From: Gemmatimonadota bacterium | Lineage (GTDB): Bacteria > Gemmatimonadota > Gemmatimonadetes > Gemmatimonadales > GWC2-71-9 | Direction: 5' to 3' | DNA length: 38,728 nucleotides | Assembly (NCBI GenBank): GCA_003222205.1 | Contig: QHVC01000107.1 | Span: forward strand, 1-38,728 | Part shown: positions 1-38,728 of the stretch, one piece after another | How positions within the stretch are numbered: position 1 is the first letter of the stretch | Layout: the number at the start of each line of letters is the position of its first letter | Position numbers and translations under genes: made by a program | The notes under the pieces: model-generated | Told to the model about the DNA's origin: nothing | Databases searched by the model: none | What the model saw: the letters and a program-made list of their open reading frames with translations, nothing else

Positions 1-2
1 CC

Positions 3-737
3 GACGCGCGCGAGTTGGCGAGCAGTCGCGCGGAGCCGGTGTCGGAAAAGGAGAAGACCGCGATCAGCCGCGACGCCGCGATCCTGATCTTGGCGTTCGC
101 GCTTGGCTATACGCTGCTCGGGTACGACCTGGTGATGTCGCTGGCGCACAAGTGGGTGAGCAACCTGTACGGCGCATTCTATTTCATGGGCAGCTTCCTC
201 GCCGCCTTGATGGCGACCGCCGTCTTCGCCATCGCGATGCGCCGCCGCATGGGGTTGGGCGCGCTCTACTCCGCCCGCCAGCAGCACGACCTCGGCAAAC
301 TGTGCTTCGGGTTCACCGTGTTCTGGGCGTATCTGATGTGGTCCCAGTTCCTGGTGATCTGGTACGGCAACATGCCGGAAGAGACGTTCTTCGTCTTCTA
401 TCGGTTGTGGGGCCCGTGGCGGCCGGTCGGGACCGCCGTGTTCCTGCTCGTGTTCGTGATCCCGTTCATCGGCCTGCTCGGCGTCAAGCCGAAGCAGTAC
501 GCTCCGACCATGGTGGGCTTCGCGCTCGTCAGCCTCGTCGGGATCTGGCTCGAGCGCTACCTCGAAGTCGTGCCCTCGATCAACGGCGGCGCCGGACCCG
601 CGATCGGGCTGCCGGAGCTGGGCGTGACGGCGCTCTTCGGAGGCCTGTACCTCCTTTCGATCGCCTGGTTTGCCGCCCGCCGGCCGATGCTGTCTCCGCG
701 CCTCGCCGCCGACACCCTCGAACGCGAACAGCATTGA
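3..737 (+). CDS. actF: Alternative complex III subunit ActF-like / quinol:cytochrome c oxidoreductase membrane subunit, 5' truncated by window edge
   Basis: Frame open to window edge (the ORF call at 15 is a TTG). Multi-TM protein with FWAYLMWSQFLVIWYGNMPEET, characteristic of ActF-type subunits. Confidence 0.75.
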   Translation, partial: DARELASSRAEPVSEKEKTAISRDAAILILAFALGYTLLGYDLVMSLAHKWVSNLYGAFYFMGSFLAALMATAVFAIAMRRRMGLGALYSARQQHDLGKLCFGFTVFWAYLMWSQFLVIWYGNMPEETFFVFYRLWGPWRPVGTAVFLLVFVIPFIGLLGVKPKQYAPTMVGFALVSLVGIWLERYLEVVPSINGGAGPAIGLPELGVTALFGGLYLLSIAWFAARRPMLSPRLAADTLEREQH

Positions 738-775
738 GGGGTATGTTTCTCCCGGGAACGATCATGGGAGGCACG

Positions 776-1147
776 ATGAAGCGGTTGCTGGTTCTATTCG
801 GAAGCGCGGGGATCGCGTTCGGCATCGCGTGCAGCAGCAACCCCAGCGGCAACGGGAACGGGTGCGAGTCGACGGGCGCGAACGTCACGGTCAACGCCCT
901 GGACAATCAGACCTTCGACAAGACGAACTTCACCATCTCCGCCGGGTCGAGGGTTTGCTGGCAGAATTTCGGCACGCTTTCTCACACGGTCACTGCGAAT
1001 GCGAACGCGCAGGACACGACCTGGAAGCTCGATGCTCAGCTGAACCCCGATCTCATCGTGCTGTACTCGTTCGGCAAGCAGGGCGTCAACTACACCTACT
1101 ACTGCAAAATCCACCCCGGCATGACCGGCACGATCCAAGTCCGCTGA
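776..1147 (+). CDS. Cupredoxin/plastocyanin-like lipoprotein
   Basis: ATG at 776; lipobox FGIACSS; type I Cu ligand pattern SHTV...YYCKIHPGMTG (H, C, H, M). Confidence 0.8.
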   Translation: MKRLLVLFGSAGIAFGIACSSNPSGNGNGCESTGANVTVNALDNQTFDKTNFTISAGSRVCWQNFGTLSHTVTANANAQDTTWKLDAQLNPDLIVLYSFGKQGVNYTYYCKIHPGMTGTIQVR

Positions 1148-1262
1148 ACTTGCCCGCGGACGGCGCCAGGGGCTCCGGCAATCCGGCCGGGGCCCCTGAG
1201 ACGTCTTGAGGGGTAGGACCGGGCATCTCGGCAGTCCCCTAGTGCAACCTGTGGAGGCGATC

Positions 1263-1622
1263 ATGCGATTGGCGATGTTCGTCGGGATCGCGGCGGTGCT
1301 GGCGCTGGCGACATGCAAGGATTCCTCCTACGGGACGGGCGGGGGATGCACCCCCACCGCGACGCAGGTGTGTATGGTCTCGAGCACCTTCAGTCCGCTC
1401 AATCGCACCGTGACCCACCCCGCTACGGTGCAGTGGATCAATGGGGACGGCATTACCCACACGGTCACGAGCGATCCCGGCTCCGCCGAGACCTACGACC
1501 AGACGGTCGTCGGCGGGGGCACCTTCTCCTTCACGTTCAATAATGCGGGAACGTACACCTACCACTGTACGATTCACGGAGCTCCCGGGACCCGAATGCA
1601 TGGAACGATAACGGTGAACTGA
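1263..1622 (+). CDS. Cupredoxin-like protein
   Basis: ATG at 1263, signal peptide MRLAMFVGIAAVLALATC; THTVTSD...YTYHCTIHGAPGTRMHGTITV. Confidence 0.78.
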   Translation: MRLAMFVGIAAVLALATCKDSSYGTGGGCTPTATQVCMVSSTFSPLNRTVTHPATVQWINGDGITHTVTSDPGSAETYDQTVVGGGTFSFTFNNAGTYTYHCTIHGAPGTRMHGTITVN

Positions 1623-1706
1623 GGAGAGCCCCCGGCACGAGCGAGCGCCCGGAGCGGACCACGCTCCGGGCGCTTAGCTTCCGGCCATGGAAGAGATCGG
1701 AGCCTG

Positions 1707-2696
1707 ATGAACATCTGGCGGGTCGCTGCGGACCTTGCCCGCACGAGCGGCGCGGGCGCTCTGGCGACGGTCGCGCGCACCGCTGGCAGCACGCCGGTCC
1801 CCGCCGGGACCAAGATGCTGGTGAGCGAGGGTGGGCGACTGCTCGGGACAGTGGGGGGTGGCTGCGTGGAAGCGGACGTGCTCCGCGCCGCGGGCGAAGC
1901 GCAGACGCGGCGACGGCCCGCCCTGGTCACCCACCATCTCAACGCCGACCTCGCCGGCGACCTTGGCCTCTCCTGCGGCGGCACCGTCGAGATCTTCGTC
2001 GAACCGCTGGTCGCCGACCCCGAGTACGTGGCGGCGCTCGAGGCCGCCGCAGCCGCGGACGCCGGCGTGGTCACGACGGCGACCGCGTGGGATGTTGCCG
2101 CCGGACCCTTCAAGACCTTCGAGCCGCTGCCCCCCGGCGCCGAGCCGGGGGTTCCGGCCGCGCTCTCGGCCGACCGCCGCTTCGTCGTCGAGCGGTTCGC
2201 CCTCGCCCCGCGCGTGCTCGTGTTCGGTGCCGGCCACGTCGGTGCTGCCATCGCGCGCGCGGCGGCGGCGGCGGGGTTCCGGGTGGTGGTCGTTGACGAC
2301 CGCTCGGAGTACGCCGACCCCGGCCGGTTCGGGGGCGAAATGACGGTGCTGGCCGGCGGAGTGGAAGACGCCCTGACGCGATTCCCGCTCACCGCCCGCG
2401 ATGCCGTCGTGGTCGCCACGCGCGGGCATCGTCACGACGCCCTGATCGTCGAGCGGGTGGCGCCGTCCCCGGCGGGTTACGTCGGGTTGCTGGGGAGTCG
2501 CCGCAAGCAGGCGGTGCTCACCAAGGCGCTGACGGCGGCCGGTGTCCCGGCCGAGAGTCTGGCGCGCATTCGCGTCCCCGTCGGCCTGGCCATCGGCGCC
2601 GAGACGCCGGAAGAGATCGCCGTAAGTGTGGCCGCGGAGCTGATCGAGTGGCGGCGGGCGGGGACGGGCAGAGTCGGGCGGAGTCGGGCAGGGTAG
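1707..2696 (+). CDS. xdhC: XdhC/CoxI family protein (molybdenum hydroxylase maturation factor)
   Basis: GSTPVPAGTKMLV, GTVGGGCVEADV, VFGAGHVGAAIARAAAAAGFRVVVVDDR, YVGLLGSRRK: XdhC_CoxI plus Rossmann domains. Confidence 0.85.
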   Translation: MNIWRVAADLARTSGAGALATVARTAGSTPVPAGTKMLVSEGGRLLGTVGGGCVEADVLRAAGEAQTRRRPALVTHHLNADLAGDLGLSCGGTVEIFVEPLVADPEYVAALEAAAAADAGVVTTATAWDVAAGPFKTFEPLPPGAEPGVPAALSADRRFVVERFALAPRVLVFGAGHVGAAIARAAAAAGFRVVVVDDRSEYADPGRFGGEMTVLAGGVEDALTRFPLTARDAVVVATRGHRHDALIVERVAPSPAGYVGLLGSRRKQAVLTKALTAAGVPAESLARIRVPVGLAIGAETPEEIAVSVAAELIEWRRAGTGRVGRSRAG

Positions 2697-2732
2697 TGCC
2701 CGTCCCAGCCCGTCTCTGCCCGACTCTGCCCG
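2665..2732. terminator. Long GC-rich hairpin between convergent genes, possible bidirectional terminator
   Basis: Arms CGGGCAGAGTCGGGCGGAGTCGGGC (2665-2689) and GCCCGTCTCTGCCCGACTCTGCCCG (2708-2732), 23/25 complementary. Confidence 0.6.
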
Positions 2733-2735
2733 CCC

Positions 2736-3767
2736 TTATTTCACCAGTTCCAGGAGTTTCGACAACGAGTCAGTCCCCAACGGTCCCGCGATCTCGACCC
2801 TGAGCGGTCCGACGAACCGGGCCAAGCGCTCCACGCGCTCCACGCGCTCCCGCTCGGCGGCGCGCTGCCGCTGAAACTGATAGCCGCGCGCGGCGGCGGA
2901 GTCGGCGGCCGCCGCGTCCGCTCGCCGCTGGAACAGCTGGATCACGAGCGTCGAATCGATCACCTGCTCGACGAGCACCACGCCGTCCGCGTACGGGCTC
3001 ATGCGCATGTCCTTCACCGGTACGCCGGGGATCGTCGCCGGCTCGGTTCCCAGCATGCGAGAGGCCGAGCCGCGCTGAATGACCGGCCACGTGCTCGACA
3101 TCACCGGCTCGGCGCGCGCCCGCTCCATGACCCGCGCGGCGCCGGTCGCGACCATGCCGTCCACGGTGATCGGCACGGCGGGCGTCGGCGCCGCCCCCCT
3201 GACCGCCGGTGGACGGGCGCTCGTGGCGATGGACGGGGTGAGGATCGGAACGACGCCGGACGCGGCGTTCGTGGACGGAATCAAGGAATCGGCGCGCGCT
3301 CGCTCAGCGGCGCCCTGACCCTGCTCGTGCAGCGGCCCGCTACGACTCGCCGGCGCGTGTGGCTGGGCCATCGGACGTGGCTCGTCGGTCGAGCGCTGCA
3401 GGGTGGCAACCGCCTGCGGAACGGTGTCTCGCTCGGCGAACGCCGCGAATTCCTGCCGCGCTTCTCGACCCCGCAACATCCACCCCAGCCCGACTGCGAG
3501 CGTGATGCTCGCCGCCCACGCGATCGGCCACCGCACCCGCCACCAGAGCGGCCGCCGCCGCAGCTCGTGCAGCGGTGGGGCGGCTCGCTCGGCCGGCAGC
3601 GCCAGGGCAAGCAGCGCGTCGGCGCGAGCGATCAGCGCCCGCGCTTCGGCCAGCCGCTCGCGGCACTCCGGGCAGCTGGCCAGATGGGCGTCCACCTGGC
3701 TCCGCTCCGCAGGCGGCAGAGCTCCGTCCAGGTAGGCGTGCAGCGTGCCTTCATCCACGTGCGACAT
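2736..3767 (-). CDS. Zinc-finger (zf-HC2) anti-sigma factor, single TM
   Basis: MSHVDEGTLHAYLDGALPPAERSQVDAHLASCPECRERL (H-x3-C-x2-C); TM WPIAWAASITLAVGLGWML; overlaps the ECF sigma 3' end. Confidence 0.8.
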   Translation of the reverse strand: MSHVDEGTLHAYLDGALPPAERSQVDAHLASCPECRERLAEARALIARADALLALALPAERAAPPLHELRRRPLWWRVRWPIAWAASITLAVGLGWMLRGREARQEFAAFAERDTVPQAVATLQRSTDEPRPMAQPHAPASRSGPLHEQGQGAAERARADSLIPSTNAASGVVPILTPSIATSARPPAVRGAAPTPAVPITVDGMVATGAARVMERARAEPVMSSTWPVIQRGSASRMLGTEPATIPGVPVKDMRMSPYADGVVLVEQVIDSTLVIQLFQRRADAAAADSAAARGYQFQRQRAAERERVERVERLARFVGPLRVEIAGPLGTDSLSKLLELVK

Positions 3768-4260
3768 GCGTCTCCTCACTTCCGACCTCGTAGGCCTCCA
3801 CCAGCCGCCGCCGCGCCCGGGCCAGCGTCGTACCGACGGCGCCCGGCGCGAGCCCGGTCTGGGCGGCGATCTCCTCGTACGGCAGCCCGGCGTCCCACAG
3901 CAGCAGGACCTCCCGGTCTCGCGGCGTCAGCTCCTCGAGCGCGGCGCGGACGCGGGCGCGGCGGGCCTCCAGGTCGATCGCTTCTTCGGGCTCGCCGTGC
4001 TCCCCGGTCGCCGCTGGCTCCGCTTTCAGCAGCGTCAGGTGCCGGCGCTCGCGGAGTCGCCGCCGGCCCTCGTCCCGCGCCAGATTGGCCGCGACGACGA
4101 ACAGCCACCCCCGCGGGTTGGCCGGTCGGTGCACCAACGCCCGCGCGAACGCCTCTTGCGCGAGATCCGCCGCGCGCTCGGCGTCCCAGACCTTGCGGTA
4201 CAGGAAACGCACGAGTGCGTGGTAGGTCGTGCGATAGATCTCGGCGAGATCGTCGGGCAC
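3751..4260 (-). CDS. ECF RNA polymerase sigma factor
   Basis: Sigma-70 region 2 (FLYRKVWDAERAADLAQEAFARAL) and region 4 (LTPRDREVLLLWDAGLPYEEIAAQTGLAPGAVGTTLARARRRL). GTG at 4260 preferred over ORF start 4347, which would read through a heptamer repeat. Confidence 0.82.
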   Translation of the reverse strand: MPDDLAEIYRTTYHALVRFLYRKVWDAERAADLAQEAFARALVHRPANPRGWLFVVAANLARDEGRRRLRERRHLTLLKAEPAATGEHGEPEEAIDLEARRARVRAALEELTPRDREVLLLWDAGLPYEEIAAQTGLAPGAVGTTLARARRRLVEAYEVGSEETHVARG

Positions 4261-4266
4261 GTTCCT

Positions 4267-4363
4267 CAATTGCGGAATGCGGAATTCGGAATGCGGAATT
4301 GCATCTCCCGGGTTTCGAACTCCCCGCCACAATTCCGCATTCCGCACTCCGCATTCCGCATTG
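4267..4363. repeat. Inverted repeat built from a degenerate 7-bp tandem unit (GCGGAAT)
   Basis: CAATTGCGGAATGCGGAATTCGGAATGCGGAATTG and CACAATTCCGCATTCCGCACTCCGCATTCCGCATTGC are nearly perfect reverse complements around a spacer of about 28 nt. Confidence 0.85.
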
Positions 4364-4374
4364 CTCTCCAGCTC

Positions 4375-6540
4375 CTATCCACGAAAGCCCCGCACGATTC
4401 CCTCCAGCTCCCCTGTTCCCCACGCCGTCTTCCCACCTTCTTGAATCTTGATGCTCACCCGCGCGCCGGCCACCAGCACGGCGGGCTCGAGGGCCGCGGG
4501 CTGCACCAGCTCGGGCAGCGCCCGGAGCAGGGCGAAGTAGGCGTCGCTGTACGGCGCCACCGTCACGACGCGCAGCGAATCGCCGTGCCGCAGGTCGGTC
4601 CACACGCTGTCGCGCCGTTCAAATACCCGCGCGCCCACGCGCTGGATCGCGCGGCCGCGGGCGGCCTGCTGGGCCAACGTCGAATCGGCCCGCGCGCCAG
4701 CGGCGGTGACGGTGATCGCATCCAAAGAGACGCTTCCCCGGAAGGCGGCTTGCTCCCGCGCCCGTTGCACTGCTGGGGCTCCGGCCTGGTCTTGCGGCAT
4801 CTGCCGCAGGATCACGCCGTCCACAGCCACGTTCGGCTCCTGCACGAGATACGACGTGTACTCGGTGAGGATGCCGTAGCGCAGCGCCAGGCGCTTCAGG
4901 GATTCCAGCACCTCGGGGTTGGGCCCGTGGAGACGGATCTCTTGCGCCAGCGCGCCGGCCCGGCGGGCCGCCCACAGCTGTTCGATGAACCGCGCCTGCG
5001 GTGCCTCGGTGGAGAAGTCGGCGCTGGCGCTGAACCGCTCCGTGCGACCCGCGCGACGGCCGCTCACCGTCACGGTGCGCTCGCCGTTCCCGGCGCCGCG
5101 ATACCGGCCGAACACGACGACTTCGTCGTTGGCGAACAGGTCGGGCAAGCGGTCCGGCTGCACGTCGTACAGCTCCGCGCCATCGGCCGACAGGTTGAGG
5201 TCGGTCATGACAGGGCTGGCGAGCTTGGCGGCGAGGTCGCCGACGGCGGTCTCGATGTTGCCGCCGGGGCGCACGTACTCCGTCGCGCCGCGGGCGCGCT
5301 CGGTGAGGCGGTCGAGGAGATAGGTGTTGACGTCGAAGCCGAGCCCGAAGGAGAACACCCGGAACGCGCCGCGGTGCTGGTCCGCTGCATCGGCGATGCG
5401 CTCGGGGCTCTGCTCGCCGACTGTCGGCAACCCGTCCGTCAGAAACACCACGACGCCGAGCGCGCCGTCGGCCGGGGGCTGGCTGAACGCTTCATCGAGC
5501 GCGCCGGCGATGTTGGTGCCTCCCTCCGCCTCGAGCCCGCGTACCCACGACTCGGCGTCGCGCCGGCTCTCGGGTGTCAGCGCCGTCCATTCGGCGCGAT
5601 AGCGCCGCACGCCGCTCGAGAACGCCACCAGGCGGAAGCGGTCCCCCGCCCGCAGCGTGCCGAGAATCTGGATTAAGGCGGCCTGCGCCTGCGCGATCTT
5701 CTCTCCGGACATCGAACCTGAGACGTCCAGCACGGCGACCACGTCGCGATGCAGCGCCGCGGCGTCGGCTGCGGCGCCCGGCGAGAGCAGTAGCATGAAA
5801 TACCCATCCTCTCCCGGCGGCCGGTGCGTGACGAGCGACAACCCGACGGTGCGCGCCGCCAGCGGCAGGTACAGCTCCACGTCGCCCGTGGTTGCCGAAT
5901 CGGCGAGGGTCACCTCGAGGCGGCCGTCGTGGCGGGTGCTGCGCACCTGGTGCGTCGGCGAATACGGATCGCCGAAGGCGGTGCCGCTGTCGGTGGCGAG
6001 GCGGAAGCTCCGCGGGGCCGTGACCGGACCGTTCGGATACCGAAACCGCCACGCGTCCCCGACGCGGTCGAGCACCTGGGTATACCGCAACGTGATCTTG
6101 CGCGTCTCGCCCGGCGCGATGGGGAACACCCGGGCGCGCACCAAGCCATGGCCGGCCAGCTCGATCAGCGCCGGATCCCGGCGTCGCCGCACGATCATCT
6201 CGTAGATGTTGCGCGCCTGACTGGCGTCCATCATCTCGCCCCGCAGCTCCTGATCGCCTTGCCACAGCGAGTAGTCGGTGAACACGGCCTCGCCGGGGAG
6301 CGGATAGAGGTACGCGGCTTCGTCGAGCAGCGGCCCGGCGTTCCGGAACCACTCCTCGACGGTCACGCGTGCCACGCGGCCTGTGACGGCCACCTGCACG
6401 GCGGTGCGAACCTTCTCGACCCGGCCGACGGGGATCGGGCGAATGGGAACGATCGGCTCGATCCACCCCTGGGCGGCGAGTGGGGTGGTGAGGGCGGCGG
6501 CGAGCCAGAGGGCGCCGAACCGGTGAACGAGCGTACGCAT
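4375..6540 (-). CDS. VIT and VWA domain-containing secreted/membrane protein
   Basis: Signal peptide MRTLVHRFGALWLAAALTTPLAAQ; VIT-like region; MIDAS VVAVLDVSGSMSGEKI. Confidence 0.82.
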   Translation of the reverse strand: MRTLVHRFGALWLAAALTTPLAAQGWIEPIVPIRPIPVGRVEKVRTAVQVAVTGRVARVTVEEWFRNAGPLLDEAAYLYPLPGEAVFTDYSLWQGDQELRGEMMDASQARNIYEMIVRRRRDPALIELAGHGLVRARVFPIAPGETRKITLRYTQVLDRVGDAWRFRYPNGPVTAPRSFRLATDSGTAFGDPYSPTHQVRSTRHDGRLEVTLADSATTGDVELYLPLAARTVGLSLVTHRPPGEDGYFMLLLSPGAAADAAALHRDVVAVLDVSGSMSGEKIAQAQAALIQILGTLRAGDRFRLVAFSSGVRRYRAEWTALTPESRRDAESWVRGLEAEGGTNIAGALDEAFSQPPADGALGVVVFLTDGLPTVGEQSPERIADAADQHRGAFRVFSFGLGFDVNTYLLDRLTERARGATEYVRPGGNIETAVGDLAAKLASPVMTDLNLSADGAELYDVQPDRLPDLFANDEVVVFGRYRGAGNGERTVTVSGRRAGRTERFSASADFSTEAPQARFIEQLWAARRAGALAQEIRLHGPNPEVLESLKRLALRYGILTEYTSYLVQEPNVAVDGVILRQMPQDQAGAPAVQRAREQAAFRGSVSLDAITVTAAGARADSTLAQQAARGRAIQRVGARVFERRDSVWTDLRHGDSLRVVTVAPYSDAYFALLRALPELVQPAALEPAVLVAGARVSIKIQEGGKTAWGTGELEGIVRGFRG

Positions 6541-6638
6541 GAGACCCAAGTCCTGGTGCGAGATACCAGGAGAGACGCCCGGCCCCCGCCCCCTTGCACA
6601 GGGTTGCGGGAACGCCTTGACGGGGCACAAGTTCCGTC

Positions 6639-6995
6639 GTGCCCCGCTATACGCTGCGGCGTCTCCACAAGCTGCCCTCGAGGGACGAAGGGCTGCGACG
6701 CTACACCGTGCTCAACACCCCCGGCATGCTCGTCGGCTTGAGCGTGCAGCACGAAGTGATGCGACCGGGCGCCGAGGCCCCGGTGCAGGTGGAGGACGAG
6801 CGCGGCACGCTCGTGTTCACGCTGTCGGGGCGCGGCGTGATGGAGCTCGACGGCGACCGGGTCGAAGTCGCCGCCAACGATCTGGTCCATATCCCCCCGG
6901 CCGTGCCCTACGGGATGAAAACGCTGGGCACGAGCGACTGGACGTACATGGTGGTGCAGGGGCCGGCGGCAGCGGTGCGGGCGGCGACCGGCTAG
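6639..6995 (+). CDS. Cupin domain protein
   Basis: GTG start; APVQVEDERGTLVFTLSGRGVMELDGDRVEVAANDLVHIPPAVPYGM cupin barrel motifs. Confidence 0.72.
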   Translation: MPRYTLRRLHKLPSRDEGLRRYTVLNTPGMLVGLSVQHEVMRPGAEAPVQVEDERGTLVFTLSGRGVMELDGDRVEVAANDLVHIPPAVPYGMKTLGTSDWTYMVVQGPAAAVRAATG

Positions 6996-8146
6996 GCGGC
7001 CCCGGGCACCGCGCACTGATTGGGGCCCGACTCGAGGACCTCGGCGTCCGCGTCGGAGAGCTCGAGCAGGCCCAAGTTGGCGAGCTTGATGCTGCGGTAC
7101 GCGTCGGGAGCGGCCGGCGCGTGGTCGGCGACCCAGCGCAGGAACGCGGTCTTGTCTTGGATGGCAGCCGCCACGTTGGTCGCCGCGACGACGTCGAACC
7201 GCGCCGCGACGCTGCGATCCGCGCGCCGCTCGGATTCTCCCGCATAGTGCGCGGGGAGGACGAGGAGCTCCCCGGGCCACGAGCGGCGCACGCGCTCGAG
7301 GCTCGCCCACAGCAGTCTCGCCCACGCGGCGGTCTTCCCCCCCAGATCCGGCCGGCCGATGGACTGGACAAAAAGGAAGTCTCCCGTGAGCGCCAGCCCG
7401 TCTTCGGCGACCAGCGCCACGCTGCCCAGCGTGTGGCCCGGCACGTGGTCCACGCGCAGCGTCGCCCGGCCCAGGGCCAGCTGATCCCCGTCGGCGAGAG
7501 GCCGATACGCGAAGCGGCCCGGCGCGTCGTCGTAGGGAGAACGGGCGTCGTCGGGATGCACGTAGTAGGGGACGTTCCACCGGGCGGCGGCGAGGCAGGC
7601 GCCGCTCAGGTAATCAGCGTGCATGTGCGTGTCGGCGACGCCGATCGGTCTGGCTCCATGTTCTCGCAGCAGCGCTTCGTAGCGGTCCACATGGCGGCCC
7701 GGATCCACGATCAGGGCTTCGCCGTCGCTCACCAGCACGTAGCTCAGCGCCCCCGTGCCGACGCGGTCGAGCTGCAGCACGCGCTCGAACGACGGCGTGG
7801 GCGTGAGCGAGCGGGTTACATACACGGTCTCCCACGCCGCCATCCCGCCCACGACCGAGTACGCCTCGACGCCCTTGTCGCGCAGGAACGTGGTCATCTG
7901 CTTGCTGCTGTTGCCGTGGCCGCAGATGACGGCGACGGGTGTTCCCGGAGCGAGGCCGAGTGCGTCGAGGGTGGGGAGTTGATACAGGCGCGAGCCGGGC
8001 AGCGCCTTGAAGTCGAGGGCGGCACCGAAGGCGACGCGGCCGCGGGCGACCTTCTCCGGGGCGCGGATGTCGAGTACTTGCACCCGGTCGCCACGGTCGA
8101 GCCGCCTGGCCAGCTCGTCCGGCGGGATTTGAGGGAGGTCCGGCAT
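6992..8146 (-). CDS. Rhodanese domain fused to MBL-fold (persulfide dioxygenase-type) hydrolase
   Basis: N-terminal rhodanese with VICGHGNSSKQMTTFLRDKG; then THMHADYLSG, VPGHTLGSVAL, LTGDFLFVQSIGRPDL. Confidence 0.82.
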   Translation of the reverse strand: MPDLPQIPPDELARRLDRGDRVQVLDIRAPEKVARGRVAFGAALDFKALPGSRLYQLPTLDALGLAPGTPVAVICGHGNSSKQMTTFLRDKGVEAYSVVGGMAAWETVYVTRSLTPTPSFERVLQLDRVGTGALSYVLVSDGEALIVDPGRHVDRYEALLREHGARPIGVADTHMHADYLSGACLAAARWNVPYYVHPDDARSPYDDAPGRFAYRPLADGDQLALGRATLRVDHVPGHTLGSVALVAEDGLALTGDFLFVQSIGRPDLGGKTAAWARLLWASLERVRRSWPGELLVLPAHYAGESERRADRSVAARFDVVAATNVAAAIQDKTAFLRWVADHAPAAPDAYRSIKLANLGLLELSDADAEVLESGPNQCAVPGAA

Positions 8147-8198
8147 CGGGAGTAGTGTCGTGGGCAGTGGAGTCGTACGCAATGGGTGTCGCAAACGA

Positions 8199-8223
8199 AC
8201 GGCCCCCCGATCTGGGGGGCCGT
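8199..8223 (-). terminator. Hairpin downstream of the 8250-9383 gene
   Basis: ACGGCCCCCC-GATCT-GGGGGGCCGT, perfect 10-bp stem just after the stop codon. Confidence 0.65.
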
Positions 8224-8249
8224 CGCTCACACCGTCTCGTCCTGGACTT

Positions 8250-9383
8250 CTACCGCAGCGGCATCGTGGCGCCGAACATCAGGCCAAAGGTGTTGGTCGC
8301 CAGGCCGAGGTCCTTGTTCTGCTTCAGCATGACGTAGTTGGCTTCGACCCGGCCGCCGAACGCACCGGCCAGATGGAAGTGGTACCCCCACGCCACGTTG
8401 AGGCCAGGTTGACTCACCGAACCCTTGGCCGGGTCGTTGAAGTAGCCTGATCCGGGTGTGGCCTTGGTGTAGACGAGATTGCCGCCCGCCGCCGCGTACC
8501 ATCCACCCGAGACTGCGTAATCGAGCCGCGCCGAGATGTTGGCGGTGAATGCGGTCGTTCCCTGCGACTGGATGCGGTGGATATCGATCCCCGGCTCGAC
8601 GGCCAGCTTCCGGCCGGCGGGGAAGATCGCGAACATCGTCGGGGCGACTGAGAGCACGACGGGACCGAGGATTGATGTCGTGAGACCGCCCCCCCAACCC
8701 GGGAACGACAGGATCGTGATGTCGCCGGCGCCGGAGCCGATGGCGTGAATGTGACTGTAACCGCCCTGCACCCCGATGACGCGATCCCACGCGCTCGTCG
8801 AGCGCGCGGGACGCGCCGTCGCGCCACCGCTGGCGCGCGCCGACACGCCGAACAGCAGGGAGTACACGTTCGCCGGGCCGATGAGGTTGGCCTTCTTGGT
8901 GGTCTGCCAGTTGGCCTCGACGCGGCCGTTCATTCCGCTGGCGAGATGGAGCCGGTAGCCCACAGCCGCCTGGATCCCGAGCTGGGACTCGTGTTGTCCG
9001 CCCGCGTCCACGTAGCCGAGGGTACCGCCCGCCGCTGCGTAGATCTTCGGCGTGAGCGCGTAATCTGCACGGACGCCAAGTGTGGCCAGCGAGAAGGTCG
9101 TGCCGCCGGCGCTGAGCTCTGCCGAGCTAAGCGTCGGCTCGATGGCGATCTTGTCGCGCCAGGGAATGATCGCGAAGATCCCTCCGTAGCTGTGATTCAG
9201 CGGGCTGAGGCTGAAGCTCGGGACGTCGAACAGATCGACGTGATCCTTGGCGCCGCTGCCCGATGGCTTGAACCGGGAGAACCCGCCCTGAATCCCGATC
9301 TCGCTCTGCCACGATCCACGCTGCGCTTGCGCGCTCGTCACGGCGAGCAGCGCCAAGCCCAGTATCACGGTGACTCTCTGCAC
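8250..9383 (-). CDS. Outer-membrane beta-barrel-like protein with internal tandem duplication
   Basis: GTG start preceded by AGGAGG; signal peptide VQRVTVILGLALLAVTSAQA; two similar halves (IGIQGG...GRVEANW; IGVQGG...GRVEANY). Confidence 0.65.
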   Translation of the reverse strand: MQRVTVILGLALLAVTSAQAQRGSWQSEIGIQGGFSRFKPSGSGAKDHVDLFDVPSFSLSPLNHSYGGIFAIIPWRDKIAIEPTLSSAELSAGGTTFSLATLGVRADYALTPKIYAAAGGTLGYVDAGGQHESQLGIQAAVGYRLHLASGMNGRVEANWQTTKKANLIGPANVYSLLFGVSARASGGATARPARSTSAWDRVIGVQGGYSHIHAIGSGAGDITILSFPGWGGGLTTSILGPVVLSVAPTMFAIFPAGRKLAVEPGIDIHRIQSQGTTAFTANISARLDYAVSGGWYAAAGGNLVYTKATPGSGYFNDPAKGSVSQPGLNVAWGYHFHLAGAFGGRVEANYVMLKQNKDLGLATNTFGLMFGATMPLR

Positions 9384-9530
9384 GGTGAACCCTCCTGTTG
9401 CTTTGTTGGACATCGGGGCCCCGAAAACGGCCGAAAACTGGCTAGGAACCCTCGGTGGAGCCGCGCCCAATTTCGGTGTTTCTTCAGATAAATCAATGGC
9501 TTAATGGGTTTGAACCCGGGGCGGACGTGC

Positions 9531-9560
9531 GGGCCCTCCCGTTTTGAGGAGGGCCCTTTC
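9531..9560 (+). terminator. Terminator-like hairpin in a divergent intergenic region
   Basis: GGGCCCTCC-CGTTTTGA-GGAGGGCCC followed by TTTC. Confidence 0.5.
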
Positions 9561-9563
9561 ATA

Positions 9564-9581
9564 TTGTGAACGCGTTCACAA
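9564..9581. promoter_or_regulatory. Perfect 18-bp palindrome matching a Rex operator (ROP)
   Basis: TTGTGAACGCGTTCACAA, 39 nt upstream of the cupredoxin ATG; core identical to the actinobacterial Rex site TGTGAACGCGTTCACA. Confidence 0.7.
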
Positions 9582-9620
9582 ACGCTTATCCCGCAAACAT
9601 TTCCCCGGAGGAGTGCGGCA

Positions 9621-10082
9621 ATGCGGTTGACAGCTTTCGGCGCGCTGCTCGCCCTCGGCGCCCTGGCGTGCGGCGGCGAGAAAAAGGCGGACCAGACGCA
9701 GACCCAGACCTCGGCGGCGCAGCCGGCCGCCACCCAGCCGGCGGGCCCGGTCGTCGAGGTGAAAATGACGGGCAACGGCAGCACCCAGGCGACGTTCGTC
9801 CCCACCGCGATCACGATCGCGCCGGGCACCACCGTGCGCTTCGTCAACGTCTCGGGCGGTCCCCACAACATCGCGTTTTACGGGGACTCGATCCCGGCGG
9901 GCGCCGCCGCCGCGCTGAACGCCGGGATGGCGAACCGTCAGGACAACCTGTCGGGACCGTTTCTCACCACGCCGAACGAGAACTACGACGTCTCGTTTGC
10001 GGGTGCGCCGACGGGGGTTTACAAGGGGTACTGCCTGCCCCACGTGGCGCTGGGCATGAAGGTCACGATCACCGTGAAGTAA
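9621..10082 (+). CDS. Cupredoxin/plastocyanin family lipoprotein
   Basis: Lipobox LGALACGG; GGPHNIAFYGDSIPAG...GYCLPHVALGMKVTITVK; upstream CGGAGGAG ribosome-binding site. Confidence 0.83.
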   Translation: MRLTAFGALLALGALACGGEKKADQTQTQTSAAQPAATQPAGPVVEVKMTGNGSTQATFVPTAITIAPGTTVRFVNVSGGPHNIAFYGDSIPAGAAAALNAGMANRQDNLSGPFLTTPNENYDVSFAGAPTGVYKGYCLPHVALGMKVTITVK

Positions 10083-10138
10083 GTCGGCGAGCCTGCCCCG
10101 AGCGAAGCGAGGGGGACGGCTGGACCGATTGATCTCTA

Positions 10139-10170
10139 ACGGCCCCGGCATCCCGGGGCCGTTTGGTTTT
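10139..10170 (+). terminator. Rho-independent terminator
   Basis: ACGGCCCCGG-CATC-CCGGGGCCGT followed by TTGGTTTT. Confidence 0.8.
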
Positions 10171-10231
10171 CGCCGTCCGATTTGACATCGCCTGCGGATG
10201 CCGGGATGTTTGCCCGCCGAGACCTTCGAGA

Positions 10232-12880
10232 ATGAATCCCTTCCTGGAACGACTGCAGCAGGCGGTCGGCCCCCGCTATCACATCGACCCCGAGGTCGAC
10301 GTCGCGAGTGGAGGCATGGGCATGGTCGTCCGCGCCCACGACACGCAGCTCGACTGCCCCATCGCGATCAAGGTGCTCCGTCCCGAGCAAGCCACGGCGG
10401 CGGCGGTGCAGCGGTTCCTGCGCGAGGCGCAGATCCTCGCCAATCTGCCCCACCCCAACATCGTCCCGATCCGGGACTACGGCTCGAGGCACGGCATCTA
10501 CTTCTACATCATGCAGTGGCTCGACGGCGAGACGCTGGCGCAGCGACTCGCGCGCGGCCGTCTCTCGATGCGCGAGACGCGGCAGTTGGCCGACGGGCTG
10601 CTCGAGGCGCTCGCCGCGGCTCACCACCACGGCGTGATCCACCGGGACGTGAAGCCGAGCAACGTATTCCTCGTGGACGGCCGCGCCGTGCTCACGGATT
10701 TCGGCGTGGCCACGGCACGCTCGCGCTCGGGGGAGAAGTTGACGGAACCAGGCGCGTTGATCGGGACGCGCGAGTACATGGCCCCGGAGCAGATCGCTGG
10801 CGACGTCACCCCGCGCAGTGACGTCTACTCCGCCGGCATCGTGTTGTACGAGGCGCTGACCGGGCGGGAATGGCGAGTCGTGGACGCCCCGGAGCGAGCT
10901 GATTGGTCCGGCGTGCTGCCGACTCTACGGGTGGTGCTCCAGAAAGCTGTTGCCTGGGCGCCGGCGGACCGCTGGGCCGACGCGGGCGAGTTCCGAAAAG
11001 CGTTGCTCGCCGCCTTCGACCCCGCGCCCTGGCTCAAACGGGCCGCGTGGAGCGTGGGGATCGGGTCTCTGGCGGTTCTGGGGTGGATCATCTTGGCGGC
11101 CCATCGCTCGCCCGGCATCTGCCTCGGCGACTTCAAGGTGCTGGCAGGACCTCCTGCCGTCGCAGACTCGGTACAGCGGTGGATGTTGGGCAAACTGACC
11201 GGGTTCACCGATTTCCAGGTGCGCACCGGCAGCGGCTGCTCCCTGGATGTGGCTGGCTGGCTCAGTGTCGTGGGCGAGTCCCTGCATCTGCAAACGCGAC
11301 TGCCGAGCGGGCCGCTCCCCCTCGTGGCAGCCACGACGAACGACTGGTCGCGGGTCGCGGAAGCTGCGGTCGATCAGATCGTCACCCGGCTGTGGTACGA
11401 GGACAATCCCCTGGGGCAGACATTCCCGCCCCTGCCGGTCACCGCCCAGGGCAAGCTGGCGGAGCTCAAGGCCGAGCGACTCCAGGCGGCGGGCCGCTGG
11501 ACTGAGGCGCTGGCGGCGTACCTCGAAGCTGAGGCGATCGACACCACCTGCTGGCTGTGCGCGTGGCGCATCACCGACGTGCAGCGCTGGCTGGGGCAGC
11601 CGCTGGTCGCGGTGGAGTCGCGCAGCTACCTCGCCCCGGCGCATCTCAAGACGTTCCCCTCGCAGTACCAGAGCCTCATCCACGCGGGTGTGGTGCCGAT
11701 GCCTGAGCGACTCGACACCCTGCAGCGTGCGGTGCGGGACCGGAGCTTCTTCCTGGCGTGGTTCCACCTGGGCGACGAATTGTTCCACCGGGGACCGATA
11801 TACGGGCACGCGCGGCGCGAGGCAGTGGAGAAATTCGAGCGGACGGTCCACCTGCGGCCCGATTACGCCCCGGGATGGGAGCACCTCGCCTACATCCGGA
11901 TTGCGGAAGGAGACTCCGCCGGCGCGCTCGCCGCGCTCGATACGTTCAAGCGGCTCGGTGATTCCACGGACGCGATGTCCGGCGTGCTCCAGGCCTTTCA
12001 CGAGGTCGGCTTTGCCTGGCGCTTTCTCGCTCCCGCGTTCGCCGCGCGCGTGACCCAGCAGGTGGTCGAGAGGCCCGTGGTGCAGCGGTTCCCGGGTCTC
12101 GCTGCCGGACCGCGACTGCTGCCGACGGTGGACGCCCCAGCGGGCGCCGTCTGGTTGGGGAATCACTTCGCCGGGTCGGCCGGGAGCACCGAGCTCCGTC
12201 GCTCCGGGCTGATCGCCGCGACCGCCGGCTGGCTCGCGTTGGGCCGCGTGGATTCGATGCAGGCCACCGCGGCACGGCTGCGCGCGGCGTTCCCGGAGCC
12301 CGCCATCGCCCGGTTCGTGGCGCAGTTGTCCGCTGCGGTCGCGATCTTCGACCCCGGCGCGATCGTCGATCCGATCCGCGGCACGTGGCTCGACGCCCTC
12401 GCCGGTCGCCGCGCGCCTCCCGCCCCGCCCGGGCCGGTGCGCCGGCTGCTGAGTGCGGACTCCCTCGCACGGGCGGGCGACCTGCGCGGGGCCCTCGCGG
12501 CCTCGGCGCCGCTCGCGGGGGACTCGGCCGCCCAGGATGCGGACGTCTTTCTGCGCACGGCGTTGTTCCTGCGGCGCGCCGAGTGGGCGGGGAACGCCGA
12601 TAGCGTCGAGCTCGCACGCCGCATCCTTCACTGGCACGAGCAGTCCTCGCTGGAGGGCTGGCCGACCGGCGACCCGCAGCCCAACGATGTGGATTGGGCA
12701 TTCGGCACCCTGGCCCGCTGGCGGCTGGCTCGCCTGCTTGACCGCGCGGGGGCGTCGGACCGCGAACGGTGCGACGCGTACGGCAACGTGGCCCGCTTGT
12801 GGCGCGGCGGCGACGCGCTCCATGCGGCCCGTGCCGACACCGCCGCCACGCGTTATCGAGAGCTCAAGTGCCCGGCGTGA
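10232..12880 (+). CDS. Ser/Thr protein kinase with one TM helix and C-terminal TPR-like region
   Basis: [67 protein letters not shown]. Confidence 0.85.
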
Positions 12881-14772
12881 TCACCTGCAACACCCTCGGG
12901 CCCGTGCAAGTCCTCCTGGACGGGACTGCCGCACCCCGCGAGCTGCAGTGGCGCAAGCACCTGGCGTTGCTCGTCTACCTGGCACGGTCCCCAAAGCGCG
13001 CTCGCACGCGGGAGCACTTGATCGGCCTCCTCTGGGGGGACAAGCCCGAGGAGAACGCCAGGCGGTCGTTGAGCGTGGCGCTCGAGTTGCTGCGCCGTTT
13101 CGCGGGGAAGAGCGGCATCACGACCGATCACGGGCAGGTGCGCCTGGCGCCCGACGCCGCGCGCCTCGACACCGAGCGCTTCGAGGAGGCAGCGGGCCGG
13201 CAGGATTGGGGCGCCGCCGCGGCGCTGGTGGCGGGGGAGTTCCTCGAAGGGTTCGCCGTTCCCGGCGCGCCGGAGTTCGAGCATTGGCTCACCGCGGAGC
13301 GCTCGCTGTGGCGGGAGCGGGCGGTCGAGGCTTTGGCGCGCCACGCTGCCGCGCTGCTGACGCGCGGGGACGCGGCCGGGGCGGTGGACGCGGCGCACCG
13401 GGCCGTCGACCTCGACCGCACGTCCGAGTCGGCTGCCCGGATGCTGATGCGCGGTCTCGCGGTAGCGGGCGACCGCGGCGCGGCGCTTGAGGCGCACGCC
13501 CAGCTCACCGCGCGGCTCGAGGAAGTGATCGGCGCCGCTCCCGCCACGGAGACCCAGACGCTGGCCGATCGCATCCGCAGCGCGCGCGCGTGGCGCGCGC
13601 CGTCGGCCCCCTCCCGGAGCCCGACGGTTCCGCTCCGCCGTGCGCCGCTCATCGGGCGCGAGGCGCCGCTGACTCGGCTGCTCGAAGTCTGGGCGGCATG
13701 CCGTCAGGGGCCGCGCAGCGGGATCGCGGTGATCGCCGGCGATGTGGGGCTCGGGAAGACGCGGCTGCTCGAGGAGCTGGTGACGCGGGCGCGCCTCGAC
13801 GGCGCGTTCGCGGTGACGGTGCGCTCGGTCGAAGCGGACCGCGCCGTGCCGTGGAGCGGGCTGCTGGGGCTGGCGCGTGGGGGGCTGGGGGAGGCCCCCG
13901 GGCTCGCCGCCGCTCCCGCGGGCGCTTTGGCGGCGGTGGCGGGGCTCGCGCCGGAATGGGCGGAGCGCTTCGCCGCGGCGGTGCGCGGCGTTGCGGTGGC
14001 GCCGCTGCCCCACGCGCTGAGCGACGTATTGCGCGCCATCGTCGAGGAGTCCCCGCTGGTGCTCGCTTGTGACGACGCGCACTGGCTCGATCGGGACACT
14101 GTCCTCGCGCTGAGTGCGGCGTCGCGCGACCTCGCCCGCGCGCCGCTGCTGCTCGTCTGCACGGTGGCTCCCGAACCGCCCAGCCCGGAGCTGGACGAGC
14201 TGCGCACGCGGCTCGGCCGGGACCAGCCCGGCGTCGCCGTGACGCTGACCCCGCTGAGCGCCGCGGCGCTGCGCGAGCTCGGTCATTGGGCGTTGCCCGC
14301 GTACGGCGATGCGGAGCTGGACCGGGTCACGCGCCGCATCACGACCGACTCGGCCGGTCTGCCGCTCCTGGCGGTGGAGCTCCTCCTCGCCGTCGCGCTG
14401 GGGCTGGATCTGAAATCGACTGGCGGCGCCTGGCCGGAGCCGTTCAGGACCCTGGACCAGAGCTTTCCGGGAGACCTGCCGGATGCGATCGTGGCGGCGA
14501 TCCGCGTCCGTTTCCGGCGCCTGACCTCGGATGCGCAGACGGTGCTGGCGGCGGCGAGTGTGCTGGGGGACCGGGTCGAGGCCGACCTGCTGGCGCGCAA
14601 GACCACGCTCCCTGCCGACACGGTGTGGACCTGTCTCGACGAGGTTGAGCGCGAAGGCTGGCTCGTCGCCGAAGGACGGGGCCTCAGCTTCCGGGCACGG
14701 GTGATCCGGCAGGTGGTGGCCCGTGACATGCTGGGGGCGGTGCAGCGGCAGCGACTGCTGGAGGAGAGCTGA
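12868..14772 (+). CDS. BTAD domain and AAA ATPase (SARP/MalT-like) regulator
   Basis: Winged-helix/BTAD N-terminus ([43 protein letters not shown]), [16 protein letters not shown], Walker [11 protein letters not shown], Walker [15 protein letters not shown] at 12868 or 12877 (GTGA overlap with kinase stop). Confidence 0.78.
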
Positions 14773-14819
14773 CCGCGCCGCTTGCGCCCGTCGCCTCCCC
14801 TTAGCGATTGTTGGCGACC

Positions 14820-16247
14820 ATGGCCGGCCGGAAAGTCTGCTTCGTCCTCGTCGACGGCGCGCGCGCCGACGTGGTGCGGGACCTCCTGGAGCGGGGCGAC
14901 CTGCCCAACCTCGCGTGCCATGTGGTGGAGCCGGGCGGTCTCACCGTCGGCACCTCGGTGTTCCCATCCACCACCGGCGTGGCCTACCTCCCTTTCCTTT
15001 ATGGAGTCTATCCCGGGACGGCGAACATCCCGGGGATCCGCTGGCTCGACCGAGCAGGGGCCACGGGGGATTGGCGGGCCCAGTGGCGCGCCGCGCGCAG
15101 CTACTGCGGCGTGCAGGCGGGGTGGCTGAACCGCGACCTCGAGACGGGGCCGTCCATCTTCGAGCTGGTGCCTGAGAGCGTCGCGCTGTGCACGCCGCTG
15201 ACGCGCGGCTTGCGAGCCGGGGCGGGCCGGCTCACTGCGGCGCGGGCGCTGCTGGGCAGCCTCGCGCACTACGTCGGCACGTATCAGGTGCTCGACGATG
15301 CCGTCGGCGACGCCTGGGTCCACGCCGCCGCCGAGCCGTGGCGGTTTCTGTTCGTGGTCTTCCCCGGCCCGGACGGTCTGACGCACCTGCTCGACCCCTT
15401 CCATCCGCGAGTCCTCGCCGCGTATCGAGCGATCGATGCGGCCCTGGGCCGCTTCATGGCGCGGGCGGCTCGGTCCGGCGAAGTCCCCGCGATCTTCGTC
15501 GCGGCGGATCACGGCGGCAGCGTGATGCGCGAGCACTCGGATATCGCCCTGGAGCTGGAGGCGCTGGGGTGGCGCACCCTGCGTCACCCGGTGCACGTGT
15601 GGCGCCGGAAGGCGCGGGCCGCGACGATGGTGTCGGGAAATGCGAGCGTACAGATCTACTTCGAGCCGCGATCCGGACGCGCGACGGCGCTTGCGGAGCC
15701 CGACCTCCCGGCGGACGTCGTCGCGCACCTGCTCGCGCTGCCGGCGGTACGCCTCGCTGCGTGGCGGGATGGGACCGGAGGCGTGACGGTGGCCACGAGC
15801 GCGGCGCGGGCGCGGCTGCGGGACGTGAACGGACGCGTCCGCTACGAACCGGCGAACGGTGATCCGCTCGGCCTGGGGCCCGAAGCGCTCACGGCCGACG
15901 ATCGCGATCTGCTGGGTCGCACGCTCTCCGGCGAGCTGCCGGACGCCCCGCGCCAGCTGCTGCAGTTGTTCCGCTCCCAGCGGGCCGGTGACCTCGTGCT
16001 CGCCGCGCGGAATGGATCGGACTTCCGGGGGCCGTGGGAGATTCCCGAGCACAAGTCAGGGCACGGCAGCCTCATCGCCGAGCACATGGCGGTGCCGATC
16101 GCGGCGAGCGTGCCGTTGCCCGAGGCGCCGCTGCGCACCGTCGATCTGATGCCCACGATGCTCGAGCTCCTCGGCGTTCCCGTACCTCCCGGTCTCGACG
16201 GGGTACCGTTCTCGCGCCTCGCGCAGGGCGTCGGGGTCGGCGCCTGA
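14820..16247 (+). CDS. Alkaline phosphatase / type I phosphodiesterase-pyrophosphatase superfamily protein
   Basis: VCFVLVDGARADVV...SVFPSTTGVAYLPFLYGVYP...FVAADHGGSVMREHSDI...EHKSGHGSL. Confidence 0.78.
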   Translation: MAGRKVCFVLVDGARADVVRDLLERGDLPNLACHVVEPGGLTVGTSVFPSTTGVAYLPFLYGVYPGTANIPGIRWLDRAGATGDWRAQWRAARSYCGVQAGWLNRDLETGPSIFELVPESVALCTPLTRGLRAGAGRLTAARALLGSLAHYVGTYQVLDDAVGDAWVHAAAEPWRFLFVVFPGPDGLTHLLDPFHPRVLAAYRAIDAALGRFMARAARSGEVPAIFVAADHGGSVMREHSDIALELEALGWRTLRHPVHVWRRKARAATMVSGNASVQIYFEPRSGRATALAEPDLPADVVAHLLALPAVRLAAWRDGTGGVTVATSAARARLRDVNGRVRYEPANGDPLGLGPEALTADDRDLLGRTLSGELPDAPRQLLQLFRSQRAGDLVLAARNGSDFRGPWEIPEHKSGHGSLIAEHMAVPIAASVPLPEAPLRTVDLMPTMLELLGVPVPPGLDGVPFSRLAQGVGVGA

Positions 16248-16942
16248 GCGGGGTCTGGGCCGCCCTCACCAAGCGACGCGGCACGCCGCATTGGGATGCG
16301 GTGCTGCGCGGCACCGGGATCGTCGCCGCGCTCGCCATTTATCCCACGCTGCGCTGGCCCAACGTCGCCGGGATGGTCGCGTTCCTGTGCATCACCATCT
16401 TCCTCCACGGGCCGCTGGCCCCGCTGTTGCCGGCGGCCCACGAGGCCGTCCTGATGGTGACGGGGCGGGTGTACCCGCCGCTCCTCGTGGCCATCGTGGG
16501 CATCGCGGGGACGCTGTACATGGAGTACATCAACTATCACCTGTACCGCGCGGCGCTGTTGCATCCCAAGCTCGAGCGCACGCGCCAGTCGCGGCTGGTC
16601 CGCCGCACCGTCGCGTTGTTCGAGAAGGCGCCGTTCTTCTGCGTGTGGCTGTGTTCGTGGAGCCCGCTGCCGTACTGGGCGGTCCGCTTTCTCGCGCCGC
16701 TCTCGGGCTACCCCGTTCGCCCGTATCTCGTGGCCACGTTTCTGGGACGGGCGCCGCGCTATTACGTGCTGGCGTTGTTCGGCGAGTTGTTGCCGGTGTC
16801 CACCCTCGCGCTGGCGGTGATCACCGTGGTGATGATCGGCATTGCGGTGGCGATCGCGGCGGTGCGGAGTCGCGTGGCGACTCGAGCCGAGCCCGCGGCG
16901 CCCGCGGATCTAGCGGGAGACCTCGAGCGCGCCCACGACTGA
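16244..16942 (+). CDS. VTT (DedA/SNARE-associated-like) membrane protein; start codon uncertain
   Basis: Hydrophobic segments and PFFCVWLCSWSPLPYWAVRFLAPLSGYPVRPYLVATFLGRAPRYYVLALFGELL; begins at or near the stop of the preceding gene. Confidence 0.6.
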   Translation: MSGVWAALTKRRGTPHWDAVLRGTGIVAALAIYPTLRWPNVAGMVAFLCITIFLHGPLAPLLPAAHEAVLMVTGRVYPPLLVAIVGIAGTLYMEYINYHLYRAALLHPKLERTRQSRLVRRTVALFEKAPFFCVWLCSWSPLPYWAVRFLAPLSGYPVRPYLVATFLGRAPRYYVLALFGELLPVSTLALAVITVVMIGIAVAIAAVRSRVATRAEPAAPADLAGDLERAHD

Positions 16943-17833
16943 GACGGCGGGTTGCGGCCGCCGCTCCGGCAACCACTCCGTCACCACCAGAATCAGTCCC
17001 GCGACGACGAGACCACTCAGGGCGTCCACGCCGTAGTGGAACTGACCGTACACCACGCCGAGCACCAGGCCGACGGTGACGGGCAGCAACGCGAGCCCGA
17101 GGGGACGCCAATAGCGCACGGCCATCCCCGTGGCCACGACCGCGCCAGCCACGTGGGAAGAGGGAAACGCCGCGCCCCAGGAGTCGCCCATGTCCAGGAC
17201 CCACTGCGCGGCGCGCGCGGGCCACACGTGCGCGGCGGCGTTGCTGGGGAGGTCGAAGGCGTAGCGCGGCCCGGCGACCGGGAAAAAGAGAAACACCATG
17301 TAACAAAGGAAGAACGTCACTGCCAACGCGAGAATTGTCCGGCGGGCCTGATCGCGCCGCCCGCTCACCCACAGCCCGAACGGCGAGCCGTACAGGATCA
17401 CGACGTACATCAGGTAGCAGGCGTGCAGGATCCACGACAGCCGCAGGTTGGGCATCTCGCGGATCCAGCGGTAGGAGACTTCGGACCCGAAGACCCACGT
17501 TTCCAGCCGCTGCACGGTCCAGTCGTTCTGGAACCCCGCGTTGAGCGTCAGGACCCCGACCTCGGCGTACAGCGCCGGCAGCAGCAGCATCGGATACCAG
17601 TCGCCGAGGGTCCGGCCCACCGGGCCCCGCGAGCGCGCCCGAGGAGCCAGCGCCACGAGCACCAGCAGGAGCGCGTTGGCGAGCAGCAGCCACCACTCCC
17701 CGGGGACGCCGTCGGACCGCAACGAGAGCAGCACTGCGATCGTCGCCGCCACCACGTAGACGATGGTGGCGAGGTCGACCGGCTCGTACGGCGCCAGCTG
17801 CCCTCTGAGTCTCCCGGTCTCTACGAAAGCCAT
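16910..17833 (-). CDS. PAP2 / Aur1-Ipt1-like inositolphosphotransferase-type membrane protein
   Basis: Multi-TM; FPVAGPRYAFD, AAFPSSHVAGAVVA, YGQFHYGVDALSG match PAP2/Aur1-like motifs. Confidence 0.72.
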   Translation of the reverse strand: MAFVETGRLRGQLAPYEPVDLATIVYVVAATIAVLLSLRSDGVPGEWWLLLANALLLVLVALAPRARSRGPVGRTLGDWYPMLLLPALYAEVGVLTLNAGFQNDWTVQRLETWVFGSEVSYRWIREMPNLRLSWILHACYLMYVVILYGSPFGLWVSGRRDQARRTILALAVTFFLCYMVFLFFPVAGPRYAFDLPSNAAAHVWPARAAQWVLDMGDSWGAAFPSSHVAGAVVATGMAVRYWRPLGLALLPVTVGLVLGVVYGQFHYGVDALSGLVVAGLILVVTEWLPERRPQPAVSVVGALEVSR

Positions 17834-18795
17834 CCGTGGCTCCGGTACCATTCCGCCGTCCGTTGCAGGCCCGCCTCCAGGGCGGTTTCCGCGCGCCACC
17901 CGGTATCTCGCGTGAGTGCGTCCGGGCGACAGGTCCACGCGGGCGCCAGGAATTCATTCGCCTTGTCCGCCGACAAGACTGTGGCCCGTCCGGTGAGGTG
18001 CACGAGAGAGCCGATCACCCACAGCAGGCCGCGGGCGACCGGTCCGGGAATCGGCACGATCCTCACGGCGCGGCCCAGCGCCCGCCCGATCGCCATCACC
18101 AGCTGCCGGCTCGTCGTCGCCGCGGCGTGCGCCGCGAAATAAGTGTTGCCGACGGCCGCCGCCGTCACGCCCGCAGCGATCAGGCCGTGGGCGAGGTCCC
18201 CGGCGTATACGACCGACAATTCCTGCGATCCGTCACGGAACACCGGCGCGACCCCCCGGCGGGCGGCCGCGAACACCCTCAGCAGCTCCCGATCCCACTC
18301 GCCGTAGACTACCGGCGGCCGGACGGTCGTCCACGGCACACCTCCCGTGCGCACGACGAGCTCCCCGGCGAGCTTACTGCGCCCGTAGTCCGTGACCGGG
18401 GCGGGGGGGCGGCGCTCGTCGATCGGCTGGCCCGGCCGCGAGGGGCCCGCCGCGGCGATCGACGAGACGTACACCACGCGGGGGGGACGCGGGGCCGCGG
18501 CGGCGGCTTCGAGGACGCTCGCGGTCCCGTCCCGGTTCGCCGCCATGAACTCGGACAAGTTGCGGGCGGCGATCCGTCCCGCCAGGTGATAGACGACCTC
18601 GGCATCGGCACAGCCCTCGCGCAGAGCGTCGGCGGCGTCCAGGTCACCCCGCACGATCCGTACCGCCCGCCACCCCAGGGCCGCGGCCTTGGCGGGCGAA
18701 CGCACCAAACACGTCACCCTGTCGCCGCGGGCCTGGAGGGCGCGCACCAGGTGAGCGCCGACGAAACCGGTGCCCCCGGTGACGAAGACGTTCAC
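17821..18795 (-). CDS. NAD(P)-dependent epimerase/reductase (extended SDR), candidate ceramide reductase
   Basis: GTG start VNVFVTGGTGFVGAHLVRAL; catalytic YGRSK; overlaps neighbours at both ends. Confidence 0.8.
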   Translation of the reverse strand: MNVFVTGGTGFVGAHLVRALQARGDRVTCLVRSPAKAAALGWRAVRIVRGDLDAADALREGCADAEVVYHLAGRIAARNLSEFMAANRDGTASVLEAAAAAPRPPRVVYVSSIAAAGPSRPGQPIDERRPPAPVTDYGRSKLAGELVVRTGGVPWTTVRPPVVYGEWDRELLRVFAAARRGVAPVFRDGSQELSVVYAGDLAHGLIAAGVTAAAVGNTYFAAHAAATTSRQLVMAIGRALGRAVRIVPIPGPVARGLLWVIGSLVHLTGRATVLSADKANEFLAPAWTCRPDALTRDTGWRAETALEAGLQRTAEWYRSHGWLS

Positions 18796-19916
18796 AGGGA
18801 CCGATCGTAGATCCGGTAGGTCTTGTACGGCCGGAAGCCGAGGCGCAGCATCCCGTTGACCATGGCGGCATTGTCCTCGAGGACCCAGCCGCCCTCGCCC
18901 CAGCGGAACCCTTTGGCGGTGCCTTTTTCCCAGATCCACTGGTACATCAGGGCGTCGACGCCGGTGTGCCGGTACTCCTTGAGGGCCCCGAGCAGCAGGA
19001 TGCGCACGCGGGAGATCTTACGGGCGTGCCAGAGGATCATGGGCAGGCCGTACACGCGCCCCGAGGGGTTGTGTTTCAGCGCGACATTGAAGTCGGGGAG
19101 GGCGACGGCGAAGCCGATCGTCTCCCCACGCAGCTCCGCGAACGCGATGAGCTCCGGGACGACGATGGGTTTGAGCTGCTTGGCGAGGTGGTCGATCTCC
19201 TCGTCGGTGAGCGGGACCGTGCCCCAGTTCTGCTCCCACGCGGCGTTGTAGAGCCGCTTGATCGTCTCCACTTCCTCCCGGAACCGCTTCAGGTCGAGCG
19301 CCCGCAGGGTAATCCCCTTGCGGGCGGCAACGAGCTTGGCGCCGCGCACGAGCCGCTCCGGCATGTCGGTGCCGGTGGACTCGTAGCAGATGAGGTCCTT
19401 CGCCTTGCGGAAGCCCGCGCGCTCGGTCAACCGGACGTAATACGAGGGGTTGTGAGACATCATCAGGGTGGGTGGCGTGTCGAAGCCCTGGACGAGCAGA
19501 CCGCACTCATCGTTGAGGGACGGGCTGGCGGGGCCGCGCATCGTCGTCAGGCCCTCCTGGCGGAGCCACGCTCCCGCCGCGTCGAACAGCGCGTTGGCGA
19601 CCTCCTGGTCGTCGACGCACTCGAAAAAACCGTAGAACCCGACGCGGTCGTTCCAGGTCCGGTTGTGTGCGTTATTCTTGATGCCCGCAATCCGCCCGAC
19701 CGTCCGACCCCTCGCTCCGCTCGGGGCCCGTGCGAGGAAGTACTGCGCGCTCGCATGCTTCCAGAACGGGTTTTTCTTCGGGGAGAGCAGCGTGCGGACG
19801 TCCATCCGCAGCTGCGGCACCCACAGCGGGTCGCGGCGGTAGTGTTGGTAGGGAAACGCGATGAACCGGTTGAGGCCGTGCCCGTCACTGACGGGCACGA
19901 TCTCCACCGCGCTCAA
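18792..19916 (-). CDS. GNAT-like N-acyltransferase, candidate bacterial ceramide synthase
   Basis: RFIAFPYQHYRRDPLWVPQLRMDVRTLL...FWKHASAQYFLARA..GRTVGRIAGIKN...GFYGFFE; starts with TTG overlapping the upstream stop (TTGA). Confidence 0.65.
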   Translation of the reverse strand: MSAVEIVPVSDGHGLNRFIAFPYQHYRRDPLWVPQLRMDVRTLLSPKKNPFWKHASAQYFLARAPSGARGRTVGRIAGIKNNAHNRTWNDRVGFYGFFECVDDQEVANALFDAAGAWLRQEGLTTMRGPASPSLNDECGLLVQGFDTPPTLMMSHNPSYYVRLTERAGFRKAKDLICYESTGTDMPERLVRGAKLVAARKGITLRALDLKRFREEVETIKRLYNAAWEQNWGTVPLTDEEIDHLAKQLKPIVVPELIAFAELRGETIGFAVALPDFNVALKHNPSGRVYGLPMILWHARKISRVRILLLGALKEYRHTGVDALMYQWIWEKGTAKGFRWGEGGWVLEDNAAMVNGMLRLGFRPYKTYRIYDRSL

Positions 19917-21130
19917 ATGACCCCCAGCTCCTTGCCGAGCCGGGCGAACGCCTCGAGCGCTTGGTCGATTTGGTCCGCGGTGTGGGTTGCCATGAGGCTG
20001 GTGCGCAGCCGGCACTGCGACGGCGGCACCGCGGGGGGCACCACCGGGTTGGTGAACACGCCGGCGTCGAACAGCTGCCGCCAGAACAGGAACGTCTTCT
20101 CGAGCGGGCCGATGAGCACCGGGATGATCGGCGTCTCGGTGGGACCGATATCGAAGCCGAGCGCGCGCAGTCCATCCTGCAGGCGCCGCGTATTCACCCA
20201 CAGCCGCTCGCGACGCTCAGGCTCCTGCTGCAGCACGCGCAGGGCGGCAAGCACGCCGGCGGTGTTTGCGGGCGGCAGCGCGGCCGTGAAGATCATCGGG
20301 CGCGCGTGGTGCTTGAGGTAGTGGATCACGCTCTCGGATCCGGCGGCGAAGCCTCCGATCGAGGCGAGCGACTTCGAGAACGTCCCGACGATGAGGTCCA
20401 CCTCGTCGGTCACGCCGAAGTGGGCGGCGGTGCCGTCCCCCTTGGGGCCCAGCACGCCGACCGAGTGGGCGTCGTCGACCGCGAGGGCGGCGCAGAACCG
20501 CTGCGCGACCTTGATCAGCGCCGGGAGATCCGCGATGTCGCCTTCCATGGAATAGACGCCGTCCACGATGATCATCACGCCGGTGTTCGAAGGGACGCGC
20601 CCCAACTTGCGCTCCAGCCCCGCGAGGTCGCCATGGTTGAACCGCACGGTCTCCCCGTGCGACATCTTGGCCCCGTCCACGATCGAGGCGTGGTCCAGCT
20701 TGTCGAGGAAGACCAGGTCGCCCCGGCCCACGAGCCCGGAGATCACGCCGAGGTTCGCCTGATAGCCCGTCGAGAAGACGAGGCAGGATTCCTTGCCGAA
20801 GAACTCCGCCAGCTCGGTCTCGAGACGCTCGTGGAGGTCGAGCGTCCCGTTCAGAAAGCGGCTCCCCGTGCAGCCTGAGCCGTAGCGCTCCAACGCGGCC
20901 TTGGCGGCGGCGAGCACATCCGGGTGGTGGGTGAGCCCGAGATAGTTGTTCGAGCCCATCATGACCCGGGGCTCGCCCTCGATGACGACGACGGTGTCTT
21001 CGGACTGCGTGATCGGCTTGAAATAGGGATACAGCCCCGCGGCCTGGATCTCGCGCGCCCGGGTGAAGGATCTGCATTTGTCGAACAGCGCGATGTGCTG
21101 CAGGGTCTCGGTTCGCACGAAGGCACGCAT
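19913..21130 (-). CDS. spt: Alpha-oxoamine synthase family, probable serine palmitoyltransferase
   Basis: GSNNYLGLTHHPDV, YGSGCTGSRFLNGTLDLHERLE, VDDAHSVGVLGPKGDGTAAHFG, PLP-lysine motif GTFSKSLASIGGF. Confidence 0.82.
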   Translation of the reverse strand: MRAFVRTETLQHIALFDKCRSFTRAREIQAAGLYPYFKPITQSEDTVVVIEGEPRVMMGSNNYLGLTHHPDVLAAAKAALERYGSGCTGSRFLNGTLDLHERLETELAEFFGKESCLVFSTGYQANLGVISGLVGRGDLVFLDKLDHASIVDGAKMSHGETVRFNHGDLAGLERKLGRVPSNTGVMIIVDGVYSMEGDIADLPALIKVAQRFCAALAVDDAHSVGVLGPKGDGTAAHFGVTDEVDLIVGTFSKSLASIGGFAAGSESVIHYLKHHARPMIFTAALPPANTAGVLAALRVLQQEPERRERLWVNTRRLQDGLRALGFDIGPTETPIIPVLIGPLEKTFLFWRQLFDAGVFTNPVVPPAVPPSQCRLRTSLMATHTADQIDQALEAFARLGKELGVI

Positions 21131-21236
21131 CCCAGTTGGAAGGTCGGTACAGCTTAGCCGGGGGTGCCGAAAATCGCAAGGCGGCGCAGGCCCACGAGTT
21201 AGCGCGACCGCGCCCCGGGCCGTAAGTTTGGCTCCC

Positions 21237-21941
21237 GTGCTCGGACGCGCCACCGCCCCGGTCGCCGCGCTCGCCGCTGTGGCGATTCGACTTGCAGCCC
21301 AGGCCCCCGCATACCGTTACGGCTGGGGAGACGCGGCCACGACCGCTGGGGCGGTGGCCGTCGCGCTGCTGCCGTCCGCGCTGCGATTGCCGAGCCTGCC
21401 GCCGCCGTGCGCTCCCTGTGATCCCGCCGCCTTGTGGTCCATCGATCGCCGAGTCCTGGGCGCCGATTCGCGCGGCGCCGGCACCGCAAGCGACCTGACG
21501 CTGGCCGGCGTGGTCGGGATCGGTGGCGTGTTCGCGGTGGGCGGCGCGCCGCCGGGCGTCGCCCGCGGCGACGCCGCCGTCTACGGTGACGCGTTGGCCC
21601 TGACGTTCGCGGCCACCAACTGGACCAAGGCGCTCGCGCACCGCAGCCGCCCCGTGTTGTATACCTCCGGCGCGACGGCCGCCGCCGGTGTCCGCGACAA
21701 CCGGCTGTCGTTCCCGTCGGGGCACGCCGCGCTCGCGTTTGCCGCGGCGACGAGCTACTTGGTCCTCGCCCGACGCCAGCACTTGCGCCACGGGACCCGC
21801 AACGCGGTGTTGCTGTACGTGGGTGCGGCGAGCGTGGGCGCACTGCGGCTCGAGGCGGGCCGGCATTTCCCCACCGACGTCCTGGGCGGGGCGGCGCTGG
21901 GCAGTGCCGTCGGCTGGCTCGTGGCTCGATTCCACCCGTGA
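21237..21941 (+). CDS. Phosphatase PAP2 family protein
   Basis: KALAHRSRP, SFPSGHAALAF, RHFPTDVLGG (three PAP2 motifs); start codon uncertain (GTG 21237 or TTG 21228). Confidence 0.75.
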   Translation: MLGRATAPVAALAAVAIRLAAQAPAYRYGWGDAATTAGAVAVALLPSALRLPSLPPPCAPCDPAALWSIDRRVLGADSRGAGTASDLTLAGVVGIGGVFAVGGAPPGVARGDAAVYGDALALTFAATNWTKALAHRSRPVLYTSGATAAAGVRDNRLSFPSGHAALAFAAATSYLVLARRQHLRHGTRNAVLLYVGAASVGALRLEAGRHFPTDVLGGAALGSAVGWLVARFHP

Positions 21942-23341
21942 GCGAGCGTCCCACCTCACCCGCCGAGCTGCCCCGCGTCATGGGACTGCGCGACGTGGTG
22001 CTCTTCAACATCACGGCCATCGTGGGCCTGCGCTGGCTCACGACGGCAGCCAGCCAGTTCGGGGTCGCGGCGCTGCCGCTGTGGGTGGTCGCGATGCTCG
22101 TGTTCTTCATTCCCTCCGCGCTCGCCGTGCGCGAGCTGGCGGACATCGACCCCGGCGCCGGCGGCCTGTACCGCTGGGTGAGTCGGGCGTTTGGGCCACG
22201 TCAAGGCTTCCTCGCGGGGTGGGGGTACTGGGTCAACAACCTCTTCTATTATCCGTCACTGCTGGTGGCGACCGCCGCGATTGCCGCGTACATCGGCGGC
22301 CCCCGTTTTGTCCACCTGGGCGATGACCGGGGCTTCATCGCCGCGGTGGCGCTCGTGGGGCTGTGGCTCGCGGTGGGGCTGAACGTCGTGGGCCTCCGGG
22401 TGGGCAAGTGGCTCCAGAACCTCGGCGGCTTCGGCACCTGGCTGCCGGCGCTGATCTTCGTGGCGCTCGCGGCGTGGGTCGTCGTCACGCGCGGCAGCGC
22501 CACGCGGTTCACGACGGCCGGGCTGGTCCCGGCGCGCTTCGATTTCCCGTCCATCAACCTGTTCGCGACCATGACGTTCGCCTATGCGGGGCTGGAGTTG
22601 GCTCCGTCGCTCGGCGGGGAGATCCACGATCCGGCGGCGACGCTGCGGCGCGGCGTCCTGCTCTCGAGCGCGGCCATCGTGGCGATCTACCTGCTCGGGA
22701 CGGTGGCGATGCTCGTGGCGCTGCCGCGCGAAACCGTGAGCATCACCAACGGCATGCCGCAGGCGACGGCCGCGTTGGTCGCGCGTCTGGACGTGCCGGG
22801 GCTGGGGTGGGTGGCGGCAATCGTGGCGGCGTTGCTGGTGCTCGGCAACGTCGGCGGCGTGGGCGCGTGGCTCGCCGGCTCGGCGCGGCTGCCGTACGTG
22901 GCTGGCATCGGCGGCGCGTTGCCCCCGGCGTTCGCGCGCGTCCACCCGCGGTGGCGTACGCCGTACGTATCGCTGCTCGTCCAGGGAGGTCTGGCGACGG
23001 TCTTCGTGGTCTCGAGCCTCGTGGGCACGAGCGTGACCAGCGCCTACCTCGTGCTCACGCAGACCACGCTCATCCTCTATTTCATTCCGTATCTCTACGT
23101 CTTCGGGGCGTACCTCAAGCTGCGGCGGCGGCGGACGCCGCTCACGGTCGCCGTCGGCGTGGCAGGGTTGGTCGCGGTGGCGTTCTCGATTGTCCTGGGG
23201 TTCGTTGCGCCTCCGGGAGAGGCACACCCGTGGTGGTACGAGGCGAAAGTGGTGGGCGGCGTCGCCGTGTTTATGGCGTTGGGGTGGCGGCTTGCTCCAG
23301 CAACTCCACCACCCGCCGCCGCAGCTCCGCGTGCCGCTTGA
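21938..23341 (+). CDS. APC family amino acid permease
   Basis: About 12 TM segments; DVVLFNITAIVGLRWL, GGLYRWVSRAFGPRQGFLAGWGYW; GTGA start/stop overlap with upstream gene. Confidence 0.82.
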   Translation: MSERPTSPAELPRVMGLRDVVLFNITAIVGLRWLTTAASQFGVAALPLWVVAMLVFFIPSALAVRELADIDPGAGGLYRWVSRAFGPRQGFLAGWGYWVNNLFYYPSLLVATAAIAAYIGGPRFVHLGDDRGFIAAVALVGLWLAVGLNVVGLRVGKWLQNLGGFGTWLPALIFVALAAWVVVTRGSATRFTTAGLVPARFDFPSINLFATMTFAYAGLELAPSLGGEIHDPAATLRRGVLLSSAAIVAIYLLGTVAMLVALPRETVSITNGMPQATAALVARLDVPGLGWVAAIVAALLVLGNVGGVGAWLAGSARLPYVAGIGGALPPAFARVHPRWRTPYVSLLVQGGLATVFVVSSLVGTSVTSAYLVLTQTTLILYFIPYLYVFGAYLKLRRRRTPLTVAVGVAGLVAVAFSIVLGFVAPPGEAHPWWYEAKVVGGVAVFMALGWRLAPATPPPAAAAPRAA

Positions 23342-23612
23342 CGAGCTCGCGTGCCTCGGCGGTCAGCGTCGATGTCCCGCCCCGAGGTCCCCCCGCGCGC
23401 GACGCCACCGCCGCGGCGCCGAGGGCGCGCTCCAGCTGCTGGATCCTGGCCCACGCCGTCCGGTAGCTCATCCCCGCACCCTTTGCGGCTTCCTTAATCG
23501 AGCCGGCGCGCTCGATGGCTTCGAGGAGCCGTACCTCCGCATCGCCCAACAGGTATGTCCCGCTCCGCTCGAACCACACGCCCGCGCGCGGGACGAGGTC
23601 GGTGAGCATCAT
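23271..23612 (-). CDS. ModE-like winged helix regulator
   Basis: LLGDAEVRLLEAIERAGSIKEAAKGAGMSYRTAWARIQQLERALG (ModE/LysR-type wHTH), about 113 aa, no molybdate-binding domain. Confidence 0.78.
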   Translation of the reverse strand: MMLTDLVPRAGVWFERSGTYLLGDAEVRLLEAIERAGSIKEAAKGAGMSYRTAWARIQQLERALGAAAVASRAGGPRGGTSTLTAEARELVKRHAELRRRVVELLEQAATPTP

Positions 23613-23629
23613 GGCGTCTCCTCACGCCG

Positions 23630-24425
23630 CTAGTCGACCGCGGTACAGTCGCCCGCCCGGCGATCGAACGCCGGGGAGCCGTCCGGGAGGCGCCACGAGA
23701 GCAGTGCCTCACGCCACGTCCTCATCGCCCACGCGGCGAATGCGCGCGCGGCGGGATGCGGAGCCGGCTGCCGGACGACGTACAACGTGTAAGGATTGCG
23801 AAGCAGACTATCCGCGGTAAAGAGGGTGCGCAGCCCCAGGTCAGGGGCACGGACGAACGTCGGCAGGTCGGCTATGGCGTAGGCGCCGCGCTCGGCGGCG
23901 AGCTGCAGGGTCGTCATCTGATCTGCGCCGGATTCGACGTACCATGCCATGCCTTGCGGCCGCACGCCGGCGGCGGCCCACAGCGCCAGTTCCTTCACAT
24001 GCGTCCCCGACGAGTCGCCGCGCGAAACGAACCGCGCTCCCGCATGGGCGATGCGGGCGAACGCGTCGGCCGCCTGTCGCGCGCGCGCGACGCCCGCCGG
24101 ATCGCCCGGCGGCCCCACGATGGCGAACCGGCTGGCGACGAGCGGACAGCGCAGCAGTACGTGGCCCGCGAGGATCCGCGCTTCGAGGGATGGCGCGTGC
24201 GTGATCACCACGTCGAGGTCGCCGCGCGCCGCCGACTGGAGGATCTGTCCCGAAGGCCCGATCACGGTGACGACGCGCGCCCCGGTCCACCGCGCGTCGA
24301 CGACGTCGAGCGCGCCGGACTGTTGCACGGTGTACGTCGTGCCCACTCGCAAGGGGCGCGGCGTGCTGGTGCAGGCCGCGAGCGCGGCGCACATTAGCGC
24401 CCCTACGATTCTCCGGAGTGCTGTC

Positions 24426-24427
<2 letters not shown>
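23630..24427 (-). CDS. TupA-like tungstate/molybdate-binding lipoprotein
   Basis: Lipobox CAALAACTS; VQQSGALDVVDARW...VVTVIGPSGQILQSAARGDLDVVITHAP; SRGDSSGTHVKELALW. Confidence 0.75.
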
Positions 24428-26761
<2,334 letters not shown>

Positions 26762-26765
<4 letters not shown>

Positions 26766-27337
26766 GGCTCGGCGGACTCTCCCCCCCGCACGGGGAGGCC
26801 GATCTGTCCGGCCCACTCGTCGGTGAGCTCGAACGTTCTGCCCATGTCGAAGCGCAGCACCCGCAGCCGGCGGGCCAGGTCCTTGAGCGCCCAGGTGACG
26901 ATGCGCTGCACCTCTACCGAGGACCATTGGCCGAATTCGTTGTGACTGAGGTCCGCTTGGAGCGCTTCGGCGATCCGCGCGGCGGAGCGGCCATGGGGCC
27001 CTTGGGGGGTGGTCGGGGTCGCCAGGGTCACGGGCGCGGGTCGCGGTGTCTTGCGGGGCGTTTCGCCGTCACCCCACAGCAGCCACTCCAATGTGACACC
27101 GGTCACGCCCCGATCTTGGGCTTTGACCACGATCAGCCGGGCGATATCCGCGGGAAACTTCTTACGCTGAGGCCACTTCTTGACGGCGGCTTCGGTGACC
27201 GGCGGACCGATTTCGGCAGCAAACTGCCGATAGGTCAGCGAGATGGCCTCCCAGGGACTGAAGAGGTCCAGGAGGATCGCGAGCCGCTCAGCGACGGGTC
27301 CCTGTTTGGGTCTGTTTCGGTCCTTGACAGATGACAA
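26762..27337 (-). CDS. Hypothetical protein with phage-repressor-like HTH N-terminus
   Basis: LTYRQFAAEIGPPVTEAAVKKWPQRKKFPADIARLIVVKAQDRGVTGVTLEWLLWGDGE resembles CI-type repressor N-termini; TTG start. Confidence 0.5.
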
Positions 27338-27339
27338 GG
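27322..27339. promoter_or_regulatory. Operator-like imperfect palindrome at the start of the 26762-27337 gene
   Basis: CCTTGACAGATGACAAGG. Confidence 0.35.
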
Positions 27340-27422
27340 TGGCCCCAGATTAGTGACGCGAAAGTGCCCCGTTGGCACCGAATAACTGGCTCCGACCGGC
27401 ATAAGGTGTCGCGCATTAAGGC

Positions 27423-27433
27423 CCTTGTCAAGG
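27423..27433. promoter_or_regulatory. Palindrome related to 27322-27339, upstream of the NtrC-like start
   Basis: CCTTGTCAAGG. Confidence 0.35.
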
Positions 27434-27443
27434 TGGTTCCTCC

Positions 27444-28811
27444 GTGTCGCGTCTGCGCGTAATCGCAATCTCCGAGGCGTTCAGCGGATTCTGGAACGAT
27501 TTTGCCAAGGACCTCGGGGTCGCTATCGACCTCCTCGCTCCGGCGGACCCCGTCACCCCGAGCCCCGAGACGGTGGCCGTCATCGTCGCGGCGGGCGGGG
27601 CGGAGCGGGACGCGATCAAGTGGCTGGAGAGTCACCGCGTGCCGCCGGGGTTGCCGACGCTGGTCGTCGGCACCGATACCGGGCGGCGCACGGCGATGCA
27701 GCTGGTCGCCCGCGGGGCGAGCGACTACTTCGCGCTTCCGGACGACCTCGAGATTTTCCGCAGCGCGGTGATGGCGGCGCGTAACGGCGACCGCTCGCGC
27801 GCGGCGGCGGCCTCGCACCGAGCCGCGGATGCGTTCGCCGGCATCGTGGGCGAGAGCCAGGTCCTCAAGAAGGAGCTGGCGCGGGCGGCCCGGCTGCTGC
27901 CGCACCGCAGCGCGCGCGCGCTGATCGTCGGGGAGACGGGGACCGGCAAGGAGTTGCTGGCGCGGGCGATCCACGCGGGCGGGCCGCGCGGTGGCGCTCC
28001 CTTCGTGGCGGTCAACTGCTCGGCGTTTCCGGAGCACCTCATCGAGTCGGAGCTGTTTGGGCACGAGCGCGGTTCCTACACGGACGCGTACGCGGCCAAG
28101 CCGGGCCTGTTCGAGGTCGCGGACACCGGCACGTTGTTCCTCGATGAGATCGGCGACCTGCCGCTCAGTCTCCAAGCGAAGCTGCTGCGCGTGATCGAGG
28201 ACAACGAGATTCGCCGGGTCGGCGGGACGAAGTCCCGCACGGTCGACGTGCGCATTCTCGCGGCGACGAACGATGATCTCGCCGAGCGCGTGCGGACGGG
28301 GAGTTTTCGGGAGGATCTCTTCTTCCGGCTGAGCACCGTCGTGCTCGGCCTGCCGCCGCTACGGGAGCGGGGCGATGACATCCTGCTCCTGGCGGAAGCG
28401 CTGCTCGAGCGGCTCGCCGCCGAGCATCGGCTGCCGGTCCCGACGCTGACCCCCGAGCTGCGCCAGCGTCTCCTCGCCCACGCCTGGCCGGGGAACGTCC
28501 GGGAGCTGAAAAACGCCCTGGAGCGGGCCCTGCTGCTGTCCCCGCCTGGCGAGCTGAGCCCCGAGGAATTGCTGCCACCGGCGTCACCCCGAGCCTCCGG
28601 CGAGGGGCCGATCCCTTTCCCAGCGCCGCTGCACCAGATCACGACCGCCGCGGCGCGCGCGACGGTGCAGATGTGCGGCGGCAATCGTAGCGAGTCGGCG
28701 CGGCGGCTGTCGATCTCCACGCGGCGGCTGCGGCGGTTGCTGAACGGGGACGGGGATCTCGAGGAGGAGATGGAGGAAGCCGTCGTGCGGGTGTCGAGCC
28801 GGCGCTCCTAG
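27444..28811 (+). CDS. Sigma-54-type (NtrC-like) AAA+ regulator with pseudo-receiver domain
   Basis: GETGTGKELLARAIH, FVAVNCSAFPEHLIESELFGHERGSYTDA, GTLFLDEIGDLPL, WPGNVRELKNALERA, C-terminal Fis-like helices. Confidence 0.85.
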   Translation: MSRLRVIAISEAFSGFWNDFAKDLGVAIDLLAPADPVTPSPETVAVIVAAGGAERDAIKWLESHRVPPGLPTLVVGTDTGRRTAMQLVARGASDYFALPDDLEIFRSAVMAARNGDRSRAAAASHRAADAFAGIVGESQVLKKELARAARLLPHRSARALIVGETGTGKELLARAIHAGGPRGGAPFVAVNCSAFPEHLIESELFGHERGSYTDAYAAKPGLFEVADTGTLFLDEIGDLPLSLQAKLLRVIEDNEIRRVGGTKSRTVDVRILAATNDDLAERVRTGSFREDLFFRLSTVVLGLPPLRERGDDILLLAEALLERLAAEHRLPVPTLTPELRQRLLAHAWPGNVRELKNALERALLLSPPGELSPEELLPPASPRASGEGPIPFPAPLHQITTAAARATVQMCGGNRSESARRLSISTRRLRRLLNGDGDLEEEMEEAVVRVSSRRS

Positions 28812-28876
28812 GCGCTCGCGCGGGCCGCCTGGCTCGCTCCGACCCACTCAGGGACGAAACGACCCACCGCCTACCG

Positions 28877-28898
28877 GGGCCCCGTTCGGGGCCCTTTT
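28877..28898 (+). terminator. Rho-independent terminator after the NtrC-like gene
   Basis: GGGCCCCGTTCGGGGCCC followed by TTTT. Confidence 0.7.
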
Positions 28899-28982
28899 CG
28901 CAATCCCCTACATCGCAACGACCTGAGCGCATGCGTTCGCGCCGGACGGCGAGGAACGCTTCCTGCATTCCTCGTCGGCACG

Positions 28983-29576
28983 ATGAATCCGGAGCATCGC
29001 GCGGCCGTCCGCCGTTCCTTCACGCCGCTCGCGTTGCTTGCGGGCGCGATCGCGGCGGCACTGAGCTGCGCCGACCCGTCGCCCCTCGGCGTCCCAGCCT
29101 TTCAGAGAGGTGGCAAGTGGACGCCCCCCCCTACGTCCACCGGCGGGTCAGCCCTGGTCGTCTGCTCGCAGACCTACGACTCCGTAACCCAGGTGATCGG
29201 ACCCGCGGGCGGGCTCATCGCCGTCGGCCACCACTTTCTGTGGGTCGATTCGATGGCGCTCGCCGACACGGTGCGGATCACTGCCGTGGCGCCGGCGGAC
29301 ACCGTGCGGTGGGTGCGCTTCCAGCCCGACGGCCTCCAATTCAAGACCAACGGCGCCGGTTGGTCGGCGATCCTCTATACGAGCTTCAAGGACTGCGGCG
29401 TACCGACGGCCGATACGCTGCGGATCGCGCAGGTCACCGACTCGCTGACCATCATCAGATACTTGCGTGCGCCCGACTCCACGTGGGTGCGGGTCAAAAA
29501 GAACGCGTGGAGCCAGGCCAATCAGTATGTCGCCGGGGTGCTGCACCATTTCTCCCAGTACGCCGTCACGTGGTAG
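28983..29576 (+). CDS. Array lipoprotein A (ZU5-like domain)
   Basis: Lipobox ALSCADPSP; YDSVTQVIGPAGG; C-term HHFSQYAVTW. Confidence 0.75.
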   Translation: MNPEHRAAVRRSFTPLALLAGAIAAALSCADPSPLGVPAFQRGGKWTPPPTSTGGSALVVCSQTYDSVTQVIGPAGGLIAVGHHFLWVDSMALADTVRITAVAPADTVRWVRFQPDGLQFKTNGAGWSAILYTSFKDCGVPTADTLRIAQVTDSLTIIRYLRAPDSTWVRVKKNAWSQANQYVAGVLHHFSQYAVTW

Positions 29577-29583
29577 GAGCCAT

Positions 29584-30162
29584 ATGAACTGGAATCGCAT
29601 ACTGGTCCCGCGGTGGTTGCTGGGGCTCGCGCTGGCGGTCGCCGTGACCGCGGCCGTCCTGAGCTGTGCGGACCCGTCGCCGGTCGCGGTGGTTCCCCCG
29701 GCGCTCACCGCTCAAAGGGCCGCTGCCCACGGCCTGATCTCGTGTACCCCGCTCCCCTACGACTCGGTCACCAAGGTGATCGGGCCCGAGGGGGGATGGC
29801 TGGTCGCGAGCGGGCACGTGCTGTTGGTCGATTCGCTCGCCTTAAGCAGCCCGGTGAGCATCACGGCCGTGGCGGCGTCGGACACGCTGAACTTGGTGCG
29901 GTTCCAACCTGAGGGCCTGAGATTCAAGCCGGGGACCCACGGCATCGGCGCACTGGTCGCGACGAACCTCGACAACTGCAACGTACACCCCAATCAGGTG
30001 CTGCAGGTCGCCCACGTCTCCGACTCATTGAACATCCTCGACTTCCTGCCGTCGGTGACGGGGTCCGATTCGGTCGTCGTTACGAAGTACAAGACGTACC
30101 TGGGGTCTCTGTGGGTCGGCGGCCTGCTCCGCCACTTCTCGAACTACGCGGTAGCCTGGTGA
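29584..30162 (+). CDS. Array lipoprotein B (ZU5-like domain)
   Basis: Lipobox AVLSCADPSP; YDSVTKVIGPEGG; C-term RHFSNYAVAW. Confidence 0.78.
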   Translation: MNWNRILVPRWLLGLALAVAVTAAVLSCADPSPVAVVPPALTAQRAAAHGLISCTPLPYDSVTKVIGPEGGWLVASGHVLLVDSLALSSPVSITAVAASDTLNLVRFQPEGLRFKPGTHGIGALVATNLDNCNVHPNQVLQVAHVSDSLNILDFLPSVTGSDSVVVTKYKTYLGSLWVGGLLRHFSNYAVAW

Positions 30163-30173
30163 GGGCGCGGTCC

Positions 30174-30686
30174 ATGAACCTGAGGCATCTCTGGTACTCA
30201 GCACTGTTGGCCGCCGGGCTGCTCGGGTGTGACCAGCCCGGGCCCGCCGCTCCCGACGGGCCTGCTCGCAATCTCGATGCCAGCTGGAGCGACTCCTCGA
30301 CCGGTCTGGTGCCGTGCCGGCCGCTGGCGTACGACTCGGTCACCCAAACGGTGGGATTCTTCGGGGCGGTGCTGCGCGTGAGTCGGCACACGCTCATCAT
30401 TCCGCCGCTCGCACTGACGCACCCCGTCCAGATCACCGTCGTCGTTCCGTCGGACACAGTGAACGTGATCCGGTTCGAGCCGGAAGGGCTCGTCTTCAAC
30501 TATCCGGTCATGCTCACGATGAGCTACGCGAACTGCAATGCGAGCTCCTTCACCGACCTGCGGAAGATCGCGTACACCACCGACTCCCTGCAGATCCTCG
30601 AGTATGAGCCGTCGGCGGACGATGTCTTTGGCAAGAAAGTCACCGCGCGGCTGGCTCATTTCTCGCTCTATGCCGTGTCTTACTAA
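30174..30686 (+). CDS. Array lipoprotein C
   Basis: Lipobox GLLGCDQP; YDSVTQTVGFFG; C-term AHFSLYAVSY. Confidence 0.77.
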   Translation: MNLRHLWYSALLAAGLLGCDQPGPAAPDGPARNLDASWSDSSTGLVPCRPLAYDSVTQTVGFFGAVLRVSRHTLIIPPLALTHPVQITVVVPSDTVNVIRFEPEGLVFNYPVMLTMSYANCNASSFTDLRKIAYTTDSLQILEYEPSADDVFGKKVTARLAHFSLYAVSY

Positions 30687-30746
30687 ACACTCGTGCGCCC
30701 CGTTCCCCTGGTTCGAGCAGCGCTCGCGCGCAGCAGGAGGATCCTC

Positions 30747-31325
30747 GTGAAGTTCGCGCAGCACCTACGGTACTCGGTGTGGCTTGTCGCCGCGGTCGTC
30801 GCGGTTTCGAGCTGTGGAGATCGCACGGCGACCGGTCCCGCGATTCAGGCCTCCGCCAGCACGGCGGCGCAGGGTCCGGCGGCCGAGCGGGCCGTAAAGA
30901 ACGGCGGCAAGCGCACCGGGTTACTGCGGTGCGCCGCGGCGTCTGAGGATGATTCCGACGAGGAGTCCGAGGGCGAGCCCGAGAGCGAAGTGCTCGGTCC
31001 CGAAGGCGGGACGATCGGCGCGGGACCGGCCAGCCTGGTAGTCCCACGGGGTTCGCTCACGGATACGGTGACGATCACCGTGGAGGTCACTGGCGATACG
31101 GTGCGCGCCGTGCGGCTGCTGCCGCAGGGGCTCGTATTCCAGCAGCCCGCCTACCTCGTGTTGAGTTACGGCGACTGCAAAACCACCGGGAACAGTCCGA
31201 AACGCATCGCCTATACGAGCGACGCCTGGACGATCCTCGAGTACGAGCAGTCGTGGGATGATCCGCACAACAAGAAAGTTACCGGCGAGCTGAACCACTT
31301 CTCGAATTACGCTGTGGCCTGGTAG
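30747..31325 (+). CDS. Array lipoprotein D (ZU5-like domain)
   Basis: GTG start with AGGAGG upstream; lipobox AVSSCGD; SEVLGPEGGTIGAGPASLVVPRGSL; C-term NHFSNYAVAW. Confidence 0.77.
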   Translation: MKFAQHLRYSVWLVAAVVAVSSCGDRTATGPAIQASASTAAQGPAAERAVKNGGKRTGLLRCAAASEDDSDEESEGEPESEVLGPEGGTIGAGPASLVVPRGSLTDTVTITVEVTGDTVRAVRLLPQGLVFQQPAYLVLSYGDCKTTGNSPKRIAYTSDAWTILEYEQSWDDPHNKKVTGELNHFSNYAVAW

Positions 31326-31332
31326 GACACCC

Positions 31333-32034
31333 ATGGACTTGGAGACTGGCATGTCGATGCGCCCCCTTGCCCTGATCCCGCTCGCGCTCGCGCTCGTGCT
31401 GTTCGCGGCGGGATGCTCCGACGAGCGACATCCGACCGCCGTCGAGCCCCCGGGCCCGCATTTCCTCCGGTGGGCGGGGAACACCGCCCCGCTGTTCACG
31501 ACCGGCGATACCTCCTTGCCGGCCAGCGACGTCGGATTTCCCATGGCGTCCCTGTCCGATGGTGGGCTCAGCCTCGATCGCAACTCGGCGACCTTCTGGG
31601 CGGTGCGCGGCGAGCAGCGCTCCATCCAGATCAATTACCTGAGCTTCACCGGGGACACCAGCTCCCCGTTCCTGCGCCTGACGATCACCGATCCGGTCTA
31701 CGTGCCGGGTCGCGGCGACCTCGCGCCGGGTGATTCGGTCGAGATCACGGTGACGATCGATCCGTCCACCATCAAAGTGTCGCTCGATCCGACGGGCACG
31801 TTGTTCGGAGATCCGGCCCAGCTGCAGATCTCCTATGGCGGCGCCGACGGGGACCTGAACGGAGACGGTGTCGTAGACGCGACCGACGCCGCGATCGAGC
31901 AGCAGTTGCTGGGGTTGTGGTATTGCGAGGGAGAAGGATGCGCCTGGACCAAGATCCCGGCGACCCACTCTCTCGCGGACAAGGCGTTCACCGCGGCGTT
32001 GGCGCACTTCTCCCTCTACGCTGTGTCCTTTTAG
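31333..32034 (+). CDS. Array lipoprotein E with EF-hand/dockerin-like loop
   Basis: Lipobox FAAGCSD; DGDLNGDGVVDATDA; C-term AHFSLYAVSF. Confidence 0.76.
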   Translation: MDLETGMSMRPLALIPLALALVLFAAGCSDERHPTAVEPPGPHFLRWAGNTAPLFTTGDTSLPASDVGFPMASLSDGGLSLDRNSATFWAVRGEQRSIQINYLSFTGDTSSPFLRLTITDPVYVPGRGDLAPGDSVEITVTIDPSTIKVSLDPTGTLFGDPAQLQISYGGADGDLNGDGVVDATDAAIEQQLLGLWYCEGEGCAWTKIPATHSLADKAFTAALAHFSLYAVSF

Positions 32035-32042
32035 GGAGCGAC

Positions 32043-32207
32043 ATGCGTTTCTCGCTCCGGGTTTGCACGCCTAACGCCTCGATCGGAGGTGGGGCCGGTG
32101 GGATGGTAGGACGGGACGGTCCAGCCCGGCCGGCGCCATGGACGCATCCGAGCCCGGCGGTCGATCCCACCGTCCGGCATTGTTCGAACTACGCGGTGGC
32201 GTACTGA
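32043..32207 (+). pseudogene. Internally deleted relic of an array lipoprotein
   Basis: 54-codon ORF ending VRHCSNYAVAY*, in line with paralogs but lacking the central domain. Confidence 0.55.
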
Positions 32208-32245
32208 TGCCGCGCGGGATGGGGTCCTTCACGGAAGGAGTGGGA

Positions 32246-32896
32246 ATGACGTCTCGACATTGGTGGCTGCTGGCGATCCCGGTGGGGCTGGTCGTGGCCG
32301 CCTGCCGCGATGCGACCGCGCCGCTCTCCCCGCGCGACGAGGTCGGCCCGCAGACGAACTACGTGACCGGCCCGCCGGCGAATTACGCGGCGGATTGGTT
32401 CACGCCGTGCATCCTCCAGCAAGCGGCGGATGCGCCGCCGCTCGAGACTTACCAGGTCTCCGTCTGGGTCCGCCACGACCGGGAGACGAACGTCGCGGTC
32501 AACTACCAGTCCGGCGATCCCTACCTCAGCTTCCGCATTCCCCGCTTCGGCCTGATGTGGGCTCCCGACGGGTCGCGGTTCCAGGGGAGCGATTCGGTCC
32601 TGGTGACGCTGACCCTCGATCCCGTCAACCTCTCCGTGACCTTCCAGCCCTCCGGGCTGGTGTTCTCCACCGTGTTCGCGGCGCAGCTGGTCATGTACTA
32701 CGACCACGCGAATCCGGATCTGAACGGCGACGGCGTCGTGAATTGGACGGACGCGTTGTTGAAGCTGCGGCTGGGGATCTGGGGGACCAGTGAGAGATCG
32801 CCGCGATGGTTCAAGGTCGCGTCGAGGAACAACACGTCACAGCAGTTTGTAGCGGGCTACATCTACCACTTCTCGCTGTACGCGGTGTCGTATTAG
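32246..32896 (+). CDS. Array lipoprotein F with EF-hand/dockerin-like loop
   Basis: SD AAGGAG, lipobox VVAACRD; NPDLNGDGVVNWTDA; C-term YHFSLYAVSY. Confidence 0.77.
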   Translation: MTSRHWWLLAIPVGLVVAACRDATAPLSPRDEVGPQTNYVTGPPANYAADWFTPCILQQAADAPPLETYQVSVWVRHDRETNVAVNYQSGDPYLSFRIPRFGLMWAPDGSRFQGSDSVLVTLTLDPVNLSVTFQPSGLVFSTVFAAQLVMYYDHANPDLNGDGVVNWTDALLKLRLGIWGTSERSPRWFKVASRNNTSQQFVAGYIYHFSLYAVSY

Positions 32897-32945
32897 TGAA
32901 CGTGCGGACGCTGAGCACATTCCCGAGGGTTGGGGGAGACACACG

Positions 32946-35051
32946 ATGGACACGTCGTCACTCGTAATCGACAAAGCGCGGCAGCTCTCCGCCGCCGGCC
33001 ACCACGCCGAGGTCGTTGAGTACCTGGGCACACGGACGCAGGGGGAGCTCGAGCAGTCGGCGAGTCTCGCCTTGCTGTACGGGACCGCGCAGGCGCGGCT
33101 GGGGCGCCACGACGAAGGCCAGCGCTGGCTGGATCGGGCGTTGGACCAGGCGCACCAACGGGATGAGCAGGCCGTCAAACGGCACGCCCTGAACGCGCGG
33201 GGCGCGCTCGCCCTGATGAGCGGGCGCATCGACGAAGCCGCGGAATACTGCACGCGGGCCCTGATGGCCGCGAGCGGCGACGGCGACCTGGCCACGACGG
33301 CGCGCTGCTCGAACAACCTGGGGATCATCAGCAACCTGCGCGGGCGGCACGCGGAGGCGATCGGCTCCTGGGAGATCGCCGTGGCGGCCTTCGAGCGCGC
33401 CGGGCTGCCGCAGGGGGTGGCCGAGTGCCGCCACAACCTGGCGATTTCGTATCGCGAGCAGGGGGCGCTCGACCGCGCGCTGGCGGAGGCCGACCAGGCC
33501 GTCGCCCAGGCCGAGGCCGCCGGTGATCGCATGCTGTGGGCCATGACGCTGCGGGGGCGGGCGGAAATCCGCGTGGCGCGCGGCGAACTGGGGTTGGCGC
33601 AACGCGAGCTGGATCTGGTGCGCGAGATCCGCACCCGTGTGCCGAACCCCGTCCACGAAGCCGAGGATCTGCGGGTCGCGGCGTCGCTGCTGGCGGCCGA
33701 GGGTCAGCTGCTGGCAGCCGAGCGGGCGCTGCGCGAGGTGATCGGGCGGGCAGGGGCGCAGGTGGTGCCGCAGGTGGTGGCCGAAGCCCAGCGCGACCTG
33801 TGCCTGGTTCTGCGCCGCAGCGGCCGCAACGCGGACGCGCAGGCGGCGGCCCGCGCGGCCAGGGCCATCTTCGCCCAGCTCGGCGCCGAGCAGGAGATTC
33901 GCAAGCTCGCCAGCCTGGAGTGGGGCGACGAGTTCGCGGCCGAGCTGCGCGGCTCGCTGGCGCCACTGCACGCGGCGCAGGAATTGGCCGACGCGGGGCG
34001 CTACGCCGAGCTGCTCGCGTATCTGGGCGAGCGTCCGCAGACCGAGGTCGAGCAGTCGCCGATGCTGGCCCTGCTGAGCAGCATCGGGCACAGCCGGCTG
34101 GGCCGGCTGGACCTGGGCCAGCAGTGGTCGCAGGTGGCGCTGTCGCGGGCGCGCGTGCAGGGCGATCGCCGGCTGGAGCTGCGGGCGCTCAACGTCTGCG
34201 GCGCCATCGCGCTGGAGCGGGGCGGCATCAACGAGGCCACGTACTTCTTCACGCGGGCGCAGGAAGAGGCGATGCAGGACAACGACATGGCCACGCTCGG
34301 CAAGTGCGCCAACAACCTCGGCATCATCGCGAACATGCAGGGGGAGTACGGCCGGGCCGTGGGATCGTACACCCGGGCGATCGCGGCGTACCAGGCGGCC
34401 CGCTTCGAGGTGGGGATCGCCGAGGCGCAGCACAATCTCGCGATCGCATACCGCGAGCTGGGCAAGCTCGATGACGCGATGCAAACCGCCGACGCGGCGG
34501 TGCGCGAGGCGGAGCGGCTCGGCGACCCTCGGCTCCGGGCGCAGGCCTTGGCAGGACGGGCGGAGATCCGGGCCGTCCGCGGCGAGCCCGAGCTCGCCGT
34601 CCTGGAGGCGGAGGGCGCGCTCGCCATGCACCGGGACCTGCAGGACTTGGTCCTCGAGACGGAAGACATGCGCATCCTCGCCGTCGGACTGGGGATGACC
34701 GGCAAGGCCCAGGAGGCGACCGCGATGTTCCGCGAGGTGATCGACCGCGCGACCGAGCACGGGCGGCCCTTGCTCGTCGCCGTCGCCCAGCGCGATTTCG
34801 CGTATCTGCTGGCCCGCGAGGGCGATTTCGCGGGGGCGCGGCAGGCGGCGAACGCGGCGCGCGCGACGTTCCACCGGCTGGGGGCGAGAGTGGAGATCGA
34901 GAGACTGGATGCGTTGCTGGCGCATCCGGAGTTCGGGGCGCCCGACCTGGCCAGCTCGCGCTCGGAGACTCCGTCGCCGACCGAGGGTGCAGACGCAGGG
35001 CTTCCACCTCAGGGGATCCCGACTCCGAAGAGCGAGAGGCTTGATCGATGA
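32946..35051 (+). CDS. TPR repeat protein with two homologous halves
   Basis: Repeated motifs CSNNLGIISNLRGRHAEAIGSW / CANNLGIIANMQGEYGRAVGSY and CRHNLAISYREQGALDRAL / AQHNLAIAYRELGKLDDAM. Confidence 0.82.
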   Translation: MDTSSLVIDKARQLSAAGHHAEVVEYLGTRTQGELEQSASLALLYGTAQARLGRHDEGQRWLDRALDQAHQRDEQAVKRHALNARGALALMSGRIDEAAEYCTRALMAASGDGDLATTARCSNNLGIISNLRGRHAEAIGSWEIAVAAFERAGLPQGVAECRHNLAISYREQGALDRALAEADQAVAQAEAAGDRMLWAMTLRGRAEIRVARGELGLAQRELDLVREIRTRVPNPVHEAEDLRVAASLLAAEGQLLAAERALREVIGRAGAQVVPQVVAEAQRDLCLVLRRSGRNADAQAAARAARAIFAQLGAEQEIRKLASLEWGDEFAAELRGSLAPLHAAQELADAGRYAELLAYLGERPQTEVEQSPMLALLSSIGHSRLGRLDLGQQWSQVALSRARVQGDRRLELRALNVCGAIALERGGINEATYFFTRAQEEAMQDNDMATLGKCANNLGIIANMQGEYGRAVGSYTRAIAAYQAARFEVGIAEAQHNLAIAYRELGKLDDAMQTADAAVREAERLGDPRLRAQALAGRAEIRAVRGEPELAVLEAEGALAMHRDLQDLVLETEDMRILAVGLGMTGKAQEATAMFREVIDRATEHGRPLLVAVAQRDFAYLLAREGDFAGARQAANAARATFHRLGARVEIERLDALLAHPEFGAPDLASSRSETPSPTEGADAGLPPQGIPTPKSERLDR

Positions 35052-35073
35052 GGGAGGGCCAAGTGAGGTCCAA

Positions 35074-36720
35074 ATGACGGCCGCGCCGCTCGTCGCTTCC
35101 GCCCGGCCCCGCGGGCGTGCGCGCGCGGCGGCGTGTGCGGCGCGCCCCGCGGCGGACCTGCTCATCGACGCTCGCGCCCTGGAGCGCGCCGGGTGCATCG
35201 CTGAGGCGGTCGCGTCCTACGAGGCGTCGATCCGCGCGGCGGGAGGGGCGACGGCGGACCGGGCGGTGCTGGCGGAAGCGCTACGCCGCCTCGCCGTGGT
35301 CCGGCACCGCTGCAGCCGGTCGGCGGAAGCGCGGCGGCTGGCCCACCGCAGCTTCACCGTGGCGCGCCGGGCGGGCAGCGACGTGCTCGCCGCCGAAGCC
35401 CTGAATACGCTCGGGGGGATCGATCTCGAGGCCGGCCCGCTCGACCGCGCGCGCAGTCAGTTCCTGCGCGCCGTGCGGCTGGGGGGCTCGAGCCTCGAGT
35501 TGCGGGCCCGGGTCGAGCAGAACCTGGGGATCGTCGCCAACATCCAGGGCGACTTCGACGATGCGCTGGCCTGCTACACGCGCTCGCTCGAAGCGTACAA
35601 GCGTTGCGGCGACGAGCACGGGTGCGCGATCGCGTACCACAACCTCGGCATGGTGAGCGCGCAGCGGCGGCTCCTCGCCGACGCGGACCGCTACTTCACG
35701 AAGAGCTACGAGATCGCCGCCCGGACGGGCGACACGTACCTGGAAGGGCTGTGCCTCCTCAACTACGCCGACGTCTACTTCCAGCGCGAGCGCTACGAGG
35801 AGGCGCGCCAGAATGCGGAGGCGGCCCTGGCCCTGCTCGACCGCATCGGCGGCGACGTGGTCAAGGCGCAGGCGTACCGCATGCTCGGCATGGTCGCCCG
35901 GGAGACCGGCCACACGGGTCTCGCCGAGTCGCGGCTGCGCGCCGCGATGGCCCTGGCCGTGCGCGCGGGATCCGTGCTCAACGAAGCCGCCGCGTGCCGC
36001 GAGCTGGCCATCCTCTACCAGGCGCAGGGCCGCAATCAGGACGCGCTGGCGCTGCTGAACCAGGCGCACGCGCTGTTCACGCGGCTCGATGCGCGCGCCG
36101 ATCTGGTCAACGTCGACGCGAAGGTGGCCGAGCTCGAGGCCACCTACCTGGCCGTCGTCAGCGAGTGGGGGAAATCGATCGAGTCCACCGACACCTACAC
36201 CTTTGGGCACTGCGAGCGGGTCGCGAACCGTGCCGTCGCCGTGGCGCGGGCGCTGGGATTGGACGAGCGCGAGCAGACCACGATCCGGATCGGCGCCTAC
36301 CTCCACGATCTCGGCAAGGTGCGCATTCCACCGCACATCCTCAGCAAGCCCGGCCCACTGACGCCCGACGAATTCGCCGTGGTGCAGATGCACCCGACGT
36401 GGGGCATCGAGCTGCTGGCCGAGATCCAGTTTCCCTGGGAGATCCAGCCGATCATCCGCTGGCATCACGAGCGCTACGATGGGACGGGCTACCCCGACCA
36501 GCTGCGCGGCGACGCGATTCCGGTGGCCGCGCAGATCGTCGGCATCGTGGACGTGTACGACGCCTTGACCACCACCCGTCCCTATCATCCGGCGCTGGCC
36601 CCCGCGGAGGCGCTCGCGGAGATCGGACGCTGGCGGGACTGGTGGTCGGAGGCGGTGTACGAGGCGTTCCTTGCCTCGGTACCCTCGTTTCAGGTCGCCG
36701 CGCCGCAGCTCGTCGCCTAG
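35074..36720 (+). CDS. TPR domain fused to HD-GYP domain (cyclic-di-GMP phosphodiesterase-type)
   Basis: TPR N-terminus; DTYTFGHCERVANRAV, LHDLGKVRIP, HHERYDGTGYPDQLRGD, DVYDALTTTRPY. Confidence 0.87.
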   Translation: MTAAPLVASARPRGRARAAACAARPAADLLIDARALERAGCIAEAVASYEASIRAAGGATADRAVLAEALRRLAVVRHRCSRSAEARRLAHRSFTVARRAGSDVLAAEALNTLGGIDLEAGPLDRARSQFLRAVRLGGSSLELRARVEQNLGIVANIQGDFDDALACYTRSLEAYKRCGDEHGCAIAYHNLGMVSAQRRLLADADRYFTKSYEIAARTGDTYLEGLCLLNYADVYFQRERYEEARQNAEAALALLDRIGGDVVKAQAYRMLGMVARETGHTGLAESRLRAAMALAVRAGSVLNEAAACRELAILYQAQGRNQDALALLNQAHALFTRLDARADLVNVDAKVAELEATYLAVVSEWGKSIESTDTYTFGHCERVANRAVAVARALGLDEREQTTIRIGAYLHDLGKVRIPPHILSKPGPLTPDEFAVVQMHPTWGIELLAEIQFPWEIQPIIRWHHERYDGTGYPDQLRGDAIPVAAQIVGIVDVYDALTTTRPYHPALAPAEALAEIGRWRDWWSEAVYEAFLASVPSFQVAAPQLVA

Positions 36721-36740
36721 CGACCGCCCCTCCCCCGCGA

Positions 36741-37910
36741 CTAGAACGCGCCGATGTTGAAGGGCGCGCTTTCCGCGCCTGCCAGGCCCGGGGCGCTCAC
36801 CACCAGCGTATAGCCGTTTCCGAGCTGATCGATACTCAAGTCCGAAAACGTCGCGACGCCGTTGACCGCGACGACGGTCTTCGTGCCGGAGAGGGTACCG
36901 GGCAGGAGCAGGCCACCGTTGTGCCCGATCGCGATCGTGATCGCGCCGGTGAACCCCGTGAGCGGATTGCCCTGATCGTCCACCGCGGTGACCTGCACGG
37001 CGGGCCTGATGGTCAGGAATGGCAGCGTCGTCGTCGGCTGGACGGTGAACGCGAGGCGCGTCGTAGCGGGATTGAGCGCGACAACGGTGGCGAGCCATGT
37101 GCCGGGTGCGCCCGTCGAGTCGAAGAACCACGTCCACTGCGGATCGACCGCGCCCGTGGCGGCCTGCACCAGATACTCCGCGTCACCCTTCATCTGCGCG
37201 TCGTCCGCTTCGTTGACCGTGGCGAACCCCGCCGGCGTGGCGAGGCCCACCACGTGGTTCGACATCGTGACGCCGAACGCCAGCGCCCCCGTGTTGACCG
37301 GAATCGAACCGGGATCCGCGATCGTGGAGGAGGTCCCGGCGCCCGAGGCCGAGTGTCCGGGGCCCAGCGCCAGCGCGGTCGCCGAGCTCACGCCGCGCCA
37401 TGCCGAGAGGAGGACACCGCCCTCCGCGATGGAGTTCGAGAAGATGGCGTGCACGGCGAGGATCGAGTCGAAGCTCGTGCTGGTGTCGGGGAAGTTGCGT
37501 ACGTTCGTCGCCACATAGGTGGCCATGGAAATGCCGCCCAGGGTGACGTAATCGATCAGCGTGTAGGTGTTCCCGACCGGCGTCTGCGCGGCGTCGCTCA
37601 AATGGTCGGTCACGGTGGTGATGGTGTTGGTCGAGCCGACCCAGAAGAAGGTCGCGACAATGGCGTCGCCGACGTGCGGGTTTTGCGGGTCGAACCCCTT
37701 GCCGACGTGGGTACCGCCGTTGCCCCAGGGGATCGCGTCACCGAACACGCCGTTCTGCTGGTCGAGAGTGATCCCCGACCCGGTCGCGCTGGCCAGCGTG
37801 GGAGCGCGCACGGCGTGCGGTTGGGGACTGACGGCGTCCCGGCAGCTTGCGGCCAACAGCGAAAGAATGAAAAGCCGCGACAGCGACGCGGCGGTTGTTT
37901 TATGAAACAT
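36741..37910 (-). CDS. Lipoprotein with C-terminal Ig-like domain
   Basis: Lipobox LLAASCRD; RLAFTVQPTTT...PAVQVTAVDDQGNPLTGFTGAITIAI. Confidence 0.72.
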   Translation of the reverse strand: MFHKTTAASLSRLFILSLLAASCRDAVSPQPHAVRAPTLASATGSGITLDQQNGVFGDAIPWGNGGTHVGKGFDPQNPHVGDAIVATFFWVGSTNTITTVTDHLSDAAQTPVGNTYTLIDYVTLGGISMATYVATNVRNFPDTSTSFDSILAVHAIFSNSIAEGGVLLSAWRGVSSATALALGPGHSASGAGTSSTIADPGSIPVNTGALAFGVTMSNHVVGLATPAGFATVNEADDAQMKGDAEYLVQAATGAVDPQWTWFFDSTGAPGTWLATVVALNPATTRLAFTVQPTTTLPFLTIRPAVQVTAVDDQGNPLTGFTGAITIAIGHNGGLLLPGTLSGTKTVVAVNGVATFSDLSIDQLGNGYTLVVSAPGLAGAESAPFNIGAF

Positions 37911-38120
37911 GATCCGCTTCTTGTTGAGGGTGCGCCATACGTTACTCGCCTGCGATGTTGCGCAAGGCCCGGGCCAGGGTGTGGCCTGGGTCTGTGCTCC
38001 GGGTCGCGCCGCGGGTGCCCCAAAGCGCGGCATCGGCGCAACGTGGGGGTGAGATATGGTGCAGCGCGGAGTTTGGCCGGCGCGGCAACGCGGTTAAGTT
38101 TGAAACGGGCAGGTGTTTGC

Positions 38121-38193
38121 GGGGCGGTAGCTCAGCTGGGAGAGCACCTGGTTTGCAACCAGGGGGTCGTGGGTTCGAATCCCATCCGCTCCA
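38121..38193 (+). tRNA. tRNA-Ala(TGC)
   Basis: Full cloverleaf: GGGGCGG/CCGCTCC acceptor with G3-U70 wobble, anticodon stem CCTGG-TTTGCAA-CCAGG, T-loop GTGGGTTCGAATCCCAT. Confidence 0.96.
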
Positions 38194-38214
38194 TACCTCG
38201 TGGCTCGTCGGACC

Positions 38215-38727
38215 CTACGACGTGAGACGATGGACGACCTTGACGACCAAGGCGCCGTTGAGCGGCCGGGACAAGGCCTGAAGCTCCGGGAACCGGAACC
38301 GCGCAAGCGGATGGGTCGTGTACCCCGAGTTCCACACCACGAACACATCGTCCCCGATGACGGGGATCCAGTGAAACCGCACGTTGAAGTCGACGCGCTC
38401 GCTTTCGTTGTCGTACTGGACGAACGCGAGCAGGCTCGCGCGGGTGTTGAAGTCGTATTCCAACCGATTCAGCAACAGCAGGGCCGTGAACCCTGCGAGC
38501 GGGAGCCGGGCCGTCGTCCGGGTGAGGTCGGTGCTCACGATCACATGCCCGCCGCCGCGCCACACGACGTTCAGCTCGAGGTCGGTGCTGCGACCGCCGT
38601 AGAACCGGCCCCAGTTCGCGAACGCGCCGAAGCCGAGGGGACGGCCGGACGACATGAAATACTGCAGCTCGTAGCGCGACCACCAGTAGCGTCCGGGTGG
38701 GACCTTCACCTGCCGAAAGATGTCAAA
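38215..38727 (-). CDS. C-terminus of a probable outer-membrane barrel protein (DUF5916-like), 5' truncated
   Basis: Frame open to window edge (FDIFRQVKVPPGRYWWSRYELQYF...); NVRFHWIPVIGDDVFVVWNSGY C-terminal barrel pattern. Confidence 0.6.
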   Translation of the reverse strand, partial: FDIFRQVKVPPGRYWWSRYELQYFMSSGRPLGFGAFANWGRFYGGRSTDLELNVVWRGGGHVIVSTDLTRTTARLPLAGFTALLLLNRLEYDFNTRASLLAFVQYDNESERVDFNVRFHWIPVIGDDVFVVWNSGYTTHPLARFRFPELQALSRPLNGALVVKVVHRLTS

Positions 38728-38728
38728 C

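Follow-up and report, generated by a model that had tools for sequence, protein, structure and literature searches.

In Streptomyces (S. coelicolor and S. avermitilis), the Rex operator (ROP) has the consensus TTGTGAANNNNTTCACAA; NADH lowers the binding of Rex to DNA, and the targets of Rex are repressed (PMC5355995). These targets include rex itself by autoregulation, the genes for ATP synthase and complex I (nuo), cydABCD and hemACD, and the sites are located in or downstream of promoters (PMC5355995). Staphylococcus aureus and other Firmicutes have the Rex fold as well, with the operator TTGTGAAW4TTCACAA (PMC2883068), and there Rex mainly represses genes for fermentation and nitrate respiration (PMC5355995). 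The locus described below comes from a different phylum, the Gemmatimonadota, and its predicted target is a plastocyanin-like electron carrier. In Chloroflexi, a blue copper protein of this sort, the membrane-anchored auracyanin, is the partner of alternative complex III (ACIII), which replaces cytochrome bc1. No report of Rex control of auracyanin was found in the open-access literature searched. Likewise, the open-access literature yielded no paper linking Rex to plastocyanin, auracyanin, blue copper protein or Gemmatimonadota, which is a weak negative as many subscription papers lie outside such a search.

The DNA analyzed here (the window) is one entire contig of 38,728 nt from a 2.97-Mb genome assembled in 217 contigs. 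A preliminary description had reported a perfect 18-bp palindrome, TTGTGAACGCGTTCACAA, before a cupredoxin gene, and both its symmetry and its location were verified in the sequence; it is centered at 9572.5, ~48 nt 5' of the ATG at 9621. The palindrome matches the Rex consensus TTGTGAA-N4-TTCACAA at 14 of 14 positions, and the proposal that it contains the Streptomyces operator was confirmed by the published consensus, which is the same (PMC5355995). Since perfect 18-bp palindromes of any sequence are not rare, with 0.55 expected per window of such composition and one observed, the signal is the match to the consensus and not the symmetry. A scan of the 38,728-nt window found no second site like TTGTGAACGCGTTCACAA at up to three mismatches, and 100 shuffles of the window gave no match at this threshold. 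In the whole genome, the exact consensus was observed once, at this operator, with 0.0003 occurrences expected, and two sites were observed at up to one mismatch versus 0.017 expected, both expectations being computed at a composition of ~70% G+C. The coordinates of the operator and of the features around it are collected in Table 1.

Table 1. Features of the window. Positions are those of the 38,728-nt window.
Feature	Positions	Strand	Basis or remarks
ActF-like (NrfD-type) subunit, C-terminal half	15..734	+	79% identity to the equivalent ORF of G018
Second small cupredoxin, just 3' of actF	776..1144	+	PF00127, E 1e-4; without Rex site
Third small cupredoxin, 3' of actF	1263..1619	+	PF00127, E 2e-7; without Rex site
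Inverted repeat GGGCCCTCC-N8-GGAGGGCCC	9531..9556	+	Surrounds the CTCCCGTTTT box; 1 found, 0.8 expected (shuffles)
Conserved upstream box CTCCCGTTTT	9536..9545	+	Candidate roles: -35 position, or activator/ECF-sigma element
-10-like element CATATT	9560..9565	+	TATATT in most orthologues; its last two bases are also the first two of the operator
Predicted Rex operator TTGTGAACGCGTTCACAA	9564..9581	.	Exact consensus match; conserved 5' of cupredoxin homologues
Ribosome-binding site region CGGAGGAG	9606..9614	+	Before ATG 9621; CGGAGG conserved in orthologues
Cupredoxin, plastocyanin/azurin family, 153 aa	9621..10082	+	Pfam PF00127 (Copper-bind), E 2e-16

The identification of the downstream ORF as a cupredoxin held up, given its Copper-bind domain and the fact that its best matches among solved structures are plastocyanins (phmmer). 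The N-terminus of the protein is lipoprotein-like, and the type-1 copper ligands H...CxxHxxxxM, read by eye, are present as PHN and YCLPHVALGM. The closest NCBIfam models are those for plastocyanin, pseudoazurin and halocyanin, all of which score under their cut-offs; for the plastocyanin equivalog TIGR02656, the score is 65.6 bits against a cut-off of 87.85. The protein is related to plastocyanin proper but is not classed there. Its named relatives are nearly all from metagenome-assembled genomes of Gemmatimonadetes/Gemmatimonadales, and many of these derive from samples numbered by depth (20-40 cm), apparently of soil.

The conservation of the operator was examined in 70 Gemmatimonadales genomes from three families, taking the 5' region of the best cupredoxin match in each. 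The motif is exact in 39 of these regions, matches at least 13 of the 14 positions in 50 and at least 12 in 54, a level that Markov-shuffled upstream regions reach at a rate of 0.0006 (0.06%). Across genera and the three families, the arms of the operator are constant and the central N4 is variable, as expected of a site for a dimeric protein. In the other 16 regions the motif matches at 11 of 14 positions or fewer, and some of these belong to genomes with rex (e.g. G017, G050 and G023). The link between operator and cupredoxin is not universal, and some of the best matches may be paralogues.

A promoter-like sequence before the cupredoxin gene came to light through the comparison of orthologues instead of a scan for the sigma-70 consensus, which found no promoter in this region. 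Thirty cupredoxin loci were scanned, and 20 of them have the order CTCCCG[T/C]TT(T/G)-N12..14-[T/C/G][A/T]TATT followed by the operator. The conserved pair reads CTCCCGTTTT-N13-TATATT, and the exact CTCCCGTTTT box is confined to cupredoxin upstream regions among the 224 loci read. The CATATT/TATATT element is presumably the -10. In one genus it lies a few nt 5' of the operator, and otherwise it overlaps the operator's first bases; this placement of the operator at or after the -10-like element is what would be predicted for a repressor; the sites of Streptomyces, in or downstream of promoters, are similar in this respect (PMC5355995). The same conserved cluster includes a gene for an ECF sigma factor (3754-4347 of the window). 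The pair of CTCCCGTTTT and TATATT is possibly a site for this sigma factor, or else an activator site. The inverted repeat around the box is perfect and GC-rich with a T-rich tail on the + strand, and it lies in the divergent intergenic region just 5' of the -10. It is not evident by eye in the orthologous regions that were displayed. By consensus it is terminator-like, yet it is probably located 5' of the start site.

A rex homolog, which the preliminary description had suggested looking for, exists in the genome as a single full-length orthologue of 206 aa (L025:4398-5018), as found by profile search. The protein consists of PF06971 (Put_DNA-bind_N) and PF02629 (CoA_binding/Rossmann) and aligns over its full length with the solved Thermus Rex 3ikt (E 4e-50). 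The two proteins have the recognition region QVRKDLS-FGS-G-RG-GY in common, and GxGxxG is present. The operator that ranks second in the genome, TTGTGAAATAATTCACAT, adjoins the ATG of rex, and a motif matching 13-14 of the 14 positions was found at or just 5' of the rex start codon at all 19 rex loci parsed, the one from this genome included.

The preliminary description had also proposed a search for similar sites near respiratory operons, and pattern searches of the genome found these at three genes in addition to rex. The site before atpA (contig C25) has two mismatches and lies ~19 bp 5' of the ATG. Two further sites have three mismatches each: one before nuoA (C51:634), where ACGTGAAATTTTTCACGA is symmetric and located at the start codon, and one before atpZ (C183:1395, TTGCGCTTTTTTTCACAA), which leads the other group of ATP synthase genes. 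All three have stronger counterparts at the same genes in relatives, and the closer matches there make the nuoA and atpZ sites more credible. With 17 sites at up to three mismatches in the genome versus seven for the reversed pattern, many of the others are therefore noise. A site at C85:16946 (TTGTGACGGGTCTCACAA) is probably due to chance, as the reversed pattern also gives one match at up to two mismatches; the neighboring ORF, small and zinc-ribbon-like, has no role in energy metabolism, and the site was not counted as part of the regulon. One relative, G030, has motif-like sites near a homologue of this ORF.

The predicted regulon shares rex autoregulation and the ATP synthase and complex I targets with that of Streptomyces (PMC5355995). 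It differs in that no site at cydABCD or hemACD was found among the operator sites examined, and in that ATP synthase would be controlled at two separate gene groups, judging by the predicted operators. Unlike those of Firmicutes, the predicted targets are parts of the aerobic respiratory chain. In relatives, the motif also occurs before the gene for ActA, the cytochrome c subunit of ACIII, in several genomes, and 5' of etfB, clpX and an isocitrate-lyase-family gene. The Rex-type operators before clpX (L127 3016, L134 3033, L166 3048 and L172 3078) come from several genomes of another family of the order and represent an unexpected target. Rex-type operators were also seen beside genes for the RuBisCO large subunit in two genomes of Gemmatimonadales, G056 and G104, and in G056 beside a divergent phosphoribulokinase gene as well. 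The location of these RuBisCO/phosphoribulokinase-linked operators (L109 617-634 and 938-955; L159 2632-2649) suggests that CO2 fixation may be under redox control.

The cupredoxin gene is, to judge from gene order, in conserved synteny with ACIII. The first 170 bases of the window are identical to positions 1-170 of another contig, C136 (L224), which encodes homologues of ActA, ActB and ActC; this overlap joins the ACIII operon to the C-terminus of ActF. The last gene of the ACIII operon thus enters the left edge of the window, ~9 kb from the cupredoxin gene. In the relative G018, a single contig carries the act genes, xdhC, the ECF sigma/anti-sigma pair, VWA-VIT, rhodanese-MBL, OMP and the cupredoxin gene. 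From this synteny, the cupredoxin probably carries electrons from ACIII to a terminal oxidase. It would resemble the auracyanin of Chloroflexi as a membrane-anchored blue copper protein of an organism with ACIII in place of cytochrome bc1, and here its gene is linked to act genes. The two small cupredoxins near actF are lipoprotein-like as well, which brings the plastocyanin-like proteins near ACIII to three. No recognizable Rex site was found at the ACIII operon of this genome, although several relatives have one at the ActA gene. ActA-like cytochromes were seen in all eight Gemmatimonadales genomes sampled; a published survey placed ACIII in <10% of Gemmatimonadota genomes, and its authors suspect poor annotation (PMC9426454).

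Explanations other than a Rex operator were considered for the palindrome. A chance palindrome, or part of an unrelated structure such as a terminator or an RNA hairpin, might be considered because about half a perfect 18-bp palindrome is expected per window and a terminator-like hairpin, the inverted repeat at 9531-9556, lies next to the operator. This hairpin is a separate element, however, and an Rfam search returned no family over its gathering score. The chance reading is refuted by conservation, with arms that are invariant around a varying N4 across genera and three families and with conservation in 54 of 70 genomes versus 0.0006 by shuffle, and we regard it as extremely improbable. The palindrome could instead be a CRP/FNR-family site through which a CRP-like activator controls the cupredoxin gene. 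As the preliminary description pointed out, the half-sites TGTGA-N6-TCACA literally fit, and they do so perfectly. Three PF00027 matches were obtained in the genome, along with a single full CRP-type protein (L028:1183-1851, minus strand; PF00027 E 2.5e-27, HTH_Crp_2 E 3e-21), so both half-sites and a CRP-family protein are present in this genome. The recognition helix of this protein, SSRETVSR, holds what we take to be the residues used by E. coli CRP to read GTGA, and it looks able to read TGTGA/TCACA. The Rex and CRP families are thus both represented, and the lack of either family, which the preliminary description had named as grounds against its proposal, does not apply.

What decides between the two proteins is the occurrence of the motif, which follows rex and not the CRP-family genes. 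In a census of 102 genomes of the family, all 90 genomes with rex carry the motif, and the six genomes without the motif, from four genera, all lack rex (p 7e-7, phylogeny ignored). These six (G005, G006, G057, G069, G074 and G010) are without rex and all operators, a natural loss of the regulon, and every one keeps CRP-family (HTH_Crp_2) genes; G005 and G069 retain the cupredoxin, without the operator. Among the 50 genomes that are at least 90% complete, the motif is missing from two, and these are also the only two that lack rex. The motif was found with no detected rex in six genomes, all 67-87% complete, and rex may be missing from these assemblies. Conversely, G049 has rex and three motifs with no HTH_Crp_2 match over the cut-off. 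Rex is favored over CRP because the motif vanishes with rex while the CRP-family genes stay, and the fact that rex and the operators are missing together in different genera serves as a clean natural experiment by which the motif can be assigned. In addition, conservation spans TTGTGAA/TTCACAA including the A and T beside the center, two positions that are not needed by CRP; the site is at or downstream of the -10 and unsuited to classic CRP activation; and the same motif adjoins rex start codons. CRP as the sole regulator was rejected as the main explanation and is very unlikely. It is also conceivable that the site is shared, with Rex as repressor and a CRP-family protein competing for or also using the palindrome. 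The evidence for both proteins would then apply, as both are encoded in the genome, but an independent sign of CRP use is absent, and as the motif is lost along with rex, CRP by itself does not seem to maintain it. We consider such sharing unlikely.

We propose that the palindrome is very likely a Rex operator at the promoter of a gene whose plastocyanin-like product is periplasmic or lipid-anchored, a reading that passed every computational test applied. It is supported at the sequence level by the operator, its conservation, the presence of rex with an operator of its own, the regulon, the fact that rex and motif are absent together, and the linkage to ACIII. Rex, a homodimeric winged-helix/Rossmann repressor, would bind both TTGTGAA half-sites at low NADH/NAD+. 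Bound Rex would block RNA polymerase, as the 3' end of the -10 falls within its site or, in a single genus, immediately before it. A rise in NADH would release Rex and allow the cupredoxin to be made; it would be derepressed together with rex, both ATP synthase groups (atpZ... and atpA-atpG) and complex I (nuoA...). The direction of this response, with repression at low NADH and derepression at high NADH, is inferred from the behavior of Streptomyces Rex (PMC5355995). The redox control of a copper electron carrier envisaged in the preliminary description would, in the physiological sense, presumably take this form. More tentatively, NADH/NAD+ might set the supply of a mobile copper carrier between ACIII and the oxidase in step with complex I and ATP synthase, and the same promoter might also use a dedicated sigma factor.

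The switch is of a known type, with a new kind of target and in a phylum for which no described Rex regulon was found in the open-access literature. The predicted operators place Gemmatimonadota, which are widespread and seldom cultured, among the phyla with Rex control and name a small regulon that can be tested. They also add a blue-copper electron carrier to the targets of Rex and tie it to ACIII, a complex whose electron acceptors are often uncertain.

Follow-up and report, generated by a model that had tools for sequence, protein, structure and literature searches.

Six lipoprotein genes in a sigma-54/TPR/HD-GYP operon

The window, by which we mean the whole stretch of DNA analysed (38.7 kb), contains six consecutive lipoprotein ORFs (A to F) on the plus strand, in each of which the last codons ahead of the stop encode HFSxYAVx[WYF] (Table 1). 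The lipoboxes of A, B, C, D, E, and F are LSC, LSC, LGC, SSC, AGC, and AAC, respectively. The ORFs, lipoboxes, and ends thus agree with the original prediction of six same-strand lipoproteins with these C-termini at these positions, which overlooked a seventh, truncated copy. The pattern H[FLC][ST]x[YF]A[VL], searched for in all six frames of the window, gives only seven matches, all of which are on the plus strand, within the array, and immediately 5' of a stop codon; we estimate that well under one match would be expected by chance.

Table 1. Features of the array and its surroundings in the window
Feature	Position	Strand	Remarks
Sigma-54 enhancer-binding activator, degenerate receiver-like N-terminus	27444..28811	+	Pfam Sigma54_activat E=5.6e-64
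Sigma-54 -24/-12-like site AGGAACGCTTCCTGCA, GG-N10-GC	28952..28967	+	score 10.5 vs random-control mean 3.6
Lipoprotein A, ZU5 type	28983..29576	+	C-terminal end HHFSQYAVTW
Lipoprotein B, ZU5 type	29584..30162	+	C-terminal end RHFSNYAVAW
Lipoprotein C, ZU5 type	30174..30686	+	C-terminal end AHFSLYAVSY
Lipoprotein D, ZU5 type	30747..31325, GTG start	+	C-terminal end NHFSNYAVAW
Lipoprotein E, ZU5-like	about 31333/31357..32034	+	C-terminal end AHFSLYAVSF
Truncated lipoprotein copy, 54 aa	32043..32209	+	tail RHCSNYAVAY kept
Lipoprotein F, ZU5-like	about 32246..32896	+	C-terminal end YHFSLYAVSY
Cytoplasmic TPR protein, 701 aa	32946..35051	+	TPR_12 E=8.8e-32; without signal peptide
TPR-HD-GYP protein, 548 aa	35074..36720	+	HD_5 E=3.1e-34, TPR_12 E=2.2e-31

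A to D have a common ZU5 core. E and F carry an EF-hand loop, which in E is the inserted loop DLNGDGVVDATD in the family alignments. Profiles of A–D and E/F match each other for most members (E about 1e-4 to 1e-8), indicating that E and F, though different-looking, belong to the superfamily of A to D, in line with the proposal of a diversified lipoprotein family. The NCBIfam search of the array proteins gave no meaningful match. A dockerin/cellulosome reading of E and F was dropped, since the Dockerin_1 match (E=3.7e-4) is below the cut-off, the single loop is confined to these two proteins, and the duplicated EF-hand repeats are absent.

The unit extends beyond the six genes originally described, being an operon with the sigma-54 activator, TPR proteins, and the TPR-HD-GYP phosphodiesterase. 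The activator, in which Pfam finds no receiver domain, has a homologue preceding the arrays in relatives. The -24/-12-like site doubles as the palindrome GGAA-CGC-TTCC, and near-identical sites are found before other arrays adjoining a sigma-54 activator. Downstream, the TPR protein is a conserved neighbour of the arrays in relatives, and the TPR-HD-GYP protein, in which the HDLGK and HHERYDGTGYP motifs are intact as read from the sequence, is predicted to be a c-di-GMP phosphodiesterase. Assignment to a defence system was rejected, since all PADLOC matches were of a generic AAA or TPR kind; the activator aligns to RtcR models from residue 101 on, that is, its AAA region.

A TPR or TPR-HD-GYP gene lies directly downstream of 44/63 gene runs versus 23/372 (about 6%) in the background, a linkage that is silent on the direction or nature of any signal. 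The linkage holds at genus, family, order, and class level. This persistence argues against the view that the proteins are ordinary adhesins of the surface or structural lipoproteins of the envelope, with TPR/HD-GYP neighbours only through shared regulation. The lipobox, the many paralogues, the strong sequence divergence, and the EF-hand loops in E and F would suit such proteins, but we consider this explanation very improbable.

Conservation of the C-terminal H-F-S triad

The lipoprotein family is present in 99/249 sampled Gemmatimonadota genomes, and the arrays are conserved across the phylum, so that they are not ordinary ZU5 proteins scattered over genomes, in agreement with the original view of the array. 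Another genus (genome G024) has orthologues of A and B in the same order, with identities of 81% (pN/pS 0.26) and 72%, respectively. In the conserved-locus comparison, the broad family alignment gave no conserved stretch, whereas a closer subset of sequences succeeded.

The C-terminal residues should be noted. Among 88 relatives collected by HMM, with the motif itself not used as a search pattern, H is found in 85/88, F or L in 88/88, and S, C, or T in 88/88, the last position being occupied by S in 84, C in 3, and T in 1. In the wider set of 146 proteins, the corresponding counts are 142/146, 146/146, and 146/146. The C-terminal signature thus belongs to the whole family, beyond the one array. 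The tail shows a strand-like alternation, in which Y, V, and W are conserved and the x positions are variable. Of the wider set, 118/146 proteins end 7 residues past the predicted site; the longest tail is 23 residues, and no functional domain lies C-terminal to the site in the 146 proteins.

Cleavage is known at HF/S in PIDD, at HFS in Nup98, and at SF/S in CARD8/NLRP1 (PMC3210808), and GAIN domains are cut at HL/S or HL/T, where the tethered agonist is the last strand (PMC11697300). In the array proteins, the shared C-terminus is this autoproteolytic HF/S triad of the ZU5/GAIN/Nup98 superfamily, with the fold's last strand after it. The C-terminus had been predicted to be under selection as a folding edge, a sorting signal, or a partner-binding site. 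The selection is indeed strong, and a folding edge is part of the answer, as described below, but the C-terminus is neither an arbitrary edge nor a sorting signal. PEP-CTERM and OMP beta-signals in particular were ruled out, since anchoring is already provided by the lipobox and the motif is inside the folded domain.

Predicted ZU5 fold

Protein C was modelled with AlphaFold2 (pLDDT 88.9), and in a Foldseek comparison with the PDB the 17 best matches of the model are ZU5 domains, including those of ankyrin, ZO-1, and UNC5b (E 2e-5 to 9e-3). These are followed by the autoproteolytic GAIN domains of CD97 and BAI3 and, more weakly, GPR56. The best match of the protein F model (pLDDT 70.7) is an ankyrin-B ZU5-containing chain (probability 1.00, E=7e-3), a weaker match than that of C. 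Both models thus point to ZU5 folds, bearing out the resemblance first noticed in the core of A to D. In the C model, DSSP assigns strands 137-144 and 147-151, which flank a break at F145-S146, the predicted scissile bond; strand 147-151 is the terminal strand. The model contains no helix and therefore no helical subdomain A.

At the sequence level the relationship is distant. Protein C scores 18.8 bits with Pfam ZU5, below the gathering cut-off of 21 bits, and 5/58 members match at E<=0.01 (best E 0.0011), so that by this score the array proteins are only remote ZU5 superfamily members. A PDB sequence-profile search with the family alignment gave nothing significant.

Proposed self-cleavage and possible signalling roles

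Self-cleaving ZU5/GAIN domains are central to adhesion GPCRs, the PIDDosome, and the NLRP1/CARD8 inflammasomes. The most probable explanation, to which we give a probability of roughly 60%, is that the array proteins are single-ZU5 lipoproteins that cleave themselves and belong to a sigma-54/TPR/HD-GYP signalling operon. In this view, the six genes encode exported lipoproteins, each with one ZU5-superfamily domain ending in H-F-S and a final beta strand. After folding, the Ser (or Cys/Thr) would attack the preceding Phe-Ser bond, by analogy with PIDD, Nup98, and GAIN through an N-to-O or N-to-S acyl shift. The last seven residues, SxYAVx[WYF], would then stay non-covalently as an edge strand, and force, ligand, or unfolding could free it. 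The operon may act as an envelope-sensing signalling unit, whose output would reach the TPR partners and cyclic-di-GMP.

The shortness of the tail should be noted. Known ZU5/GAIN cleavers yield a large C-terminal fragment, whereas the cleavage predicted here would remove just 7 residues, which counts against self-cleavage; to our knowledge, there is no precedent for an autoproteolytic cut 7 residues from a protein end. The lack of precedent, the strand-like alternation of the tail, and its placement within the modelled sandwich at high confidence are all consistent with lipoproteins of ZU5 fold that have lost self-cleavage, in which H, F, and S close the beta sandwich, the tail is a mere edge strand, and the function is cell-surface binding. 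However, the only replacements of Ser are Cys and Thr, which are capable of the acyl shift, and 85/88 retain His. In UNC5b, moreover, Leu replaces the buried Phe, so that the ZU5 fold itself does not require the exact triad (PMC3210808). We regard the loss of cleavage as possible but rather unlikely.

The self-cleaving lipoproteins proposed here resemble PIDD in the predicted ZU5 fold and the identical H-F-S triad at the domain end. Unlike PIDD and the CARD8/NLRP1 FIIND, they are exported bacterial lipoproteins without a UPA or death domain, carrying just a 7-residue strand past the site. The arrangement of an H-[L/F]-[S/T] triad and then the last strand of the fold is shared with GAIN/GPS of adhesion GPCRs, but helical subdomain A (judging from the model) and 7TM are absent, and the last strand is the protein end. 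Zhang et al. 2012 (PMC3482391) proposed bacterial ZU5 autopeptidases in large surface proteins and in polymorphic toxins; these proteins are likewise extracytoplasmic members of the superfamily, but are large and multidomain, with RHS/SpvB/toxin or adhesion modules, whereas the array members are single-domain lipoproteins of about 190 aa in arrays and signalling operons. In our literature search, ZU5 and Gemmatimonadetes occurred together only in that paper, and none was found joining Gemmatimonadetes, HD-GYP, and TPR. The superfamily and the proposal of bacterial ZU5 autoproteolysis are already known, while the conserved lipoprotein-array signalling operon was not found described. Gemmatimonadota is a common soil phylum, for which the arrays point to a so far undescribed unit of signalling from the envelope to the cytoplasm. 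As stand-alone ZU5 versions of about 190 residues with an almost invariant triad, tied to a defined signalling operon, the proteins are small enough for the self-cleavage chemistry and last-strand release to be directly testable.

The exported precursor, the neighbouring TPR protein, and the short C-terminal peptide (if cleaved) are also reminiscent of the RRNPP systems of Firmicutes, in which the mature peptide usually comprises the final 4-10 propeptide residues and the TPR receptor is encoded adjacently (PMC10075063). The self-cleaved SxYAVxW might accordingly be freed outside the cell, taken up through an oligopeptide system, and recognised by the neighbouring cytoplasmic TPR or TPR-HD-GYP protein. 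Such a route is compatible with the TPR genes adjoining 44/63 runs and with an adjacent OppA-like SBP_bac_5 gene in about 8 distinct loci (the genome containing the array has only 5 such genes). These loci are a minority, however, and no adjacent permease was seen; the hydrophobic tail appears structural, and near-identical tails among paralogues would leave no code specificity. RRNPP receptors are 250-500 aa long and typically contain a DNA-binding domain, whereas the TPR proteins here (701 and 548 aa) give no HTH match. The Gram-negative phylum, the folded precursor, and TPR-HD-GYP in place of HTH receptors also differ from RRNPP, making this route improbable. We are equally doubtful of a version in which the folded ZU5 lipoprotein makes SxYAVxW by autoproteolysis, stores it as an edge strand, and releases it on a stimulus, after which it is imported and read by the TPR and TPR-HD-GYP proteins, which thereby set cyclic-di-GMP. 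If true, such stored-heptapeptide signalling would combine, in a Gram-negative bacterium, a counterpart of the tethered agonist of GAIN with one of RRNPP signalling.

Several shortened copies without HF keep SNYAVAW, as would be expected if the peptide were the signal. Their changes are 5 nonsynonymous and 1 synonymous, with no sign of purifying selection, which speaks against the RRNPP-like route, and a role as functional mini-peptides was rejected on the same grounds, even though the tail is kept.

Array and predicted fold of the lipoproteins

The six ORFs (A–F), lipoboxes, and C-terminal ends of the original prediction, re-read from the sequence, are all as it stated. In a six-frame scan of the window, the end motif, in the form H[FLC][ST]x[YF]A[VL], occurs seven times, always inside the lipoprotein array and directly before a stop codon. 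The codons of the tail vary among the paralogues, indicating that the tail is conserved at the protein level.

Predicted structures give the clearest answer on the identity of the lipoproteins. Protein C matches Pfam ZU5 weakly (E = 0.002; 18.8 bits, cut-off 21), and a sequence-profile search of the PDB with the lipoprotein alignment gave no significant match. The AlphaFold2 model of mature C, built on a 58-sequence alignment, has a pLDDT of 88.9 (approximately 97 in the core) and a pTM of 0.79. Its top 17 Foldseek matches in the PDB are all ZU5 domains (ankyrins, ZO-1, UNC5b); GAIN domains come next, those of CD97, BAI3, and, at lower confidence, GPR56. The AlphaFold2 model of the E/F type is weaker (pLDDT 70.7); its best fold match is an ankyrin-B ZU5-containing chain (probability 1.00), and the A–D and E/F profiles match each other.

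Positions of the features in the window and in homologous loci (L numbers)
Feature	Locus	Position	Strand	Remark
S9 peptidase gene	window	23949-26765		prolyl oligopeptidase/DPP IV-like; upstream of operon
Sigma-54 activator	window	27444-28811		N-terminus like degenerate receiver; Pfam receiver match absent
Promoter-like site	window	28952-28967		GGAACGCTTCCTGC; -24/-12-like
E and F	window	31333-32034, 32246-32896	+	one canonical calcium-binding EF-hand loop (DLNGDGVVxxxD) inside ZU5-like domain
Shortened (truncated seventh) copy	window	32043-32209	+	MRFSLRVC...TVRHCSNYAVAY, then stop; motif scan
Shortened copy	L043	9389-9691
Shortened copy	L044	4442-4630
Shortened copy	L089	about 8600-8863
Shortened copy	L112	about 5983-6183
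OppA-like SBP_bac_5, beside TPR/TPR-HD-GYP genes	L009	5332-7470
Same	L043	11937-13667
Same	L067	7164-8927
Same	L068	11635-13269
Same	L069	1427-3052
Response regulator	L010	4101-5072		degenerate GGDEF (GPTEF)

The end motif as a putative autoproteolysis triad

ZU5 domains of PIDD are cleaved at HF/S, Nup98 at HFS, and CARD8/NLRP1 at SF/S, with the Phe buried and the Ser acting as the nucleophile (PMC3210808). The GAIN triad is HL/S or HL/T, with the tethered agonist forming the last strand (PMC11697300). In the model of C, the strand 137–144 ends at His144, Phe145 and Ser146 lie outside the strands, and the strand 147–151 closes the chain. At the level of secondary structure only, this predicted layout is the arrangement expected of the triad. 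Among 88 distinct relatives collected by HMM, not by motif, the triad has His in 85, Phe in 83 and Leu in 5, and Ser in 84, Cys in 3, and Thr in 1. Replacement of Ser by Cys or Thr only is the pattern that an acyl-shift nucleophile would show. In these relatives, the most informative domain columns include three from the end motif (His, Tyr, and Phe); the A–D-type alignment has few invariant columns, and these include His, Ser, and the lipobox Cys. The predicted cut lies 7 residues from the C-terminus in 118 of 146 proteins (8–23 in the others). We infer that the lipoprotein would cut itself at the triad, that the heptapeptide would stay as an edge strand, and that the lipoproteins would have a role in envelope-to-cytoplasm signalling.

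Bacterial ZU5 domains with autoproteolytic activity were put forward in 2012, in toxins and in large surface proteins (PMC3482391); the proteins described here are single-domain lipoproteins in arrays. Arrays of such lipoproteins that carry nothing beyond the predicted site and are linked to a sigma-54/TPR/HD-GYP operon did not turn up in the open-access literature searched.

Operon neighbours and possible peptide signalling

The recurring gene order is sigma-54 activator, lipoproteins of both types, TPR protein, lipoprotein, and TPR-HD-GYP. Where the activator is missing, a lipoprotein and a TPR-HD-GYP gene often have on their 5' side a response regulator whose GGDEF is degenerate; in many relatives one lies before loci that combine a single-copy lipoprotein with TPR-HD-GYP. 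A TPR or TPR-HD-GYP gene lies directly downstream of 44 of 63 HMM-found runs (same strand) and 47 of 54 motif-found runs, two partly overlapping sets, against 23 of 372 other genes of the same loci. Three further lipoprotein loci in the own genome all adjoin TPR-HD-GYP genes. The catalytic motifs of the window HD-GYP are intact, judging from Pfam and sequence reading. GGAACGCTTCCTGC or a close variant is often common to the first genes of sigma-54-linked arrays, which score 10.6 on average with a -24/-12 matrix that we wrote from the known consensus (random stretches, 3.6; 99th percentile, 11.3).

The adjoining TPR genes make it attractive to suppose that the heptapeptide would be released for signalling like that of RRNPP systems in Firmicutes. 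In about eight distinct loci (L009, L043, L056, L062, L067, L068, L069, and L094) the operon has an OppA-like neighbour, which points the same way, though no adjacent permease was seen; five such SBP_bac_5 genes occur in the own genome. Shortened copies, in which the ZU5 core is gone and the HFS triad is no longer intact, keep SNYAVAW or SNYAVAY in frame before the stop; however, no purifying selection was seen between those of L044 and L089, and the paralogue tails are almost identical. Because of these three counterpoints, the RRNPP-like reading is weak.

Distribution and age of the arrays

Profile searches place the lipoproteins in 27 of the 61 close relatives and, phylum-wide, in 99 of 249 genomes; the named records with the family are Gemmatimonadetes MAGs. 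Three contigs (L083, L094, and L114) from MAGs labelled Chloroflexi or 'Terrabacteria' carry operons and lipoprotein copies of typical gemmatimonad type, and are probably misbinned rather than products of transfer. Several genera have tandem copies; 13 of the 63 HMM-found runs contain at least two genes, a run being counted as split at any intervening TPR gene. The tree groups A and B each with the same-order gene of the array in G024, a relative of another genus (identity 81% and 72%; pN/pS 0.26 and 0.46, respectively). The array is therefore old and has been maintained; C and D have diverged further. The window's locus has a second version in L011 (G000:C200, in the own genome). The start of its TPR-HD-GYP is near-identical but its lipoprotein is diverged, and this version represents either a duplication or a strain variant in the assembly.
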